NCBI RefSeq assembly: GCF_000786105.1
Contig: NZ_JTEV01000021.1
Location: 62,001 to 126,000 of the forward strand
Source of the DNA: Bdellovibrio sp. ArHS
GTDB lineage: Bacteria; Bdellovibrionota; Bdellovibrionia; Bdellovibrionales; Bdellovibrionaceae
DNA length: 64,000 nt
Direction: 5' to 3'
Under the pieces are notes generated by a model that saw only the letters and a program-made list of their open reading frames with translations, had not been told where the DNA came from and searched no databases. Below are positions 1 through 64,000 of the stretch, piece after piece; positions within the stretch are counted from its first letter, which is position 1; each line of letters opens with the position of its first letter. A program made the translations under genes and the position numbers.

Positions 1-613
1 CGCGCGACATGATGATTTGGGGACCGCGTGTTGTTTGACGGACCTCTGACAAGTAACCTTGAATACGGTCGCCAGGCTTGTATTGTTCGCCAGGGATTTG
101 TTCACGTGGTGGGATGTACGCTTCCGTACGACCCAAGTCGACAACGATGGCGCCTTTTTCCACACGACGAGCAATACCAGAAGCGATTTCACCTTTACGC
201 TCTTCAAACTCATTGAAGATGATAGAGCGTTCCGCATCACGCACTTTCTGCATGATGATTTGCTTCGCGGTTTGTGCAGCGATACGGCCCAAATCAGAAG
301 CTTCCAACTTAATACCGATAGAGTCGTCTAGCTGAACATTCGGATCCAACTTTTGCGCTTCGTCGTAAGGAATTTCCACTTCTTCATCGATGAATTTTTC
401 GCGAGGAACAACTTCTTTGAACTCAAAAAGCTCAACTTCACCAGTGTCTTCATTATAAGCGGCTTCAATTTCACGGTAAGTACCGTACTTCTTACGAGCA
501 GCTACCAACATACCTTGAGTGATTGCATCGATAACAACTTGCTTGTCGATACCTTTGTCTTTTCCGACTTGATCAATCACTTTAGAAAGATCTGAAAACA
601 TATTTTCAGCCAT
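1..613 (-). CDS. nusA: Transcription termination/antitermination factor NusA (N-terminal part, cut by window edge)
   Basis: NusA binds RNA polymerase and controls pausing, termination and antitermination. The visible part is the N-terminal domain followed by the start of the S1 RNA-binding domain (around residues 130-195, including a VVDLGRTEAYIPPREQ-type stretch). The frame is open to the left edge, so the KH domains lie outside. The ATG at 613 follows a GAGAGAGGAA ribosome binding site and lies 15 bases after the rimP stop, giving the classic rimP-nusA order. Family assignment is very secure. Confidence 0.96.
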   Translation of the reverse strand, partial: MAENMFSDLSKVIDQVGKDKGIDKQVVIDAITQGMLVAARKKYGTYREIEAAYNEDTGEVELFEFKEVVPREKFIDEEVEIPYDEAQKLDPNVQLDDSIGIKLEASDLGRIAAQTAKQIIMQKVRDAERSIIFNEFEERKGEIASGIARRVEKGAIVVDLGRTEAYIPPREQIPGEQYKPGDRIQGYLSEVRQTTRGPQIIMSR

Positions 614-628
614 GACTTTCCTCTCTCG

Positions 629-1150
629 TTACTTTTTTTGACCTTTAGTAAATTCAAATACCAATTTTGCTTTGTCGATCAGAGCGTAAGGAATTTTAAT
701 CTCGACGCTATCCACGACAAATCGAACACCTTCGTTATCCGCAGACTCTAAAACCTGTTCGACAGTTTTAGTCGCCTTCCACTTCTTATCTGTGACACCA
801 ACACTCTCCAAAGCTTTGGAGGTTTTGATGTACACTTTTTTACCTACGACTTTTTGGAAATGCCAAGGTTTGTTCAAATGACGATCCAAGCCTGGAGTGG
901 AAACCTCTAAGTGATAGGCTTCACCAGGAATAATATCTTCATCAGCATCTAAAACGACGTTCAGACCTTTAGAAACATTGGAACAATCATCCAGCGAAAC
1001 GCTTCCATCTTCTTTATCGATGAAAACGCGCAATGTTCTGCCCTTACCCACGCCAACGAATTCGATATCATAAAGCAGGCAACCTTCACGGTTTGCCACA
1101 TCGTTGGCAATCTTTTCTACTCTGTCCATCCACGAGGGGGTTTGTGACAT
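629..1150 (-). CDS. rimP: Ribosome maturation factor RimP
   Basis: RimP assists late assembly of the 30S ribosomal subunit in the cytoplasm. The 173-residue product has the usual two-domain layout, with the family signature VSTPGLDRHL near residue 85 and an N-terminal half typical of RimP (GCLLYDIEFVGVGKGRTLRV). The length is normal, slightly long because of a lysine-rich tail. The ATG at 1150 has an AAGGAT site 8 bases upstream. It is the first gene of the rimP-nusA operon. Confidence 0.95.
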   Translation of the reverse strand: MSQTPSWMDRVEKIANDVANREGCLLYDIEFVGVGKGRTLRVFIDKEDGSVSLDDCSNVSKGLNVVLDADEDIIPGEAYHLEVSTPGLDRHLNKPWHFQKVVGKKVYIKTSKALESVGVTDKKWKATKTVEQVLESADNEGVRFVVDSVEIKIPYALIDKAKLVFEFTKGQKK

Positions 1151-1293
1151 TTACAGCAATCCTTCTATAGCACACTTACTTCAGCGCGCACGAGTCCAGT
1201 TCACGGCAGCGCACGCGAGCAAAAAATCCAACTGTCAGAGGGAATTGCTTTGGTCGATCATCCGTCGATGTTTCAACCCGCCGCCGCCGCGGC

Positions 1294-1320
1294 AAAAAAA
1301 AATGGGCCTGCTGGGCCCAT
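1294..1320 (-). terminator. Rho-independent terminator after the acetyltransferase gene
   Basis: The hairpin ATGGGC/GCCCAT with a 7-base loop at 1302-1320 is followed, on the minus strand, by a run of about nine T (1294-1302). It lies about 80 bases past the stop of the gene at 1401-1838 and upstream of rimP, so it ends that operon. Confidence 0.85.
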
Positions 1321-1400
1321 GAGAACGACTCTGAAACTAGCAAGAAAATCCAGATAATGCAAGGGTTTATCTGACCTTCCCCGGGCCGAGATGAAGGAAC

Positions 1401-1838
1401 TCACTCAAGCGTGTACAAAATGGCTGTGCCACTGTCAGCATAATACCTTGGGCGCCGACGAACCTCCTTAAACCCTAGTTTTTCATAGAGTTTTTGTGCC
1501 GACAGGTTTTCCTCATGAACCTCTAGCCATAGCTGCCTTTCCTGACCCTTTGCAGCAATGACATACGTAAACAGTCTTTCCATATAGCCCTGTCGTCGAA
1601 AGCGAGGGTGACTGGCGACCAAGGAAATCTCCCAGGCGTCTGGCAGTTCCCGATACAAAATAAAACCCGCCAAAGCCTCACCTTCGAAAACGCCCACGGC
1701 TTCCGCCGTCGCCAGTTCTGCCCCCAAAAGATCTGGCGGCCAATAAAACTGCGCCAGCAACCCTTGCTGAGTGTGAACAGCCTCGACCAACGCGCGCATT
1801 GCGGGCTTATCAGAACTGTGAAGAGAACGAATGTTCAT
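1401..1838 (-). CDS. GNAT family N-acetyltransferase, RimI-like
   Basis: This 145-residue protein has the single-domain GNAT fold that transfers acetyl from acetyl-CoA to an amine. The acetyl-CoA loop is visible as the RRQGYMERL stretch near residues 80-88 (R/Q-x-x-G-x-G/A type, with the second glycine replaced). The segment LEVHEENLSAQKLYEKLGF near residues 104-122 is the RimI-like C-terminal signature. RimI acetylates ribosomal protein S18, but the substrate here cannot be told from sequence. The ATG is 2 bases after the stop of the upstream SurA-like gene, so the pair is co-transcribed. Confidence 0.85.
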   Translation of the reverse strand: MNIRSLHSSDKPAMRALVEAVHTQQGLLAQFYWPPDLLGAELATAEAVGVFEGEALAGFILYRELPDAWEISLVASHPRFRRQGYMERLFTYVIAAKGQERQLWLEVHEENLSAQKLYEKLGFKEVRRRPRYYADSGTAILYTLE

Positions 1839-1840
1839 AA

Positions 1841-2467
1841 TTATTCCGAATGAAAGGTTCGCACTTTGTATTTGCGTTTAATCACTTCAAACCACGAGCG
1901 AATGCGCTCTTCCAACTGTTGTTGTGCCAGGAACGATTTGATGTTGTCTTTAAATGATGAAAAAGGATGACTGCCAAATTTCACCCGATTCTTTTCGTAA
2001 TAGGCCTGCGCCTCTTGATCGGTGATGATGCCTGACATCGAGCTCGTCTTAAACGCCAAAAAACTTTTCGCCGTTAGCTTTCGTGTCACCAGTTTCTTTA
2101 AAAGGACCGAGGACACTTCCAGTTGACTCCAGTAGGTCTTACCGGCCACCGCCTTTTCAACCTTGCTTATCGCTGCGGAAATTTCACTTTCCGAAATCGA
2201 TGCGACATTGAAGTTTTCTGCCTCCAAGGCCAAAACCGATTCCAGCAAAACCGACGTCACGGCATTGCGAAATTCCGCCTGCCCCGGACGCACTTCATAC
2301 AGACCCTTTAAAGGTGTTTTGGGAGGATAAAGAATATTTTCGATGACCATCGAGATTTGCACTTCCCGCGATGTCACTACATGATCTGCGGCCTGCCCGA
2401 CAGTTTCCGTAACGACGGTGGCAGCAGAAACTTGGATGGAAAATAAAAGGCCAAGAAGAAATCTCAT
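1841..2467 (-). CDS. Exported SurA-N-like chaperone lacking a PPIase domain
   Basis: The protein begins with a signal peptide (MRFLLGLLFSIQVSAA) and continues with a helical region resembling the SurA/PpiC N-terminal chaperone domain: ATVVTETVGQAADHVVTSRE at the front and ITDQEAQAYYEKNRVKFG near residue 160. The parvulin peptidyl-prolyl isomerase domain that normally follows is absent; the protein stops after about 208 residues. I infer a periplasmic folding factor. The ATG at 2467 is preferred over an upstream TTG at 2485 because the signal peptide starts there. It is the first gene of a two-gene unit with the acetyltransferase. Confidence 0.65.
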   Translation of the reverse strand: MRFLLGLLFSIQVSAATVVTETVGQAADHVVTSREVQISMVIENILYPPKTPLKGLYEVRPGQAEFRNAVTSVLLESVLALEAENFNVASISESEISAAISKVEKAVAGKTYWSQLEVSSVLLKKLVTRKLTAKSFLAFKTSSMSGIITDQEAQAYYEKNRVKFGSHPFSSFKDNIKSFLAQQQLEERIRSWFEVIKRKYKVRTFHSE

Positions 2468-2509
2468 AGGCCCACTATGAGGCAAGACGGACTTAAAGTC
2501 CAGCGGAGC

Positions 2510-2543
2510 AAAAAAACAAACCCCGCTTTTAAGGGCGGGGCTT
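2510..2543 (-). terminator. Rho-independent terminator of the outer-membrane protein gene
   Basis: A GC-rich stem (CCCCGC at 2521-2526 with GCGGGG at 2535-2540) is followed on the minus strand by TTTGTTTTTTT. It lies 42 bases after the stop of the gene at 2585-3772. Confidence 0.88.
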
Positions 2544-2584
2544 GTAAACCACTGAGGAATTAATAATTAACTTCTTCTATTAGA

Positions 2585-3772
2585 TTAGAAATTTACGCGT
2601 CCGACAAGAGACATCACATAGTACTGCAATTTTTCGAGCGAATTGCTGTACTCAGGTCTAGAAATCCATGTGTTGCTATCCGCGTTTACACGGCTGGAAA
2701 GATTCCACATGTAGCGGAAATCCACACCCAAAGAATACTTCGGAGAGAATTCCAAGTCTGCACCCACCACAGTACCGATATCGATAGCATGTGAGTTGGC
2801 TTTAGTATCGTTCACGTACCCATAAGGATTTTTGTTATCCCAAGAGTAACCGCGGTACGAGTAAGCAACCACACCACCGAATACGGGCTTGATGATACCA
2901 GAGAACAATTGAACTTTGGCCGCCAAAGAACCTGTGTACTGTTGCACGTCGATAGAGTCTGGGATGTAAGTGCCACCAGAGTAGCCATAACCATAACCGT
3001 AGTTGCCTGTGTAATAACCTTGGCCTTCTACTGTGTAGTTAGAGTAAAGGAACGAACCTTCAACGATGAAGTTATCGTACTTAGTACCGAATGCCACACC
3101 GAGAGCGTAGTTTCCTTTTACTTGGCGAGTGTCTGGATAGTCACCGATACCCAAGATACCTGCTACGTATTTAGTCTCAAGAGGCGCCAAAGGAGCTTCT
3201 TCTTCCACTTTCATCGCCGCCGCGATTTCTTCACGAACGATGTCGCGAGTGTTTTCTTTGGGCTCCTGAACTTGTTGAACCTGAACAGGCTGAACAGCGA
3301 CGGGCTGTGGCTGTTGAGGTTGTTGTTGGGTCTGATCCAACTGATTGAATTTATCACCAAAAAGAACGCCGGCACGTTTCTTCTCGTCTTCCATACGAGA
3401 CTGCTCAAGCTTTTCAACGATTCTTTGTTCTGTTTGCAGCTCAGCATCTTGACGAGCACGACGGATTTGTTCCGCGCGGGACTCTGTCAATGGAGAGGCT
3501 TCAATCACAGTTGTGGGTTGTTTTTGAATTTGTGATTGTTGCAACTGAGCATTGGAAGTCGGAGTCGCCTGATTCAATATATAGATAGGCTGTCCGCTGA
3601 CAGGGGCTGCATTGCCAATTCCTGCTTGGGGAGCAGAAGCGGCTGCTGGTGCGGCCTGCTGGCTTGAATACATTTGATCAAGCTCCGCATCAACATCACT
3701 TTCTAAGCTTTGAGCTAGCGAATAAGTCGGCGCTATGCTCAAGGCCGCAAGGATATAGAAATACTTTTTCAT
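2585..3772 (-). CDS. Outer-membrane beta-barrel protein with long Gln-rich linker
   Basis: A 395-residue exported protein. Residues 1-20 are a signal peptide ending SLAQ. Residues 21-180 are low complexity (Ala/Gln/Pro) with a charged, probably coiled-coil part near 95-130. From about residue 200 the sequence alternates aromatic and small residues in short strands, contains a Tyr/Gly-rich loop (GYGYGYSGG) and ends in VGRVNF, a C-terminal aromatic typical of BamA-inserted barrels. The barrel resembles 8-stranded OmpA/OmpW-size domains. The exact family is not recognised. GAGGAGA precedes the ATG, and a sigma-54-type promoter lies 44 bases further upstream. Confidence 0.75.
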   Translation of the reverse strand: MKKYFYILAALSIAPTYSLAQSLESDVDAELDQMYSSQQAAPAAASAPQAGIGNAAPVSGQPIYILNQATPTSNAQLQQSQIQKQPTTVIEASPLTESRAEQIRRARQDAELQTEQRIVEKLEQSRMEDEKKRAGVLFGDKFNQLDQTQQQPQQPQPVAVQPVQVQQVQEPKENTRDIVREEIAAAMKVEEEAPLAPLETKYVAGILGIGDYPDTRQVKGNYALGVAFGTKYDNFIVEGSFLYSNYTVEGQGYYTGNYGYGYGYSGGTYIPDSIDVQQYTGSLAAKVQLFSGIIKPVFGGVVAYSYRGYSWDNKNPYGYVNDTKANSHAIDIGTVVGADLEFSPKYSLGVDFRYMWNLSSRVNADSNTWISRPEYSNSLEKLQYYVMSLVGRVNF

Positions 3773-3826
3773 AAGGTCTCCTCGTGGTACTGGTTTAAAA
3801 AACCTTTTTTAGTCATTCAGGCGTAG

Positions 3827-3842
3827 AGCAAGCCTGATGCCA
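3827..3842 (-). promoter_or_regulatory. Candidate sigma-54 (-24/-12) promoter of the outer-membrane protein gene
   Basis: Minus-strand TGGCATCAGGCTTGCT matches the sigma-54 consensus TGGCAC-N5-TTGCW at all but one position, with GG and GC twelve bases apart. The predicted start is near 3816, leaving a 44-base leader with a good ribosome binding site before the ATG at 3772. Confidence 0.7.
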
Positions 3843-4054
3843 ACGGGGCCGAAAATCGTCCCCAACGTCTAAGTTATTGATATCTAAAGACAGTGGGACC
3901 CTACCTGCCACAACCCCCTTCCCGGCCCTGACCACAAATGTGACAACTTACAAGACGGTTTCTGAAAATCTTGCAAATGGAGCCATTTGGCCCCTGAGCG
4001 ATCAAGGATTCTGCTAAAACATCTTCTCTATATAAGGATTAAGGAGCCCCCTGA

Positions 4055-4963
4055 ATGCTCAAGCCCTTCTTGCGTCTATGCTCTCTGGCTTTATCGCTAT
4101 CGACTCTTGCTGCTTGTGCAGGCGGTGGCGGAACTGGTGAAAACCTCACGGCCAATACAGAGCCCACCTCTTGTGAAGTCTCTGGTCATTCTTTCGGAAT
4201 CGTGGGCGGCAAAACTCTGGGCTCTGGCAATGAATTGAGTTCTAGCACTGTGATGGTCGTACATATAGACGACGATAAAAAAGAAAGTGTCTGCACCGGA
4301 ACTTTGATTGACGACGACAAAGTGTTGACGGCCGCCCACTGCACCCAGCGCTTCGCTGGGACCACCGTGATCGCGTTTTCCAATAACGTAGATTGCGTGC
4401 TGAATGCACCCAAGCGAACCCTGCGAATGGTTGTGCAAAGAGCGATTCCCGACGACTATATCTACAGCAAAAACACAAGCTGGACGAACTCGTCCTATGA
4501 TTTAGCTATTCTGAAATTTCGCGGGGGCTTAGCACCGGGCTATAAGGTTCGCGAACTGCCCTCGGCAGGTTTTCAAATCAATGCAGCAGACACCCTGGTC
4601 ATGGCGGGTTACGGCGTCACCAATGAAAACACTAAAGACTCTGGCCTTCTTCGTTTCACCACGGCGTCGGGCGAACGAATTTCCGACCGCTTTCACCTGG
4701 CGTTAGCGAATCACGTCATTAAAATTCCGCAAACCCTTGTCCTGGAACAACAGGACAACGGTGTCTGCAAAGGAGACTCTGGCGGTCCTCTTTATGCCAA
4801 AACCCCGCAGGGGTTGGTTCTTGTCGGTATTACTTCGATGGGAGTAGATCACCGCACGAAAGACGAAAAGAACTCGCGGGTCTGCCATGGCGTGGGTATC
4901 TTCACAGATCTTCGCGACAATCTGCCCTGGATTCGCGAACAACTGGAAGCTCTGAAGTTGTAA
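4055..4963 (+). CDS. Trypsin-like (S1 family) serine protease lipoprotein
   Basis: A 302-residue protein with a lipobox (LAAC, Cys21 lipidated), a short linker with a mature-trypsin-like N-terminus IVGG at 49-52, and the full S1 triad: His95 in TAAHC, Asp149 in SSYDLAIL and Ser242 in GDSGGPL. Residue +2 after the lipid Cys is Ala, not Asp, so outer-membrane targeting is expected. S1 proteases are numerous in Bdellovibrio and are thought to serve prey digestion, but this one's substrate is unknown. An AAGGAG site precedes the ATG. It is transcribed alone, divergent from the barrel protein. Confidence 0.92.
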   Translation: MLKPFLRLCSLALSLSTLAACAGGGGTGENLTANTEPTSCEVSGHSFGIVGGKTLGSGNELSSSTVMVVHIDDDKKESVCTGTLIDDDKVLTAAHCTQRFAGTTVIAFSNNVDCVLNAPKRTLRMVVQRAIPDDYIYSKNTSWTNSSYDLAILKFRGGLAPGYKVRELPSAGFQINAADTLVMAGYGVTNENTKDSGLLRFTTASGERISDRFHLALANHVIKIPQTLVLEQQDNGVCKGDSGGPLYAKTPQGLVLVGITSMGVDHRTKDEKNSRVCHGVGIFTDLRDNLPWIREQLEALKL

Positions 4964-4967
4964 CACC

Positions 4968-4996
4968 AAGGATCTTCGCTGTTGGCGAAGGTCCTT
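4968..4996. terminator. Long hairpin between convergent genes (no T-tract)
   Basis: A 12-bp stem with one G-T wobble (4968-4979 with 4985-4996, loop TGTTG) fills the 35-base gap between the convergent protease and TIGR02147 genes. Neither strand shows a following T-run, so it is terminator-like rather than a canonical Rho-independent terminator. Confidence 0.6.
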
Positions 4997-4998
4997 AA

Positions 4999-5811
4999 TC
5001 AAGACACTTCAAAAAGATCCCAGCACATTCCGTAAATCTCTTCTGTTCCACTGGCCGCGATTCTCTTGTTCGCTTTCTCGATGGAATCTAAAAATAATTT
5101 CTTCAGCGCTTCAAAACCTTCTTTATCCATGGTGAATACGGCTGACACGTGAAGATCTTTGTCGTCGCCCGTCTGAAGAGATTTAATCGCCTGCAGTCTG
5201 TTGTGAATCTGATGATTGACTCCCAAAGGTGAACTTTTGGGTAAATGAATATTTCCCCCCTGGTACACCCACTCCCCGGGGCCCTTTCGGCCTACCAGCT
5301 GCTTTTCCGCCAATAGCTGCAGACAATCGAGAACTTTCTTTTCTGGAAGGCCCAAGCGTTGGGAAATTGCCGCAGTGGTTTGGTAGTGGGGCGAACTGGT
5401 TGCGATATGAACCGTGGAGGGAATCCAAGAGCTAAAGTAGTACTTCGTAAAGTCTTCATCTTCACGCAAATTTTTGGCAATCACTTTATAATCCACTTTA
5501 GTAGCCACCTTGCTTAAAGCGGCGGCTTGCTTTTTCAAGTACTCTTGCAAATCGTGACCTGACGCCCGACTGATACGAACTAACAACGTAAAGTACTCTT
5601 TTTCGATATTTGAAAAACCCAAGTGATTCACGAGCTTAAACGCATGATCTTCCGTCAGTTCCGCCTTGCCATTAAGAACCTGAGAGAGATAAGCCGCCTG
5701 GCACTGCATGGCTTTGGCGAGCTCTGTACGCAGTCCTCGTGGTGCCTCGGGATTGGAAACGTAAAAACTGAGAAAGTCTTGATAGTTGTCGAAATCAAAC
5801 AGGGTTTTCAT
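4999..5811 (-). CDS. TIGR02147 / DUF4423 family regulatory protein
   Basis: The 270-residue protein matches the TIGR02147 family, which is expanded in Bdellovibrio and Fibrobacter. The N-terminus is a lambda-repressor-like HTH (about residues 25-75, with CQAAYLSQVLNGKAELT as recognition region). The C-terminal half carries a second winged-helix-like segment (HYQTTAAISQRLGLPEKKV near 142-160) followed by the DUF4423 body. Family members are presumed transcription regulators with no defined ligand. It is divergent from the small secreted-protein cluster at 5922, across a very AT-rich 110-base region that could hold its operator. Confidence 0.85.
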   Translation of the reverse strand: MKTLFDFDNYQDFLSFYVSNPEAPRGLRTELAKAMQCQAAYLSQVLNGKAELTEDHAFKLVNHLGFSNIEKEYFTLLVRISRASGHDLQEYLKKQAAALSKVATKVDYKVIAKNLREDEDFTKYYFSSWIPSTVHIATSSPHYQTTAAISQRLGLPEKKVLDCLQLLAEKQLVGRKGPGEWVYQGGNIHLPKSSPLGVNHQIHNRLQAIKSLQTGDDKDLHVSAVFTMDKEGFEALKKLFLDSIEKANKRIAASGTEEIYGMCWDLFEVS

Positions 5812-5921
5812 GACCGTAAATTATTTTATCAATCATTAATAAACAACGATGAAATTTTATAAAATAAATATATCATAGCGCGTTATGAGCTGCTATAAAC
5901 CCACTCACACGAGGTACACAC

Positions 5922-6356
5922 ATGAAACATTTTATCATTCTGCTTAGTTTCTTCTCTTTGAATTTTTCAGCATTCGCCGGACCGATTGTGATCTCTGGTG
6001 GCGGAAACCCCGCAGCGATTCTTTGTAAAAAACTGGGCGGTCTCAATAAAACCGTTCAGGTTTCTAATGGCCAGTTGGGTCTTTGCTCTTTCGGTGAAGC
6101 TCAGATCTCCGCATGGACACTATTTCACGCCGTCAAGAATGGCAAAAACATGCAAGCCGTCAGCACACTGCTTGGGAATTCGGCACCTGACTGTGAGCAC
6201 TTCGGCGGAAACATCGAAATTGGCATTCTTACGGGCACAAACACCGAGGTTTCTCTTTGTCAGTTTCCCGATGGCTCTCACATTGGTTTAAAGACGTTGC
6301 AGTCCGGCCCTCAAGCTCCCGCGAATCAACGTCTTATTGAAGCTTTAAATTTATAA
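5922..6356 (+). CDS. Small exported protein with two DUF333-like repeats
   Basis: This 144-residue protein has a signal peptide (ending AFAG) and a DUF333-type domain: NPAAILCKKLGG at about 28-39, then LGLCSFGEAQISAWTLF near 51-67. A second, more diverged copy follows (DCEHFGG near 87-93, then VSLCQFPDGS near 110-119). Each copy has two cysteines about 20 residues apart, as in DUF333. The family is exported and of unknown role. ACGAGGT precedes the ATG. It heads a three-gene plus-strand cluster of exported proteins. Confidence 0.75.
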   Translation: MKHFIILLSFFSLNFSAFAGPIVISGGGNPAAILCKKLGGLNKTVQVSNGQLGLCSFGEAQISAWTLFHAVKNGKNMQAVSTLLGNSAPDCEHFGGNIEIGILTGTNTEVSLCQFPDGSHIGLKTLQSGPQAPANQRLIEALNL

Positions 6357-6395
6357 TTAACAGCCCCCCCCCAACAAAACCTTAAGGAGGTTTTT

Positions 6396-6890
6396 ATGTT
6401 AAAAAATACTCTCGCACTCATCGCTCTTCTTGGCGGTCTGCAAGCGCACGCGGCGGAGTCAGCAACGTTCACCGTTATCGGATTCGGCGTCGACGGAGCT
6501 TCCGGTCAGTCTATGCCAGCAAAAAATTCCGATAAAATGGCAGCGGCAGTCTACCAAGCTCTTGGCGGCACAGGCTCAACAGTTGAGTTAAGTTCAGATA
6601 AGACTACGGTCTCTATCGAAGCACAACGTGATAACTTTGCGATGATGATTGGCGACAACACCGCTGACATCAAAATTGTGAAGAAGAACAAAGCTGCTGA
6701 CGTAGCCCTTAAAGGTGAAGTTGCCCAGTTCCTTTACGACAGCCTTCAAATCGACCCTTCGCAAAGAACAGGCGGAGCTTTGAAACAAGTAGGAAATATT
6801 AAATGTGCTGCAGCCCTAGTCAGCATGGGCAAAAAGAACTACTCTTGCGTTCTTGCCGATGTCACTGCATTGCAAATGGAAAACAGGTAG
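6396..6890 (+). CDS. Exported protein of unknown function
   Basis: No family is recognised. The 164-residue product starts with a signal peptide ending AHA-A, has no further membrane segment, and contains only two cysteines, both in the C-terminal third (KCAAAL and YSCVLA), which could form a disulphide. A strong AAGGAGG site sits before the ATG. The stop TAG lies 4 bases before the next start, so it is co-transcribed with the following gene. Probably periplasmic or secreted. Confidence 0.7.
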   Translation: MLKNTLALIALLGGLQAHAAESATFTVIGFGVDGASGQSMPAKNSDKMAAAVYQALGGTGSTVELSSDKTTVSIEAQRDNFAMMIGDNTADIKIVKKNKAADVALKGEVAQFLYDSLQIDPSQRTGGALKQVGNIKCAAALVSMGKKNYSCVLADVTALQMENR

Positions 6891-6894
6891 TTTT

Positions 6895-7416
6895 ATGAAA
6901 CTCTTGAAAACCGCAATTACAACCCTCACTGTTTTGGCTTCTCTTGAATCCATCGCCGCGCCTCAGGTTCAAACTCTCAAAGGGCGTGGTATTGATGGGA
7001 CTCCGTGCTCTGTGACCATCGTTCGTGACGGCGACACTCTAAAGAGTGTTCAACTGCAAGGTTCTGCGAAGGTCTTTGAAATTCTAGCGGAAAATGGTTC
7101 TTCCATCGGGCCGGACTCAGACATCCAGGCTTATGGTGGCGCGGAAATTTTTCGCGTGAACGAAGAGAATAAAAACACCTATGCCTTCTTCAGCCACTCC
7201 GAAAATCTTTTTTCAAATGGCGAAGTTTTTAAATTCAACAGCAAAGACATGCCCGCCTCAACAACGGGCGAAGATGCCTTGAAGGGTGTCAACATGGTGG
7301 TGCAACTGGGTCTTGACTATGACGGCGACGAACTTGTTCGAGTGAAAGCGCAAAACAAAATTAAGGCCCTTTGGGTGGCCACTTTGGCTTCCAGCCAATT
7401 CACCTGCCAAAAATAA
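6895..7416 (+). CDS. Exported protein of unknown function
   Basis: A 173-residue protein beginning MKLLKTAITTLTVLASLESI, a signal peptide cleaved near AAP. The rest is beta-rich and acidic, with one Cys near the mature N-terminus (GTPCSVTIVRDGD) and one at the end (FTCQK), suggesting an end-to-end disulphide. No known domain is recognised. The ATG at 6895 is chosen because it starts the signal peptide; an in-frame ATG at 6853 would lie inside the upstream gene. Third gene of the secreted cluster. Confidence 0.7.
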   Translation: MKLLKTAITTLTVLASLESIAAPQVQTLKGRGIDGTPCSVTIVRDGDTLKSVQLQGSAKVFEILAENGSSIGPDSDIQAYGGAEIFRVNEENKNTYAFFSHSENLFSNGEVFKFNSKDMPASTTGEDALKGVNMVVQLGLDYDGDELVRVKAQNKIKALWVATLASSQFTCQK

Positions 7417-7440
7417 TCTTCTAATAAATTAGACGTTAAG

Positions 7441-7476
7441 GTCTGTCCTGGGAGTGAGACTCTCTCAGGACAGGAC
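7441..7476 (+). terminator. Strong hairpin after the exported-protein cluster
   Basis: A 10-bp stem with one wobble (GTCCTGGGAG at 7445-7454 with CTCTCAGGAC at 7462-7471) extends outward imperfectly to 7441 and 7476. It sits 25 bases after the last stop of the cluster. No T-run follows, so termination is inferred only from structure and position. Confidence 0.5.
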
Positions 7477-7573
7477 GAGCTCACTTAAATTCGATTTTAG
7501 CCATCTTTTTAGGCATTTTAAAATTAAACAGCGCATTTTTTTTGCTTTCGAATACTCTTTTTTAAAAAAGAAC

Positions 7574-7602
7574 TTGTCTATTTGGGTCATTTTCTTTAAA
7601 AA
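7574..7602 (+). promoter_or_regulatory. Sigma-70-type promoter of tRNA-Leu
   Basis: TTGTCT (7574-7579), a 17-base spacer and TAAAAA (7597-7602) sit 11 bases before the tRNA 5' end in a very AT-rich stretch. Confidence 0.5.
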
Positions 7603-7613
7603 TTATCCCTCAC

Positions 7614-7699
7614 GCGGGTGTGGTGTAATGGTAGCCACGAGAGACTCAAAATCTCTTGGATTCACGTCCGTGGGGGTTCAAGTCCCTCCACCCGCACCA
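7614..7699 (+). tRNA. tRNA-Leu, anticodon CAA
   Basis: The acceptor stem GCGGGTG (7614-7620) pairs with CACCCGC (7689-7695), followed by discriminator A and an encoded CCA (7697-7699). The anticodon stem AGAGA/TCTCT encloses the loop CTCAAAA, giving anticodon CAA, which reads UUG. The long variable arm between the anticodon and T arms and the TTCAAGT T-loop are as expected for a class II leucine tRNA. Confidence 0.95.
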
Positions 7700-7750
7700 A
7701 TTCCAACAGTACTCGAACCCACATACTAACTTGAGCTGTTGAGGTAAAGA

Positions 7751-7776
7751 AGCTGACTTTCGAGTCGGCTTTTTTT
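7751..7776 (+). terminator. Rho-independent terminator after tRNA-Leu
   Basis: The stem AGCTGACT/AGTCGGCT with a TTCG tetraloop (7751-7770) is followed by TTTTTTT. It ends the tRNA transcript 50 bases downstream of the CCA. Confidence 0.92.
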
Positions 7777-7815
7777 ATGCGCGGAATCTGCCGCCAACGT
7801 GTCGGAAATAGTTTG

Positions 7816-8484
7816 ATGCCAGCCAAAGCTTTCACAATATTTTATTTCTTAATTTCATCAATGAGTTTTGCGGGACAGAGCTCTTGGACTTCGTTATTCA
7901 CCACGCCCTCCGGCGATAAATACGAAAATTTTTTAGCGCTTAAAAAATCGGAAGTAGAGGGTGTCGATTTTCAAACAGTAAAGGAATATGTCGGTAGCTC
8001 GGTTACGATTATTGCGCCTCATGCGGGTCGAATTGAACTTGGAACAAGCGAAATCACACGTGCTGTGGCCAGAAACTCACTCAATCTCTATTTATTTGAG
8101 GGAATTAAAAAATCCGGAAATTTCGAATTACATATCACGAGTGATCATTTTGATGAACCGCAAGCTTTGGCTTTAATGAGAGTCAGTACGTTGGGCATTT
8201 CAATACATGGGTTTAAAGATGATAATGCGAGCTCCATCGCTATAGGTGGTGCTAATAAAATCGTTGCCGAGCGGCTAGCAGTTGTACTTCAAAAGCTCGG
8301 ATTCGACGTTGAGTTCCCGAGCCGTCGTTTTAAAGGCGAAAATCTCGAGAATATAGTCAATAGAGCCATAACCAATGGAGTACAGCTGGAGATATCTTCG
8401 AAACTACGGGCTGAACTGCTGAACGACTCTGCAAAAATGAATGCCTTCGCTAAAGGAATAAGATCCGCTATCGGCGCAACTTAG
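7816..8484 (+). CDS. Poly-gamma-glutamate hydrolase family protein (PghP/YndL-like), exported
   Basis: The protein fits the zinc-dependent poly-gamma-glutamate hydrolase family (phage PghP, Bacillus YndL). Seen here: PHAGRIELGTSEI near residue 70, supplying the His and Glu zinc ligands of the family HxGxxE motif; HITSDHFDEP; ISIHG; and NRAITNGVQLEIS near the C-terminus. Residues 1-19 are a signal peptide (MPAKAFTIFYFLISSMSFAG), so it should act outside the cytoplasm. The ATG at 7816 is preferred over an in-frame ATG at 7777 inside the terminator tail. The gene is visibly AT-richer than its neighbours and sits directly behind a tRNA, both hints of transfer. Confidence 0.8.
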   Translation: MPAKAFTIFYFLISSMSFAGQSSWTSLFTTPSGDKYENFLALKKSEVEGVDFQTVKEYVGSSVTIIAPHAGRIELGTSEITRAVARNSLNLYLFEGIKKSGNFELHITSDHFDEPQALALMRVSTLGISIHGFKDDNASSIAIGGANKIVAERLAVVLQKLGFDVEFPSRRFKGENLENIVNRAITNGVQLEISSKLRAELLNDSAKMNAFAKGIRSAIGAT

Positions 8485-8784
8485 CAACCAATTTGCTGCA
8501 ACAGGCCCCTTGCTTTCGATACGAAGCCTGCCACGAATATCGAAGTTTTCAATTGGTCTTATTCAACCTACACCGGAAAAATGTCGCACAGAAAACAGAT
8601 GATCTCTGCTTCCTTTGAATCAGCGATTTTCTTGGGCGATGGATATTCAGGATCGAGACCATCCCATGAAGGGCAGACCAGAACCAGGAGGAGGAGTAGA
8701 GAGTCGTGTCGCAATGGCTGCGAACCGCCCCAGGGGACTCGTCTTCGGCATCAGTCCTGCATTCTCCGCCAGTGGACTATTTAA
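8485..8784 (+). other. Intergenic stretch with possible decayed coding frame
   Basis: The 331 bases between the poly-gamma-glutamate hydrolase and the next gene hold no gene I can support. The reading frame continues in phase after the hydrolase stop for 100 codons without another stop, reading FNWSYSTYTGK then SASFESAIFLGDGYSGS before becoming arginine-rich. There is no signal peptide or good ribosome binding site. It could be a gene remnant or chance. Confidence 0.3.
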
Positions 8785-8815
8785 AACGCAATAAGCGAAT
8801 ATAGAGTGCATATTC

Positions 8816-9484
8816 ATGTCGAACTTTTTATCAAAGCTGCTTTTTTGGGTTCTTTTTTTGGCAACGGGACTGAGCAACCTCCCCGCGGGCCACGCAGCAC
8901 CGCCCCTCTGCCAAAATCTTTTCTCTGAGACTCTGTCGTCCCCCGCTGTCCCCCTGATTTCCATGGATTCACGCTACAGGGGCGAAGACCGAGGACTGTA
9001 TATAGACCCCGTCACCCAAAAACCCTGGCAAGTGCACTACTATTCGATGGCGGAAAAAAACGCTTTTGAGCTTATCCCTCAAAATGGGCTGCTGGTTCAC
9101 CGCAACGGAAAAAAAGCGGACTCCCCTTTTGATGCCGAGTCCTTAAGTTTTGAAAGCGCCCTTTTGGTGATCGACAAAGATCTTCGCATCTTCATTCTGC
9201 CTTTTGAGGAACGGGGTCGATTTCATCATTCAAGTCTTTCCGCCGGCGAAGATGTCCTATTTGCTGGAACGGCCGCTTTCAATGCAGGAGTTCTACGTGA
9301 ACTCAGCGATCAAAGTGGACACTACAAGCCCAGTCCTCAACAAACTCTGATCGCAATAAAAGAGCTGCAAAAAATGGGCGTTGATCTTAGCATGCTAAAA
9401 CTGAGCGGGCGCATCGCTCAGCATTTTCGTAATACCTACTATTTAAGCCCCAAGGAAGTTCGGGATATCTTGAACGCCAACTAA
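8816..9484 (+). CDS. Exported protein with FHHSS...SGHYKP motif
   Basis: A 222-residue protein with a signal peptide (cleavage near GHAA). The C-terminal half has the arrangement FHHSSLSAGEDVLFAG, then about 20 residues on SGHYKPSPQQ, then LQKMGVDLS. From memory, HSS...AG...SGHYxP combinations recur in bacterial effector and toxin-like proteins, where their role is unknown; I cannot name a Pfam family. The mature protein has one Cys near its start. It is transcribed alone. A secreted factor acting on prey is possible but unsupported. Confidence 0.65.
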   Translation: MSNFLSKLLFWVLFLATGLSNLPAGHAAPPLCQNLFSETLSSPAVPLISMDSRYRGEDRGLYIDPVTQKPWQVHYYSMAEKNAFELIPQNGLLVHRNGKKADSPFDAESLSFESALLVIDKDLRIFILPFEERGRFHHSSLSAGEDVLFAGTAAFNAGVLRELSDQSGHYKPSPQQTLIAIKELQKMGVDLSMLKLSGRIAQHFRNTYYLSPKEVRDILNAN

Positions 9485-9613
9485 ATTACATGTTTGTTTT
9501 TTTTCGACCGAACGAATGACCTCAGATCGAAGAGCCTTCATCAGCTTGGTTGAGGTGGCTTTCAGTCAATAAAACAGGAGTTTAGGCGTGACGCAATGAA
9601 CCGAGGGTGGAAC

Positions 9614-9642
9614 TTGTGACGCTCCTCTATCTGGCGTATAAA
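9614..9642 (+). promoter_or_regulatory. Sigma-70-type promoter of the carbonic anhydrase gene, very close to the ATG
   Basis: TTGTGA (9614-9619), a 17-base spacer and TATAAA (9637-9642) form a good promoter. Only seven bases separate the -10 element from the ATG at 9650, so the predicted transcript would be leaderless or nearly so. Confidence 0.6.
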
Positions 9643-9649
9643 ACGAGAC

Positions 9650-10291
9650 ATGTTGAAGAAAGAAATAGTTCGCCTTCTAACCGGTTTTCGACAATTCAAA
9701 GAAAAATTTTACGCAGGGGATGACTCTGTCTACAGCAAACTTCAAAATGGTGTTCAGGCTCCTAAAACCTTGATCATCGGTTGCTCAGACTCTCGGGTCG
9801 ATCCGGCGATTCTTTCCTCTTCGGGGCCTGGAGAGCTTTTTGTCGTCCGCAACGTGGCGAATCTGGTTCCTCCCTTTGATCCTGATGGCGGTCGTCATGG
9901 GGTCAGCGCCGCGATCGAATTTGCCGTTGTGAACTTGAAAGTGGAGAACGTCATTGTTTTAGGTCACAGCCAATGCGGCGGCATCCGTGCACTCTTAAAT
10001 CCCGAAAACACGATGGCCGGAGGCTTCCTTCAGCAATGGGTGAAAATTGCCGAGCCCGCCAAGACGCGAGCCATTGCTTTAGCTTCATCGGACGACTCTG
10101 TTCCCTTGTGGCGACTGTGCGAACACGAAAGCATTCGCACTTCCTTAGAAAATCTTCGTTCTTTCCCTTTCGTTGCCGAAGCCATTGAAACCCGCGGATT
10201 GACACTTCTCGGGATCTATTTTGACATTGAAAAAGGGGAACTTCTGGAGTTCAACGATAAAACGGAATCCTTCACGCCGATTTCACTTTAG
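9650..10291 (+). CDS. Beta-class carbonic anhydrase
   Basis: It interconverts CO2 and bicarbonate using zinc. The 213-residue protein shows the three zinc ligands Cys45 (in CSDSRVDP), His106 and Cys109 (in GHSQCGG), and the Asp47/Arg49 dyad that gates the metal site in this class. Length and spacing are normal for a bacterial cytoplasmic beta enzyme. The gene is monocistronic, with its own promoter and terminator. Confidence 0.96.
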   Translation: MLKKEIVRLLTGFRQFKEKFYAGDDSVYSKLQNGVQAPKTLIIGCSDSRVDPAILSSSGPGELFVVRNVANLVPPFDPDGGRHGVSAAIEFAVVNLKVENVIVLGHSQCGGIRALLNPENTMAGGFLQQWVKIAEPAKTRAIALASSDDSVPLWRLCEHESIRTSLENLRSFPFVAEAIETRGLTLLGIYFDIEKGELLEFNDKTESFTPISL

Positions 10292-10307
10292 ATTTCGATT
10301 GAATGCC

Positions 10308-10335
10308 AAAGGCTCTGCAAAGAGCCTTTTCTTTT
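10308..10335 (+). terminator. Rho-independent terminator of the carbonic anhydrase gene
   Basis: The perfect stem AAAGGCTCT/AGAGCCTTT with loop GCAA is followed by TCTTTT, 17 bases after the stop codon. Confidence 0.93.
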
Positions 10336-10396
10336 GCGAAGCTACAAATTTACAAAGCACTTTTCCTTGCGAGATACTGCCGGTATCGGAGGAAAT

Positions 10397-10531
10397 ATGC
10401 CTGAAGAAAAAGACAAGAATCAAAAAGACATTCCCACGCCTTTCAAGTTTTTCCTCGCCCATTCTGTCTGGATGTTTATTGCGGGAGTGGTGGTGGCGGT
10501 GATCGCCTATTTTTCGTTCTTTAAAAACTAA
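10397..10531 (+). CDS. Small single-pass membrane protein (44 aa)
   Basis: A short gene starting at 10397 behind a near-perfect CGGAGGAAAT ribosome binding site. The product has a charged, lysine-rich N-terminus (MPEEKDKNQKD) and one hydrophobic segment (VWMFIAGVVVAVIAYFSFF) ending KN, so the N-terminus is probably cytoplasmic. No family is recognised. The strong initiation site and own spacing make it a convincing gene despite its size. Confidence 0.7.
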   Translation: MPEEKDKNQKDIPTPFKFFLAHSVWMFIAGVVVAVIAYFSFFKN

Positions 10532-10533
10532 AC

Positions 10534-10567
10534 TTTTCAAGCCGCCCTAACAAAGGCGGCTTGAAAA
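10534..10567. terminator. Long inverted repeat between convergent genes, reversed T/A polarity
   Basis: TTTTCAAGCCGCC (10534-10546) pairs perfectly with GGCGGCTTGAAAA (10555-10567) around an 8-base loop. On both strands the T-run lies on the 5' side and A follows the stem, opposite to a canonical terminator. It fills the gap between the small membrane protein and the convergent DUF4142 gene. Confidence 0.55.
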
Positions 10568-10570
10568 AAA

Positions 10571-11110
10571 CTACATGCTTTGATTTGTCGGCGCCATCTT
10601 TTGTTGAATCTCTTGCGCTTTGGTCAAGTGATCCTGGACATGAGTTTTAGTCTCTTCCAAGAAGGTTTTTAGTTTTGGATCCTGGGCTGAAGGAATCAGA
10701 CTGGAATCAAGCTCTGACAGCAGGGTCTGATGCATTTCGATTTGTTGAGTAATATAGGTCTTATCAAAATTCTCGTCCTTCATTTTTTTAAGACCGCTTA
10801 ACTTATTCTTGGCGTCTTTTTCCATTTCCTTGCTTTTCGCGCTGGATTTCATTTTGATCTTATTATCCTTGGAAACGGACTTCCCTTCCTTTTTATTCTT
10901 CTTATGCTCTTCCATCATGTGCTTGGCAAAGTCTTTCACCTCTGAATTTTTAGCTTTATCTTCAGCCACATCACCAGCATCGATTTCCGCCTCGTTGGCG
11001 ACTTTCACAATTTCCATGATCTCACCATCGGTGTAAGTGGCCGCGTGAGCCGTTGCGAAGGTGAAGGACGCCGCCAGTAATAAAGCGGATGCACATTGTT
11101 TTGTATTCAT
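10571..11110 (-). CDS. Exported DUF4142 (ferritin-like fold) protein
   Basis: A 179-residue protein with a signal peptide (ending AHA-A) followed by a helical DUF4142 domain: TDGEIMEIVKVANEAEIDAG at about 25-44, then SEVKDFAKHMMEEHKKNKKE and later IEMHQTLLSELDSSLI. The His and Glu positions of a four-helix bundle are present. The middle is very lysine-rich. The family is periplasmic and often tied to stress in other bacteria, but its reaction is unknown. The ATG at 11110 has an AAGGAG site; an in-frame extension to 11323 is not credible. Confidence 0.85.
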   Translation of the reverse strand: MNTKQCASALLLAASFTFATAHAATYTDGEIMEIVKVANEAEIDAGDVAEDKAKNSEVKDFAKHMMEEHKKNKKEGKSVSKDNKIKMKSSAKSKEMEKDAKNKLSGLKKMKDENFDKTYITQQIEMHQTLLSELDSSLIPSAQDPKLKTFLEETKTHVQDHLTKAQEIQQKMAPTNQSM

Positions 11111-11228
11111 GAATTCTCCTTGTTGTTTTGTTAGTGCTCTTATGCTGCTGGGCCTTCCTGGGAAGCTCAATTGACAAAAAAGTAACGTGTTAATTGACGG
11201 TGGGCCCGATCTTGCATCAACGAAGAGC

Positions 11229-11450
11229 ATGAGCACACTAAAAGGACTCTTCTTATTATCATTGGGTGTTTGCCTGGGAGCTGCGGCTTCAATGACAGTT
11301 GCAAAAAAAGCGTCAGCTGGCAAACGAAGACAGACCTATCGCGACGAGGACGAATATGATGAAGTCAACGAAAGTTCGATGGAGTCATTCCCGGCCAGTG
11401 ATCCACCGGCATGGAGCAAAACCCCGAAAAATCCTGACGAATACCATTAA
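11229..11450 (+). CDS. Small membrane-anchored protein with SFPASDPPAW motif
   Basis: A 73-residue product: one N-terminal hydrophobic segment (LFLLSLGVCLGAAASMTV), a basic then acidic linker, and a C-terminal ESSMESFPASDPPAW motif. Short proteins carrying SFPASDPP-type tails are widespread in bacteria and appear among stress-induced genes in several groups; their function is unknown. The ATG at 11229 follows GAAGAGC, a weak site. Divergent from the DUF4142 gene. Confidence 0.65.
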   Translation: MSTLKGLFLLSLGVCLGAAASMTVAKKASAGKRRQTYRDEDEYDEVNESSMESFPASDPPAWSKTPKNPDEYH

Positions 11451-11497
11451 GGCGTCAGCGTTCGACGGGGCAATTTGACCACTCGCTTTGGGGCAAA

Positions 11498-11526
11498 TAA
11501 AAAAGGCTCTTGATTTCGCAAGAGCC
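11498..11526 (-). terminator. Rho-independent terminator of the RND efflux operon
   Basis: The stem GGCTCTTG/CAAGAGCC with loop ATTTCG (11505-11526) is followed on the minus strand by TTTTTTATTT. It sits 24 bases past the stop of the RND pump gene. Confidence 0.92.
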
Positions 11527-11549
11527 AGTTTGTCATTTATGATGTTACA

Positions 11550-14500
11550 TCAAGCTTCGATCTCGTCGGAGTGTCTTTCGCGACGATCCCAACGAGCAAA
11601 CAAACTGTACACGCAAGGCACGACATACAAGGTCAGGAAGGTTGAAACCAAGACGCCCCCGATAACCGCAATGGCCATAGGTTGTCGAGCTTCTGCTCCG
11701 GGCCCCAGACTTAAGGCCGCGGGAACGGCTCCGGCTATGGTCGCAAAGGACGTCATCAAAATCGGTCGAAGACGCGTGGGGCAAGCTTCAATCAGGGCCT
11801 GAGTCACAGGCACCTTTTCGATATCTCGACGCTGATTCGTAAAATCCACCAACAGGATGGAGTTCTTTTTCACAATCCCCATAAGCAAGATCAAACCGAT
11901 CATACTGAAGATATTTAAAGACTGTCCCCCAACCAACAAAGCCAGAAACGCCCCCGAAAAACTGAAAGGCAATGCCATAAAAACCGTGATCGGATCAATA
12001 AAGCTATTAAACTGCGAGGCCAAGACCATGTAGGCAACGACGAAGCCCAGCACCAAAGCAAAAATCAAACTGATAAAACTTTGCTGAAACTCTTCGGCAG
12101 AACCGCTGATGATAACTTTGTAATCGGCCGGAAGAATCTTTCGAGCAGCTTCCATGGCTTGATCCGACGCCTGCTGCTGACTGAGCCCCGGCCCCATATT
12201 TCCGTAGATAATAATTGAGCGCTGACGATTCTTGCGCGAGATCGTGGATGCGACCGAGGCTTCTTTAATGTCCACCACGTCAGCGATAGGCACAAGTTCA
12301 CCGCGATTGTTGCGCACCTTTAACTGGCGAATGCGCTCGTGAGGAGCCTGTCCATTGTCAGCCATTTTTACGCGGATGTCGTAACGATGGCCACCTTTTT
12401 CGTAACTCCCGGCAACCACCCCGCCCATCATGGCATTTAACACCTCGCCGATGGCAATGACACTGACACCGCGATCAGACGCTTTTTGACGATTGGGAAT
12501 CACCTGAATTTCAGGAGCCCCCGCCTGATAGTCTGAGCTGACATCGGTCATGATCTTTTTATTTTTCAACTCTTCCACAATAGTTTCGGAATATTTTCCC
12601 AGTTCGTTCCAGTTCGGGCCTTGAATGCTGAACTCGACCGGGAACCCCTTGCCGCCTCCGCCGCCAAAGCCCTGTGTGGAAGGATCCTGCACCTGAGGTT
12701 TCGCGTCGGGAATGGTTTTATTTAAATAGTCACGAACCACTTCAATGAATTGCTGTTGGGACAGTTCTTTACCTTTTTCCGCATCTTTGCCGCGGTCACC
12801 TTTGGGCTTAAGATCCACGAAAATGATGGCATTGTTCGCTTCTCCGCCCGTGAAACCGCCGGCCGCCACGAAGGTCGACTTGACCTCAGAGCGCTTGTGC
12901 AAAAAGTCTTCGATGATCTTCACCTTTTCGTCGGTAAAAGAAATCGCGGACTTCGGCGGGTTGCTAATTTGAATCATCAGTGAGCTTTGATCTTGAGCTG
13001 GTTGGAACTCCCCTTTTAAAAAGGCGACGGATCCGAAACTGACAACAAAAAACACCAACGAAGCCCCGATAACTTTCCAACGATGATTTAACGAAACCTT
13101 TAAAGAGCGCGTATAAAGATCATGCAGACGCTGGAATCCAGATTCAAACCCGCGACCGATCCGCGTGGTTCTTTCTCCTGATTCCACAAACTGAGAGGCC
13201 CGCATCGGTGTCAAGGTCAACGCTTCCAAAAGCGAGATCATCACCGCCGCACTCATGGTCACACCGAATTGAAAAAGAAAGCGGCCAATCAAACCTTCCA
13301 TAAAAGCAATCGGTAAAAAGATCGCAACCAAAGAGACGGACGCAGCCATGGCCGCAAAAGTGATTTCGCGCGCGCCGACCAGAGCGGCTTTTTTTTTCTT
13401 TTTGCCCATTTCTAAATGCCGAATGATATTTTCAAGAACCATGATCGCATCATCGACGACAATCCCGATCGCCAGACTCAGCCCCATCAGGGTGAAGATA
13501 TTCAACGTGAAACCGGCAAAGTACAGGATAATGAAACTTCCCAATACAGAGGTCGGAATGGCCAACAAAACGTTGAAAGTCGAAGACCACGAACCCAAGA
13601 AAAGCCAGCAGACCAACGAAGTTAGGATCGCCGCAAGAATCAACGTCAGCACTAATTCATGGACTGATTCTTCAACGAATTTGGTCCCGTCATAGTTGAC
13701 GACAATCTGCATACCTTCAGGCAAGGTCTTTTGAATTTCATCAATACGATCTTTCACCGCATGCGCAACGGAAACGGCGTTGGAACCGCGCTGTTTTACG
13801 ACTCCCAGGCCGACCGCGAATTTTCCGTTGGCCCGCGCGAACTGGACAACATCGACCGTGCCTTCCTTAAAGTCGGCAACACGCTCTAAAGGAATCGGAC
13901 TGTAGTTGGGACCTCCCCCACGCGAATTGATCAGAATTTTATTAAACTGATCGATCTTTTTAGCCTCGCCCAAAGTACGCAGGCTGTATTCCGTTTTATT
14001 GTATTCGGCGCGACCGGCCGGAGGTTCCGCATGTTCATTGCGCAAAGTGGACACCACGTCAGAGACTGACAGCGCGTACTTGTGCAAATCCTCATTGCGA
14101 ATCCAGACCCGCAGATTGGGCTCCAGATATCCCGGCATCCACAGATTTCCTACACCCGGGACCGTGGTAAGCCGGTCTCGGATCTGGTCGTTCACATAGA
14201 CCATCATGTCCTGCAAAGGCATGTCATTGCTGGAAACGGACAACCACATGATAGGAAAATCTTCCGGATTGATCTTCATCACGGTCGGAGGATCCATGGC
14301 TTGTGGCAACGCTCCTTGAATTTGTGCCATCTTCGCTTGAACGTCCTGAAAAGCCACATCGATATTGACCTCAAGATCAAACTCAATAGTCACATCGGCC
14401 GTGCTATTGCGAGCGATCGAAGTGATGTTCTTAACCCCTTGGATACTGATCAAGGCATCCTCGATGGGGTCAATCACATCCGCTTCCATCACTTCCGGGG

Positions 14501-14663
14501 CCGCGCCCTCGTATCTTACCGAAAGCGAAATCACGGGGAAATCGACATCGGGCAATTCACTCACCCCCATGCGCATAAAGCTGATCGCCCCGAAGACAAT
14601 CAAACCAAACATCAACATCCACGCAAAGACGGGCCTACGGATTGATAAATCAGATAAAGTCAT
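11550..14663 (-). CDS. RND family efflux transporter (HAE1/AcrB-like) inner-membrane pump
   Basis: A 1037-residue proton-driven pump of the AcrB/MexB type. Visible are TM1 with the FAWMLMFGLIVFGAISF segment, the FPVISLSVRYEGAAPEVME periplasmic start, the TM4 aspartate pair in IGIVVDDAIMVLENI (proton relay), a glycine-rich PC1/PC2 loop near residue 670 (GFGGGGGKG) and the TM11-12 repeat near 960-1020. Size and layout are complete. It follows tolC by 3 bases. No membrane-fusion (adaptor) gene is present in the operon, which is unusual. Substrate unknown. Confidence 0.95.
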   Translation of the reverse strand: MTLSDLSIRRPVFAWMLMFGLIVFGAISFMRMGVSELPDVDFPVISLSVRYEGAAPEVMEADVIDPIEDALISIQGVKNITSIARNSTADVTIEFDLEVNIDVAFQDVQAKMAQIQGALPQAMDPPTVMKINPEDFPIMWLSVSSNDMPLQDMMVYVNDQIRDRLTTVPGVGNLWMPGYLEPNLRVWIRNEDLHKYALSVSDVVSTLRNEHAEPPAGRAEYNKTEYSLRTLGEAKKIDQFNKILINSRGGGPNYSPIPLERVADFKEGTVDVVQFARANGKFAVGLGVVKQRGSNAVSVAHAVKDRIDEIQKTLPEGMQIVVNYDGTKFVEESVHELVLTLILAAILTSLVCWLFLGSWSSTFNVLLAIPTSVLGSFIILYFAGFTLNIFTLMGLSLAIGIVVDDAIMVLENIIRHLEMGKKKKKAALVGAREITFAAMAASVSLVAIFLPIAFMEGLIGRFLFQFGVTMSAAVMISLLEALTLTPMRASQFVESGERTTRIGRGFESGFQRLHDLYTRSLKVSLNHRWKVIGASLVFFVVSFGSVAFLKGEFQPAQDQSSLMIQISNPPKSAISFTDEKVKIIEDFLHKRSEVKSTFVAAGGFTGGEANNAIIFVDLKPKGDRGKDAEKGKELSQQQFIEVVRDYLNKTIPDAKPQVQDPSTQGFGGGGGKGFPVEFSIQGPNWNELGKYSETIVEELKNKKIMTDVSSDYQAGAPEIQVIPNRQKASDRGVSVIAIGEVLNAMMGGVVAGSYEKGGHRYDIRVKMADNGQAPHERIRQLKVRNNRGELVPIADVVDIKEASVASTISRKNRQRSIIIYGNMGPGLSQQQASDQAMEAARKILPADYKVIISGSAEEFQQSFISLIFALVLGFVVAYMVLASQFNSFIDPITVFMALPFSFSGAFLALLVGGQSLNIFSMIGLILLMGIVKKNSILLVDFTNQRRDIEKVPVTQALIEACPTRLRPILMTSFATIAGAVPAALSLGPGAEARQPMAIAVIGGVLVSTFLTLYVVPCVYSLFARWDRRERHSDEIEA

Positions 14664-14666
14664 TTT

Positions 14667-15941
14667 TTAATTTTCCTTCACAGAGGGAGCCAACATTTCA
14701 GCCGCGGCTATTTGCAAACGCACTAATTCCGATTGAGACGCAAAACGTGCCTGATCCAGGGCTCGAGAGGCCACCCGGAAGTCCGTCAAGGCGATTTGCA
14801 CATCCACGTTGCGCGCCAAGCCGCGACGATAGTCACGCTGTAGAACCTGATAGTTTTTCTGGGACAAACTGGTGGCCTTTGCCAAAGCCTCTACTTGCTT
14901 TAGACGGGATTGATAGTTTTCATAGTAAGAGCGAATTTCTTGTTCGGCTTGACGGCGCAAACGCGCCAAGGTCAGATCCGCCTCGATTCTTTTGGAAGCG
15001 GACTCCCGCACGCGCGCCTGCGTCGTTCCGCCTTCAAAAAGAGGCAAAGTCAAAGTGAACTGCACATCCCATTTCAAATCCTCGCTGAACCCTTCGGGAC
15101 GCTTTAGATAGTAATTCCCGGCAACATCCAAAGAAGGCCAATGAGCGCCCTTGGCAATACGCACGTCTTCTTCTGCCGCCTGCAAAAGCAACCGTGCCGA
15201 CTTTACGTCGTAGCGCTCTTCAACTCGCTTCAAATAGTAGCTCAAATCCTGTATGTTTTTATCCTTCGTCAACGCCGGATCAGTCAAAACTTCCGTCGCC
15301 GGCAAACCAGTCACGAACGAAAATACCTCGCGGGCCATTTTTAAATTGCCACTGACAATCTGGGCTTCGGCTTTTAGACTGGCCTGGGTCGATTGCGCGG
15401 TCAGAACCTCTGTCGAATTGGATTCGCCGCGACGAACTCGGCCACTGAGTTCTGCGACACGCTCGTCATAGAGTGTAATTTGCATTTCCAGATTCTTCGC
15501 ATCTTGTTCCAATGCCAGAATATTCAAATAAGAATTCGCCACGTCTTGATAGAGCTGCAACAACGCCTGATTGCGGGCTTCTTCTTGGGAACCTAATAAA
15601 TCTTTTTGCTGGCGCAGACCCGCGAACTCTCGAAGACCGCGAAACAGAACCTGATTGGCGGAAAGTGCCACCGTGGTTTGTTTGTCTGGAAAAATCTCGC
15701 GTGCCAAAGGATCTTTTGCCTCGGGCTGCATAAAGTAGGTGGCCTTGGCAGAGATCTGCGGCAGCAAACCGCCCCGAAGCTGAGAGACGCGTTCTTTGGC
15801 CTGGGTGACTTTCGAATTTTCCAATCCCACAGTTTCGTTCTTTTGCAGAGCCGCTTGATAGGCTTCCTGAAGAGTGGCTGCGGCAGAAGGGCATGTTGTT
15901 AAAAGAGGGAGTAACAAGAAGAATAAGACGTGTTTTGACAT
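14667..15941 (-). CDS. TolC family outer-membrane efflux channel
   Basis: A 424-residue exported protein with a signal peptide (ending SAAA) and two homologous helical repeats typical of OMF proteins, each starting with a LQEAYQAALQKN- or VEERYDVKSARLLLQAAEEDV-type helix. The trimer would form the outer-membrane duct for the adjacent RND pump. The segment TLPLFEGGTTQARVRES near residue 300 is the conserved barrel-to-helix transition of the family. It is the first gene of the operon, followed by the pump with a spacing of 3 bases. Confidence 0.93.
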   Translation of the reverse strand: MSKHVLFFLLLPLLTTCPSAAATLQEAYQAALQKNETVGLENSKVTQAKERVSQLRGGLLPQISAKATYFMQPEAKDPLAREIFPDKQTTVALSANQVLFRGLREFAGLRQQKDLLGSQEEARNQALLQLYQDVANSYLNILALEQDAKNLEMQITLYDERVAELSGRVRRGESNSTEVLTAQSTQASLKAEAQIVSGNLKMAREVFSFVTGLPATEVLTDPALTKDKNIQDLSYYLKRVEERYDVKSARLLLQAAEEDVRIAKGAHWPSLDVAGNYYLKRPEGFSEDLKWDVQFTLTLPLFEGGTTQARVRESASKRIEADLTLARLRRQAEQEIRSYYENYQSRLKQVEALAKATSLSQKNYQVLQRDYRRGLARNVDVQIALTDFRVASRALDQARFASQSELVRLQIAAAEMLAPSVKEN

Positions 15942-15998
15942 GGACCTGATTCTTACTTGTGTCCACCAATTTGCAAAACAAAGATTTTTTATGACCTC

Positions 15999-16031
15999 AC
16001 TGCGGCACGCGCTCCGAAGAGCGCCCGCAGT
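15999..16031. terminator. Strong hairpin between tolC and the attachment-like gene
   Basis: ACTGCGG/CCGCAGT encloses a second stem GCGCTC/GAGCGC with a CGAA loop; only a three-base bulge interrupts it. It lies 29 bases beyond the stop of the gene at 16060-16521 and 58 bases before the tolC start. No T-run follows on the minus strand (GAGGTCAT comes next), so it may be a terminator, RNA-processing site or leader structure. Confidence 0.5.
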
Positions 16032-16059
16032 AAATTCTCTCGCCCACTTAGCTGGCTAA

Positions 16060-16521
16060 TTAGATAGTTGCAGAGCGTAAATCCGAAGACGGCCAAAGGC
16101 GGTCCTTCAAATCAGTGACGGTCGCGGCACTCACAAGATCCTTCGCAATCTCTTGCACAATACATTGTCGAACTTCTTTATTTAAAAGGCCGCGCAAGCG
16201 TCCCAGAAACTGCGGCTCGGCAATTAAAATCAGTTCTTCGAAAAGATGTTGTTGGGAAGAATCATAAAGAAAGTCGCTGACCTGTTTGGCAAACTCTTGG
16301 GCGACATGTTCAGTCGGTGAATCAATTTTCTCTCGGCCCGTGCCATGATTCGTGAAACCTGAGACAAAACTTCCCGGTTTATCGGCATTGATATCCTGAG
16401 CTTTCAAACGCCCTCGGGGATTCGCCAGTTTTGTGACAAATTGCACATCTGCGGAGCGGTTGTTGCCATGTTCAAATATCTTCGCTTCACAACGGTTGAC
16501 GACGACAATCCAAGTTTTCAT
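16060..16521 (-). CDS. Host-attachment family (PF10116) release-factor-fold protein
   Basis: The 153-residue protein fits the family named for AtsA-type attachment to host cells (PF10116): WIVVVNRCEAKIFEH at the start, then a glycine-rich stretch around GSFVSGFTNHGTGREK, then EFAKQVSDFL and LILIAEPQFLGRLRGLL. Later comparative work placed this family among bacterial relatives of archaeo-eukaryotic release factor eRF1. There is no signal peptide, so a cytosolic role is more likely than adhesion. ATG 16521 is preferred because a second ATG at 16527 touches its GAGAGG site. It is divergent from another protein of the same superfamily. Confidence 0.82.
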   Translation of the reverse strand: MKTWIVVVNRCEAKIFEHGNNRSADVQFVTKLANPRGRLKAQDINADKPGSFVSGFTNHGTGREKIDSPTEHVAQEFAKQVSDFLYDSSQQHLFEELILIAEPQFLGRLRGLLNKEVRQCIVQEIAKDLVSAATVTDLKDRLWPSSDLRSATI

Positions 16522-16657
16522 GTTCATCCTCTCTGCTGTAAGGTTGAGGGGCTTCTTTCATCTTAGCGAATTCAAGATGTTTTCCCCACATGACTCCTCA
16601 CACTGGACTGTCAAATGACTTTTTGAGTTCCCCAACTTCTAAGAGGATAATAAAAGC

Positions 16658-17791
16658 ATGATTGAAAAGATGACTCACGATGATCTTTTACGTCTTACCT
16701 CAGTCCAGGATGGCCCCTGCATCTCCATCTATATTCCTGCCATGCCGCTAAAAACTCTGCAGATGGAATACGAGGCCTTGGTACGACGAGCTGTGCATCT
16801 GCTTTCTTATGACGAGCACAAAGAACGCCACCAGGAACTCTTGGACGCTCTTTATAACTTTAATCCTTCAGAGTTTTTGGCAAACGAAAAAGAAGGCTTA
16901 GCTATTTTCGTCAATAAGCACTGGACGGGTTATTATGTCGCCGGTCACGAGTTGCCTTCAAAGGTCGTTGTCGCCGAATCTTTTCATCTGAAGCCTTTGC
17001 TTGAGGATCTGCAAGGTTATAACACTTATCATGCCCTGGTTTTAACCCCCACAGAAGCTGTGCTTTTTAACTGCGACGGCCATCGCGGCAGCGAGATCCA
17101 CACGTTCCTTTATCACCAGGGACAACACAGCAACAGCATGCACTGGAAACATCAGGACGAAACAGAAACCTTCCAAATTCCTCATTTGAAGTCACAATCT
17201 CGAGGCCGCGGCACCCAGGACAGTCATCTGAAGAAAAAATCCAGCGGTAAATTGTTTTTGAAATGGATCGAGTCGAAAGTGGCCAAAGAGACGGGCTACA
17301 AAACCCTGCCTCTGTTTATTTTCACCAGCGAAACCATTTTTCATGCCTATAAGGAAATCTCGTCACATTCAGAACCTGTTTTGTGCAAAATAGATTCGGC
17401 TAAAGGCATTCCTCGCGTCGAGGCCATTCTGCATCAGGCGAATCTGCACATTCAAAAAAATCAAAATCAACAGCGCAATCTTTCCACTTTAGAGATTGAC
17501 GAAATGGCTCGCCAAAAACGGTTGATTGATGACTTGATTAAAATTTCCAGAGCGGCGCTGGGTGGCAAAGTGAAAACTCTTTTCCTGCGCGACAATAGCG
17601 AAATCTGGGGACACCTGCACCGGGGCAGCGCCGAGATCACCTTTCATGAAAAGCAGCAAGACGCCAAGGATGATGATATTCTGGATGATATCGCCTGTGA
17701 GGTGATTCGTCATGGCGGCGAAGTCATTGTACTGAACGATAAGGACATGCCAACGCCAGCGGCGGCGGCGGCCATCCTCAACATTCAATAG
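16658..17791 (+). CDS. Bacterial eRF1-like (baeRF family) protein
   Basis: This 377-residue cytosolic protein resembles the baeRF (bacterial archaeo-eukaryotic release factor) families: an N-terminal domain with SVQDGPCISIYIPAMP and a middle domain with NTYHALVLTPTEAVLFNCDG. The C-terminal domain ends with an acidic ILDDIACEVIRHGGEVIVLND segment, the L7Ae/eRF1-domain-3-like core. Such proteins are proposed to act on stalled ribosomes, but no biochemical role is proven for this type. No GGQ catalytic tripeptide is visible. AGAGGA precedes the ATG. Monocistronic and divergent from the gene at 16060-16521. Confidence 0.75.
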   Translation: MIEKMTHDDLLRLTSVQDGPCISIYIPAMPLKTLQMEYEALVRRAVHLLSYDEHKERHQELLDALYNFNPSEFLANEKEGLAIFVNKHWTGYYVAGHELPSKVVVAESFHLKPLLEDLQGYNTYHALVLTPTEAVLFNCDGHRGSEIHTFLYHQGQHSNSMHWKHQDETETFQIPHLKSQSRGRGTQDSHLKKKSSGKLFLKWIESKVAKETGYKTLPLFIFTSETIFHAYKEISSHSEPVLCKIDSAKGIPRVEAILHQANLHIQKNQNQQRNLSTLEIDEMARQKRLIDDLIKISRAALGGKVKTLFLRDNSEIWGHLHRGSAEITFHEKQQDAKDDDILDDIACEVIRHGGEVIVLNDKDMPTPAAAAAILNIQ

Positions 17792-17796
17792 GCCGT

Positions 17797-18801
17797 CTAT
17801 TTTTTATTCAGATTATAGAAGAGCAGCCCCTGTCCTAACGAAGCCTGGGCCGTTTCGACTTTGCCAATTTTCAGTGCTTGCATGTAGCCCAACACCAGAG
17901 CAAGGTTCGAAACGTCAGAAATTTTGTAACTTCCCGACAGTTGATCATCACGCAAAACGGCCTGTCTTTTTAAAGTCTCGTCCAATTCGGATACAGTGAA
18001 GTCTGTGGCTCCGGCCTTGACTTGTCTTTGCACTGAAGCGGAAAGAACACCGCCGACACCAATCCAGCGAGCGACCACGGCCTTTTCTTTGAAGTAAGTA
18101 GGAACATTTAAATAGGCGTGATTTTTCGCGAGCTGAACGGCCGCTTCGCGCTGCCGGCCCAAAGGGTTGGGAGAAGACACCTGCGCCGGATCTTTAAATT
18201 GGAGAATCTGCAGGATCTGATTTTTAAAAGTCACCGAAGCCAAATTGCCCTGATAGATGTGGGCTTTGTTTTTTTGACGCGAGTACATCTGCATCGAACC
18301 GCCGCCAATATCCCAGACAATGACTGTCTCAGAAGGTCGCACCGCTTTTTGGGCCAAAGCAGACCAGTATCCAAGTTCGGCCTCGCGTTCTTGTGATATC
18401 ACCTGAATGGGGACCTTGGTTTCATGGAAAATCATCTGGGCAATGGCCGCCCCATTTTTGGCCACGCGAAATACCGACGTAGCCACCGCTTGAATATTTT
18501 TGACTTCAAGCTGCGTCATCTGATTCACAATTCTTTTAATCTGAGGAAGGGCCTCTTGCACGGTTTCGACCGGAATTTCTTTTTTCGGTGATTTTTCTAA
18601 CGCTTCATTCAACGCCAGAGGTAAACGCTCTTCATAAAGAACCGAAACGATTTTTTTCTGACAGGTATCCACAATCGCCGCAAAGGCCTTGGTGGTTCCA
18701 GAACCAAAATCCAGGGCCCCTTTTTTTTCCTGGCAGGGATTCGCATAGGCCGCCGAGGCCGAAGCCACCCCTAATACAAAAACGAAAAACAACTGCTTCA
18801 C
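17797..18801 (-). CDS. Exported Ppx/GppA-family phosphatase-like protein
   Basis: The 334-residue protein has the ASKHA-fold motifs of exopolyphosphatase / pppGpp phosphatase: ALDFGSGTTKAF (phosphate-1) near residue 29, VATSVFRVAKNG, ISQEREAELGYWSA, and WDIGGGSMQMYSR (phosphate-2). The usual C-terminal HD domain of long Ppx is absent. Unlike cytosolic Ppx/GppA it begins with a clear signal peptide (MKQLFFVFVLGVASASAAYA), predicting a periplasmic enzyme. The GTG start overlaps the upstream antiporter stop (GTGA), so they are translationally coupled. Substrate unknown. Confidence 0.82.
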   Translation of the reverse strand: MKQLFFVFVLGVASASAAYANPCQEKKGALDFGSGTTKAFAAIVDTCQKKIVSVLYEERLPLALNEALEKSPKKEIPVETVQEALPQIKRIVNQMTQLEVKNIQAVATSVFRVAKNGAAIAQMIFHETKVPIQVISQEREAELGYWSALAQKAVRPSETVIVWDIGGGSMQMYSRQKNKAHIYQGNLASVTFKNQILQILQFKDPAQVSSPNPLGRQREAAVQLAKNHAYLNVPTYFKEKAVVARWIGVGGVLSASVQRQVKAGATDFTVSELDETLKRQAVLRDDQLSGSYKISDVSNLALVLGYMQALKIGKVETAQASLGQGLLFYNLNKK

Positions 18802-20612
18802 TGCTCATTACTCCAAGATTCCGTACGTTCAAGATACTGATTTTCCTGTTGGAACATTTTTTCCAGATCATCCCGCGCCTGTTTCGAGCGCGAAACCATG
18901 TCGTCAGGATCCCCTTGCCGATGATGCAAATCCTCTAGCATCTGATTATTATGATCCCGGAAAATATTGGCGGCAATCACACTTTGATAAGCCGGCCATC
19001 CCAAAGACCGTAAAATGGACGATCCCATTCTTAGCGACGATTCAAAAACTTCTCGTTCGAAATTAAAAACATTCCGATCCATCAAAGCATAAACGTGAGC
19101 TACATTCCGTGCCCGGGCAAAAATCTTTAAATGCGGAAAGGTCTCGCGAACCGCATCAATCAGTTTTAGACCGTCGTCCATATCGTCGATCGCAACAACC
19201 AGAATCTGAGCATGACGAGCCCCCGCCGCCTCCAAAAGATCCATGCGGGTCGCATCGCCATAGTAGACTTTAAAACCAAAACGCCGCAGCATTTCGATCT
19301 GACTGGGCTCGTGATCTAAAACCGTGGCTTTCACTCTGTTGGCATAAAGCAAACGACCGATGATCTGCCCGAAACGACCGAAGCCGGCAATAATGACAGG
19401 ACTGTGTTCATCTTCGATTTTTTCCTCTTCCATGGGGGATTTTCGCGAAAAATAGCGAAGATAAATTTTATCGTAAATAAGAACAGCCAAAGGAGTGAAC
19501 AACATGGATAAAGCCACAATGGCCGTTAAAGTTCCCGTGGTTGCCTGATCAAGAACCCGCAATCCTTGTGCCGTCCCGATCAAAACAAAAGCGAATTCTC
19601 CGATCTGCGACAGGAGGATTGCAAAGAAGGGAACCTGGGTTCGCGGCAACTGAAACAAAAAAGCCAATCCCGCATGCAAGGCGGTTTTTATGATAAAGAC
19701 CAGCAAGACTAAAAGCAAAAACGGACCGGGACTGGCAAAAACCTTCATCAGATCCACACTCATACCGACGGACATGAAGAACAGCCCCATCAGCAACCCT
19801 TTAAAAGGTTCAATGTCAGTCTCCAGAGCGTGGCGATACTCACTATCCGCCAAAAGCACTCCGGCCAAAAAGGCCCCCAAGGCCATCGAAAGTCCTAACT
19901 TTTGCATCAGAAAGGACATCCCAATCACTAAGAATAGCGCAAAGGCGGTGAATATTTCGCGCAAATGCAAAGAGCCAATCCAACGCAGAAGATGACGCAG
20001 CAGCAAACGACCGAAAACAATGACGGCCGTCAAAATCATCCCCACCTGCAAAACATGACCCCAAGGATTCTCGTGGCTGGATGACTCCCCCGCACTCAAT
20101 GTCATTAAAGGCAAGATCGCGATCATGGGAATCACAGCGATGTCCTGAAAAAGCAGAATCGAAAATGCCGACGAACCCGCCGTGGTCGTTAACAGCTTTC
20201 TTTCGGAAAGAAGTTGCAGACCGAGGGCCGTTGACGACAACGCAAAGGCCATTCCCACCAATCCTGAAACCGCAATACTTTGCGCGAAAAACACTTTTGT
20301 GAGCAAGGCGATCGTGACACCCACCAAGGTTACTTGCAAACCACCCAGACCAAAAATGGAAACACGCATATCCCAAAGTTTCTTTGGCGCAAGTTCAAGG
20401 CCAATAAGAAACATCAACAGCACAACGCCAAATTCGGAAAGGTGCATGATATCCTGGACACCGACAATCACTTTCAGTCCGTGAGGGCCGATGATCATTC
20501 CCGCCAGAAGGTAACCCAAGACCGACCCCAATCCCAACCGCTTGCAAATTGGCACGCAGACCAATGCCGCTACTAGAAAAACCAAAATATAAAAAAGACC
20601 GCCTGATTCCAT
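18798..20612 (-). CDS. CPA2 monovalent cation:proton antiporter, KefB/KefC type
   Basis: A 604-residue protein: about 12-13 membrane helices in residues 1-385 (LGSVLGYLLAGMIIGPHG, FGVVLLMFLIGLEL), then a cytosolic RCK/TrkA-N nucleotide-binding domain with GFGRFGQIIGRLL near residue 410 and GDATRMDLLEAAGA near 455. This is the architecture of the glutathione-gated potassium efflux systems KefB/KefC. The flavodoxin-fold gene just upstream is the expected ancillary subunit. Start ATG 20612 (a GTG at 20615 is also possible). It is the middle gene of a three-gene operon ending with the exported Ppx-like gene. Confidence 0.92.
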   Translation of the reverse strand: MESGGLFYILVFLVAALVCVPICKRLGLGSVLGYLLAGMIIGPHGLKVIVGVQDIMHLSEFGVVLLMFLIGLELAPKKLWDMRVSIFGLGGLQVTLVGVTIALLTKVFFAQSIAVSGLVGMAFALSSTALGLQLLSERKLLTTTAGSSAFSILLFQDIAVIPMIAILPLMTLSAGESSSHENPWGHVLQVGMILTAVIVFGRLLLRHLLRWIGSLHLREIFTAFALFLVIGMSFLMQKLGLSMALGAFLAGVLLADSEYRHALETDIEPFKGLLMGLFFMSVGMSVDLMKVFASPGPFLLLVLLVFIIKTALHAGLAFLFQLPRTQVPFFAILLSQIGEFAFVLIGTAQGLRVLDQATTGTLTAIVALSMLFTPLAVLIYDKIYLRYFSRKSPMEEEKIEDEHSPVIIAGFGRFGQIIGRLLYANRVKATVLDHEPSQIEMLRRFGFKVYYGDATRMDLLEAAGARHAQILVVAIDDMDDGLKLIDAVRETFPHLKIFARARNVAHVYALMDRNVFNFEREVFESSLRMGSSILRSLGWPAYQSVIAANIFRDHNNQMLEDLHHRQGDPDDMVSRSKQARDDLEKMFQQENQYLERTESWSNEQ

Positions 20613-20621
20613 CACCTATTC

Positions 20622-21158
20622 CTAAACGTCTTTACAGACACCCGTCGCGCAGTAGTCCACCATTCGTTGGCGGACATTTTCTGCGTGCAAAAGAATTTGT
20701 TCTTCGGTGGCTTTTCCCGTTCCGGTCATAACCAGGGGTTTGTGCCATTTCATTCCGCACAACTCGATGGTCTTGCGATAAGGAGGAAAAAATTCGTCGA
20801 CATTTCCGGGCGCATTGGGGTCCGTCCATCCCCCCGTTGTAATTGATAAGAAAAAATCTTTGCCATGAAGCTTGTCTCCGCCTGGACCGTATGCAAACCC
20901 CCGGCGCAAAACTTCATCGCACCAAAGCTTCATCAAGGGGGGCATCGAAAACCAATAAAAAGGATGTTGCCAAACTACAAGATCATGAGCCATCAAAAGC
21001 TCCTGCTCTTTTTGCACCTGAATGTGAAAATAAGGATAAGTTTCATAAAGATCGTGCACGTAAACATTCTTTAGATCGCGAAGCTGCTCCATGATAGCGC
21101 GGTTGACACGGGATTGCTTTGAGAAGGGATGGGCGAATAAGACAAGGGTTTTTCTCAT
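20622..21158 (-). CDS. KefF/KefG-like NAD(P)H oxidoreductase (flavodoxin-2 fold)
   Basis: A 178-residue cytosolic flavoprotein, with TLVLFAHPFSKQSRVNRAI at the N-terminus forming the FMN phosphate loop, then LVVWQHPFYWFSMPPLMKLW and SITTGGWTDPNAPGN. These are hallmarks of quinone oxidoreductases that bind to and activate Kef antiporters. ATG 21158 follows a GAGG site 8 bases upstream; in-frame GTG codons just before it are less likely. The gap to the antiporter start is only 9 bases, supporting a KefF-KefC pair for electrophile or oxidative stress. Confidence 0.9.
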   Translation of the reverse strand: MRKTLVLFAHPFSKQSRVNRAIMEQLRDLKNVYVHDLYETYPYFHIQVQKEQELLMAHDLVVWQHPFYWFSMPPLMKLWCDEVLRRGFAYGPGGDKLHGKDFFLSITTGGWTDPNAPGNVDEFFPPYRKTIELCGMKWHKPLVMTGTGKATEEQILLHAENVRQRMVDYCATGVCKDV

Positions 21159-21271
21159 CACCACATCCTCAACCGGAGAATATTAAAAGTCAAATGGGGC
21201 AAGAATCCCTGCGAGGAAAGGGATTATTACCTCTCAGGATGATCCAAAATCCCCTCTGCATCGCTTTGAGT

Positions 21272-21287
21272 TGGCACTGATCGTGCT
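21272..21287 (+). promoter_or_regulatory. Candidate sigma-54 promoter of the DUF883 operon
   Basis: TGGCACTGATCGTGCT has a perfect -24 element (TGGCAC) and a one-mismatch -12 element (GTGCT for TTGCT), with the GG and GC twelve bases apart. The predicted start is near 21298, 35 bases ahead of the DUF883 ATG. A sigma-70 reading (TTGGCA, 16 bases, CACAAT) overlaps it and cannot be excluded. Confidence 0.5.
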
Positions 21288-21332
21288 TTGCTCACAATAG
21301 TGATTACCAACAACACAAAAAGGAGTGGATTC

Positions 21333-21572
21333 ATGGAAACGACCCCAAACGATTTCAGAAGCAACCTTGGCAACATCAAAGAAAATGTAAAACAAGGTGT
21401 GAAGCAGGAACTTGAAAGAAGTGGCTGGACGGATACATATCACATGGCTCAAGACAAAGCCCGCGAAGCCATGGACGCTTCCGAAGATTTTGTGAAGGCT
21501 CATCCCTTCTATACAATCCTAGGTGCCGCCGCAGTGGGTCTGGTGGCCGGTCTCTTGATTCGTCGCAAATAA
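21333..21572 (+). CDS. DUF883 family (ElaB/YqjD-like) tail-anchored protein
   Basis: A 79-residue protein with an amphipathic N-terminal half (NFRSNLGNIKENVKQGVKQE type), the family motif FVKAHPFYTILGAAAVGLVAGLLIRRK at the C-terminus split between a hydrophobic anchor and a basic end. E. coli relatives YqjD and ElaB sit in the inner membrane and bind ribosomes in stationary phase. An AAAAAGGAGTGG site precedes the ATG at 21333. It is followed 63 bases later by a YqjE-like membrane protein. Confidence 0.88.
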   Translation: METTPNDFRSNLGNIKENVKQGVKQELERSGWTDTYHMAQDKAREAMDASEDFVKAHPFYTILGAAAVGLVAGLLIRRK

Positions 21573-21635
21573 TTCAATTCAGTTTCCGTTAGGAGGTCCG
21601 TTTTTGTGACCTCCTCTATCATCCAGGGAGTCGCA

Positions 21636-22193
21636 ATGAAGTGGTTAGCATTAGTTCTGTCGTTCGTTTTTGGTCGTTTGAACATGAGACCCCGCGGCTT
21701 TAAGGATGCCGCCATCGAAATTTTTGATGAGGTGTCCTTTCGCAGTCGCCGCATGGTGACTCTTATTTTAGTGGGTGTGGCGGCCGTCATCTTTTTCACC
21801 GGTGGATTGTTTATCTCTTTACTGGATCTCTCGATGCAGTGGGATCGCACCGGAAGTATCCTATGGTCGGCCACGCTGAGTACGGGCGTCGGCCTGATTG
21901 TTTTAGCCTCTGCGGCTTTTGCCGTGGTCTTTCTGCGCGCCTGGCCGGGAGCGGTGAAAGCCAAACAACAAATTAAGCGCAAACTCAAACATGAACAGGA
22001 AGAAGAAGAGGCTGAACTGCAACGTCACCCGAGTTCCCTAGAGCAAGCTTTATCCGCCTTGGTCATGGATTTTGTCAAAGAACGCGAAATTCGTCGAGCT
22101 GCTCGCAGTTCCGAAACCTCGGCTTACGCCGGAGAAGGCATGAACGAGGGACCAACCTCCAGTCACGAGAAACCCCGCTCGCACGTGCATTAG
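21636..22193 (+). CDS. Membrane protein of YqjE / phage-holin-3-6-like architecture
   Basis: The 185-residue protein has two clear hydrophobic segments, MVTLILVGVAAVIFFTGGLF (about 40-59) and a second at about 85-105, flanked by a charged N-terminal part and a long Glu/Arg/Lys-rich cytosolic tail. In E. coli a DUF883 gene (yqjD) is followed by yqjE, a two-helix protein of the Phage_holin_3_6 family; gene order and layout agree, but sequence identity to YqjE is not obvious. The ATG at 21636 has GGGAG 6 bases upstream. Its 3' end overlaps the convergent activator gene by 4 bases. Confidence 0.65.
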   Translation: MKWLALVLSFVFGRLNMRPRGFKDAAIEIFDEVSFRSRRMVTLILVGVAAVIFFTGGLFISLLDLSMQWDRTGSILWSATLSTGVGLIVLASAAFAVVFLRAWPGAVKAKQQIKRKLKHEQEEEEAELQRHPSSLEQALSALVMDFVKEREIRRAARSSETSAYAGEGMNEGPTSSHEKPRSHVH

Positions 22194-23155
22194 GCACGTT
22201 GCTGCTGGTGGTGCGTCTTGCGATAAAGGGTTTTTCGATCTATTCCCAAATCCTTCGCGGTTTTTTCCCGGGCGCCCTTATTCACTTGTAGTGCGTACTC
22301 AATATACTGTCGAGCCATTTCCTCAAGAGAAAGAAGTCGTCCCTCTTTCTGACAAAGGCGCTCAAACACAGACTCCAGACTGAGCGCCCTTTTCTGATTT
22401 CCATCTAAATCATTCACGGTGATTTCGGCACCCGCGCTTAAAACCACCGCGCGTTCTATGGTGTTTTCCAATTCACGGACATTTCCCCACCACGAGTGAG
22501 ACAACAGATAACTGCGCACCTCGGCCGCGAAGTGCTTTTCGACAGCGTGGTGCCGCAAAGAATATTTCTTTAAAAAGTATTCCGCCAAAGGAAGAATATC
22601 ATCCATTCTTTCGCGCAAAGGCGGAACTTCGATCGGCACGACGTTCAATCGAAAATAGAGATCTTCGCGAAATTTTTTCTGCTGCACATCTTCGCTGAGA
22701 TCGTTGTGAGTTGCCGCCAATATTCGAATATTCAGAGGGCGGTAGTGGTTTTCCCCCACTCGCTTGACTTTCTTTTCCTGCAAAACACGCAAGAGTTTCG
22801 CTTGCAGATGCAAATCCAGATCACCGATTTCATCCAAAAACAATGTCCCCCCATTCGCTTCTTCAAACAGGCCGGCTTTGTGTCCTCCCGCTCCGGTGAA
22901 TGCCCCCTTGGCATAACCGAAAAGCTCGCTTTCCAATAACTGCTCAGGAATGGCCGAGCAGTTGATCGGCACAAAGGGTTCTTTGCGCCGTGGACTGAGA
23001 TCATGAATCATTCGAGCGATGATTTCTTTTCCCGTACCGCTTTCTCCGGTGATAAGAACATTGGCCGAACTGGCCGAGACTCTTTTAGCCATGTCCAGAA
23101 CTTTCAAAAAGCGCGGACTGTGCGCGATAACCTGTGATTCCGCTGTCATTGTCAT
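22190..23155 (-). CDS. PspF-like sigma-54 transcriptional activator without sensory domain
   Basis: The 321-residue protein is just an AAA+ domain plus a Fis-type HTH. Walker A GESGTGKE is at 37-44, the sigma-54-contacting loop GAFTGA at 84-89, Walker B in [10 protein letters not shown], and the HTH at the end (KTAKDLGIDRKTLYRK). The receiver or GAF/PAS domain found in most bacterial enhancer-binding proteins is absent, as in E. coli PspF, whose activity is restrained by a partner. The ATG overlaps the stop of the upstream DJ-1/PfpI gene (TAATG), so translation is coupled. It converges on the DUF883 operon. Confidence 0.9.
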   Translation of the reverse strand: MTMTAESQVIAHSPRFLKVLDMAKRVSASSANVLITGESGTGKEIIARMIHDLSPRRKEPFVPINCSAIPEQLLESELFGYAKGAFTGAGGHKAGLFEEANGGTLFLDEIGDLDLHLQAKLLRVLQEKKVKRVGENHYRPLNIRILAATHNDLSEDVQQKKFREDLYFRLNVVPIEVPPLRERMDDILPLAEYFLKKYSLRHHAVEKHFAAEVRSYLLSHSWWGNVRELENTIERAVVLSAGAEITVNDLDGNQKRALSLESVFERLCQKEGRLLSLEEMARQYIEYALQVNKGAREKTAKDLGIDRKTLYRKTHHQQQRA

Positions 23156-23886
23156 TATGGATGCCCCCATTCGCACCAGTTTTTTTCCGGAACTGTTCGT
23201 CCCTCTGAAATAAAGTCGAGCACTTCCACAAGAGCCTGACCTACTTCCGCTGCCGAAGCAGGATTTTGCCCACTCACCAATCGTCCACTTTTCACCACGT
23301 GTGCGGTGAACTTGGGGGCTGAAGAAAATTGCGCGCCCCGTTCTTGCAACTTTGTTTCAAGTAAAAAAGGGACAACTTTTTCCATACCGACGGCCTCTTC
23401 TTCTTCATTGGTAAACGCAGACATCTCGTGGCCTTTCAACAAATAGTCGCCAGTAGAAAGACGCACATTCACCAGCCCCGCAGCACCATGACAAACAGAA
23501 GCTACGACGCCCTCATTTTCAAAAATCTGTGCCGTGATTTGTTGCAAAGGAACACATTCCGGCAAATCGAACATGGCTCCGTGGCCACCCACAAAAAGAA
23601 TCGCCGCATAGTCTTGGGCGCTCACATTAGCAGGCAGCAACGTGTGTTCTATCTTTTCCAGAAAATCTTCATCGTTCATCCACGTGGCATTTAAAGGGTC
23701 ATCCATCTTCACACCATCTAGCGGCACTTTACCGCCCTTGGGACTAGCCATATCAATCTCGAACCCCGCACGGCATAACTCGTCATATGGATGGGTGATT
23801 TCCGAAAGATAGGCGCCCGTGTGATGCCCCGAATCGCCCAGCCGCTCGGTGTTGGTTAAAACAAAAAGGACCTTCTTACTGATCAT
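23155..23886 (-). CDS. DJ-1/PfpI superfamily protein (Hsp31-like class I amidotransferase fold)
   Basis: A 243-residue cytosolic protein with the nucleophile elbow VCHGAAG (Cys132-His133) and the upstream FVGGHGAMFDLPE loop that completes the active site. The N-terminal TGAYLSEITHPYDELCRAGF stretch is typical of the group that includes glyoxalase III/Hsp31-like and general stress proteins. Members detoxify methylglyoxal or act as chaperones or deglycases; which applies is not evident. ATG 23886 has a GGGAGAG site; an in-frame ATG at 23904 precedes it. Its stop overlaps the start of the PspF-like gene. Confidence 0.88.
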   Translation of the reverse strand: MISKKVLFVLTNTERLGDSGHHTGAYLSEITHPYDELCRAGFEIDMASPKGGKVPLDGVKMDDPLNATWMNDEDFLEKIEHTLLPANVSAQDYAAILFVGGHGAMFDLPECVPLQQITAQIFENEGVVASVCHGAAGLVNVRLSTGDYLLKGHEMSAFTNEEEEAVGMEKVVPFLLETKLQERGAQFSSAPKFTAHVVKSGRLVSGQNPASAAEVGQALVEVLDFISEGRTVPEKNWCEWGHP

Positions 23887-24077
23887 AAAAAGCTCTCCCG
23901 GCATCTCTTTTTAAACCAGAATGAGCGATCCAAAAGAAGAACTCAATTTCTAGACACCCCTTGTGTGAAAAAACCAAAGGCTCTACGAAGGTCCAAATTC
24001 CTTTACGCCAGCGTCAAGTCCCCAGCGCGAACTCCGATTGATCTTCAACACATGAATTTCTGGAAAATGGAGCAGCT

Positions 24078-24689
24078 ATGAATTTACGTTGGATGACTCT
24101 TCTGGGCTTTTTCTTTCTCTCTTCTGCCTTTGCACAGACACCGACAGTCAATCTTGCCAAATACGATTACGTCGACCCCAAAAAAGAGATCCCGACGGTG
24201 GCGCTAGAAAAAGCCCTTACCTATTACGATGTTTACTATAATAAGATCGCCAATAAAAACTACGTGACAGTGATTGATTTCACTCAGAATTCGAGCCAAA
24301 AGCGCATGTATGTCATTGATATGAAAACCGGGCTTGTCACACGGTATCTGGTTTCACACGGCCGCGGTTCCGATCCGAATCACACGGGCATGGCCAAAAA
24401 ATTTTCCAATATTGAGGGCTCCAAGATGTCGTCTCTCGGTATGTACGTGACCGGGGCGGAATACAGTGGTAAACATGGCCGCTCTATGCGACTGGTCGGA
24501 TTAGAAAAATCCAATGATCAGGCGATGAATCGCGCCATCGTCGTCCATGGAGCCTGGTATGTCGACCCTCAGTATAAGCCCCTGGGTCGCAGCGAAGGCT
24601 GTCCTGCGGTGGAACAAAAACACATCGACACCGTAGTCAGCCAGCTTAAAGGCGGCAGCGTTTATTATATTTGGGCGGGACAACCTTAA
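24078..24689 (+). CDS. Murein L,D-transpeptidase catalytic-domain family protein (YkuD_2 type)
   Basis: A 203-residue exported enzyme (signal peptide ending AFAQ). The catalytic motif is HGAWYV...GRSEGCPAV, with His157 and nucleophile Cys175 of the L,D-transpeptidase fold, in the PF13645 (YkuD_2) variant. L,D-transpeptidases make 3-3 cross-links or attach proteins to peptidoglycan; Bdellovibrio encodes many and uses some to remodel prey walls. Whether this one acts on self or prey wall cannot be told here. GGAG lies 5 bases before the ATG. The next gene follows 8 bases after its stop. Confidence 0.9.
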   Translation: MNLRWMTLLGFFFLSSAFAQTPTVNLAKYDYVDPKKEIPTVALEKALTYYDVYYNKIANKNYVTVIDFTQNSSQKRMYVIDMKTGLVTRYLVSHGRGSDPNHTGMAKKFSNIEGSKMSSLGMYVTGAEYSGKHGRSMRLVGLEKSNDQAMNRAIVVHGAWYVDPQYKPLGRSEGCPAVEQKHIDTVVSQLKGGSVYYIWAGQP

Positions 24690-24697
24690 GGATTTTC

Positions 24698-25420
24698 GTG
24701 GAATTGCTTTACAAGGATGACTACTTTATCGCGGTTAATAAACCGTCGGGATTTCATGTTCATCCTCACGAAAACGTTCAGCATCGTGTTTCTCGGGATA
24801 AAATCTGTCTGTATCACGCTCGCCGCATGATGAAACAACACGTCTACCCGGTTCATCGCCTTGATGCCGCAACCAGTGGCGTTTTGCTGTTTGCGCTCTC
24901 TTCCCAAGCGGCAAGCCAGATTTGCAAACTTTTTACTGAGCGCGCCACCCACAAAACCTATCAGGCGGTGGTGCGCGGGTACGTTAAAGACGAGGGGCAA
25001 ATCGATCTCCCTTTGGAACTAGATTCGACCGGGGACCTGGTCGACGCCAAAACCACTTATAAACGATTAGGCACCATCGAGTTCCCGGTGGCTGTGGGTA
25101 AAAAATTTCCCACGGCCCGCTATTCCTGGGTGGAGGTGGTCCCGCACACAGGCCGCTATCACCAGATTCGCCGTCATTTCAACCGTATATCTCACCCTCT
25201 TTTAGGGGATGCCGTTCACGGGGATTCGCATCACAACCGTTTCTTTCGTAATGACGTGGGGATCGAGGGTCTGTGCCTTCGAGCTTTGCGCCTGGAATTC
25301 ACCCATCCGTGGAGTGGTGAAAGAGTCACTATCGAGGCGCCGACCTGTGAAAAGTGGAATAAAATTCAAAATTTATTCACCCCTTCTGTCCTCGGAGCCT
25401 CGCCTCTGAAATCCCTTTGA
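24698..25420 (+). CDS. RluA-family pseudouridine synthase, TruC-like
   Basis: A 240-residue enzyme that converts uridine to pseudouridine in structured RNA. The catalytic segment HRLDAATSGVLLFA (Asp in HRLD) is near residue 55. There is no N-terminal S4 domain, and FIAVNKPSGFHVHPHE is close to TruC, which modifies tRNA position 65; the target is inferred. The GTG at 24698 is chosen for its TAAGGA site 5 bases upstream; a TTG at 24671 would overlap the previous gene. Confidence 0.88.
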   Translation: MELLYKDDYFIAVNKPSGFHVHPHENVQHRVSRDKICLYHARRMMKQHVYPVHRLDAATSGVLLFALSSQAASQICKLFTERATHKTYQAVVRGYVKDEGQIDLPLELDSTGDLVDAKTTYKRLGTIEFPVAVGKKFPTARYSWVEVVPHTGRYHQIRRHFNRISHPLLGDAVHGDSHHNRFFRNDVGIEGLCLRALRLEFTHPWSGERVTIEAPTCEKWNKIQNLFTPSVLGASPLKSL

Positions 25421-25468
25421 CCTGCCTGAAGGACAGGCGTAAAAAGACCGCCGCTTCAGAGGTAAAAA

Positions 25469-27532
25469 ATGTCCAAGGCGCAAGCACTTCACAAACTGAT
25501 GATTGTGATCGGTCTTCTTTTAATTCTTCTCGTAACGCTGCAATCGCACGCGGCCCCTGTTCATCATAAAATGCAGGTAGAAATTATTCCGGGCCTAAAG
25601 ATGCTCAAGGCCCAGGACACTTTGACTTTCGCCAAAGACACGCCCCGCAAACTGAGTTTCGTTCTACACAAAGATCTGCAAGTTTCTGTCACGAGTTCCG
25701 ATGACAGCCTGATTCTTCTTCACCCTGCGACTAAAGAAGAACCTTATGCCGAGTACGGTCTGCAACTGAGTAACCAGGACAACAAGGTTTCCTTATACTA
25801 CCAAGGAGTGATTTATGACCCCGTCGTCAACGACAACTCTGACGGTTTAATCGCTCCTGAAGGCGCCACCCTTTTTGGCAGCACTTACTGGTATCCTTCT
25901 TTTTTAGATACACAAAAAAGTTTCGACATTTCCGTGAAAACTCCCGTGGCGTGGCGCTCATTGGTTCAGGGCCAGATCACAAGTATGGAAGTCGATGCCT
26001 CCTCGCGCACGTCCCGCTTCGTCGAAATTTATCCGCAAGAAGAAATCTATCTGGTTGCCGGTCCGTTTTCTTTTTATGAAAAAGAACTGAAAGACGGAAA
26101 AAAAGTCCAAGTTCTCTTGCGCAAAGATGATTCCTCTTTGGCGCAAAATTTTATTTCTTTGATCCCGGGTTTCCTTGAACACTATTCTTCAGCTATTTCT
26201 CCTTATCCATATTCTTCTTTCACGGTGGTTGAGAATTTCTGGGAGACAGGCTACGGCATGCCCAGCTTCACTTTGTTAGGTCCTACAGTGATTCGTCTTC
26301 CTTTTCTGCTGAATTCGTCGCTGCCCCATGAAGTGCTGCACAACTGGTGGGGCAACAGTGTCTACGTGGATTACGATAAGGGAAATTGGTGCGAAGGACT
26401 TACTACTTACATGGCCGATCATTGGCAACAAGAGTTGGCCGGCAATGATCGTGGCTACCGCTTAAACACTCTGATCAACTACGCGGACTTCGTCGCCGCC
26501 AATCCTAAGAATGACTTCCCGGTCCGTCAGTTCCGCGGTCGCCATAATTCCAGCTCGCAAGCCGTGGGGTATGGCAAAACCATGATGATTTTCCACATGC
26601 TGGAATTCCGTTTCGGTAAAGACCTATTCAAAAAAGCCTTGCAGGACTTTTATTCCGAAAATCTTTTTCAACGCGTTTCATTTTTTGAAATTCAAAAAAG
26701 TTTTGAGAAGGTGACGAATCAAAACCTGAACACTTTTTTCACGCAATGGTTAGACCGTGAAGGGGCCCCGCAAATCGAGCTTCCCGACGTTAAGGTGATG
26801 CGCTGGCTGGACGGTTCTTACAGCACGACTTACGTTCTAGCACAGACACAAAATGCCCCGTCTTACGAGTTGAACATTCCGGTTATCTGGACTCTTGAAA
26901 ACGGCCAAGAAGTTCGTCAGTTGGCACGTCTTTTTGACAAGTCCCAGGTGTTTTCATTGGTCAGCCATTCGCGTCCGGTCAAAGTGGCTGTCGATCCTGA
27001 CTACCATGTTTTCAGAAAGCTTTTTATTGAGGAACGTCCCGCCACACTTTCTTCGATTCTAGGAAGCCCGGAAGTGCACTTCTATTTCGATCCAGCTCAA
27101 CCGCAAGCAGAAAAGTTTGCGCGTGTTTGGGCCGCAGCCACAGACGGACAAGACAGCTTCAACAAAGTCACAGAGACCTTGAGTCTGGCCCCGCAAGGTG
27201 CTTTAGTTCTGATCGGTGATAAGGATTTGTTTGCGCAATTTGTGAAGACGCAGTTGAGTGAGCAAAAATTCGAACTGACAGACACAACACTTCGTATCGA
27301 CACACAGGAATTCAATCTTCAGGAAACCAGCACCGTTTTAGTCATGCGCCTGAAATCAAATCCGCAACAACCAGTGGTATGGGTGCGCTGGAGCAAAGAG
27401 AATAATCCTGAAGAGTGGGCTTCGCGCCTGACTCACTATGGAACTTTCGGCGTCCTAGTTTTCAAAGGGCGCCCGGCGGTTTTCAAAAGCACCTGGCCTG
27501 TTCTGCAGTCCCCCTTACAGCGAAATCTGTAA
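25469..27532 (+). CDS. Exported M1-like (gluzincin) metallopeptidase
   Basis: A 687-residue protein with an N-terminal hydrophobic signal (about residues 10-29). The zinc motif HEVLHNWWGN is at 287-291 onward with the third ligand Glu309 in NWCEG. Spacing from the second His to that Glu is 17 residues, one fewer than classic M1 enzymes; the same HNWWGN...GNWCEG pattern is common in a family of uncharacterised exported M1 proteins. The GAMEN exopeptidase motif is replaced by an ETGYGMPS segment, so aminopeptidase activity is uncertain. A second domain follows residue 450. GAGGT precedes the ATG. Confidence 0.87.
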   Translation: MSKAQALHKLMIVIGLLLILLVTLQSHAAPVHHKMQVEIIPGLKMLKAQDTLTFAKDTPRKLSFVLHKDLQVSVTSSDDSLILLHPATKEEPYAEYGLQLSNQDNKVSLYYQGVIYDPVVNDNSDGLIAPEGATLFGSTYWYPSFLDTQKSFDISVKTPVAWRSLVQGQITSMEVDASSRTSRFVEIYPQEEIYLVAGPFSFYEKELKDGKKVQVLLRKDDSSLAQNFISLIPGFLEHYSSAISPYPYSSFTVVENFWETGYGMPSFTLLGPTVIRLPFLLNSSLPHEVLHNWWGNSVYVDYDKGNWCEGLTTYMADHWQQELAGNDRGYRLNTLINYADFVAANPKNDFPVRQFRGRHNSSSQAVGYGKTMMIFHMLEFRFGKDLFKKALQDFYSENLFQRVSFFEIQKSFEKVTNQNLNTFFTQWLDREGAPQIELPDVKVMRWLDGSYSTTYVLAQTQNAPSYELNIPVIWTLENGQEVRQLARLFDKSQVFSLVSHSRPVKVAVDPDYHVFRKLFIEERPATLSSILGSPEVHFYFDPAQPQAEKFARVWAAATDGQDSFNKVTETLSLAPQGALVLIGDKDLFAQFVKTQLSEQKFELTDTTLRIDTQEFNLQETSTVLVMRLKSNPQQPVVWVRWSKENNPEEWASRLTHYGTFGVLVFKGRPAVFKSTWPVLQSPLQRNL

Positions 27533-27563
27533 TTCATCATTTTTGCCGTCCTACTGGTCTACA

Positions 27564-27579
27564 TGGCTTGTAAATTGCT
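27564..27579 (+). promoter_or_regulatory. Candidate sigma-54 promoter of the 35-residue protein gene
   Basis: TGGCTTGTAAATTGCT has -24 TGGC and a perfect -12 TTGCT with correct 12-base GG-to-GC spacing. The predicted start is near 27590, two bases before a stable inverted repeat. Confidence 0.55.
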
Positions 27580-27591
27580 CTGTAAAGAAGT

Positions 27592-27630
27592 GGCGGCATT
27601 CTTTGCGCATTTCCGAGGATAATTGCCGCC
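27592..27630 (+). other. Inverted repeat (5' leader hairpin) before the 35-residue protein gene
   Basis: GGCGGCA (27592-27598) pairs with TGCCGCC (27624-27630), with two further A-T pairs after a one-base bulge. It would fold at the very 5' end of a transcript begun at the sigma-54-type promoter and lies 25 bases before the ATG. Confidence 0.5.
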
Positions 27631-27654
27631 GACTGCCATATGGAAGGGGCGATT

Positions 27655-27762
27655 ATGGATCTTAAGAATCAGTCAGGAAAAATTGGTTGGATTCTTCTTT
27701 GGGCAATTGGCATTCCTATTCCCGTTCTTATTGTGCTTTTTCTCATTCGAGGTTGCACCTAG
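27655..27762 (+). CDS. Conserved 35-residue hydrophobic membrane protein ending RGCT
   Basis: A very short gene with a good GGAAGGGGC ribosome binding site 4 bases before the ATG. The product has a polar start (MDLKNQSGK), one membrane helix (GWILLWAIGIPIPVLIVLFL) and the ending IRGCT. Small proteins of this pattern (GxxLLxxxGxPIPVLxxLFLxRGCT) are, from memory, conserved across several phyla with no known role. The strong site and pattern make it a real gene. Confidence 0.75.
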   Translation: MDLKNQSGKIGWILLWAIGIPIPVLIVLFLIRGCT

Positions 27763-27851
27763 TCGGTTAAACTCCTGCAATCCTCCAAGAAGACGTTGTA
27801 TCCTTTTTGGAACTGCCTAAGATAGTTTTTTCCTGTGGATGAGACTCTCCA

Positions 27852-27870
27852 CTCATAAGTCGCTTATGAG
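27852..27870. promoter_or_regulatory. Perfect palindrome, possible operator
   Basis: CTCATAAGTCGCTTATGAG is an 8-bp perfect inverted repeat with a 3-base centre. It lies upstream of a TATAAA -10-like element (27902-27907) for the gene at 27936, centred about 50 bases before the likely start, the usual place for an activator site. It could also form an RNA hairpin. Confidence 0.4.
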
Positions 27871-27935
27871 GCGGCATGGTTTTAGCTCAGACACATCAAC
27901 ATATAAATATAGAAAATCATTCTTAGGAGATACAC

Positions 27936-28328
27936 ATGAAAGCACTGATCCTTTGGGGCGCGTTGTTCTGTTCTACGGCGATGGCAGAGTTAAAACCTGT
28001 GGGGACTTTCGTTCCTTCTGTCTGCGGATACAACGAAATTCAAACTTTCTGTTTCGGAAAAAGAGTGGGCTTCGCGACGGCTTATGTCTCGCTTGCTTCC
28101 TCGCATGGTGTCCAGGTCTATGAAATTATTCAGCGGGAACGCATCAACGGAGGCATCAATCCTCTTTACACGGCGGAACAATTGACTTTGGAAAATGAAG
28201 AGGGCCGTCTAACCGCCGTCGTGCGTGGGAAAAAAAATCGTCCCTACAGCAGCAGTGCGACCGTCACCTATGAAGACGGTACTGTTGCGGTCTTTACGAA
28301 TTTTGATGCTGTTTTCACAACCCTTTAA
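27936..28328 (+). CDS. Small exported protein of unknown function
   Basis: A 130-residue protein with a signal peptide (ending TAMA) and two cysteines near the mature start (VCGYNEIQTFCFG). The rest is beta-rich with no recognised domain. CTTAGGAGA precedes the ATG and a terminator follows the stop, so it is a separate transcription unit. It is similar in size and export signal, but not visibly in sequence, to the next gene. Confidence 0.68.
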   Translation: MKALILWGALFCSTAMAELKPVGTFVPSVCGYNEIQTFCFGKRVGFATAYVSLASSHGVQVYEIIQRERINGGINPLYTAEQLTLENEEGRLTAVVRGKKNRPYSSSATVTYEDGTVAVFTNFDAVFTTL

Positions 28329-28351
28329 GAAGCTTGAAATTATCTTGAGAG

Positions 28352-28376
28352 GACGTCGCGACTGCGGCGTCTTTTT
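28352..28376 (+). terminator. Rho-independent terminator
   Basis: GACGTCGC pairs with GCGGCGTC (one wobble) around a GACT loop, followed by TTTTT, 23 bases after the stop of the exported-protein gene at 27936-28328. Confidence 0.88.
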
Positions 28377-28489
28377 CATTTGCGGGCACTGAGGAAACAT
28401 TTCTGTCAGTTACTAGGTCGTCATGACAAGATGTTAATTAAAAACGCTCGGCACTTCTCTGTTAGAACTTCTGGCACACCGGAGGTTTT

Positions 28490-28882
28490 ATGAAATATGT
28501 TATCGCCGTCAGCGCGATTGTTTTGGCGTCCGTCACCGCGAAGGCTACAGCTCTTCCCGTCAAAAGCTGCCAAGCGGTTACCAGCACGCACATTCTGAAG
28601 TTTGAACAAGTCGGCAAAGATATCCAAGTGACTCTTGAGGATAAGGCGCTACAGCGCTATTCGGACCTCAGTAATCCAAAAGAAGGAAAATTGAAAATTT
28701 TCGGAAAACAAAAGAACATCGTTTTGATTGAAGGAAAAAACCTTCCAGACTTTATCAGTCTGCGCTATCTGCCCCGGGAACTGGCCGTGGGAATGATGAT
28801 GGGGCGACCTGAGTATATTGGGGAAGAGGACCTGCTTTACTCTTACGCGGATTCATTCATCACCGCTTTGAGCTGCAAGTAA
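28490..28882 (+). CDS. Small exported protein of unknown function
   Basis: A 130-residue protein with a signal peptide (MKYVIAVSAIVLASVTAKAT) and two cysteines at its ends (SCQAV at the mature start, SCK at the last residues), possibly disulphide-linked. No domain is recognised. CCGGAGG precedes the ATG. It stands alone and converges on the acyl-CoA dehydrogenase gene. Confidence 0.68.
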   Translation: MKYVIAVSAIVLASVTAKATALPVKSCQAVTSTHILKFEQVGKDIQVTLEDKALQRYSDLSNPKEGKLKIFGKQKNIVLIEGKNLPDFISLRYLPRELAVGMMMGRPEYIGEEDLLYSYADSFITALSCK

Positions 28883-28903
28883 GAAGGCACGTATGAAACA
28901 CAG

Positions 28904-28938
28904 AGTGTCTGGGGCTTTCTAAAAGACCTCCAGACACT
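28904..28938. terminator. Hairpin between convergent genes (no T-tract)
   Basis: AGTGTCTGG (28904-28912) pairs perfectly with CCAGACACT (28930-28938). It lies between the convergent exported-protein and glutaryl-CoA dehydrogenase genes. No T-run follows on either strand. Confidence 0.5.
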
Positions 28939-28971
28939 TATTAAGAAAGCATGGACTTGCGAAGCCCGGCT

Positions 28972-30138
28972 TTAGCGGAATGCGGGAATGCCTGTGATAT
29001 GCTGACCAATAATCAAACGATGGATGTCTTCTGTTCCTTCGTACGTATTAACACTTTCCAAGTTCAACATATGACGACCCGTCTGATATTCGTAAGTGAT
29101 ACCGCTGGCGCCTAAAATATCTCGCGCCATACGAGCGATCTCTAATGCTTTAGAGACATTGTTCATTTTTGCCATGGAAATATGAACCGGTTGCGCCTCG
29201 CCCTTATCTTTCAAACGTCCCACCTGCAAAGCTAATAGTTGTCCTTTGGTGATCTCGGTCAGCATGTGAACCAATTTTGCCTGAATCAACTGGAAGCTGG
29301 CGATAGGCTTATCAAACTGAATACGGGTCTGCGCGTAATTCAAAGCTTCGTCGTAACAAGCCATGGCCGCACCCAAAACGCCCCAGGAAATTCCGAAGCG
29401 GGCATGATTCAAACATGAGAACGGTCCTTTAAGTCCCTTCACGTTGAGCATCTGCGACGCTGGAACCCGACAATCTTCAAAAATCAATTCGGAAGTAACA
29501 GAAGCTTTCAGAGAAAACTTCTTTTCAATATTCCTGACCGTAAACCCCGGTAAGTCGCGATCAACGATAAAGCCGCGAATTTCGCCTTCATCGTCCTTCG
29601 CCCAAACAATCGCAACTCCTGCGAAACCACCGTTGGTGATCCACATTTTTGACCCGTTCAAGATGTAGCTATTACCGTCTTTGCGGGCCCGTGTAATCAT
29701 TCCCCCAGGATTGGAACCGAAATCAGGTTCAGTCAAACCGAAGCAGCCCACCAATTCACCCTTGGCCATCTTCGGCAGGTATTTCTTTTTATGCTCTTCC
29801 GTTCCAAACGCATCAATTGGATGCATGCACAGTGCGCCTTGAACGCTGACGAAGCTGCGTAGCCCACTGTCTCCTCGCTCTAATTCCTGCATGATCAGGC
29901 CATAAGAAGTGTAGTTAATGCCCGCACAGCCATGACCTTGAATTGTCGCTCCCAAAGTCCCCAACTCTCCTAAACGTGGAATAATTTCAGTGGGGAAATG
30001 ACCTTTGTCATATTGTTCGCCGATAGATGGCAGAATTTCGCGAGTCACGAAGTCCCGTATAAGGTTTCGGACCATCAACTCATCTTCAGTAAAAAGAGAA
30101 TCTGTGTTTAAAAAATTGGGAGACTCAAATTTCTTCAT
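28972..30138 (-). CDS. gcdH: Acyl-CoA dehydrogenase, glutaryl-CoA dehydrogenase type
   Basis: The 388-residue flavoprotein has the acyl-CoA dehydrogenase layout: helical N-terminus, GCFGLTEPDFGSNPGGM FAD/substrate segment, MWITNGGFA, and the C-terminal catalytic Glu367 in TYEGTEDIHRLIIG. The RSFVSVQGALCMHPIDAFG stretch and the catalytic neighbourhood match glutaryl-CoA dehydrogenase, which oxidises and decarboxylates glutaryl-CoA to crotonyl-CoA in lysine and tryptophan breakdown. That suits growth on prey amino acids (inference). Monocistronic, divergent from korAB. Confidence 0.9.
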   Translation of the reverse strand: MKKFESPNFLNTDSLFTEDELMVRNLIRDFVTREILPSIGEQYDKGHFPTEIIPRLGELGTLGATIQGHGCAGINYTSYGLIMQELERGDSGLRSFVSVQGALCMHPIDAFGTEEHKKKYLPKMAKGELVGCFGLTEPDFGSNPGGMITRARKDGNSYILNGSKMWITNGGFAGVAIVWAKDDEGEIRGFIVDRDLPGFTVRNIEKKFSLKASVTSELIFEDCRVPASQMLNVKGLKGPFSCLNHARFGISWGVLGAAMACYDEALNYAQTRIQFDKPIASFQLIQAKLVHMLTEITKGQLLALQVGRLKDKGEAQPVHISMAKMNNVSKALEIARMARDILGASGITYEYQTGRHMLNLESVNTYEGTEDIHRLIIGQHITGIPAFR

Positions 30139-30269
30139 CTTGATAACCTCGTTTCATTTCTTATATCACCGTTTTCTTTCTGCTCAAGAAACATTTAATA
30201 TTCCCAGGGTGGAGACAGAAATAGTTGTGCGAAAAGATCAATCTCTTTTAATCTGGCCACGAGGTGCTT

Positions 30270-32063
30270 ATGAGTCTCGTCAATGATTTCACAATAAAAA
30301 TTGCCACGATCAACGGAACCGGAAGTCAAACTGCGAATCAAGTTTTGATGAGGTGTTTTTTCAAAATGAATATTCCCGTGGGATCGAAGAATTTCTTTCC
30401 CTCAAACATTCAGGGGATGCCCACCTGGTTTGCCATTCGCGTGAATCAACATGGCTTCACCGGAGCGAAAGAAAATTGCGATATCCTGATCAATTACAAT
30501 GCGAAGACCTTGGCGCAGGATCTGCGAGAAATGTCAGACCATGGTATTTTATTTTATGATCAGGAAACGCCTTTAGATAATGTCACGCTCCCCTCATCAG
30601 CGTTCGCAATTCCGTATAAAAAAATTCTGGATGAGATGGATGTCGCGATCAAGTATCGCAAACCCGTCAGTAATATGCTTTATGTCGGAGCTGTTTCAGC
30701 CTATCTGGATATTCCCGAACAGATTTTACTTCAGACTTTAGAAAAGCATTTCAGCAAGAATGAAAATGCTTTGCGCCTGAATACAACCGCGGCGCTGAAG
30801 GGTCGCGAATATTTTAATAATACCTACTCGGACTCGCCTCGCCAGTTTAAAGTCGCAGCCGGTCCTGCGCTGCAAACTCAGGTCCTGATGGATGGCAACA
30901 CCGCTTCGGCCATGGGGTTGCTGTATGGGGGGTGTTCTTTTTTAAGCTGGTATCCCATTACTCCTTCAACCTCGGTGGTTGAAACCTATCAAAGCCTGGC
31001 CAAAAAATATCGTCCGCAGAGCAGTGAGGGTTCTTCAGCCCACGTCATTGTACAAAGTGAAGACGAACTTTCTGCCATCTGTATGGTGTTGGGCGCGGGG
31101 TGGGCCGGCGCACGAGCTTTAACCGCGACGTCAGGACCGGGGCTGAGCCTTATGGCCGAAGCTGCGGGCTACGCTTATTACGCCGAAATTCCTTCGGTGA
31201 TTTGGGATGTGCAACGAGCAGGACCGTCAACGGGTCTTCCGACCCGAACAGCGCAAGGGGATATCACTTTCGCCCACTTCCTTTCCCACGGCGATACCAA
31301 GCATGTCTGTCTTTTGCCGGGAACTTTGTCAGATTGTTTTGAGTTCGGCCAAGCCTGTTTTGATTTGGCAGAGCGCCTGCAAACTTTGGTCATTGTTCTT
31401 AGCGATTTGGATTTAGGAATGAATCTGTGGGTTGAAAACAAATGGTCTTACCCGGAAAAGCCTTTTGATCGCGGCAAGATTTTGACGGTGGCAGAATTAG
31501 AAAAAGGAGCTTCTTTCGATCGCTACAAAGATTGCGAAGGAGATGGCATCCCCTATCGTACATTGCCTGGAGCAAAACATGCCAAAGCAGCCTACTTCAC
31601 TCGAGGCTCAGGCCACAATGAATCCGCTCAATATACTGAAAACCCCATCGCCTACACACAAGTGACAGAACGGCTGTTGAAAAAATGGGAGACGGCAAAG
31701 TCTTTAGTACCTGCGCCTCTTATCGAGAAAGCCCCAGACTCTGCGCAAGAGGGGATTTTATACTACGGCGCCTTGGATGCCGTTGTTGCAGAAATGAAGG
31801 CGTTACTGACCCCAGCGACTTCGTTAAACTCTTGTCGACTGCGTGCTCTTCCCTTCACCGCAGAAGTTCAGAAATTTCTTGAAGAGAATAAAAAAGTCTA
31901 TGTCCTTGATCAAAATCGTGATGGGCAAATGTATCAGCTTTTGGCCTCGGAGTTTCCTCACCTGGCTACGAAGCTTGTGTCTCTGCGATATCACGACGGA
32001 CTCCCTGTTACTGCTGAAAAACTACTAAAGGATTTTAATCATGCAAACCACGCCGCTCACTAA
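30270..32063 (+). CDS. korA: 2-oxoacid:ferredoxin oxidoreductase, fused gamma-alpha subunit
   Basis: A 597-residue protein in which the gamma domain (residues 1-185, starting IKIATINGTGSQTANQVLMR) is fused to the alpha/pyrimidine-binding domain (from about 205, with GGCSFLSWYPITPSTSVVE and ALTATSGPGLSLMAEAAGYA). With KorB it oxidatively decarboxylates a 2-oxoacid, most likely 2-oxoglutarate, to the acyl-CoA and reduces ferredoxin. ATG 30270 has GAGG 5 bases upstream. The 3' end overlaps korB by 23 bases, implying coupling. Confidence 0.92.
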   Translation: MSLVNDFTIKIATINGTGSQTANQVLMRCFFKMNIPVGSKNFFPSNIQGMPTWFAIRVNQHGFTGAKENCDILINYNAKTLAQDLREMSDHGILFYDQETPLDNVTLPSSAFAIPYKKILDEMDVAIKYRKPVSNMLYVGAVSAYLDIPEQILLQTLEKHFSKNENALRLNTTAALKGREYFNNTYSDSPRQFKVAAGPALQTQVLMDGNTASAMGLLYGGCSFLSWYPITPSTSVVETYQSLAKKYRPQSSEGSSAHVIVQSEDELSAICMVLGAGWAGARALTATSGPGLSLMAEAAGYAYYAEIPSVIWDVQRAGPSTGLPTRTAQGDITFAHFLSHGDTKHVCLLPGTLSDCFEFGQACFDLAERLQTLVIVLSDLDLGMNLWVENKWSYPEKPFDRGKILTVAELEKGASFDRYKDCEGDGIPYRTLPGAKHAKAAYFTRGSGHNESAQYTENPIAYTQVTERLLKKWETAKSLVPAPLIEKAPDSAQEGILYYGALDAVVAEMKALLTPATSLNSCRLRALPFTAEVQKFLEENKKVYVLDQNRDGQMYQLLASEFPHLATKLVSLRYHDGLPVTAEKLLKDFNHANHAAH

Positions 32064-32943
32064 AAATGACTACAAAGGCAGTCCTTCCACTCTTTGCACT
32101 GGTTGTGGGCATGATCTGATTTCGACGCAAATATCTAATGCCTGTTTTCAACTGGGTATTCACCCGTTTGACGTTGCAAAAATCTCGGGCATCGGCTGTT
32201 CATCGAAACTGCCGGCCTATTTTATGTCTCAGTCTTTCGCCTTCAACTCAATGCACGGTCGTATGGCGCCTGTGGCCACGGGAGCGAAGCTCGCCAATCC
32301 TCAGCTAAAAATTCTGGGTATCAGTGGCGATGGCGACACCGCCAGCATCGGAATCGGGGGCTTCATTCACCTGATCAAGAGAAACGTCCCCATGGTTTAT
32401 ATCGTGGCGAACAATGGTGTTTATGGATTAACCAAGGGACAATTTTCACCCACGGCCGATCCCCATTCCCCTCGAAAAACTGGTGAGATCTTTCTTCACG
32501 ACACCTTGGATCTTTGCACGCTCAGTCTGGAATTAGGATGTGGCTTTGTCGCGCGAAGTTTCGTGGGTAATCCCGCACAGTTTGCGAAGGTCTTGCAAAA
32601 AGCTTTTGAACATCCGGGGACAGCCCTGATTGATGTACTCTCTCCTTGCATCACCTTCAACAATCACAATGAGTCGACCAAAAGTTATCCTTACCTGAAG
32701 GCTCACGAAGTGCCGATGGCAGAAACCGCGCCCTTTGCCGACCCCTTGCAGGCGATCGCCGCGATTCGCGAATCTTATAGAAAAGGCGAAATCCTGACGG
32801 GCCTTTTCTATAGCCAACCGGAAGGCCCCACTTTACCAGAAAAGCTGCACAGCCCCGCCCGACCTTTAAGCGAAATGGGGGTTGATAACCTCAGACCGAA
32901 TCAACAGAAGTTTGAAATGATGATGGAAGAGTATCTAGCCTAA
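32041..32943 (+). CDS. korB: 2-oxoacid:ferredoxin oxidoreductase, beta (thiamine-diphosphate) subunit
   Basis: A 300-residue partner of KorA. Seen are STLCTGCGHDL near residue 16, IGCSSKLPAYF, the TPP/Mg motif GDGDTASIGIGGFIHLIKRN and NNGVYGLTKGQFSPT near residue 125. The cysteines at CTGCGH and GIGCS are positioned as in the beta subunits that carry a 4Fe-4S cluster. There is no separate ferredoxin domain. An AAGGA site lies before the ATG inside korA. Confidence 0.92.
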   Translation: MQTTPLTKNDYKGSPSTLCTGCGHDLISTQISNACFQLGIHPFDVAKISGIGCSSKLPAYFMSQSFAFNSMHGRMAPVATGAKLANPQLKILGISGDGDTASIGIGGFIHLIKRNVPMVYIVANNGVYGLTKGQFSPTADPHSPRKTGEIFLHDTLDLCTLSLELGCGFVARSFVGNPAQFAKVLQKAFEHPGTALIDVLSPCITFNNHNESTKSYPYLKAHEVPMAETAPFADPLQAIAAIRESYRKGEILTGLFYSQPEGPTLPEKLHSPARPLSEMGVDNLRPNQQKFEMMMEEYLA

Positions 32944-32946
32944 GAG

Positions 32947-32986
32947 CAAAAAAAGATGGAGCGAGTGGCCTCCTCCATCTTCTTTT
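32947..32986. terminator. Bidirectional Rho-independent terminator
   Basis: AAGATGGAG (32953-32961) pairs with CTCCATCTT (32973-32981), with a run of A before and CTTTTC after, so both korAB and the convergent ferritin-like gene can end here. Confidence 0.85.
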
Positions 32987-33005
32987 CAAAAAAGCTTTTG
33001 TGTTT

Positions 33006-33434
33006 TTAGATGTTGGTATCCAACATTTTGACGACTTCTTCGATGTGTTCTGTTTCAAGGCGAATCATGCTGCGAATCAGTTCCTCTAAAGCCACATCAT
33101 CGGCACAATGTTTTAAGACTTCTTTATACTTGGCCAAGGCTTTTTGTTCGAAATCCAAACTCTCTTTGAGAATGTCCAAAACTTTGTGCGTTTTCGTTTC
33201 CGGCACAGGGCTGACTTTCAATGACGGATGGCCGCCCAAAGCGGTGATCTTTTCACCGATAGTCGAAGCATGTTGATAGCCTTCATTAGCCTGTTCATGA
33301 AACCACTTCACGATAGGAATGCGATTCGGGCCTTTAATCATCAAGGCATAGTGAAGATAGCGAACAACGCCGGAAATTTCCATTTCGATAATTTCATTGA
33401 GCAAATTGACGACTTTTTTATTTTCATTAGACAT
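33006..33434 (-). CDS. Bacterioferritin/ferritin-like iron protein
   Basis: A 142-residue four-helix-bundle protein. Candidate di-iron ligands are visible in EIIEMEISGVVRYLHYA, in EQANEGYQHA, in LDFEQKALAKYKEVL and in RLETEHIEEV, matching bacterioferritin-type spacing (E...ExxH...E...ExxH). Bacterioferritins store iron or detoxify peroxide. The family is clear; cage formation and haem binding are not shown. GGAGG precedes the ATG at 33434. Confidence 0.85.
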   Translation of the reverse strand: MSNENKKVVNLLNEIIEMEISGVVRYLHYALMIKGPNRIPIVKWFHEQANEGYQHASTIGEKITALGGHPSLKVSPVPETKTHKVLDILKESLDFEQKALAKYKEVLKHCADDVALEELIRSMIRLETEHIEEVVKMLDTNI

Positions 33435-33564
33435 TGAGACCTCCAAACAGCTCTAAGAAGAACATCGCAGACTAACAGCCTCAAGAGAAAAGGACCGCGC
33501 CTCGCCCTAGGTCAGAACTCGCTGCACAGACAATCAAATTCTTTTATTCGCGCTCAGCTATCTT

Positions 33565-33598
33565 AAAAAAAAGGGGAGCTGTTTCGCTCCCCTTTTTT
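33565..33598. terminator. Strong terminator of the ribF-pil operon (bidirectional shape)
   Basis: GGGGAGC/GCTCCCC with loop TGTTTC (33573-33592), flanked by A-run and T-run on both strands. It lies 18 bases past the pilR stop. Confidence 0.95.
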
Positions 33599-33615
33599 AA
33601 TATTCACTTTAACTT

Positions 33616-35022
33616 CTATTCATCATCCAGTTCGTCATCACCGACAACGCCCAGATTATACTTTTCTATGCGATATCGCATGGATCGGAAGGAAATATGA
33701 AGAAGCTTGGCAGCTCTTTTCTTCACGCCGCCTGCGGCATGAATGGCTTTAACCAAAAGCTCTTTTTCAATTTGCCCCATCACCTTATCAAGATCGACAC
33801 CATCATCACCGATTTCGATTTCGTTGGAAGAAGCCATCTTGCGTCCTGAAGAGGTGTTTACCATTGGTGGTAAAGATTCAGGAAGAATCGTGGCGCCGCC
33901 TTCCAAAGCGACGGTGCGTTCGATCAAATTCTCAAGTTCTCGCACGTTTCCTGGATAGTCGTACTTTTTGAGAATTTCCATGGCTTCCGAGCTGATCGCG
34001 CCAATGTTTTTTCCCAAACGCTCGTTGTACTTTTTAAGGAAGTGATTTGCGAGCAAGGGAATATCATCACGACGATCACGAAGACCCGGAGTCTTAATAT
34101 TGATCACGTTCAAACGATAGAACAAATCTTGACGGAAAGTTCCCTTTTGCACCATCTCTTCAAGGTTTCTGTTGGTCGCAGCGATAATACGCACGTCGAC
34201 TTTCATATCGTCGGTCGCGCCCACGCGGCGGATGACACGCTCCTGGATCGCACGAAGAAGTTTTACCTGAATCGTCAAAGGCAATTCCCCGACTTCGTCT
34301 AGAAACAAAGTTCCTGAGTCCGCGACTTCAAAAAGACCGGCTTTGTCAGACACCGCCCCTGTGAACGAACCTTTTTTATGACCAAACATCTCGGATTCCA
34401 TCAGATTTTCAGGAATCGCACCGCAGTTGACGGTCACGAAGGGACGATCTTTCAATGGACCGTTGTAGTGAATGGCCTTAGCCACCACCTCTTTACCGGT
34501 TCCCGATTCCCCGGTGATCAAAACGTTTGTTGGTGTTTGCGATACACGCTTCACCATATCAAAAATCGCGTGCATGGCCTGTGAATTACCAACCATGTTT
34601 TGGAAAGAATACTCTTTAACCAATTCTTTTTTTAGTGATCTGTTTTCAACTTCTAAGTTGCGAGAGCGCAAGGCGTTCTGAATGTTCAAACGAACTTCAT
34701 CAATCTTAAACGGCTTCGTCAGATAATCGTAAGCACCCATTTTCATCGCTTCCACAGCGGTTTCTGTCGTGCCGAAAGCTGTGATCAACATGAAAACCGT
34801 ATCAGGATAGGATTCTTTGACGTGCTTCAAAAGCTCGATGCCCGTCACATGCGGCATCTGTAAATCCGAAATGATCATATCGAAAGTTTTTTTGGTCAGA
34901 AGGTCTTTCGCTTTTTGGCCATCCTCAGCCAAAGTCACTTCATAGCCTTCTTTCTTCAGCATGATCTCTAAAAACTCGCGAATGGATTCTTCGTCATCGA
35001 CAACAAGAATTCTCGACTTCAT
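33616..35022 (-). CDS. pilR: Sigma-54-dependent response regulator, PilR type
   Basis: A 468-residue NtrC-family regulator: receiver domain with phosphoacceptor Asp53 (IISDLQMP), AAA+ domain with Walker A GESGTGKEVV near 170 and the sigma-54 loop as GSFTGA (Ser variant), Walker B TLFLDEVGEL, and a Fis-type HTH at the C-terminus (KKRAAKLLHISFRSMRYRIEK). It lies directly downstream of a membrane histidine kinase and pilBC, the arrangement of PilSR, which control pilin expression. The pilin gene is not in this window. Last gene of the operon. Confidence 0.9.
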   Translation of the reverse strand: MKSRILVVDDEESIREFLEIMLKKEGYEVTLAEDGQKAKDLLTKKTFDMIISDLQMPHVTGIELLKHVKESYPDTVFMLITAFGTTETAVEAMKMGAYDYLTKPFKIDEVRLNIQNALRSRNLEVENRSLKKELVKEYSFQNMVGNSQAMHAIFDMVKRVSQTPTNVLITGESGTGKEVVAKAIHYNGPLKDRPFVTVNCGAIPENLMESEMFGHKKGSFTGAVSDKAGLFEVADSGTLFLDEVGELPLTIQVKLLRAIQERVIRRVGATDDMKVDVRIIAATNRNLEEMVQKGTFRQDLFYRLNVINIKTPGLRDRRDDIPLLANHFLKKYNERLGKNIGAISSEAMEILKKYDYPGNVRELENLIERTVALEGGATILPESLPPMVNTSSGRKMASSNEIEIGDDGVDLDKVMGQIEKELLVKAIHAAGGVKKRAAKLLHISFRSMRYRIEKYNLGVVGDDELDDE

Positions 35023-35057
35023 TATACGCTCCCACGTCCTGTGTTCTAGTTATTCTC

Positions 35058-36635
35058 TCAGTTTGCTTTGGGAAAAGTCAAAATAAACTCAGTACCTACG
35101 CCCACTTCACTCTCGACAAAGACTTGTGCTCCATGCCCTTCCAAAATCTTATGAGTCACAGCTAGACCTAGGCCTGTGCCCTTCGGCTTCGTCGTATGGA
35201 AAGGTTCAAACATTTTCTTCTTCGTCGCTTCACTCATCCCGCAGCCGGCATCGCGAATCCGCACTTCCACTTCATTGCCTTTTGCCAGGGCCCGAACTGA
35301 AATTTTGGGCTGAGAACTTTCATTCATCGCTTGGTAAGAATTAATAATGATATTCAGAAAAGCCTGTTTCAATTTATCTCGACGTCCCAGAATCGTGAGG
35401 CCGCCATCATATTCACGGATTTGTTCAACATCCGCCCGCACTTGATTGTTGGTGCGCATCGAATCCAAAACCTCGGTTAACAAGAAAGACAGATCCACAG
35501 GATCTGTTGGCGGAGTTTCGGGTCTGGCGTAGTCCAAAAATTCGGTGATGAGGTTGTTGAGACGATCAATTTCACGCAAGACGATTTTCATCAGCTTGCG
35601 ATCATCGTCATTTGTCACCGTCTGTGTCAGCATTTCGATACTTCCACTGATTCCCGCCAAAGGATTGCGAATCTCGTGCGCGATCCCTGCCGCCAATCCG
35701 CCCACGGCCGCCAGTTTTTCATTTTGGCGGGCATTGTATTCCAGTTGGCGAATTTTTGTTAAGTCATCAAAAAGAGCGATGGACAGATGCGCTTGCAGCT
35801 CAGGGCTGTAAATCCGCGACACCGTCAACCCAAGTATTTTAGGCGGCAAGTCCAAGCCAGCGGCGTACTTCACGTCTTTTTTGATTTGCGCCTGCGCCTT
35901 ATCCAACTCTGGAAAAAGCTGATAGAAGTTTGTCGTCGCCACGTCGGCAAGTCCCAGAATCTGAGCAGCGGAAGAATTCGCCTTTACAATGTCGCCATTT
36001 TCCGTGAATGAAACCATTCCGGTCGGGATGTTTTCAATCAGAACTTCGTTCAGCTCTTGCGCGGATCGTAAACTTTGCCCGGTCTTCGTGAGCTCACTAC
36101 CGACACTTTGCAATTGCTCGCTCAAATAGCCGGAAAGTCCCGCCACCGAAAAGAACGCGATGTTATTCAGAGCCAGAAGGAAAAAGAAGTTCAAAGCTTT
36201 CATTTCCGGAGAGAACAACGCCGCTCCCGAAAAAAAGATGCTGGTAAAAAGAGCGAGCGTCACAGCGCCAACTCCCCGACAAGCAATTCCGGCCAAAAGA
36301 ATATTTACCAGGTGTAAGAACATGAAAAGAGACTGACTAATTCCCGAGTGATAGATCAGCAAAGAAATAAGTAACGAGTCGCAAACAAAGCCTAAAAATA
36401 GCAAGAGGGGTCGTTGCAGCAAGCGATCCCAGAATGAAAACCAAATTATATGCAGACCCAGCGCGACAGTCAGAATGGAATAGAACGGCCCCAGAATGGA
36501 CCAGTTCACAAATCCTTCCTGCACGATACTGGAGATCACACTGATCAGAAGTATAAGAACAAAAAGACTGAGGCGGCCAAATTCCACCCACAGTCCCTGT
36601 TCCTTATTGTTCTGCAAAGCAAAACTTAAGCGCAT
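35058..36635 (-). CDS. pilS: Membrane sensor histidine kinase, PilS type
   Basis: A 525-residue protein: six hydrophobic segments in the first 190 residues, a PAS-like domain (ENIPTGMVSFTENGDIVKANSS region near 210-225), then HisKA with GIAHEIRNPLAGISG (phosphorylated His in HEIRNP) and HATPase_c with N box, DAGCGM and GTGLGLAV. This matches PilS. The ATG at 36635 is one base after the pilC stop (TAGAATG), which decides the start; an upstream extension to 36698 would run inside pilC. Confidence 0.9.
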   Translation of the reverse strand: MRLSFALQNNKEQGLWVEFGRLSLFVLILLISVISSIVQEGFVNWSILGPFYSILTVALGLHIIWFSFWDRLLQRPLLLFLGFVCDSLLISLLIYHSGISQSLFMFLHLVNILLAGIACRGVGAVTLALFTSIFFSGAALFSPEMKALNFFFLLALNNIAFFSVAGLSGYLSEQLQSVGSELTKTGQSLRSAQELNEVLIENIPTGMVSFTENGDIVKANSSAAQILGLADVATTNFYQLFPELDKAQAQIKKDVKYAAGLDLPPKILGLTVSRIYSPELQAHLSIALFDDLTKIRQLEYNARQNEKLAAVGGLAAGIAHEIRNPLAGISGSIEMLTQTVTNDDDRKLMKIVLREIDRLNNLITEFLDYARPETPPTDPVDLSFLLTEVLDSMRTNNQVRADVEQIREYDGGLTILGRRDKLKQAFLNIIINSYQAMNESSQPKISVRALAKGNEVEVRIRDAGCGMSEATKKKMFEPFHTTKPKGTGLGLAVTHKILEGHGAQVFVESEVGVGTEFILTFPKAN

Positions 36636-36636
36636 T

Positions 36637-37854
36637 CTACTGAACCACGTCCGCCATATTGAAGATCGGAAGATACATCGCCACGACAAGAACAGCAATG
36701 ATACCGCCCAGAACCACCATCAAAAGTGGCTCTAACAAAGAAGTCATGGCCTTCACTGCAGTTTCGACTTCATCTTCGTAGAAGTCAGCGATCTTACCCA
36801 ACATAATGTCCAAAGTTCCGGATTGTTCACCAATGGAAATCATCTGTACGACCATTTCCGGAAAAGCTTTTTCTTTCCCCAGAGGAGCGGCAAAGGTGCG
36901 ACCTTGAGTGACGGACTCTTTACAGCGCAACAATGACTGTTCAATGACGATGTTGCCTGCTGTTTTTGATGAAATATCGATCGCCTCAATCAAACCCACA
37001 CCAGAAGAAAGAAGCGTCGAAAGTGTTCTGGTCAAACGAGCGATTGCCGATTTTTGCACAACTTCGCCGAAGACAGGGGCTTTCATCACAAAACGATCAA
37101 AGGTGTCCTTTCCTGCGTCGGTACGAATCCACTGCATAAACACAAAGGGCCCCACAACAAGGAAGACAAGATACACGTACCAGTTATTGATCATCGAGTT
37201 ACTTAGGCTGACCACCATTTGCGTCAAGGCAGGCGGTTCTTTTCCTGAAGAGGCAAAGAATTCCATAAACTTTGGAATGATGAAGACCAAGATACCCGCG
37301 ATCACGATCATCGCAACGACAATGATAACCATCGGATACACCAAGGCCCCTTTGACCTGGGCTTTCAGCTTTTCTGATTTTTCCATGTAACTGGCCAAAC
37401 GCTGAAGAATGCTATCAAGAATACCCGCCTCTTCTCCGGCCTGAATCATGTTCACATAAAGTTTATCAAAGACATTAGGCACCTGAGCCATCGAGTCCGC
37501 CAAACGACGACCGCCTTCGATGGAGGTCTTTACTTGGGCCGAGGCTTCCTTCAAAAGTCCCGGGCGCAAGCCCTCTGAAAGAATCTTCAAAGAGTCTACA
37601 ACGGGGATACCCGCATTGATCAAAGTGGCAAACTGACGAGTAAAGATCTGAAGATCCTTGCCCTTCACACGCGCGGCGAAAATGCTGGAATTTTTTCCGG
37701 CAGCAGGACGAGCGCCGCCAAACTGCACAACTCTTACGGGTAATAACTGCTGCGCGCGCAAGCGAATGATAGCTTCCTGTTGATTGGCCGCTTCAATTTC
37801 ACCTTGAACAACCTGTCCCGAGGTGTTTTTTGCCTGATATTGGAATTTCGCCAT
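36637..37854 (-). CDS. pilC: Type IV pilus inner-membrane platform protein PilC
   Basis: A 405-residue protein with two T2SSF (GspF) repeats, at about 70-195 (IFTRQFATLINAGIPVVDSL) and 275-395 (ARLTRTLSTLLSSGVGLIEA). Each repeat is followed by hydrophobic segments such as VYPMVIIVVAMIVIAGILVF. PilC couples the PilB motor to pilin assembly in the inner membrane. Length and repeat layout are normal. The start lies 1 base after the stop of the PilT-like gene. Confidence 0.95.
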   Translation of the reverse strand: MAKFQYQAKNTSGQVVQGEIEAANQQEAIIRLRAQQLLPVRVVQFGGARPAAGKNSSIFAARVKGKDLQIFTRQFATLINAGIPVVDSLKILSEGLRPGLLKEASAQVKTSIEGGRRLADSMAQVPNVFDKLYVNMIQAGEEAGILDSILQRLASYMEKSEKLKAQVKGALVYPMVIIVVAMIVIAGILVFIIPKFMEFFASSGKEPPALTQMVVSLSNSMINNWYVYLVFLVVGPFVFMQWIRTDAGKDTFDRFVMKAPVFGEVVQKSAIARLTRTLSTLLSSGVGLIEAIDISSKTAGNIVIEQSLLRCKESVTQGRTFAAPLGKEKAFPEMVVQMISIGEQSGTLDIMLGKIADFYEDEVETAVKAMTSLLEPLLMVVLGGIIAVLVVAMYLPIFNMADVVQ

Positions 37855-37855
37855 C

Positions 37856-38899
37856 TTAGATACCTACCTTCTTCAAAAGCTGATCGAGATTGTCAGGGTC
37901 TCGAGAAACTTCAAATGCTGTTTTAAGGTCCACACGTCGGCGGATGAGATGCTGAAGCAAAGACTGATTGAGTGTGAGAATGCCGGAGTTTTCCTGTGCA
38001 TGGTTCAGCAAAGACTCCAGGCCCTTGATGTCCTCGGTCTCAAGAAGATGACGAACCTGCGGTTTTAAAAGCAGAACTTCATGTGCAAAAACTTTGTCAC
38101 CGGCAAGACCGCTGACCGCATATTGTCCGGCGGCAAGACTTAAGATTTCAGATAAACGAGGGGCACCGTGTTCGCCGTATTTTTCTCCTAATACGGCCAA
38201 AGAACGACGAAGAGCATTGGTCAATGAGGGCGCTTTCATCGAGTAGATCACGAACATTCCGCGTTCTGCCAAAGCGAGAGCCTCAAGCAATGATTCATCA
38301 TCGGCGAATCCTTCAAAGACCACCATGTCCACACCCGCCATAAGGCTTTCGCGCTCTTCCGGCTTTCTAAATTCACCGCTGTGATAGAGATAACAGGCTT
38401 TGGCCTCTTTGACTTGCGGGAAGGCTTTGCGCGAAAAGACCACGCCCACGAAAGACTTTTCTTCGCTGAGTTTTTGTAAAATTTTATGTAGAGCCCAGAC
38501 TTGCCCCGACTCTCCAGGACCTGAAAGAAGAACCAAGCCTTTCATGCGGGCGCAGCTTTCCAGCAAAGACGGCGGCAAAGCGATCTCTTGACGTCCACCA
38601 TCAAGGTCCATATCTAAAACGGCCTTCATGGTCGTGTCTTGCTGAAAGAAAGAAAAACCGATGCGCACGCTTTCGAAAGAAGCTTCCCCTTGCACCACTC
38701 CCGTGGTTTCAAGAATGGCTTTTTGCTGACTGGAAAGCAGACTTTGCTGCAAAAGATTCCATTCAGTGATCAGGGCCGGCGAAGATCGCAAGCTCGTCCA
38801 GCCGGAAGACAGTCGAACCCGCGGCTCGCTGCCGACGACAAATAAAAACTCTTCAGCCTTTTTCGCTTTTGCCTGCAAAAGAAGTTCCGTGAAACTCAT
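37856..38899 (-). CDS. Degenerate PilT-like protein with destroyed ATPase motifs
   Basis: The 347-residue protein aligns along PilT: N-terminal PAS-like domain, then GLVLLSGPGESGQVW at about 121-135 where PilT has its Walker A. The catalytic Lys is replaced by Gln133 and the following Ser/Thr by Val and Trp. The Asp box is absent, the Walker-B region reads VDMVVFEGFADDE (190-202) and the His box is GMFVIYSMKA (214-223) with no His. C-terminal LLETEDIKGLESLLNHAQE and LNQSLLQHLIRR retain PilT character. I infer a non-hydrolysing paralogue, perhaps a regulator of PilB. The ATG overlaps the pilB stop (TAATG). Confidence 0.8.
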   Translation of the reverse strand: MSFTELLLQAKAKKAEEFLFVVGSEPRVRLSSGWTSLRSSPALITEWNLLQQSLLSSQQKAILETTGVVQGEASFESVRIGFSFFQQDTTMKAVLDMDLDGGRQEIALPPSLLESCARMKGLVLLSGPGESGQVWALHKILQKLSEEKSFVGVVFSRKAFPQVKEAKACYLYHSGEFRKPEERESLMAGVDMVVFEGFADDESLLEALALAERGMFVIYSMKAPSLTNALRRSLAVLGEKYGEHGAPRLSEILSLAAGQYAVSGLAGDKVFAHEVLLLKPQVRHLLETEDIKGLESLLNHAQENSGILTLNQSLLQHLIRRRVDLKTAFEVSRDPDNLDQLLKKVGI

Positions 38900-40602
38900 T
38901 ATGTGTCCTTCACTGATGCATTGAGTACTTCTTCAATTGTTGTGAACCCGCGCTTGAGCTTTAACAAGGCACTTCGTCTTAAGGTTCTCATTCCCTGCTC
39001 GCGCGCCAGGTAACGAAGCTGTCCTGTTGAGGCGCCTTTTAAGATCGCCTCTTTCATCTTTTCCGTCATGTGCATAAGTTCAAAGATCGCCGTACGACCT
39101 TTGATCCCTGTGTTATTACAGTTTGCACAACCTTTTCCGCGGAAGATTTTGTAATCCCCGACTTCGGCTTGCGGCACGCCGAGATTCAAAAGTGTCTGCG
39201 CCGGAACTTCAACTGGCGCCTTACAAGATTCACAAATTTTACCAACAAGACGTTGCGCTACAATCAAGTTCACCGTCGAAGTGATGATGTAAGGTGCAAC
39301 ACCCATTTCCGTCAGACGAATCACCGTCGAAGGGGCGTCGTTCGTATGCAGAGTGCTGACGACCAAGTGACCGGTCGAGGCCGCTTTGAAAGCGATCTCG
39401 GCGGTTTCAAGATCACGAATCTCCCCCACCAGAACGATATCGGGGTCCTGACGCAAAAAAGATTTCAGAGCACTGGCAAAAGTCAGATCAATATCCGGAT
39501 TCATCTGAACCTGATTGATCCCTTCCAAGTTGAATTCGACCGGATCTTCGGCCGTGGAAATATTCACATCAGGCTGATTCAATTCAGACAGAGCTGAATA
39601 AATCGTATTTGTTTTACCAGAGCCCGTCGGACCCGTGATCAACACCATGCCTTGAGGAAGATTGATCTGCGACTTAAACAGTTTTAAATCGTCCTCTTCA
39701 AAACCAAGCTTTGTCATATCCAACTGCAAATTGGATTTATCCAAAAGACGCAAAACAACTTTTTCACCCCAAAGAGTTGGCAGGACGCTCACACGGAAGT
39801 CCATCTCTTTCCCCTTGGAGGTGCGCACTTTCAGACGACCATCCTGAGGACGGCGCTTTTCTGCAATATCCAACTTAGACATGATCTTAATACGAGATGC
39901 GATAGCGGCGCCGGTTCCGGCGGGAGGAGCCGTTGCTTCCTGCAAGGTTCCGTCGATGCGGAAACGCACACGGTATTTTTTTTCGTAAGGCTCAAAGTGA
40001 ATATCCGACACCCTTTTACGAATGGCATCTGTCAAAATAGAGTTTACGAATTTAACAATGGGGGCATCATCCATGACCCCATCCTGATCAATGACTTCGG
40101 CGGTGGGATTATTGATGCTGAACTCTTCATCGAAAGATTCAGATCCGATGACGTTCAAAGATTTCGTACTAATACTGCCGCCATAGTATTTTTCAATGCC
40201 GGAAGCGATCGCACTTTCAGTTCCGACAACCGCCTGGATGCGACAACGCGTGATAAAACGCAAATCTTCTTTAACAATGATATTGCTAGGGTCCGCAAAC
40301 GCCACAACCAGCGTTGTTCCCGCTTTCTGCAAGGGAATCAGCGTGTTCTTTTCGCACACATCTTTCGGAATAAGACCAATGACGGACTGGTCGATTTCAA
40401 AGGTATTTACTTCAACACCGGGAACGGCAAAATGTTTTTCCAAAGCACGAAGGATTTGATTTTCCTTAAGGAATCCCAACTGAATGATGGCCGCCGTCAG
40501 CTTATGTCCTGATTTTTTTTGCTCTTCGATCGCAAGAGATAACTGGTCCGCACGCAGCAGACCCTGCTTAACTAAGATTTCACCGATTTTGAGTGAAGAC
40601 AT
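38899..40602 (-). CDS. pilB: Type IV pilus assembly ATPase PilB
   Basis: A 567-residue GspE/PilB ATPase powering pilus extension: N-terminal MshEN domain (residues 1-140), then the motor domain with Walker A GPTGSGKT at 324-331, Asp box AEDPVEF, Walker B DPDIVLVGEIRD, and His box GHLVVSTLHT. The zinc-binding tetracysteine motif CESC...CANC sits near residues 460-490. All catalytic motifs are intact, in contrast to the next gene. It starts the core pil part of the ribF operon. Confidence 0.96.
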   Translation of the reverse strand: MSSLKIGEILVKQGLLRADQLSLAIEEQKKSGHKLTAAIIQLGFLKENQILRALEKHFAVPGVEVNTFEIDQSVIGLIPKDVCEKNTLIPLQKAGTTLVVAFADPSNIIVKEDLRFITRCRIQAVVGTESAIASGIEKYYGGSISTKSLNVIGSESFDEEFSINNPTAEVIDQDGVMDDAPIVKFVNSILTDAIRKRVSDIHFEPYEKKYRVRFRIDGTLQEATAPPAGTGAAIASRIKIMSKLDIAEKRRPQDGRLKVRTSKGKEMDFRVSVLPTLWGEKVVLRLLDKSNLQLDMTKLGFEEDDLKLFKSQINLPQGMVLITGPTGSGKTNTIYSALSELNQPDVNISTAEDPVEFNLEGINQVQMNPDIDLTFASALKSFLRQDPDIVLVGEIRDLETAEIAFKAASTGHLVVSTLHTNDAPSTVIRLTEMGVAPYIITSTVNLIVAQRLVGKICESCKAPVEVPAQTLLNLGVPQAEVGDYKIFRGKGCANCNNTGIKGRTAIFELMHMTEKMKEAILKGASTGQLRYLAREQGMRTLRRSALLKLKRGFTTIEEVLNASVKDT

Positions 40603-40652
40603 ATGGCTCCTGTCACTAGACTTACTTTAATACAGGGTGCCATTTTTTGTAA

Positions 40653-41486
40653 CTAGACCGAGGAAGAGTTTTCTTTCAAAAACTCATTCCAGATCCCACG
40701 AATTTCCTCATTTGAAATATCATCGCCGAAACCAATTCGTTGAAACCACAAACGCGTGTAAGCCTCGGCCACCAAAACTGGATGAAGGACTTTTAAGTCC
40801 GCTCTTTCCGCCTCTTCCAATAAAAGATTCTCAACGGGAAAAAGATTTAAATCCAAAGCATAACCGGCGCGCTTCATAAAATTGAAATAGGAAAGATCCG
40901 TGAGCAGACTTTTGTTATCGCGAAGATCCATGGTGTTGATCACGATCCCCGCGCTGACCGCCTGCAATGTCAGATCTTCGGGATTCAGAATATGAAATCG
41001 AATGCCCAATTGCTGTCGGGATAAAATCTGTCTTTGCGGTTCTAAGACGCCAGGATCTCCCACCAGATAGATTTCCGAAATCCCCATTTCAGCCAGAACA
41101 CCCGCGGCAACACGAGACTCTTTGCCCTCGCCAACAACAAAGGCCGGCGCCCGAATATCCAAATCCCGCGCTTCCTGAACTAGAACCGTACGGATCGACT
41201 CGTGCAAAAGAAGTCGTGGATACCAACCGCCTTCCTCAGGAAAAAAAGAATCCAAAACCTGTGAGGTTCTGACCTGAGTTGGTAAAACCCGCAATTGGGA
41301 CAAAATCTCTTCAGAGAGTGCCGGGGCGATTTTAACGGCAGAGGCTCCTTGCATGATCTCGAAAGAAAAGACTGCATGATGTTCAACGATCCAGCTCAAG
41401 GATTTCTTCCTGGAGAAAAACTCCAGATACTTCGCCATAGAACTGAGCCCCTCGGGACGCACATCAACGAACTTCAGGGTGCTCAT
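40653..41486 (-). CDS. Shikimate-dehydrogenase-fold protein lacking catalytic residues
   Basis: A 277-residue protein whose second half resembles the AroE Rossmann domain: APAFVVGEGKESRVAAGVLAEMGISEIYLVG near 118-148, a GIVINTMDLRD stretch, and a C-terminal helix HPVLVAEAYTRLWFQRIGFG matching the AroE end. The AroE Lys/Asp active-site motifs (VPFK, NTD) are not seen in the first half, so shikimate dehydrogenase activity is doubtful. Role unknown. It lies between ribF (23-base overlap) and pilB (50-base gap), so it is expressed with the pilus genes. The start has AGG 7 bases upstream. Confidence 0.6.
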   Translation of the reverse strand: MSTLKFVDVRPEGLSSMAKYLEFFSRKKSLSWIVEHHAVFSFEIMQGASAVKIAPALSEEILSQLRVLPTQVRTSQVLDSFFPEEGGWYPRLLLHESIRTVLVQEARDLDIRAPAFVVGEGKESRVAAGVLAEMGISEIYLVGDPGVLEPQRQILSRQQLGIRFHILNPEDLTLQAVSAGIVINTMDLRDNKSLLTDLSYFNFMKRAGYALDLNLFPVENLLLEEAERADLKVLHPVLVAEAYTRLWFQRIGFGDDISNEEIRGIWNEFLKENSSSV

Positions 41487-42411
41487 CGAAATACCTGCGC
41501 GTTTCGGCCATGTCTTTTTGAATCTGGGCCTTTAATTCTTCAATTCCTGAGAACTTCATCTCATCGCGAATGAAATGCAGAAGATAAACCTCGACCTCTG
41601 TCCCGTAAAGATGGGCATCGAAATCAAAAAGATGAGTTTCAATTTTTATGGGTCCTTTGCCACTTTCGTGAAATGTGGGATTGACACCGATATTAGTGAC
41701 GGAGGGATGAAGATGATTGCCGATCTTTGTGAGCGTGCAATACACGCCTTGCCGTGGAATGAACTCGACATCGGGATGAATATTGGCTGTAGGAACGCCA
41801 ATAGTGCGTCCACGCTGAAATCCTTTTTCCACATGCCCGCGAACATAGTAAGTTCGGCCCAAAAGTTCGTTGGCTTTTTCGACTTCGCCGCTCTTCAGTT
41901 TTTCCCGGATGCGGGTCGAAGAGACCACGGCGCCCTGATATTGAAATGGCGGAATGATTATCAGTCGAATGCCCTTTTCCGCGCAGAATTTTTCCAGGAA
42001 GGGAATATTTCCGGCACGATCGGCACCGAATGAAAAATCATGGCCGACCACCAAAGTTTTAGGGTGAAGATTGGCCACGATGTATTTTTCCAAAAACTCT
42101 TGCGGAGAAACCTTCGCAAAGTCCTTCGTAAACTCTTCAATAATCACGTATTCAACACTGCGTTTTTGAAACTGCTCCTGCTGATCCTGCAAATCAAAAA
42201 GGCGGTACGTCGCCCGCTCGGGACGCAGAACTTTTACAGGGTGTGGGTGGAAGGTGTACACCACCGATGGCACGCCAAAATATTGAGCTTCGCGAACCAC
42301 ATTTTCTATCAGCTGTTGGTGACCTAAATGAACCCCATCAAAGTTCCCTATAGTGATTACGGAGGCCTCTAGGGGGGAGTTCAACTGTTTAACGCCTTGA
42401 AGGATATGCAT
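41464..42411 (-). CDS. ribF: Bifunctional riboflavin kinase / FAD synthetase RibF
   Basis: A 315-residue enzyme making FMN and FAD. The N-terminal FAD synthetase domain shows ITIGNFDGVHLGHQQLI near residue 20 and ISSTRIREKL-type motif (VVSSTRIREKLKSG) near 160; the C-terminal riboflavin kinase domain shows GRTIGVPTANIHPD near 205. Length is normal. ATG 42411 is used; an in-frame TTG at 42420 sits closer to the AGAGG site and is an alternative. First gene of the operon that continues into the pil genes. Confidence 0.95.
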   Translation of the reverse strand: MHILQGVKQLNSPLEASVITIGNFDGVHLGHQQLIENVVREAQYFGVPSVVYTFHPHPVKVLRPERATYRLFDLQDQQEQFQKRSVEYVIIEEFTKDFAKVSPQEFLEKYIVANLHPKTLVVGHDFSFGADRAGNIPFLEKFCAEKGIRLIIIPPFQYQGAVVSSTRIREKLKSGEVEKANELLGRTYYVRGHVEKGFQRGRTIGVPTANIHPDVEFIPRQGVYCTLTKIGNHLHPSVTNIGVNPTFHESGKGPIKIETHLFDFDAHLYGTEVEVYLLHFIRDEMKFSGIEELKAQIQKDMAETRRYFDEHPEVR

Positions 42412-42483
42412 ATTTTTCAATATACCTCTTTCTGTGCTCGGCGGTAAGTGCTTTTAATAGTTGAATTTTCTAATAAATTTGCT

Positions 42484-44394
42484 ATGTTGCGACGCGTGCA
42501 AAACCCCTCTAATCAAGATCCAACTCCGGCGAAGCTGGGGTTGAGAGAAATCAAAGTCCGTCTCGAAGTCCTGCTTCGATTCTTTTCCCGTCGCCGCGGA
42601 TTTTGGCTCCGTTGTATTTTGTGTTGGAGCATCGGGTGCCTAGCCCTTTCCAATGATGAAATCACTTCTTACGATCAGCGCTTTCAACTGCGCGGCGATC
42701 AACGAGCCTCCCAACAGATCGTTCTGATCACCATTCGCCAATCTGACTTCGCGACGATTTACGACAGCAGGACCAACTTCCTGGACAACATGTCTGAAGT
42801 CACCGACATCACGGACAGCTTTTTCTGGAACAAACCGGTGTGGAATGAATTGCTTTTAAAAATTCTGCGCCAGAATCCTCGTTCCGTCGGGGTCACTTTG
42901 TATTTCGGCGACAATATCGGGACGGTCCGTTTGTCTCAGGAAGAACAACGTTTATTTCTGGATAAACGCGTGGTGTGGGCTTCGACCACAAACAGCTTAG
43001 AGCGAGTCCTGACACCGGCCTTTGCCAACCGCGACCATGACAACCTTGGTAATAACGAAGTTCGCCGTGACGAAGACGGTGTGGTCCGCCGCGTGTTTCC
43101 GCAAAGAGCAGAACTGCCCCACCTGGTGGAACGCCTGACAGGCAAGAAATTTCCTACAACTTTGGCAGGTCTTCCCATCAACTACGCTGGTTCCAGCCGC
43201 GTTTTCACTCAGTACACCTTGAGCGAAATCATGTACGACGAAATTCCTGCGAACGCCTTTTCCGATAAGATCGTCCTGATCGGGGCCGAAACGTCGGCGG
43301 CCCCGGTTTACATGACACCTGTGGGGACCTTGTCACGCTCAGAGATTCTGGCGCACGTGACGGACACAGTTTTGGGAAACAAGTGGATCCAGCGTCTTTC
43401 GTTCTGGTGGTATGCTGCCGGATTTTTCATTCTGATGATGATGGCGGTCTTCCTTATCACGACGTATCCGCAATCAGTCGCGCTGTTTTGCATTCTTTGG
43501 ATCGGCACTTTGCTGGCCGCCTTGTCGGCTTGGGTTTTCGATAGTTTCTATTTCTGGTCCCCTGCCTTTTCGCCGTTTGTACTTTTAGGCGCCTGCTGGA
43601 TCATTTTTATCGGCTATCAGGCGACAAAAATCGAAAAGAAGAACTTCCGGTTGCAACAAGAACAGCAGTACATGCAGGAATTAGAACAGCTTAAAAACAA
43701 CTTCGTCAGTTTGATCTCCCACGATCTCAAAACACCGATCGCAAAAATTCAGGCCATCGTGGATCGTTTGCTGACTCAAAATGCGGACACGGAATTGGGC
43801 CAAGACCTGCGCTCTTTGCGCGTTTATGGAGACGAACTAAACCGCTATATTCAATCCATTCTGAAGGTTTTGCGTGTCGAATCCCGCGACTTTAAAATTC
43901 ACACCGAAGTCGGTGATATCAACGAAGTGATTGAGGAAGCGCTGCAAACCTTGCGTCCTTTGGCGCGGGAAAAGAACATTCAAATCCACACGGCCCTGGA
44001 ACCTATGTTCTCTTTGGAGTTTGACTTGACGTTGATCAAAGAGGTGATCATCAACCTGGTGGAAAATGCCATCAAATACACACCTCGTGATGGCCAAATC
44101 GAAGTGATCTCTCTGGAGGCCGATGACATGGTTCACGTCATTGTCAAAGACACCGGGGAAGGTATCAAACCCGAAGACATGGACAAAGTATGGCGTAAGT
44201 TCACTCGCGGTAGCGACCAGGATCTTCGCACCAAAGGAACAGGTTTAGGACTTTACTTAGTAAAATACTTTATTGAACTGCATGGCGGGAAAGTAAAAAT
44301 GGAAAGCACCGTGGGCCAAGGCACGACGGTCTCTTTCACTTTACCGCTGGATTCTGAAATCGTAGTAGAAAATGAAACTGAGGTGATCGCATGA
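42484..44394 (+). CDS. CHASE2-domain sensor histidine kinase
   Basis: A protein of about 636 residues: one N-terminal membrane helix, an extracytoplasmic CHASE2 domain (about 40-305, with KIVLIGAETSAAPVYMTPVG near its end), three membrane helices (about 310-395), a short coiled coil, HisKA with SLISHDLKTPIAKI (phospho-His in SHDLKTP), and HATPase_c with NLVENAIKYTPR and GTGLGLYLVK. CHASE2 binds unknown extracellular signals. ATG 42484 is used, but a GTG at 42448 is also possible; neither has a strong ribosome binding site. The 3' end overlaps the response regulator (ATGA). Confidence 0.92.
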   Translation: MLRRVQNPSNQDPTPAKLGLREIKVRLEVLLRFFSRRRGFWLRCILCWSIGCLALSNDEITSYDQRFQLRGDQRASQQIVLITIRQSDFATIYDSRTNFLDNMSEVTDITDSFFWNKPVWNELLLKILRQNPRSVGVTLYFGDNIGTVRLSQEEQRLFLDKRVVWASTTNSLERVLTPAFANRDHDNLGNNEVRRDEDGVVRRVFPQRAELPHLVERLTGKKFPTTLAGLPINYAGSSRVFTQYTLSEIMYDEIPANAFSDKIVLIGAETSAAPVYMTPVGTLSRSEILAHVTDTVLGNKWIQRLSFWWYAAGFFILMMMAVFLITTYPQSVALFCILWIGTLLAALSAWVFDSFYFWSPAFSPFVLLGACWIIFIGYQATKIEKKNFRLQQEQQYMQELEQLKNNFVSLISHDLKTPIAKIQAIVDRLLTQNADTELGQDLRSLRVYGDELNRYIQSILKVLRVESRDFKIHTEVGDINEVIEEALQTLRPLAREKNIQIHTALEPMFSLEFDLTLIKEVIINLVENAIKYTPRDGQIEVISLEADDMVHVIVKDTGEGIKPEDMDKVWRKFTRGSDQDLRTKGTGLGLYLVKYFIELHGGKVKMESTVGQGTTVSFTLPLDSEIVVENETEVIA

Positions 44395-45803
44395 CAAATA
44401 AACTCCACACCCTGATTGTAGACGATGAAGCTGAGTTGCGCCGCTCTGTCATTTCAATTCTGAAATCGACGATGCCGGAAATTGACTTCACTATTGACGA
44501 AGCATCCACCGGAAAAGAAGCCTTGGATAAAGTGAAACAACAGCAGTGGGACCTGGTGCTCATGGACGTCAAGATGCCAGAGATGAACGGCATCGAAGCG
44601 CTCACGGCCATCAAAGAACATGACCCGCGCACGTTCGTCGTTCTGATGACGGCGCATTCGAATCTTCATGATGCGGTCTTGGCCATCAAAGAGGGCGCCT
44701 ACGACTACGTGGAAAAGCCCGTCAATCCGCAATTGCTGACTGAAATCGTCCGCAAAAGTCAGGAAGCGCGCGACCTGGTTTCAAGCCTTGCCCTGTCCAA
44801 TCCGGTCTTTGATGACGATATCGAAAGTGAATTTGTCGGTGGCTCTTCCAAGATGAAAGAGGTCTTTAATTTAATCTATCGTCTTTGCAAAGTGGACACG
44901 ACGGTGCTCGTGCGTGGCGAAAATGGTACGGGGAAGGAACTGGTGGCCAAGGCCATTCACTTCAACTCCCCTCGTAAATCGGGAAGTTTTGTCGCGATCA
45001 ACTGCGGCGCTATTCCCGAAAGCCTGATGGAAAGCGAACTTTTCGGTCATGAAAAAGGTGCTTTCACAGGCGCGGTGGAAAGAAAAATCGGCAAATTCCA
45101 AATGGCCAACAACGGCACCCTGTTCCTGGATGAAATTGGCGAGTTGCGTCCCGATATGCAGGTTAAACTTTTGCGGGTTCTTCAGGAACGTAAGTTTACC
45201 CCCGTGGGCGGAACCCGCGAAGTGAAGACCACCACTCGCATTATCGCTGCCACCAATCGCAACTTGGAAAAGATGATGGAAGAAGGCACGTTCCGGGAAG
45301 ATTTGTTCTATCGCCTGAACGTGATGCCGATCTTTCTGCCGCCTTTGCGTGAACGTATTGACGACATCGAAGCCTTAACCCAAAACTTTATTAAGAAGTT
45401 TTCAAAACAGCACGGTCGCACCATTCACGGCGTGACTGACGACGTTTTGTCTCTGTTAAAAGCGTATCGCTGGCCCGGCAATATCCGCGAGTTGGAAAAC
45501 GTGATTGAGCGCGCCTTTATCGTTGAGAATTCCAACGAGATCACTGTGGACTCTTTACCGGAGTCGTTGAAGCTGGCTCCTAAAGAGAGTTCGGACAAAA
45601 CGGCGAGCGTGGGTTATTCCGGTCCGCTGGATTTTGATGCCTTCAAAGAAGAGATGGAAAAAGAGTTTATCGTCAGTGCTTTGAAAGCCAACAACGGTCG
45701 CATCAATCAGACCGTGGCCCAGGCTAATATTCCTAAGAACACTTTGCTGCGCAAGATTCGTAAGTACGGTATCAATGTGAAGGATTACACTAACGAAGAA
45801 TAA
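44391..45803 (+). CDS. Sigma-54-dependent response regulator paired with the CHASE2 kinase
   Basis: A 470-residue NtrC-family protein: receiver with Asp59 (VLMDVKMP), AAA+ with Walker [11 protein letters not shown], loop GAFTGA, Walker [11 protein letters not shown], and a C-terminal Fis-type HTH ([23 protein letters not shown]). The 4-base overlap with the kinase gene makes them a two-component pair. Targets are unknown. Its end overlaps the convergent heptosyltransferase gene by 14 bases. Confidence 0.92.
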
Positions 45804-46881
45804 AGCCTGCCGTGCGCAGGACTTCTTCAGCGGAAATATTCTTCATGCAGACATGAGTGCCGATCGGACAGACCTTGTGGCCATGTTTTCCACAAGGTCG
45901 GCACTTAAGCCCTTCCGTTTGCACAACATAGCTATCCGCAGACCAGGGACGGAAACCAAATTCGAGAATGGTCGGCCCAAAAACTGCGATCAATGGTGTT
46001 TCACACACCGCCGCCAAATGAGTCGAAGCACTGTCGTTACCAATGACCAAGGCCGCCCGTGCAATTAATTGCGCAGACTCAATAATCTTGGTTTTTCCTG
46101 CCAATGATTGTGACTCCGGAATCGCCTTAGCGACTTTTTCAGCCAGTTCTTCTTCACCGGGGCCGCCCATAACAAACACTTTGTAGCCTTTTTGTTGAAG
46201 CGCTTTCCCCGCGTTGATAAAACCTTCCTCGGTCCAACGCTTGGTCGCCCACACACTGCCCGGGAAAAGCAGAACCGCTTTGCCTTCGTCAAATCCGCGA
46301 AGATCAAAGCGCTCTTGCAAAGACTGATAGATCTGCGAGAGCTCGAGAATCTGGTGACGCAAACTCATCGATGCCCACTTCGGCGGAGCTGAAAGTTTGC
46401 CATGTTCACCGGGAGCGTATGGCTGAGCCTGTGCGGAATAAGCCGTCAGGTCTTTGGCAAGCTGAGCATCTTCGGGTGCCAACAAACTTAATTGCCTTAG
46501 AGCATCGGGAAGTTGCAGATTTTTTTGTGTGCGCTTGGAATAGACCAAAAAATTCCAAGATTTTTGAAAACTGATTTTGTGTTTTGCTTTGATTTTGGCG
46601 TTAAAGAAAGCCGTTCTTAAAGATTCGTGGGGTGAAATCAGATTATCCACTTCCACGTAGCGAAGATGCTCGACGATCTTTGCGTAAGAGTCCGCATTGC
46701 CTTTTTCAATTTCAAAAACCTGGTCAACAAGATGAGTTTTAAGAAAGAAGTCTCCGAAGCCTTTGCGACAAACTAGAGCCAGCTTATGCTGGGGCCATTG
46801 GTCCCGGCACTTTTTCAGGAGCGGGATGGAGAGCAGAAGATCTCCCAAAAAGGCTGTTTGCACGACAAGATTCAAGGGCAT
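45790..46881 (-). CDS. Glycosyltransferase family 9 (heptosyltransferase, WaaF-like)
   Basis: A 363-residue GT9 enzyme that adds heptose from ADP-heptose to lipopolysaccharide core (role by family). The N-terminus LVVQTAFLGDLLLSIPLLKK is the GT9 start, and the C-terminal nucleotide-binding part has VLLFPGSVWATKRW, GNDSASTHLAAVCETPLIAVFGPT, then a cysteine group LKCRPCGKHGHKVCPIGTHVC. The start at 46881 is supported by this motif, although it lies 98 bases inside the upstream gene. Confidence 0.88.
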   Translation of the reverse strand: MPLNLVVQTAFLGDLLLSIPLLKKCRDQWPQHKLALVCRKGFGDFFLKTHLVDQVFEIEKGNADSYAKIVEHLRYVEVDNLISPHESLRTAFFNAKIKAKHKISFQKSWNFLVYSKRTQKNLQLPDALRQLSLLAPEDAQLAKDLTAYSAQAQPYAPGEHGKLSAPPKWASMSLRHQILELSQIYQSLQERFDLRGFDEGKAVLLFPGSVWATKRWTEEGFINAGKALQQKGYKVFVMGGPGEEELAEKVAKAIPESQSLAGKTKIIESAQLIARAALVIGNDSASTHLAAVCETPLIAVFGPTILEFGFRPWSADSYVVQTEGLKCRPCGKHGHKVCPIGTHVCMKNISAEEVLRTAGFILR

Positions 46882-47965
46882 TCACTATTTCCTCTAAAGA
46901 CACCTGATCGTAGCACATAATGCTTTTTTCACAAGTCCTCTTCCAACAGGGGCTACAGGGACTCTTCGTCAGAACGTGAACTCCCCGATCGTAGAGGTCT
47001 ATTTCGTGAGCACAAGTCGGACCAAACCATGCGATCACCTGCTTTTTCTGAGCAATGGCCATGTGCATTCCCAAGCTGTCGCCGGTGACGACGATGTCGC
47101 AGGCCGCAACACTGATAAGTCCATCGCGCAGACCTGATTCCGTTGCCGTCGAAATTACGTCCAAACCTTCCGAGATCAGCTTATTTCTTTGCGTGTCTTC
47201 AGGCCCGCCTAAAAGAACGACTTCTGCTTCTGGAAAATCCAGGAAGATACGCTTTATCAAATCGCGATGATATTCGACGCTGAGCTTTTTGTAAGCAATC
47301 ACGTCGCTGCACCCGGTGTTCAATCCGATCACATATTTCTTTTGTTTCCTAGACAGAAACTCTTCTTTTCTTTGCAGACAAAGACGTTCTTCCGCGGCGG
47401 TCAAGGGCAACCAGTAGTCGTCTCTTTGGTAAGCACCCAATTCCAGTGCTTCGATCATCAACTGTGTTTCAGGCTTTTTATTCACAAAAAATTTTTTATG
47501 ATTATTCAGACCTAATTCCCAAAGCTCTTGCGCCGCTGGTGTTGCGGGAACAATAGCGCCATTTCTGCCCTGCACGGTGAAGCCAAAGACTTGATCTGCG
47601 TGAGTTCTGTTAAGGACTCCCGTGGCTTTCAAGGATTTGTCGATCACAAAAGCGACATCAAACTCCAACGCGCTCAACTGAAGAAGATCCGCTTCATTAG
47701 TAGTCAACACCCGGTCAATCGCCGGGTGATTCTTCAATAAATGATGAGCCGGGGCATCTGTCACCCAGGTAATCATGGCCGCGGGATACTTGCGTTTCAT
47801 TGCCCTCAATAAAGACGTACTGCGCACAACCGCGCCCAAGGCCCCCAGATGGACAATAAGAAGCGAAATGCGAGGGATCTCAAAAGCGGGACAAGTGCGA
47901 TCGCAGGAAGAATTCTTTGCGCAAGGCTTGTATCCCGAAAAATGTCGGCAGTCAGTCATGGCCAT
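46784..47965 (-). CDS. Glycosyltransferase family 9 protein with N-terminal cysteine cluster
   Basis: A 393-residue GT9-family protein. Before the GT9 start (ISLLIVHLGALGAVVRSTSL, about residues 33-52) there is an extra segment with Cys6, Cys15, Cys21 and Cys25, a possible metal or Fe-S site. The donor-binding part shows GLNTGCSDVIAYKKL, LLGGPEDTQRN and GDSLGMHMAIAQKKQVIAWFGPT, and CSPCWKRTCEKSIMC near residue 335. The last 38 residues overlap the next gene in another frame and are Pro/Ala-rich. Start ATG 47965 or 47959. Confidence 0.83.
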   Translation of the reverse strand: MAMTDCRHFSGYKPCAKNSSCDRTCPAFEIPRISLLIVHLGALGAVVRSTSLLRAMKRKYPAAMITWVTDAPAHHLLKNHPAIDRVLTTNEADLLQLSALEFDVAFVIDKSLKATGVLNRTHADQVFGFTVQGRNGAIVPATPAAQELWELGLNNHKKFFVNKKPETQLMIEALELGAYQRDDYWLPLTAAEERLCLQRKEEFLSRKQKKYVIGLNTGCSDVIAYKKLSVEYHRDLIKRIFLDFPEAEVVLLGGPEDTQRNKLISEGLDVISTATESGLRDGLISVAACDIVVTGDSLGMHMAIAQKKQVIAWFGPTCAHEIDLYDRGVHVLTKSPCSPCWKRTCEKSIMCYDQVSLEEIVNALESCRANSLFGRSSALHPAPEKVPGPMAPA

Positions 47966-48068
47966 GCTTTATTGTACGATGAAGTTTCACATCGACTCGA
48001 GTCTGAATCCTCTTTCAAGACCTAAGTTCGGTAAGTTAAAAGCTGTTTTTATCCGATACGAATCCTGC

Positions 48069-49193
48069 ATGAAACTTGAAAAAGAACTGGTCCAGTTAAA
48101 ACCTCTACAGCTTTCGCCCACCAAGGACGGAGGCACGCTGACCGTCTTAGAAACACGACGAAGTTTTCAACTTCATTCCCTGCACTATTCGTATGTAGAC
48201 GTCTTGCGTAACGCTGGTTCGATAGAAGGTTTGATTCAGTTTTTCCTGGGCCAAGGGTGGCTCGTCAGCTTTAGAGAATTGTACACCCTTCTGCAATTTT
48301 TGATTCAAGAGAATATCTTGCTGAATGAATCCTTTAAGACCTATTTTGCAGAGCTGAATCCTAAAGAAGTGCGCTTTCAAACGAGTGCAGTGAGCCCTGG
48401 CTCCCCGGTGTCTTTGCAGGCCTCCGAACTGCCTTTCTTTCGTTCTTTGGATACACAGCTCGCCCAATTTCTGCTGCAAAAGGCCGAGCGTTTTCGCGTG
48501 CCCGCCAATACTCGCATCACCCAAGCTGGCAACACTGATCGTGACCTCTACATTCTTTTAAAGGGCCAAGCGGCCATTTACCGAGTGTTAGATGAAAAAC
48601 GTCGGCAACTGGTCGCCTCGTTGAGCGAAGGCTCGCTGTTTGGTGAACGAAGTTTTTTACTAAATCAGCCCCGCACGGCGGATGCGATAACGACAAAAGA
48701 GTGCGAACTTCTGCGGGTTCGTCATTTGCCCGAATTTGATCAGTTGATCAAAACAGACAAAGCGCAAAGTCTGCAACATCGTTTTTGGGTCTTACAAGCC
48801 CTGTCGTCCTCGCCCTTTTTTAAAGACCTTCCGAATGAAAGTTTGGATAGTTTGATCTTTTCAGGTCAGTTAAAACAGGCCCCGGCCCATCAGATTATTT
48901 TTCAAGAAGGCCAGCCGGGAAACACCTGCTACATCTTGGTTCAGGGTAATGTCGTGATCAGCCAACGCGGAAAAAATATCAATGTCCTGGGACAAGGTTC
49001 GTGTTTTGGCGAAATTTCGTTACTGATGAGTGGCGGCCTAAGAACGGCCACGGTCACCACGCAGCAGGATTCCGTTTTTCTTGAAATCCATCAGCAGAAT
49101 TTCTATCGGGTTCTTTCGCAGAATCTTTTCCTGGCCAAAGAAATCGAAACGCTGGCACACCAGCGTTTGCAAAACGATGCGCAACGGAAGTAG
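48069..49193 (+). CDS. Protein with two cyclic-nucleotide-binding domains
   Basis: About 374 residues. The N-terminal 140 residues are helical and unassigned. Two CNB domains follow: the first with phosphate-binding-cassette FGERSFLLNQPRTA, the second with FGEISLLMSGGLRTA; each retains the Gly-Glu and Arg that bind cyclic nucleotide phosphate. There is no catalytic or DNA-binding domain, so it is probably a cAMP or cGMP-responsive adaptor. ATG 48069 is a judgement: the frame stays open upstream to 47775, but that part is antisense to the heptosyltransferase gene. No clear ribosome binding site. Confidence 0.78.
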   Translation: MKLEKELVQLKPLQLSPTKDGGTLTVLETRRSFQLHSLHYSYVDVLRNAGSIEGLIQFFLGQGWLVSFRELYTLLQFLIQENILLNESFKTYFAELNPKEVRFQTSAVSPGSPVSLQASELPFFRSLDTQLAQFLLQKAERFRVPANTRITQAGNTDRDLYILLKGQAAIYRVLDEKRRQLVASLSEGSLFGERSFLLNQPRTADAITTKECELLRVRHLPEFDQLIKTDKAQSLQHRFWVLQALSSSPFFKDLPNESLDSLIFSGQLKQAPAHQIIFQEGQPGNTCYILVQGNVVISQRGKNINVLGQGSCFGEISLLMSGGLRTATVTTQQDSVFLEIHQQNFYRVLSQNLFLAKEIETLAHQRLQNDAQRK

Positions 49194-49204
49194 CTTTAAA
49201 AGCG

Positions 49205-50347
49205 TTAAGGCTTTCCGGGATTGATTGCAACGACTTCAGAAACCAGGGTGCCGATCTTGATCTTGGATTCAATACGCAACACATACTTTCTATCGTCATC
49301 AGAAAGCCAGATGAAATTGTCACCGATAGGTTTGAATTTCCCCTTCAGAACAATATTCGGCTGAATCACAATGGCCTTCATCGGTCCTAGCTCGGTGTCC
49401 AACACCTCTCGGCGTAGGGCTTTGCCGGAAAAAACCAGGTTTTCGTTATCATTGGCGACCCTGAAGGAATACTCTTTACCCGGCTCCCACTGGAAGTTTC
49501 TCATGTAATAAACCGCGCTGTAGACGTTTTGAGAAAATGGGAGAAGTTCCCACTGTTGACGCTTTTCCTCTTCGCCGTCTTCTTTGGTCACCTTCTTTTC
49601 CCAGAAAGTGGCGGTATTTTTTTCGGTATCAAAGAGCATCTTGGCTTCGCGCAGCTGATTGGATTCCTTCACATGTAATTGAAATACGCGAGGCACCAGA
49701 TCTTCAAAATCCACGAAGGTTTCGACACGGTCATCGACACTATAGAAACTGTTAAAGAGCCTGCTGGTTTTGATTTCAATGGCGAAGGTATAGGACTTGC
49801 GGTTATTCACCATCGAAAAGGGTTCGACTTTCAAACGCAGTTCGCCGGCAGACACTTTGAAGTAATGAACGTTATGAATGACTTCTTCGCCGACACGAAA
49901 GGGATCTTTCACCGGGCGACGACTAGCCCCCTCAAATCCCGCCGTATCTTCAATATCAGGCTGACGAGTAAGCACTGTGGGCGCCTTCACCTCTTCCACT
50001 TTGGCTCCCTTCGTGGGCTTTGGGGCTGCTGTTTTCACTTCTGCAGAAGTTTTGCTTTCCGCCTTCTTCACGGGTTTCTTCGGAGTTTTGCCGGGCTTTG
50101 CGGGTGCTTTTACCGAAGGAGTTTTGCTCCCAGGCGTCGCTGCGGTGTTCGTCTGTTGCGTGACGTCCGCCGGTGTTGCGATGGGCGCTTCGGGTTTCAC
50201 GATAGTTACGACACTTTCGAACTCTTCGTTCTTTTTGAGATTTTCAGATTTCTCATACTTCAAAACGGATGAAGAGCATGACGCCAAAAAAGCAGTCGCA
50301 ACAATGGAGCCCAGAAGCTTTGGCAATTTCACTAAAAATCCTTCCAT
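49205..50347 (-). CDS. DUF3108 lipoprotein
   Basis: A 380-residue protein with a lipobox (LASC, Cys24) after the signal MEGFLVKLPKLLG, then a Lys/Pro/Ala/Thr-rich linker (about 45-125) and a DUF3108 domain from about 155 (FRVGEEVIHNVHYFKVSAGELRL). DUF3108 proteins are exported beta-rich domains of unknown function. The ATG at 50347 is used because it begins the signal. It overlaps the lpxL-like gene by 16 bases and is the last gene of the lipid A operon. Confidence 0.85.
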   Translation of the reverse strand: MEGFLVKLPKLLGSIVATAFLASCSSSVLKYEKSENLKKNEEFESVVTIVKPEAPIATPADVTQQTNTAATPGSKTPSVKAPAKPGKTPKKPVKKAESKTSAEVKTAAPKPTKGAKVEEVKAPTVLTRQPDIEDTAGFEGASRRPVKDPFRVGEEVIHNVHYFKVSAGELRLKVEPFSMVNNRKSYTFAIEIKTSRLFNSFYSVDDRVETFVDFEDLVPRVFQLHVKESNQLREAKMLFDTEKNTATFWEKKVTKEDGEEEKRQQWELLPFSQNVYSAVYYMRNFQWEPGKEYSFRVANDNENLVFSGKALRREVLDTELGPMKAIVIQPNIVLKGKFKPIGDNFIWLSDDDRKYVLRIESKIKIGTLVSEVVAINPGKP

Positions 50348-51213
50348 CGACGATGCACCCACATCCATTGTTCAGGGTGCTTACGCACAATCTCTTCCAA
50401 CTTGTTATTGAAGGACTGTGTCAGATTCAAAATAGTCTGATCCTTATCTTCGGACACACTTTGGGATGTGTCTATAGCTGGTTCAACAACGACATGCAGT
50501 TTTTTATCAGACCCTTCAAAGGTGTAAATCGGTAAGACGGGAGCTTTGGTTTTCTGTGCGAATAAAGCTAGACCATAGGCCGTTCCCGTTCTTTTACCAA
50601 AGAAGGTCGTGGCAACCCCGAAAGGTTTTCCCATATATTGATCCAGGACAAAGACGATCGCGGCATTCTTTTTTAGGGCTTTGAGAATTTCAAAGGCGTT
50701 GTTGGGAGCGTGCGCATCGATGTATTGAACACCTTTGGCTCCGCGTGTGGCAAACCACAGATCATTGAACCATTGAGTCTTAAACTTCTTCGTAATAATG
50801 AAGGTTTCCTGTCCCTTCATAACCAAGGTGTTCGCCGCCAAATCTCCGTTACCCAAGTGCAGCGTTAGAAAGAACATGCCCTTTCCCGCCGCCCGGGCTT
50901 TTTCTACGTTTTCCCATCCCTCATAAACGACATTCTTCGCGATCCATTTCTGGGAGAGTGAGGGAATGAAAAAGAATTCTCCGAAGTTATAGCCAAGATT
51001 ATAGACGGATTCGCGCCCGATGCGATACTTCTGGTCTTCGCTCAACTCAGGAAAAGCGATATCCAAATTATTAAGAACAATTTTCTTACGAAAACCAAAA
51101 ACATCGAACCAAAGAAAACCCACCCACGAGCCGGACTTGCGAAGCCAGGAGCGCGGAAACAGCGAGCTGAAAAAGCTCATCACTTTAACGAAGAATCTGA
51201 CAAATAAGTTCAT
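50332..51213 (-). CDS. lpxL: Late lipid A acyltransferase (LpxL/HtrB family)
   Basis: A 293-residue membrane-bound acyltransferase that adds secondary acyl chains to lipid A. The HX4D catalytic motif is HLGNGD near residue 120. FVLDQYMGKPFGVATTFFGKRTGTAYGLALFA near residue 200 is the family's second conserved block, and it ends PEQWMWVHRRWK, another LpxL hallmark. ATG 51213 has an AGGGA site and lies 29 bases inside lpxK. L versus M type cannot be decided from this sequence. Confidence 0.9.
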   Translation of the reverse strand: MNLFVRFFVKVMSFFSSLFPRSWLRKSGSWVGFLWFDVFGFRKKIVLNNLDIAFPELSEDQKYRIGRESVYNLGYNFGEFFFIPSLSQKWIAKNVVYEGWENVEKARAAGKGMFFLTLHLGNGDLAANTLVMKGQETFIITKKFKTQWFNDLWFATRGAKGVQYIDAHAPNNAFEILKALKKNAAIVFVLDQYMGKPFGVATTFFGKRTGTAYGLALFAQKTKAPVLPIYTFEGSDKKLHVVVEPAIDTSQSVSEDKDQTILNLTQSFNNKLEEIVRKHPEQWMWVHRRWKDF

Positions 51214-52204
51214 GAAGACGTCCCTTCTTCCCCTGCTCAACCACTTCCAAGGAAGCACTCCAGAGCAATGAGGAGTCTGAGAAAAGTTGGCGCAGTTTGA
51301 CGGCGTCTTTTTCGGTGGTGATTAAATAGTCCGCCTTGGATTTGCGGAATTCATCTTCGATATGAGCCACATCCGCGGCCGTGTACTGGTGGTGATCGCG
51401 ATAATGCAGGCTTCGTTTTGAAACCTCTCCGATATTTCTCATCATTGTTTCAAAGACATCAGGGCGAGCGATTGCGGAAACTAGAAATAGATTTTTTTCT
51501 TTCAGCTCTTCTCGGGAAAGAACCGCCTTTGTCCCGCTGTTTTTCAAGTGATTGATTTGATAGCCCAGATAAAGAATTTCTTTATCCTTAGGCAGGCGAC
51601 TTTCCAAGGCCTTCATATCAGCCTCTGCCGCCAGATTGCATTTGGAAAGAACCAGAACATCGGCTCTTTCCACGCCATCCCAGGATTCGCGCGCTCGGCC
51701 TTCCGGCAAAACGGCGTAATTTTCAAGGCTTTCCGTTGCATCCAGGATCACTATGTTCAAATCACGATGCAACTTCCGATGTTGAAAACCATCGTCGACA
51801 ATCAAAAGATCAAATTGCTCTTGGCTGATAGCATATTTCGCCGTCTGCCATTTGCTGGGTCCGACAAAAACAGCCACTTCAGGATTGGACTGAGCCAAAA
51901 GGACTGGCTCGTCGCCATAGTAACGAGCGGCAAAAGGATGTTCGACATCCACCAACGACGGACTTGCCACATCCGCGCGATAAGAGCGACTGATCACCGC
52001 CACCTTTTTTCCCTCGGCAACCAGGGATTTCAAGCAGTAGTCGGTGATGGGCGTCTTTCCTGTTCCGCCGACTGTCAGATTGCCGATGCTGACAACTGGA
52101 ACCGGCGCCTTAAAAACCCGTATCATGCCACGGCTGTAGAGAGAGTTTTTAACCCCCACGACCTGGGTATACAAAAAAGATAAAGGTTTTAAGTAGTACT
52201 TCAT
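51185..52204 (-). CDS. lpxK: Tetraacyldisaccharide 4'-kinase LpxK
   Basis: A 339-residue inner-membrane-associated kinase of lipid A. The P-loop is VGGTGKTPI near residue 46, and DDGFQHRKLHRDLNIVILDAT near residue 135 is the family's signature with the catalytic Asp. All key residues look intact. The ATG overlaps the lpxB stop (ATGA). It is notable because B. bacteriovorus lipid A is reported to lack phosphate, yet this kinase is preserved. Confidence 0.95.
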   Translation of the reverse strand: MKYYLKPLSFLYTQVVGVKNSLYSRGMIRVFKAPVPVVSIGNLTVGGTGKTPITDYCLKSLVAEGKKVAVISRSYRADVASPSLVDVEHPFAARYYGDEPVLLAQSNPEVAVFVGPSKWQTAKYAISQEQFDLLIVDDGFQHRKLHRDLNIVILDATESLENYAVLPEGRARESWDGVERADVLVLSKCNLAAEADMKALESRLPKDKEILYLGYQINHLKNSGTKAVLSREELKEKNLFLVSAIARPDVFETMMRNIGEVSKRSLHYRDHHQYTAADVAHIEDEFRKSKADYLITTEKDAVKLRQLFSDSSLLWSASLEVVEQGKKGRLHELICQILR

Positions 52205-53352
52205 TTTGTTAAGTATTTATCCAAAGCTTTGACAACCCGTTGAGTGGCGCCACGATCCCCCAAATACTTCCGCAGTTCTTCCAAATCATGGACGACCTGA
52301 GCCTTATATGCAGGATCTATGATATACTTTTCCAGTAAAGAAGCCAAATGTTCGGGGGTCACCTCCGACTGAAATCTTTCTGGCACAGCCTCTTTGTTTA
52401 AAATCAGATTCACTAATCCAAAATATTTTGTCCCGCGCACCATCAGCTTGGCGAAAACGCCGGTCAGCCACTTCATGCGGTACATGATCACCATGGGCTT
52501 CTTCAGAATTCCCACTTGCAGTGTTGCCGTGCCCGAAGCGACTAGCATCATATCCACAAGATGAATCATCCGGAACGGTTCGTCTTTCAAAAGTACATAG
52601 GGAAGACGGAAGTCCTCCAAATACTCTTGCATTTTTTCTTTTGAAAATGTTGGCGCCGTTAAGATGACAACTTTTAGATTCGGATATTTTTTTGCCAACA
52701 CTCGCGCGGTATCCAATTGGATCTGGAAATGTTGTTTCAACTCCAAACGACGACTTCCGGGCATCAAACCCAGAACAATCTCATCATCCCGGATTCCGCA
52801 CTGATTGCGATGGATCTTTAGATAGTCTTTGTCATTTAAAAGTTTGTCATCGAGTTCATCCAAAAGTGGATGCCCCACGAATTCAACGGGAACTTCGTGT
52901 TCCTCGTAAAAAGGCACTTCAAATGGAAAGAGGACGAAAACCTCTTTGCAATATTTCTTAATGGTTTTTACGCGCCCCTTACGCCATGCCCATACTTGCG
53001 GCGAGATGTAATAGACAACGGGAATTCCCATCGCATGAAGCTTCTTGGCAAGCATCAGATTGAATTCGGGATAGTCCATGACAATGGCCACTTTCGGGCG
53101 TCTTTTTTCCGCCTCGACGACGAGGCTGTCAAAAACGCCTTTCAGATGACTGTACTGAGCGATGATTTCAGCGGCCCCGACCACAGCCATTTCTTCGGAT
53201 TTTCCCAGACGTTCAAATCCGATATCTTCCATATCCTGGCTGCCCACACCAAACGCGTGAACCTGTCGACCCTGTTTTTTCCAGGCTTCAAGAATTCTTT
53301 GCGCATAGGTGACACTTGAGGCTTCCGCCGCAACAATCAAAACCTGATCCAT
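52201..53352 (-). CDS. lpxB: Lipid-A-disaccharide synthase LpxB
   Basis: A 383-residue GT19 enzyme joining two acylated sugar units into the lipid A disaccharide. VLIVAAEASSVTYAQRI, VVYYISPQVWAWRKGRV, LGLMPGSRRLEL and VASGTATLQVGILKKPMVIMYRM are all family motifs in the right order. The ATG at 53352 shares one base with the stop of the upstream oxidoreductase (TGATG). The frame also stays open upstream to 53412 but that part lies inside the neighbour. Confidence 0.96.
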   Translation of the reverse strand: MDQVLIVAAEASSVTYAQRILEAWKKQGRQVHAFGVGSQDMEDIGFERLGKSEEMAVVGAAEIIAQYSHLKGVFDSLVVEAEKRRPKVAIVMDYPEFNLMLAKKLHAMGIPVVYYISPQVWAWRKGRVKTIKKYCKEVFVLFPFEVPFYEEHEVPVEFVGHPLLDELDDKLLNDKDYLKIHRNQCGIRDDEIVLGLMPGSRRLELKQHFQIQLDTARVLAKKYPNLKVVILTAPTFSKEKMQEYLEDFRLPYVLLKDEPFRMIHLVDMMLVASGTATLQVGILKKPMVIMYRMKWLTGVFAKLMVRGTKYFGLVNLILNKEAVPERFQSEVTPEHLASLLEKYIIDPAYKAQVVHDLEELRKYLGDRGATQRVVKALDKYLTK

Positions 53353-54287
53353 CAGCCCTCGATCCATCTTTGCACATCTTCGATGGCTTTTAGTGCAACC
53401 AGACCGTCCCAACCTGTGACCACGGGCTTTTTATTATTTATAACAGCGTCCACGAATGCATCTGTTTCTTTTTGCAAAGCATCCGCTTTTTCCAAAGTCC
53501 ATTTGGTAAACTTCACCAGTTCGTCACCACCGGCACCCTTTTCACCTTTTTCCAGCTCATGGGTCCCTGTGTTGGCAAACAGGGTGAAATCATCCTCGAT
53601 AACACGCACGGATCTTTGCATCGTCGAAGCAACACGACTGACATTGATGATCCCCACCACACCATTTTTCATTTTGAAAGTGACGGAAGCCGTGTCCAGC
53701 TCTTTCGAGATAAGTTTTGTTCCTGTGCCCACCATGGATTCAATTTCGCTGCTGCCACTTAAAAAGAACAGCATATCGATATCATGAATCATAAGGTCAT
53801 GCAGAACGCTGACATCCGCACCACGGGCTTTGTAAGTCGCCATGCGGGTCATTTCAATCAAACGCGGCTTTTTCAAATTCTTTTTTACTTCCACAACGGA
53901 AGGATTGAAGCGTTCAATATGCCCTACCGCCAACTTTAAGTTGTTCTTTTCCGCTAGAGCGACAAGCTCTTCCGCCTGCGCCAACGTGGCCGTGATCGGT
54001 TTTTCAACATTCACGTGCACGCCGTTTTGCAGGAACAGCTTAGCCACCTCGAAGTGACTAAGAGTGCTGGCTGCCACAGTCACCAGATCCACCTGTCCCA
54101 AAAGATCCTGTGGACGATGAAAGCTTTTAACGCCAAGCTCGGCAGCGATTTTGTCCGCTTGCGCCGGGAAGTGATCACAGACCCCAATCAGTTCTACCTG
54201 AGGGTTGTTTTTATATTTCTGAGCATGAAAATTACCGAGATAACCAACGCCAACGACGGCAGCTCTTAATTTTTTTCCAGAAGTCAT
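53352..54287 (-). CDS. Gfo/Idh/MocA oxidoreductase, GnnA-like (UDP-GlcNAc 3-oxidation) candidate
   Basis: A 311-residue NAD-dependent sugar oxidoreductase: Rossmann motif VVGVGYLGNFHAQKY at about 11-25, VNVEKPITATLAQAEEL (EKP catalytic Lys) near 93, and LHDLMIHDIDMLFFL with His/Asp near 175. It lies between lpxA and lpxB, the position of gnnA in Acidithiobacillus ferrooxidans, where GnnA and GnnB convert UDP-GlcNAc to the 3-amino sugar for lipid A. No transaminase (gnnB) is in this window. Start ATG 54287 has an AGGAGA site. Confidence 0.8.
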   Translation of the reverse strand: MTSGKKLRAAVVGVGYLGNFHAQKYKNNPQVELIGVCDHFPAQADKIAAELGVKSFHRPQDLLGQVDLVTVAASTLSHFEVAKLFLQNGVHVNVEKPITATLAQAEELVALAEKNNLKLAVGHIERFNPSVVEVKKNLKKPRLIEMTRMATYKARGADVSVLHDLMIHDIDMLFFLSGSSEIESMVGTGTKLISKELDTASVTFKMKNGVVGIINVSRVASTMQRSVRVIEDDFTLFANTGTHELEKGEKGAGGDELVKFTKWTLEKADALQKETDAFVDAVINNKKPVVTGWDGLVALKAIEDVQRWIEG

Positions 54288-54326
54288 TTTAAAATCTCCT
54301 GATTCCAGATCCAAGGGCGACGCCCT

Positions 54327-55151
54327 TTATTCATCATCTTGCCAGCCCTTAGGGCTTCTATCGACAGCAATACCTCGCTTCGAAGACTTAATGAAGTTGA
54401 TGAAGTACTCAATGTTAGGACTCATAACACACTCTTGCTTAATGCGTTCGATACCTTCATCGACGGTGTGCGATCCCATGATGATAATGCGAATAGCCTT
54501 ATGCACATTGGCCACTTCTTCACGCGGGAATCCTTTGCGAGAAAGGCCGATCTTGTTGGTCGCACGAATCGTCGCGTAGTTTCCTTGCGCGCGAGAAAAA
54601 GGCAAAATGTCCTTATTCACGATCGAAGATCCCGCGATGAAGGCGCCGCGCCCTACTTTAGTGAACTGATTCAACGCGGACACCCCACCGATCGTCACAT
54701 TGTCTTCAATTTCACAATGGCCACCCAAATGACAGCCATTCACGATCACCACGTTGTTGCCAATATGACAGTCATGTCCGACGTGCGTGTAAGCCATCAA
54801 TAGACAGTTGTCGCCGACGGACGTTACACCGCCACCTTTGGGCGTTCCGATATTCACCGTAGTGAATTCGCGGAAGGTATTATTTTTTCCAATGATTAAC
54901 TTTGTGGGTTCACCTTTATAAGAAACGTCTTGAGGAGGACCACCGATGACAGCACCTGGAGAGAAATGATTGTTTTCGCCAATTTCCAAAACACCATGGC
55001 GAGAACCCAAGGTCACATGACCTTCTATAAAAGTGCCTTTGCCAATTTTAACTTTACCTTGAATCAAGCAGTACGGACCGATTTCAACATCGTCTGCTAT
55101 TTCAGCTTCGGGAGAGATAACACTGCTTGGATGAACTTTATAATTTGCCAT
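54327..55151 (-). CDS. lpxA: UDP-N-acetylglucosamine (or 3-amino analogue) acyltransferase LpxA
   Basis: A 274-residue left-handed beta-helix acyltransferase that starts lipid A synthesis by adding a 3-hydroxyacyl chain. Hexapeptide repeats run from VHPSSVISPEAEI; the catalytic His lies in YTHVGHDCHIGNN near residue 120, and NKIGLSRKGFPREEV begins the C-terminal helical domain. Size is close to E. coli LpxA (262). Start ATG 55151 is preferred over an ATG at 55160 that touches AAGGTA. Followed by the GnnA-like gene. Confidence 0.95.
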   Translation of the reverse strand: MANYKVHPSSVISPEAEIADDVEIGPYCLIQGKVKIGKGTFIEGHVTLGSRHGVLEIGENNHFSPGAVIGGPPQDVSYKGEPTKLIIGKNNTFREFTTVNIGTPKGGGVTSVGDNCLLMAYTHVGHDCHIGNNVVIVNGCHLGGHCEIEDNVTIGGVSALNQFTKVGRGAFIAGSSIVNKDILPFSRAQGNYATIRATNKIGLSRKGFPREEVANVHKAIRIIIMGSHTVDEGIERIKQECVMSPNIEYFINFIKSSKRGIAVDRSPKGWQDDE

Positions 55152-55174
55152 GAATACCATTACCTTAAACTAGA

Positions 55175-55197
55175 AAAGGGCCTTTCCAGGCCCCTTT
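55175..55197 (-). terminator. Terminator or attenuator between skp and lpxA
   Basis: Minus-strand AAAGGGGCCTGGAAAGGCCC folds into a GC-rich hairpin (stem GGGCCT/AGGCCC, 55178-55193) followed by TTTTCTAGTTT. It may separate bamA-skp expression from the lipid A genes. Confidence 0.65.
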
Positions 55198-55212
55198 CGT
55201 TTTATCTGAGAA

Positions 55213-55713
55213 CTACTTTTCTTTTTCGAAGGCCGTAATCACTTCTTGTGTTAAATCCGCCTCAGGTGTTGCATAAAGCACCATCTGGGAGTTTTCGATC
55301 ACCATTGTGTAGCCTTTGTCTTTTGCGATCTTGCCGATCACTTTTTTCATTTTTTCCAAAATCGGCGCCGTCAATTCGCGCTCTTTCTTTTGGATTTCAA
55401 CTTGGCTTTTGCCAACAACATCACGGTACTTCAACATTTCTTCTTGGAATTCCGCTTGTTTTTTGCCTAGAGCATCTTCAGAAAGAACAGACTTTTTCTT
55501 TTCCAAGTCTTCGCCCATTTTCTTCAAATCAGCTTCTTTCTTTTCCAATTCTTTTTTCTTTTTATTGAACTCTGTTTCAAGTTCCGTTTTTGCTTTCTTA
55601 CCTGCAGAAGTAGATTGAATAGCTTTTTGCATATCCACGTAACCTACTTTTGCTTCCGCTTGTGCAAAGGATGCCGTCATAAGCATGCTTAGCACGATCA
55701 ACATTTTTTTCAT
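55213..55713 (-). CDS. skp: Periplasmic chaperone Skp/OmpH
   Basis: A 166-residue exported protein (signal ending SFAQA). Mature sequence starts KVGYVDMQKAIQSTSAGKKAK, the Skp/OmpH signature, followed by a long charged coiled coil (about 50-105, rich in Lys and Glu) and the C-terminal trimerisation part ending VITAFEKEK. Skp holds unfolded outer-membrane proteins for the Bam complex. It lies just after bamA, as in many Gram-negative genomes. GGAGGATTG precedes the ATG at 55713. Confidence 0.92.
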   Translation of the reverse strand: MKKMLIVLSMLMTASFAQAEAKVGYVDMQKAIQSTSAGKKAKTELETEFNKKKKELEKKEADLKKMGEDLEKKKSVLSEDALGKKQAEFQEEMLKYRDVVGKSQVEIQKKERELTAPILEKMKKVIGKIAKDKGYTMVIENSQMVLYATPEADLTQEVITAFEKEK

Positions 55714-55772
55714 CAATCCTCCTTAAAGGTTTCTATTTCATTCCAACTGCCAACCCGCCCCGCGCATTCGCA

Positions 55773-58166
55773 CTAGAAGCTAGGCCCGATCGAAAACTCA
55801 AACACGGTGGCGTCGTGATAAAGTGGATCGCGATTCAATGGGAAACCCCATTCAAAACGCAGGACCCCGATCGGAGAGTACCAGCGGATACCGAAGCCGA
55901 CGTCCGCGTAGAAGTTATCTTCAGATAAGAGATCGTCCGCAGCACCGACGTCGAAGAATCCAGCACCCATGATGCCAGCTTCTTTCACCAAAGGGAACTG
56001 TAATTCCGTCTGGTACATAGCCTGCTGAGTACCACCATAGAAACGCATCGCACGTTTTGTGGCTTCTTCGTCACTAATCCCCGGGTTGTCCGCGATGATC
56101 TTCGCTTTGATCTTGTTGGATAGTTTCATTTTACCCACACGGTACGAACGATAACCACGCAATGAATAAGGGCCACCAAGAAGATAAAGCTCACTGAAAG
56201 GCACGTCTTGGCCTTCCAAAGAATCGATGCGGGCGTAACTGATGTTATTTCGCCACACCACATCCCAGAAGAGGTTTTTATAATAACGGAAATTCGTATT
56301 CATACGAGTGAACTTCAAATCCCCGCCTAGACCTGCATACTCATAAGATGCACTTGCGTACATCCCTTTGGTCGGCATTTGACGGTCATTGCGAGTGTCA
56401 TAGTCAATTGTCGCGGTAACCGACGAAGTCACGCCCGATGCTGTTTCGAGAGGGAACAAATCACGGTCCGTTAAAGACTGCTCTTCACTATCGAATTTTT
56501 CTTCCAAGAGCGTATCATCGTATTTATAGCGCAGATATCCGCGAGTGAACTCTGCCAAGGGATGACCAAAGCGGATCGCCCCGCCGGTGTGCTTTTCATC
56601 GTAGTCCGCACGCGCCGAGTTCGCACTTTGATAAAGGTCACCACCCACCGACCAAAGTGTGTCGTTGAAGTACGGCTCAGTGAACGAAAGACTGTAGTAA
56701 CTTCCGGTATTACTTAGATTCAGTGAAGCACCAAGGTTTTGACCTTTTCCTAAAAAGTTCGCCTGATTGATTGACCCCTGTAACGTGAAACCTTGGGACG
56801 TTCCGTAACCGGCCCCTAATTGAATCTGCCCGGTATTTCTTTCCTTCACGGCAATATCCACATTCATCACTTCCGTGCGCTCAGGATCAATCGAGGTCTT
56901 AAAGTTGACCTCTTCAAAGTAACCCAAACGTTGGATATTTTCTAAGGACTGACGACGGCGGGTTTCGTTGTAAAGCTCGCCCTCATTGATTTTTAACTCG
57001 CGACGGATGACTTTATCACGCGTCTTCGTATTGCCGATCATGTTGATCTTACCGAAGTAAACTTTAGAACCCTTGTCGAATTCGAAGATCAAATTCACTT
57101 TGCGTTCTTTGGCATTGAAGGCCGTGCGCGGAATCACGTTGGCATAGGCGTAGCCCAGATCTCCATATTTCGCCGTCAACTCGCTGATGTCTTTTTGCAA
57201 AACATCGTAGGCAAAAACACCGTTATCGTCGATCTTGATCGCCTCATACAACTCTTGCTTCGGAAACAGAATATCGCCGGCGAAATCCACTTCGCCAACA
57301 TCATACTGTTCACCTTCCTCAATCCGAATGGTAATGTAGATATTTTTCTTATCCGGCGTCACTGTCACTTGCGGACGGTCGACTTTTGCTTGGACATAAC
57401 CTTGATTCCAATACAGGAAGCGCAGGATCTGCACGTCGCGCTCAAACATCTCTTGCTTGTATTGACCAGAGCCCGAAAGGCCCGAGAAGAAGCCGCCTTC
57501 CTGAGTCAGCATTTTCGATTTCAGCTGCCCATCGCCCAGGTTTTTATTACCCAGAAACGTGATCTTCTTCACTTTGACTTTGTCATTTTCACGAACTTTG
57601 AAAACCAAGCGGACGGTTTCGTCTTTATTGATATTTTGAACTTCAGCGTCCACCTTCGCCAGGAAATAACCTTTGTCTTCGTAAAGCTTTTGGATTTTTT
57701 CAACGGCCTCTTTGACCTTGGCCATGTTTAACAACTGATACGCTTTGATTCCCGTGGCATCGGCGATGTCGTCAGACTTCACTTCGCTATTGCCTTCGTA
57801 AGTGATTTCCACAATGGAAGGCTTCTCAAGAACTTTGTAAGTCAAAACAACATCTTTGCCGGTCACCTGACGACTGACTTCAATGTCGTTAAAGAATCCC
57901 AGCTTAAACAACGCTTCCACATCATCGCGAATGCTTTGCGCAGAATACTCGGCACCCACCTTAGAAGTGATCTTGGTTAGAATCGCATCTTTTTCAATTT
58001 TACGATTTCCCGCGACCTCGATGTTTTTGATCACCAAGCCCGATGGCACCGGCGCCGCCGCTTGTACAGACGCCTTCGAGTTTTTAGCGGTTTTCTTCTT
58101 GGCGGGAGCAGCCCAACCCATCGAAAATAAAGAAGTAATTAACAAGACACAAAGAAGCTTACTCAA
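55773..58166 (-). CDS. bamA: Outer-membrane protein assembly factor BamA
   Basis: A 797-residue protein: signal peptide, an Ala/Lys-rich linker, five POTRA domains (first starts VIKNIEVAGNRKIEKDAIL; last VYFGKINMIGNTKTRDKVI near 345) and a C-terminal 16-strand barrel with the lid-loop motif LRGYRSY near residue 680 and final FSIGPSF. BamA inserts beta-barrel proteins into the outer membrane. The start codon is TTG at 58166, 7 bases after GGGGA; an in-frame stop sits two codons upstream, so no earlier start is possible. Confidence 0.95.
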   Translation of the reverse strand: MSKLLCVLLITSLFSMGWAAPAKKKTAKNSKASVQAAAPVPSGLVIKNIEVAGNRKIEKDAILTKITSKVGAEYSAQSIRDDVEALFKLGFFNDIEVSRQVTGKDVVLTYKVLEKPSIVEITYEGNSEVKSDDIADATGIKAYQLLNMAKVKEAVEKIQKLYEDKGYFLAKVDAEVQNINKDETVRLVFKVRENDKVKVKKITFLGNKNLGDGQLKSKMLTQEGGFFSGLSGSGQYKQEMFERDVQILRFLYWNQGYVQAKVDRPQVTVTPDKKNIYITIRIEEGEQYDVGEVDFAGDILFPKQELYEAIKIDDNGVFAYDVLQKDISELTAKYGDLGYAYANVIPRTAFNAKERKVNLIFEFDKGSKVYFGKINMIGNTKTRDKVIRRELKINEGELYNETRRRQSLENIQRLGYFEEVNFKTSIDPERTEVMNVDIAVKERNTGQIQLGAGYGTSQGFTLQGSINQANFLGKGQNLGASLNLSNTGSYYSLSFTEPYFNDTLWSVGGDLYQSANSARADYDEKHTGGAIRFGHPLAEFTRGYLRYKYDDTLLEEKFDSEEQSLTDRDLFPLETASGVTSSVTATIDYDTRNDRQMPTKGMYASASYEYAGLGGDLKFTRMNTNFRYYKNLFWDVVWRNNISYARIDSLEGQDVPFSELYLLGGPYSLRGYRSYRVGKMKLSNKIKAKIIADNPGISDEEATKRAMRFYGGTQQAMYQTELQFPLVKEAGIMGAGFFDVGAADDLLSEDNFYADVGFGIRWYSPIGVLRFEWGFPLNRDPLYHDATVFEFSIGPSF

Positions 58167-58235
58167 AGTTCATTCCCCGCAGCGCGATTTTCAAAAATCT
58201 ATAAGATTTCTGCATACTTACAAATTTATTGGGGA

Positions 58236-58264
58236 ATCGTAACTTAAGACCAAGGTCCTGTCAA
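58236..58264 (-). promoter_or_regulatory. Sigma-70-type promoter of bamA
   Basis: Minus-strand TTGACA (58264-58259), a 17-base spacer and TACGAT (58241-58236). The predicted start is near 58229, about 63 bases before the TTG start of bamA. Confidence 0.7.
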
Positions 58265-58352
58265 AGAAGACGCGCCGCGCGCGCAAGCGCCTGCCGCTTT
58301 TTTACCCAATGGGAAGCTTAAATGATGCTGCGTAGAGCAAAAAAAAGAGTCG

Positions 58353-59033
58353 CTAGATCCAGACGCCATCTTTCATTCGGTACACCTTAGGGAACTTCGT
58401 TGCAAACGTCAGATCGTGAGTGACGACGACCAAGGCGAGCTTCATCTCTTCTTTGAGTCGAAAGAACAACTCTTGGATCTTACCACTTGTCTGAGAATCT
58501 AAATTTCCCGTGGGCTCATCAGCGAATAAAATCTTCGGGTGTCGCACCAAGGCGCGCGCGATGGCCACACGCTGCAACTCTCCACCAGAAAGTTGATTCG
58601 GATAGTGTTCGCGGCGCTCAGAAAGCCCCATAAAATCTAAAAGATGCAAAGCCTTCTCGCGCGCCTGCTTCGGCGATTCGCCCGCGACACGACAGGGAAT
58701 CATGATATTTTCCAAAGCCGTGAATTCACCTAACAAGTGATGAAACTGAAATACAAAGCCCATTTCAGAATTGCGAAAGCGCGACAGCTCTTCATCATCC
58801 ATCGCCAAAAGATCGCGCCCTTCGCAAATCAGCTCGCCCTTGTTCGGACGATCTAAGGTCCCCATGATCTGCAACAGAGTGCTCTTACCCGCTCCTGAAG
58901 ATCCCAGAATCGCCAGCGCTTCGCCCTCTTTGATTTCCAGACTGATGCCGCGAAGGATTTCAAGTTCCCCGGTTCCTTGGGTATAGGACTTGTGAATATC
59001 TGTGGCTTTCAAAAAAACTTGAGTGTCATTCAT
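58353..59033 (-). CDS. lolD: Lipoprotein-release ABC transporter ATPase LolD
   Basis: A 226-residue ATP-binding subunit. Walker A is GSSGAGKST near 44, the Q-loop is [19 protein letters not shown], the signature [16 protein letters not shown] is near 143-158, and Walker [13 protein letters not shown] follows. MacB/LolD family; the adjacent LolC/E-type permease makes LolD most likely. The ATG overlaps the permease stop by 8 bases. Confidence 0.92.
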
Positions 59034-60261
59034 TGCGAAGCCCTTCCACGGGGTTCAGCCGCCCGCCCCGCCGCGCAGGAGCTAAGGTGGCGATGAAACA
59101 GATTACTAAAGTCGCCACAATAATGGCGATAGAGTCGACCAAGCGAATGTTCACATCGATGGAATCCAGACGATACACTTCCCCAGCGATCAGCCCCAAT
59201 CGGCTTTGGGCAAAATTAAAGAGAAGACATAGAATGAATCCCAGGATAAAGCCAAAGAAAATACCGATCGCCCCCATGAGCAAACCCTGGAAAGCGAAAA
59301 TTTTGACGATGTCTTTGCGGGATAGGCCCACTGTTTTTAGAATCGCGATATCTTTATAGCGACGAACCACATTCACTAAAAGAGTAGAAGAGACATTGAA
59401 CGCCGCCACCAAGGTGATAATCAGAACAACGAAGAAAATTCCGGGACGTTCCACGCTCACGGCCTCGAAAAGATTCTCATTAGAATCCCGCCAATCGCGC
59501 ACCCAGTATGGAGATCCCAACACATGACTGAGATTGAAGGCCGCCTGGCGGGCATAGTCCACATCTTGAAAACGCAAAAGCAAGCCTGAGTAACGATCTC
59601 CGATATCAGCAAGTTTTTGCGTGGCTTGCAAATCACTGAGTATGAAGCGCTCGTTCCAATCGTACTTTCCTAAATCCAAAATTCCGTGCAGTTGAAACTC
59701 GCCTACGCGACGTTGAAATTTTGACGGATCGACAGTATCAGCCACCGGAACCACCACGCGAAATCTGTCGCCTACCTTTAAATTCATCTTCGCCGCCAAG
59801 CCCTTGCCCATCAAGGCGAACGGGACTTCCGACGAAGATGACGAGGTCAGATCCGCAGATCCACTCATCACACGTTTGTTGAAGTTGAGAACTTTAGAAA
59901 CCTCTTGGGTGTCCACGCCTTGAATCAGAATGCCCGAAATCTTTCCCTGATGCGCTAAAACGGCTTCAATAAAAACAAATCGGGACGCGCCCACTAACGT
60001 GGGCTCAGCTTTACGAATGCGCTCTTCAAGCTCTTTGTAATCGTCGGGAAAACGCGATCGTTTAACCACCTGAGCATGACCAGAGACATCGGCCATGGCA
60101 TGTTTCAGAGTGGATTCAAATCCGCTCATCACGGCCATCGAGGCCACCAAAGCGGCCACACCCAGAATCAATCCCAAGAGCGACAAAGGTGCCGAGCCCC
60201 CGAAAAGAGTCTTTCGGGAAATCAGCAATCGCCATGCAATCCACATCAAGGATTTATTCAC
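59026..60261 (-). CDS. Lipoprotein-release permease, LolC/LolE type
   Basis: A 411-residue inner-membrane subunit: one N-terminal membrane helix (LGLILGVAALVASMAVMSGFE), a large periplasmic domain (about 50-270), and three C-terminal helices in the FtsX/MacB fold. NSNMAVMSGFE-like start and VEGLRNE end match LolC/E. Only one permease gene is present here, so a homodimer (LolF-like) or a second copy elsewhere is possible. The start is GTG at 60261, overlapping the prfB stop by 4 bases (GTGA). Confidence 0.88.
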   Translation of the reverse strand: MNKSLMWIAWRLLISRKTLFGGSAPLSLLGLILGVAALVASMAVMSGFESTLKHAMADVSGHAQVVKRSRFPDDYKELEERIRKAEPTLVGASRFVFIEAVLAHQGKISGILIQGVDTQEVSKVLNFNKRVMSGSADLTSSSSSEVPFALMGKGLAAKMNLKVGDRFRVVVPVADTVDPSKFQRRVGEFQLHGILDLGKYDWNERFILSDLQATQKLADIGDRYSGLLLRFQDVDYARQAAFNLSHVLGSPYWVRDWRDSNENLFEAVSVERPGIFFVVLIITLVAAFNVSSTLLVNVVRRYKDIAILKTVGLSRKDIVKIFAFQGLLMGAIGIFFGFILGFILCLLFNFAQSRLGLIAGEVYRLDSIDVNIRLVDSIAIIVATLVICFIATLAPARRGGRLNPVEGLRNE

Positions 60262-61389
60262 TGAGGTTTCGCCTCGGTGGTGATCTGTGACTTTAAAAAG
60301 GCCATAATAAAGCCATCCAAATCACCGTCCATCACATCATCCACCTGATTAGTTTCAAAATCAGTTCGGTGATCTTTTACCATTTGATAAGGATGCATCA
60401 CGTATGAGCGAATCTGCGAGCCCCACTCATTGGCTTTTTTCTGGGAGTTCATTGCATCTTTTTCCGCGTTGCGCTTTTCAACTTCCAATTCATAAAGGCG
60501 GGCTTTCAACATCTTCATCGCCTTTTCTCTATTTTGGATTTGTGAGCGCTCCATCTGACAGGAAACAACGATGCCGGTCGGCGTGTGATACATACGGACC
60601 GCAGAGTCTGTTTTATTGACGTGCTGCCCACCCGCACCACTGGAACGGAAGGTCTCGACGCGAATATCTTCGGGACGAATTTCGATATTGATATCGTCGT
60701 CCACCTCTGCCCACGCAAAAACCGAGGCAAAAGAAGTGTGTCTGCGGGCATTGGAATCAAACGGAGAAATACGCACAAGGCGATGCACTCCGGATTCGGC
60801 CTTCAAATAACCGTAGGCGTAAGGTCCCTCTACTAGCAAGGTGCAGGATTTAATTCCGGCGCCCTCACCCTCTGTCATTTCGACAACGCTGACCTTGTAG
60901 CCATGCTTATCGGCATAACGCGTGTACATGCGCAAAAGCATTTCGGCCCAGTCACAAGATTCGGTACCACCCGCCCCCGAGTTGATGGACAGGTAAGCAC
61001 TATTGGCATCCAATTCGCCGTTAAGAACTCGTTTGAGTTCCAAATCCTGCCCATATTTCTCTAAGGAGGTCACTTCTGATTTTACTTCGCTAAAACTGCC
61101 TTCATCTTGAGCTTCCATCGCCATTTCCAGAAGAACCTTGGCATCGCTCAGACGATTTGCAAAAGAATCGAACTCGCCGACGGCTCTTTCCAGCAGAGTT
61201 TTTTCTTTATTGAGTTTTTGCATTTCTGCAGGCTTTTCCCATAACGAGGGATTTTCGGCTTGAATAGCCAGTTCATCCAGGCGCTTTTTCTTTTTATCTA
61301 AGTCAAAGATACCCCCGAAGTTCCGTGGAGAAACTTTCGAGAGCACCAATTCTGCTTTTGATTTCCGATGATTCAGTAACGATAGACAT
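60258..61389 (-). CDS. prfB: Peptide chain release factor 2 with programmed +1 frameshift
   Basis: RF2 releases peptides at UAA and UGA. The gene starts at ATG 61389 (MSIVTESSEIKSRIG...) and reads 28 codons to CTT TGA C at 61308-61302, preceded by the GGGGGTAT stimulator, then shifts +1 to GAC at 61304 and continues to 60258, giving 376 residues. This is the classic autoregulatory prfB frameshift. The SPF codon-recognition motif (ISPFDSN) and GGQ (253-255) are intact. A simple open frame from 61349 would miss the true N-terminus. Its stop overlaps the lolC/E start. Confidence 0.96.
61302..61316 (-). promoter_or_regulatory. prfB recoding site (+1 frameshift)
   Basis: Minus-strand CGGGGGTATCTTTGAC: internal Shine-Dalgarno-like GGGGG three bases before CUU-UGA-C. 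Ribosomes shift +1 at CUU when RF2 is scarce. Confidence 0.95.
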
Positions 61390-61396
61390 AGGCCCC

Positions 61397-61424
61397 AGTG
61401 TATCCGTGGGACCTAGTCTGTCAA
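61397..61424 (-). promoter_or_regulatory. Sigma-70-type promoter of prfB, adjacent to the ATG
   Basis: Minus-strand TTGACA (61424-61419), a 16-base spacer and TACACT (61402-61397). Only GGGGCCT separates the -10 element from ATG 61389, so the start would fall at or next to the initiation codon. The -35 element directly follows the T-run of the upstream terminator. Confidence 0.45.
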
Positions 61425-61468
61425 GAAAAACGCCTCCTTGAGCAGGGAGGGGAAAGCTCTCGGAGGCG
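61425..61468 (-). terminator. Rho-independent terminator after ybeY
   Basis: Minus-strand CGCCTCC (61468-61462) pairs with GGAGGCG (61437-61431), with partial pairing in the loop, followed by TTTTTC. It ends the pgpH-ybeY unit. The 211 bases between it and the ybeY stop hold no gene I can support. Confidence 0.75.
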
Positions 61469-61679
61469 ACAAGGGGAACACTGACTCCCTATTACAATCT
61501 CGATGCCAAGTGGATGCATTGCGACCGTTTGCGAAATGACGGCGCTATAGAGGCCTCTCGTATGAACTCAGCTGTGATTCGCTTAAAACTTGATCAACTT
61601 CAGGTGCGAAAACTGTCGCTTTTAAAGTGTTTCGTGATTTTTTGATCTTGAGCATCAATATAGAAGAGCTGGCGGCCTT

Positions 61680-62129
61680 TTAGGCGGAAAGATTTTTCAA
61701 AAGCCTTTCGAAAACAGCGTCTTGGAGGTCCAACATTTCCTTGGCATCCTTTTCGTTGGTTTCATGATCATAACCCAACAGATGCAAGACTCCGTGTAAA
61801 AGCATGTAACCCAATTCATGTTGAAAGCTCAGCCCGTGCTCCCGAGCCTGTTTCTTTAGGACCTCAGGACACATCACCAACTCCCCAAAAGAAGTCGGCT
61901 CCATCGAGTCAAAACTGAGAACGTCCGTGGCGTAATCCTTCCCGCGAAATTCGTAATTGATTTTCTTCGCGGGCCCCTTATCTAAAAAAACCAAAGTGAG
62001 TTCTTTTTGCGCGTGACTTGCCTTCAAGACACGACGTTTTTTAAGCTCGCGCTCAAGATCTTGCATCCACCGTGCGATGAATTTACGGGGAACGGCGTGT
62101 TTGGATTCGTTAACGATCAGAACTTGCAT
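61680..62129 (-). CDS. ybeY: Endoribonuclease YbeY (rRNA maturation factor)
   Basis: A 149-residue metalloenzyme needed for 16S rRNA 3' maturation and ribosome quality control. The zinc motif HGVLHLLGYDH (H-x3-H-x5-H) lies near residues 115-125, and NYEFRGKDYATDVLSF near 65-80 is the second signature. The ATG at 62129 (MQVLIVNESKH) is chosen as the family N-terminus; it lies 20 bases inside the upstream HD gene. The ybeY-next-to-pgpH order is common in other bacteria. Confidence 0.95.
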   Translation of the reverse strand: MQVLIVNESKHAVPRKFIARWMQDLERELKKRRVLKASHAQKELTLVFLDKGPAKKINYEFRGKDYATDVLSFDSMEPTSFGELVMCPEVLKKQAREHGLSFQHELGYMLLHGVLHLLGYDHETNEKDAKEMLDLQDAVFERLLKNLSA

Positions 62130-64000
62130 TGGTTTCGCCCAATCCCCCACCCGCGCTGCGTGGATAATCAATGCGCTGATGATAAATTCCAAGAAGAATA
62201 CGAACGAAGGCCGCCTCAACTTTGGAAATATCCTTTAAGGTCAAATTACACTCATCCAATTGCGCGTCCGAGAATTTTCTTTGAATGATGTTTCTCACAA
62301 TATTCTGCAGACGTGCCGGTGTCGGCTCATCCAAAGAGCGCGCGGCCGCCTCGATACTATCCGCGAGCATACAAAGAGCGGATTCACGAAACTGCGGTTT
62401 CGGTCCCGGGTAGCGGAAATCCTGATCACTGATTTCAGGATCGTCTTCTTTTTTCAGGTCCAGAGCTTTATTATAGAAATACGAAATCAAGGTCGTTCCG
62501 TGATGCTGGACGATCCCGTCCAGGATGGGTTTTCCTAGCTTGTAAGCCATTCCCATCTCAATACCGTCTTTCACGTGCGCAATAAGCAGGGTTTTACTCA
62601 TGAACGGAGAAATATGATCGTGAGGATTATGGCCGGGCTTCTGGTTTTCGATAAAATAATTGGCGTGCTCCATCTTACCGATATCATGATAGTAGCACAT
62701 CACCTTACCCAGAAGCGGGTTGGCGCCGATTTCTTCTGCCGCAGCTTCCACCATCGACCCCACCATCATGGAGTGGTGATAAGTTCCGGGAGCCTTGACA
62801 ATCATTTCTTTCAAAAGCGGATGGTTCAGATTACTAAGCTCTAAAAGCTTTACATCCGTGGTGTAATTGAAGACCGACTCCAAAAGAGGAATGAACATCA
62901 TGGTCACCAAGGCGCTGAAAATACCGCCCAAAAATCCTGCAGGGATCGAAAGCAGAATTTCTTTCAAGCCCCCTTCTTGATCGAACTTCGTCATTGTCAG
63001 AATGAAGGCGATCATTAACGCATTCACAACTCCCGTTCTGACACCCGCGAAGTAAATATCATTGCGGGTTTTACAATTGAACACGCCCCGAGCTGCGGCG
63101 ATTCCGCCCACCAAACTCACGAACATGAAACTATAATTATAGTCCACCATGATCCCCAGGCAGACAGAAAGGAATGCGGTAAAAAGCCACACGATTTCGC
63201 CATAAGTGATCAACAGACCCACCAACATCGGGCCCGCCGCCACCGGGGCCGCGTACAAAAAGATCGACGGCGGAATAATATGCCCCATCTTGGAAGCGAA
63301 CGCGGCGTCTGTGATGAACATATAGACCTTGGTAAAAAGGATCGCGCCAAAGGCAATCAACATCATCACTGTGACATCTTTAAACTCGATGCGGATCTTG
63401 TTCATGGTGAAACGTTTTAAGTACGAGAAGAAAACCAAAATCGCAACGGAAAGCATCAGCGCCATGGAAAGCGCCATGATGTCTTTGCGTTTATCCGCGC
63501 GGATGTTTTCAATCTGTTTGATCACCGCCATTTGAAAAGGCTGAATCACGGCGCCTTGCGAGATAATCGCTTGATTCTTTTTGATTGTGATCGTCACTGG
63601 AATCACCGCATCCCGTGCCGCTTGTCGGCGCGACGCCGTTTCCTGCTTGTTCAGTGTCAGGTTTGGAACCAACAAAGAACGGGCGAAATACAATAAATTC
63701 GCCTGGTCGCTTTCAGAAAATCTATTCAGGTCCTTTTTGGCATCGAATTCAAAATTCTCTGGCGCCTGCAGATCCTGAATTTCTTCACGCGCAATCGGGA
63801 ACTCTTTACCCAGATTGTTTTTATGAACGACCCGCGCAAGCACATTGGCCTGATTCGCGGGGATAAATCGATCCGGCGCCTCGGCGATTTTTTTATCATA
63901 CCAGCTTTCCAGATTGCGGATGATAACAGCTTCGATTCTGGGCGTGAACTTCAGGTCCACCAGCCATTCGAACATAAAATCCGAAACCACGACGCCGAGT
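62110..64000 (-). CDS. 7TM-HD family phosphohydrolase, PgpH-like (N-terminus outside window)
   Basis: At least 629 residues remain. A periplasmic-type domain (about 1-160 of the visible part) is followed by seven or eight membrane segments (about 168-380) and a cytosolic HD domain with APGTYHHSMMVGSMVEAAAEE, CYYHDIGKMEHANYF and ISPFMSKTLLIAHVKDG. This is the 7TMR-HDED/7TM_7TMR_HD/HD layout of Listeria PgpH, a cyclic-di-AMP phosphodiesterase; substrate here is inferred from that family. The frame is open to the right edge. It overlaps ybeY by 20 bases. Confidence 0.92.
   Translation of the reverse strand, partial: LGVVVSDFMFEWLVDLKFTPRIEAVIIRNLESWYDKKIAEAPDRFIPANQANVLARVVHKNNLGKEFPIAREEIQDLQAPENFEFDAKKDLNRFSESDQANLLYFARSLLVPNLTLNKQETASRRQAARDAVIPVTITIKKNQAIISQGAVIQPFQMAVIKQIENIRADKRKDIMALSMALMLSVAILVFFSYLKRFTMNKIRIEFKDVTVMMLIAFGAILFTKVYMFITDAAFASKMGHIIPPSIFLYAAPVAAGPMLVGLLITYGEIVWLFTAFLSVCLGIMVDYNYSFMFVSLVGGIAAARGVFNCKTRNDIYFAGVRTGVVNALMIAFILTMTKFDQEGGLKEILLSIPAGFLGGIFSALVTMMFIPLLESVFNYTTDVKLLELSNLNHPLLKEMIVKAPGTYHHSMMVGSMVEAAAEEIGANPLLGKVMCYYHDIGKMEHANYFIENQKPGHNPHDHISPFMSKTLLIAHVKDGIEMGMAYKLGKPILDGIVQHHGTTLISYFYNKALDLKKEDDPEISDQDFRYPGPKPQFRESALCMLADSIEAAARSLDEPTPARLQNIVRNIIQRKFSDAQLDECNLTLKDISKVEAAFVRILLGIYHQRIDYPRSAGGGLGETNASSDR

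Follow-up and report, generated by a model that had tools for sequence, protein, structure and literature searches.

In the phage-shock (Psp) regulon of E. coli, the activator PspF and sigma-54 drive the expression of small membrane proteins. At the level of the message, 5' stem-loops of the ompA type act as mRNA stabilisers. The sigma-54 promoter itself has a published consensus, tGGcacg / tTGCt (PMC4641369).

The locus described here, from a Bdellovibrio-type bacterium, combines elements reminiscent of these systems. Within the window (the whole 64,000-nucleotide stretch of DNA analysed), a predicted sigma-54-type promoter is followed by a leader hairpin and a gene of 35 codons (Table 1). 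Taken singly, these elements are unremarkable, and their combination is significant only through comparison with relatives. The reading that we favour, with a probability of roughly 0.6, is that of a stress-type membrane protein with a single span, controlled by sigma-54 and translated from a message that would carry a stabilising 5' stem-loop.

Table 1. Features of the small-gene locus, with positions counted from the first nucleotide of the window.
Feature	Position	Strand	Basis
Candidate regulator: sigma-54 activator gene without receiver domain	22190..23176	-	PF00158, PF02954 (AAA+, Fis-type HTH)
Upstream M1-type peptidase gene	25469..27532	+	PF01433; neighbour conserved in five genomes
Sigma-54-type promoter TGGCTTGTAAATTGCT: TGGC (-24), TTGCT (-12), N7 spacing	27564..27579	+	Exact match, relatives, enrichment
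Predicted transcription start	27590..27591	+	Sigma-54 geometry, about 12 nt past the -12 GC
Predicted 5' leader hairpin: outer stem TGGCGGCA/TGCCGCCG, inner stem TCTTTG/CGAGGA	27591..27631	+	Fold from the predicted start
Shine-Dalgarno region GGAAGGGGC, outside the hairpin	27642..27650	+	Sequence; AGGGGC also in G005 and G008
Gene of the putative 35-aa membrane protein, MDLKNQSGKIGWILLWAIGIPIPVLIVLFLIRGCT	27655..27762	+	Relatives, substitution pattern, AF2

The initial annotation had described a 35-codon gene with a ribosome-binding site, ending in RGCT and short enough to be missed by most annotation. This gene was indeed found, unannotated, with its ATG 122 bases past the end of the M1-type peptidase gene; the encoded protein ends in IRGCT and the stop codon at 27762. 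An alternative in-frame ATG at 27640 would give a protein of 40 aa, but 27655 is the better start, because two relatives (G005 and G008) have no ATG at the position corresponding to 27640. Conservation of the reading frame, on which the initial annotation had made its proposal depend, was clear, with the frame kept in other phyla and in 16 of the 24 genomes of the genus, where whole-genome tblastn found relatives at 64-97% identity; relatives were also found in further genera of the same family. Compared with G005 and G008 over 29 codons (87 nt), 13 and 11 base changes, respectively, were located in synonymous codons and 1 in a nonsynonymous codon. Substitutions between close relatives are thus almost all synonymous, which indicates purifying selection, and the comparison identifies the 35-codon gene as real and conserved. 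An AF2 model of the protein consisted of a single helix with a kink at the GIP motif (mean pLDDT of 79), and a hydrophobic stretch of 22 residues suggests a membrane location. Searches of Pfam (up to E 10) and NCBIfam (up to E 1) returned no model matching the protein, and proteins of such length routinely escape annotation.

At least 80 loci of this protein family were identified in a scan of GTDB genomes. The loci listed belong to Beta- and Gammaproteobacteria, Desulfobacterota, Nitrospirae, Verrucomicrobia, Planctomycetes, Hydrogenedentes, and Bdellovibrionota, which indicates a family spanning at least seven bacterial phyla, and nearly all of them end in RGCT. In a profile of 23 members, the residues G, G, W, G, P, L, R, and G were invariant and the terminal T nearly so, giving the signature (G)K-I/V-GWILLW-x-x-G-I/V-P-x-P-x-L-x-x-L-F/Y-x-x-RG-C/G-T. 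The 35-aa protein shares the conserved frame with the invariant G, GW, W, and G.P, and with RG near the C-terminus. No family copies were found in the plasmid and phage sequences searched, and a literature search for the peptide motif found no paper carrying it. A cross-phylum family with near-invariant residues and without a Pfam or NCBIfam model provides a concrete target for functional work. In a subfamily ending in RGGT (L026, L028, L029, L030, L031, L032, L104, L139), the gene follows one that encodes a membrane protein with several spans, and the two apparently form operons with a gap of about 15-107 bases; this multi-span protein is a candidate partner of the subfamily. In the HD100-like genomes G006, G003, and G009 (L017, L020, L021), the family gene lies directly behind a host-attachment/baeRF gene, which it overlaps in G003, and no sigma-54 site was found near it in these three genomes.

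Among the same-strand neighbours of family genes, we identified catalases, hemerythrins, AI-2E transporters, PRC-barrel proteins, and PPK2, as well as P-type ATPases, baeRF/host-attachment proteins, PAS kinases, and alpha/beta hydrolases; BON-domain-like lipoproteins were also present in the gene clusters. This profile is that of general and envelope stress islands, with genes of envelope and oxidative stress often adjacent to the family gene. It leads us to propose a small, sigma-54-controlled stress protein of the inner membrane, the suggested stress role being drawn from the neighbourhood. Together with the spread across phyla, these surroundings point beyond what the initial annotation had proposed. 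On the other side of the gene in the window, an inverted repeat, CTCATAAGtcgCTTATGAG, was observed at 27854-27872, ahead of a gene for a secreted protein of 130 aa (27936); it is kept as CTCATAAgctatTTATGAG in G005 and G008.

Counting both strands, 64 kb of sequence should contain the pattern TGGC-N7-TTGCT 0.63 times by chance; it was found twice in the window, once at this locus. An M1 peptidase gene precedes the 35-codon gene in five genomes (G000, which is the genome of the window, G005, G008, G011, and G023), and in four of these five the pattern is present between the two genes, reading TGGCTTGTAAATTGCT in G000, TGGCTTTGATTTTGCT in G005, TGGCTTTGTTTTTGCT in G008, and TGGCGCCAATCTTGCT in G011. 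The promoter is absent from the orthologous place in G023, where the GC of the -12 element is missing. The G011 leader (roughly 130 bases) can hardly be aligned apart from the promoter site, and an independent match arising there by chance is unlikely, given the 0.63 expected per 64-kb window. The -24 element in the window reads TGGCTT, without the A and C of TGGCAC.

A wider comparison was made with a consensus weight matrix applied to the 300 bases upstream of each gene, with a cut-off of 12 bits. Sites at or above this cut-off were found upstream of 21 out of 100 family loci, an effective number below 100 since the loci are partly related by descent, versus 0.75 in dinucleotide shuffles. 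They were present in 3 of the 97 stretches downstream of family loci and at 26 of the 472 neighbouring genes (5.5%; Fisher p about 5e-6 versus family loci), and several of these neighbour matches correspond to genes of the same stress islands. Strong sigma-54 sites at other island genes were observed at L071, L077, L138, L069, L110, and L075, the genes encoding lipoproteins, a BON-type protein, and a family starting ...LSGHWN...VHQI; this suggests a shared stress regulon. The sigma-54-type promoter that the initial annotation had read from the letters alone was located where it had been placed, kept in relatives, and matched by an enrichment across the family; it is well supported by comparison, and transcription would begin at the predicted start.

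Family genes of Desulfobacterota share the upstream elements CAGTTATGTCAAAAATGACGGAT or GGTTAAATATGACCCTTT, which were detected in 10 of the 103 upstream stretches but in no downstream stretch, and which are probably sites of a sigma-54 activator. The element CGTCATATATGGCAGTTATGTCAAAAATGACGGAT is common to the Desulfuromonadales loci L092, L100, L108, L110, and L113, and GGTTAAATATGACCCTTT to the Desulfobulbales loci L068, L078, L084, and L072. Upstream of the promoter in the window, within the M1 coding sequence, no activator-binding site was recognised. The genome of the window encodes RpoN (PF04552, E 2e-65) and has ten strong matches to sigma-54 activators (PF00158). One of these, the receiver-less activator in Table 1, lies 4.5 kb from the small gene and is a candidate regulator of the promoter; its synteny extends to all five genomes carrying the small gene at the M1 site. 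Physical linkage of the two genes also occurs in the HD100-like genomes (3.8 kb, on the other side) but is not in itself evidence of control, because G003 contains no TGGC-N7-TTGCW site within 14 kb. Three of the ten strong activator genes lie within 24 kb, at 22190-23176 (-), 33616-35022 (-), and 44391-45803 (+); the receiver-less one is located beside a DJ-1/HchA-like gene, one is PilR-like and lies beside a PilS-like kinase, and one lies beside a CHASE2 kinase.

Just beyond the promoter, 12 bases past the -12 element, begins the inverted repeat that the initial annotation had reported, with GGCGGCA at 27592-27598 and TGCCGCC at 27624-27630. The window contains, at 10 places, perfect 7-base inverted repeats that have a loop of at most 30 bases and arms rich in G+C (6 or 7 of 7). 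Folded from the predicted start, the leader forms a hairpin of -20.9 kcal/mol; this hairpin was not seen in the 86-nt fold of 27580-27665, which was no more stable than shuffles (z of -0.60). Compared with equally long windows of the same locus (best of two window lengths), the G000 leader was in the top 1.1% of stability among 45-nt windows, and the leaders of the four promoter-bearing genomes were in the top 0.6-1.5% of their own loci. A strong hairpin starts 1-5 nt past the predicted start in all four promoter-bearing genomes, two of which are nearly identical, and its sequence is largely different among them: that of G005 and G008 is GGCAAAGTCTTCAAGCTTTTGAGGACTCTTGCC, and in G011 the stem comprises about 24 pairs. 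A comparable leader hairpin is absent from G023, where the -12 element is missing. By hand alignment, the inner stem TCTTTG/CGAGGA of G000 corresponds to TCTTCA/TGAGGA in G005 and G008, with one compensatory difference (G-C to A-U) and one one-sided difference (U-G to C-G), a thin covariation that is suggestive and falls short of proof.

The hairpin might conceivably have no function, being due to chance or neutral in the leader, in which case importance would be confined to the gene and its promoter. This reading draws on the small number of genomes, on a fold z-score of about 0 in G000, and on the lack of a hairpin in most of the distant relatives; we consider it doubtful, since four out of four promoter-bearing orthologues carry a hairpin at the same place in different sequence, while the orthologue without the -12 element carries none. 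We regard the hairpin as moderately supported, its presence being conserved and its sequence not. The initial proposal of a regulated small-protein transcript with a 5' hairpin accordingly held for the gene, for the promoter, and for a hairpin in every promoter-bearing relative; the letters of the hairpin were not conserved, and the alignment that it had called for yielded the two stem differences described above. Most sigma-54-linked family members in other phyla have no hairpin at the 5' end, and the other sigma-54-like sites of the window's genome show no genome-wide habit of 5' hairpins, which indicates a feature of this lineage. A search of the same genome found no second copy of the leader, and an Rfam scan of the window found only one tRNA. 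An upstream mini-ORF at GAGGA-N4-NTG (in G011, ATG CCC CGT AGT CAC TAA) was considered and rejected, as its frame differs in G000 and in G005/G008. The hairpin includes neither the Shine-Dalgarno site nor a U-tract, which makes occlusion of translation and termination unlikely, and protection of the 5' end would be its most economical role.

The promoter letters could also be a by-product of an intrinsic terminator of the M1 gene, with the small gene transcribed from another promoter or by read-through. A terminator-like hairpin lies exactly there in G005 (CAAAGCCA...TGGCTTTGATTTT), G008, and G023 (AGAAGCCATC...GATGGCTTCTTATTT), and in these three genomes the -24/-12 stretch forms its right half (the 3' half of the stem and the T-run); moreover, G023 retains the terminator while lacking the -12 GC. 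However, the left arm of the terminator is lost in G000, where TGGC-N7-TTGCT is nonetheless exact, and G011 carries TTGGCGCCAATCTTGCT without a terminator. The family-wide enrichment of sigma-54 sites also argues against this origin, and no good sigma-70 site was found in 27300-27650; we judge it unlikely. Finally, the inverted repeat might act as a DNA operator for a repressor or other regulator near the start, as a near-palindrome just past the start site with a right half, GAGGA-N4-TGCC, retained in four genomes would allow, but this is very improbable, given that the left arms and most letters differ (G000, G005/G008, G011) while pairing is retained, and that the G011 arm of about 24 pairs is far longer than an operator.

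Under the favoured reading of a sigma-54-controlled small membrane protein, an enhancer-binding protein of the genome would switch on the RpoN promoter, producing a short message from about 27590. This message would open with the stable stem-loop and encode an inner-membrane protein of 35 residues with a single span. By protecting the 5' end, the stem-loop would most likely stabilise the message against 5'-end-dependent decay, leaving the ribosome-binding site uncovered. Under stress, the protein would probably work in the inner membrane, where it would modulate a larger membrane protein or be its small partner. More tentatively, and with rather low confidence, the 35-aa protein might be a hitherto overlooked core effector in a sigma-54 envelope-stress programme that crosses phyla, reaching from Bdellovibrio as far as Verrucomicrobia and the sulfate reducers; in the Bdellovibrio lineage, the message of this protein would have acquired a structure-conserved 5' hairpin tuning message lifetime. 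The family, found repeatedly behind sigma-54-type promoters beside stress genes, may as a marker help to locate a sigma-54 stress regulon not yet described, and in the leader hairpin the persistence of a structure despite changing sequence can be tested on a small scale.

Compared with known sigma-54 promoters, such as those of the Desulfovibrio vulgaris regulome (PMC4641369), the promoter in the window has the same -24 TGGC, -12 TTGCT, and standard spacing, in a genome encoding RpoN and activators and with candidate upstream elements in Desulfobacterota relatives; it differs in being a predicted promoter and in reading TGGCTT instead of TGGCAC. The resemblance to the Psp regulon lies in a very small membrane protein behind a predicted sigma-54 promoter, with a receiver-less activator 4.5 kb away. 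However, the 35-aa protein has no Pfam or NCBIfam match to the PspB, PspC, PspD, or PspG families, and the activator scored far below the cut-offs of the PspF models (254 versus 443.55 bits and 213 versus 529 bits); by sequence, the protein does not belong to the Psp families, and the nearby activator is not of the PspF type. The leader differs from the ompA-type stabilisers in being short, in belonging to a different gene, and in having a hairpin whose conservation comes from four genomes, but shares with them a stable hairpin a few nucleotides from the 5' end and, in the predicted fold, an uncovered Shine-Dalgarno site. Although set apart by its own signature, GWILLW..G.P.P....RG(C/G)T, without a Pfam or NCBIfam model, the protein resembles the small single-span, stress-associated membrane proteins (<50 aa) in its size, its one hydrophobic helix, and its stress-gene neighbourhood.
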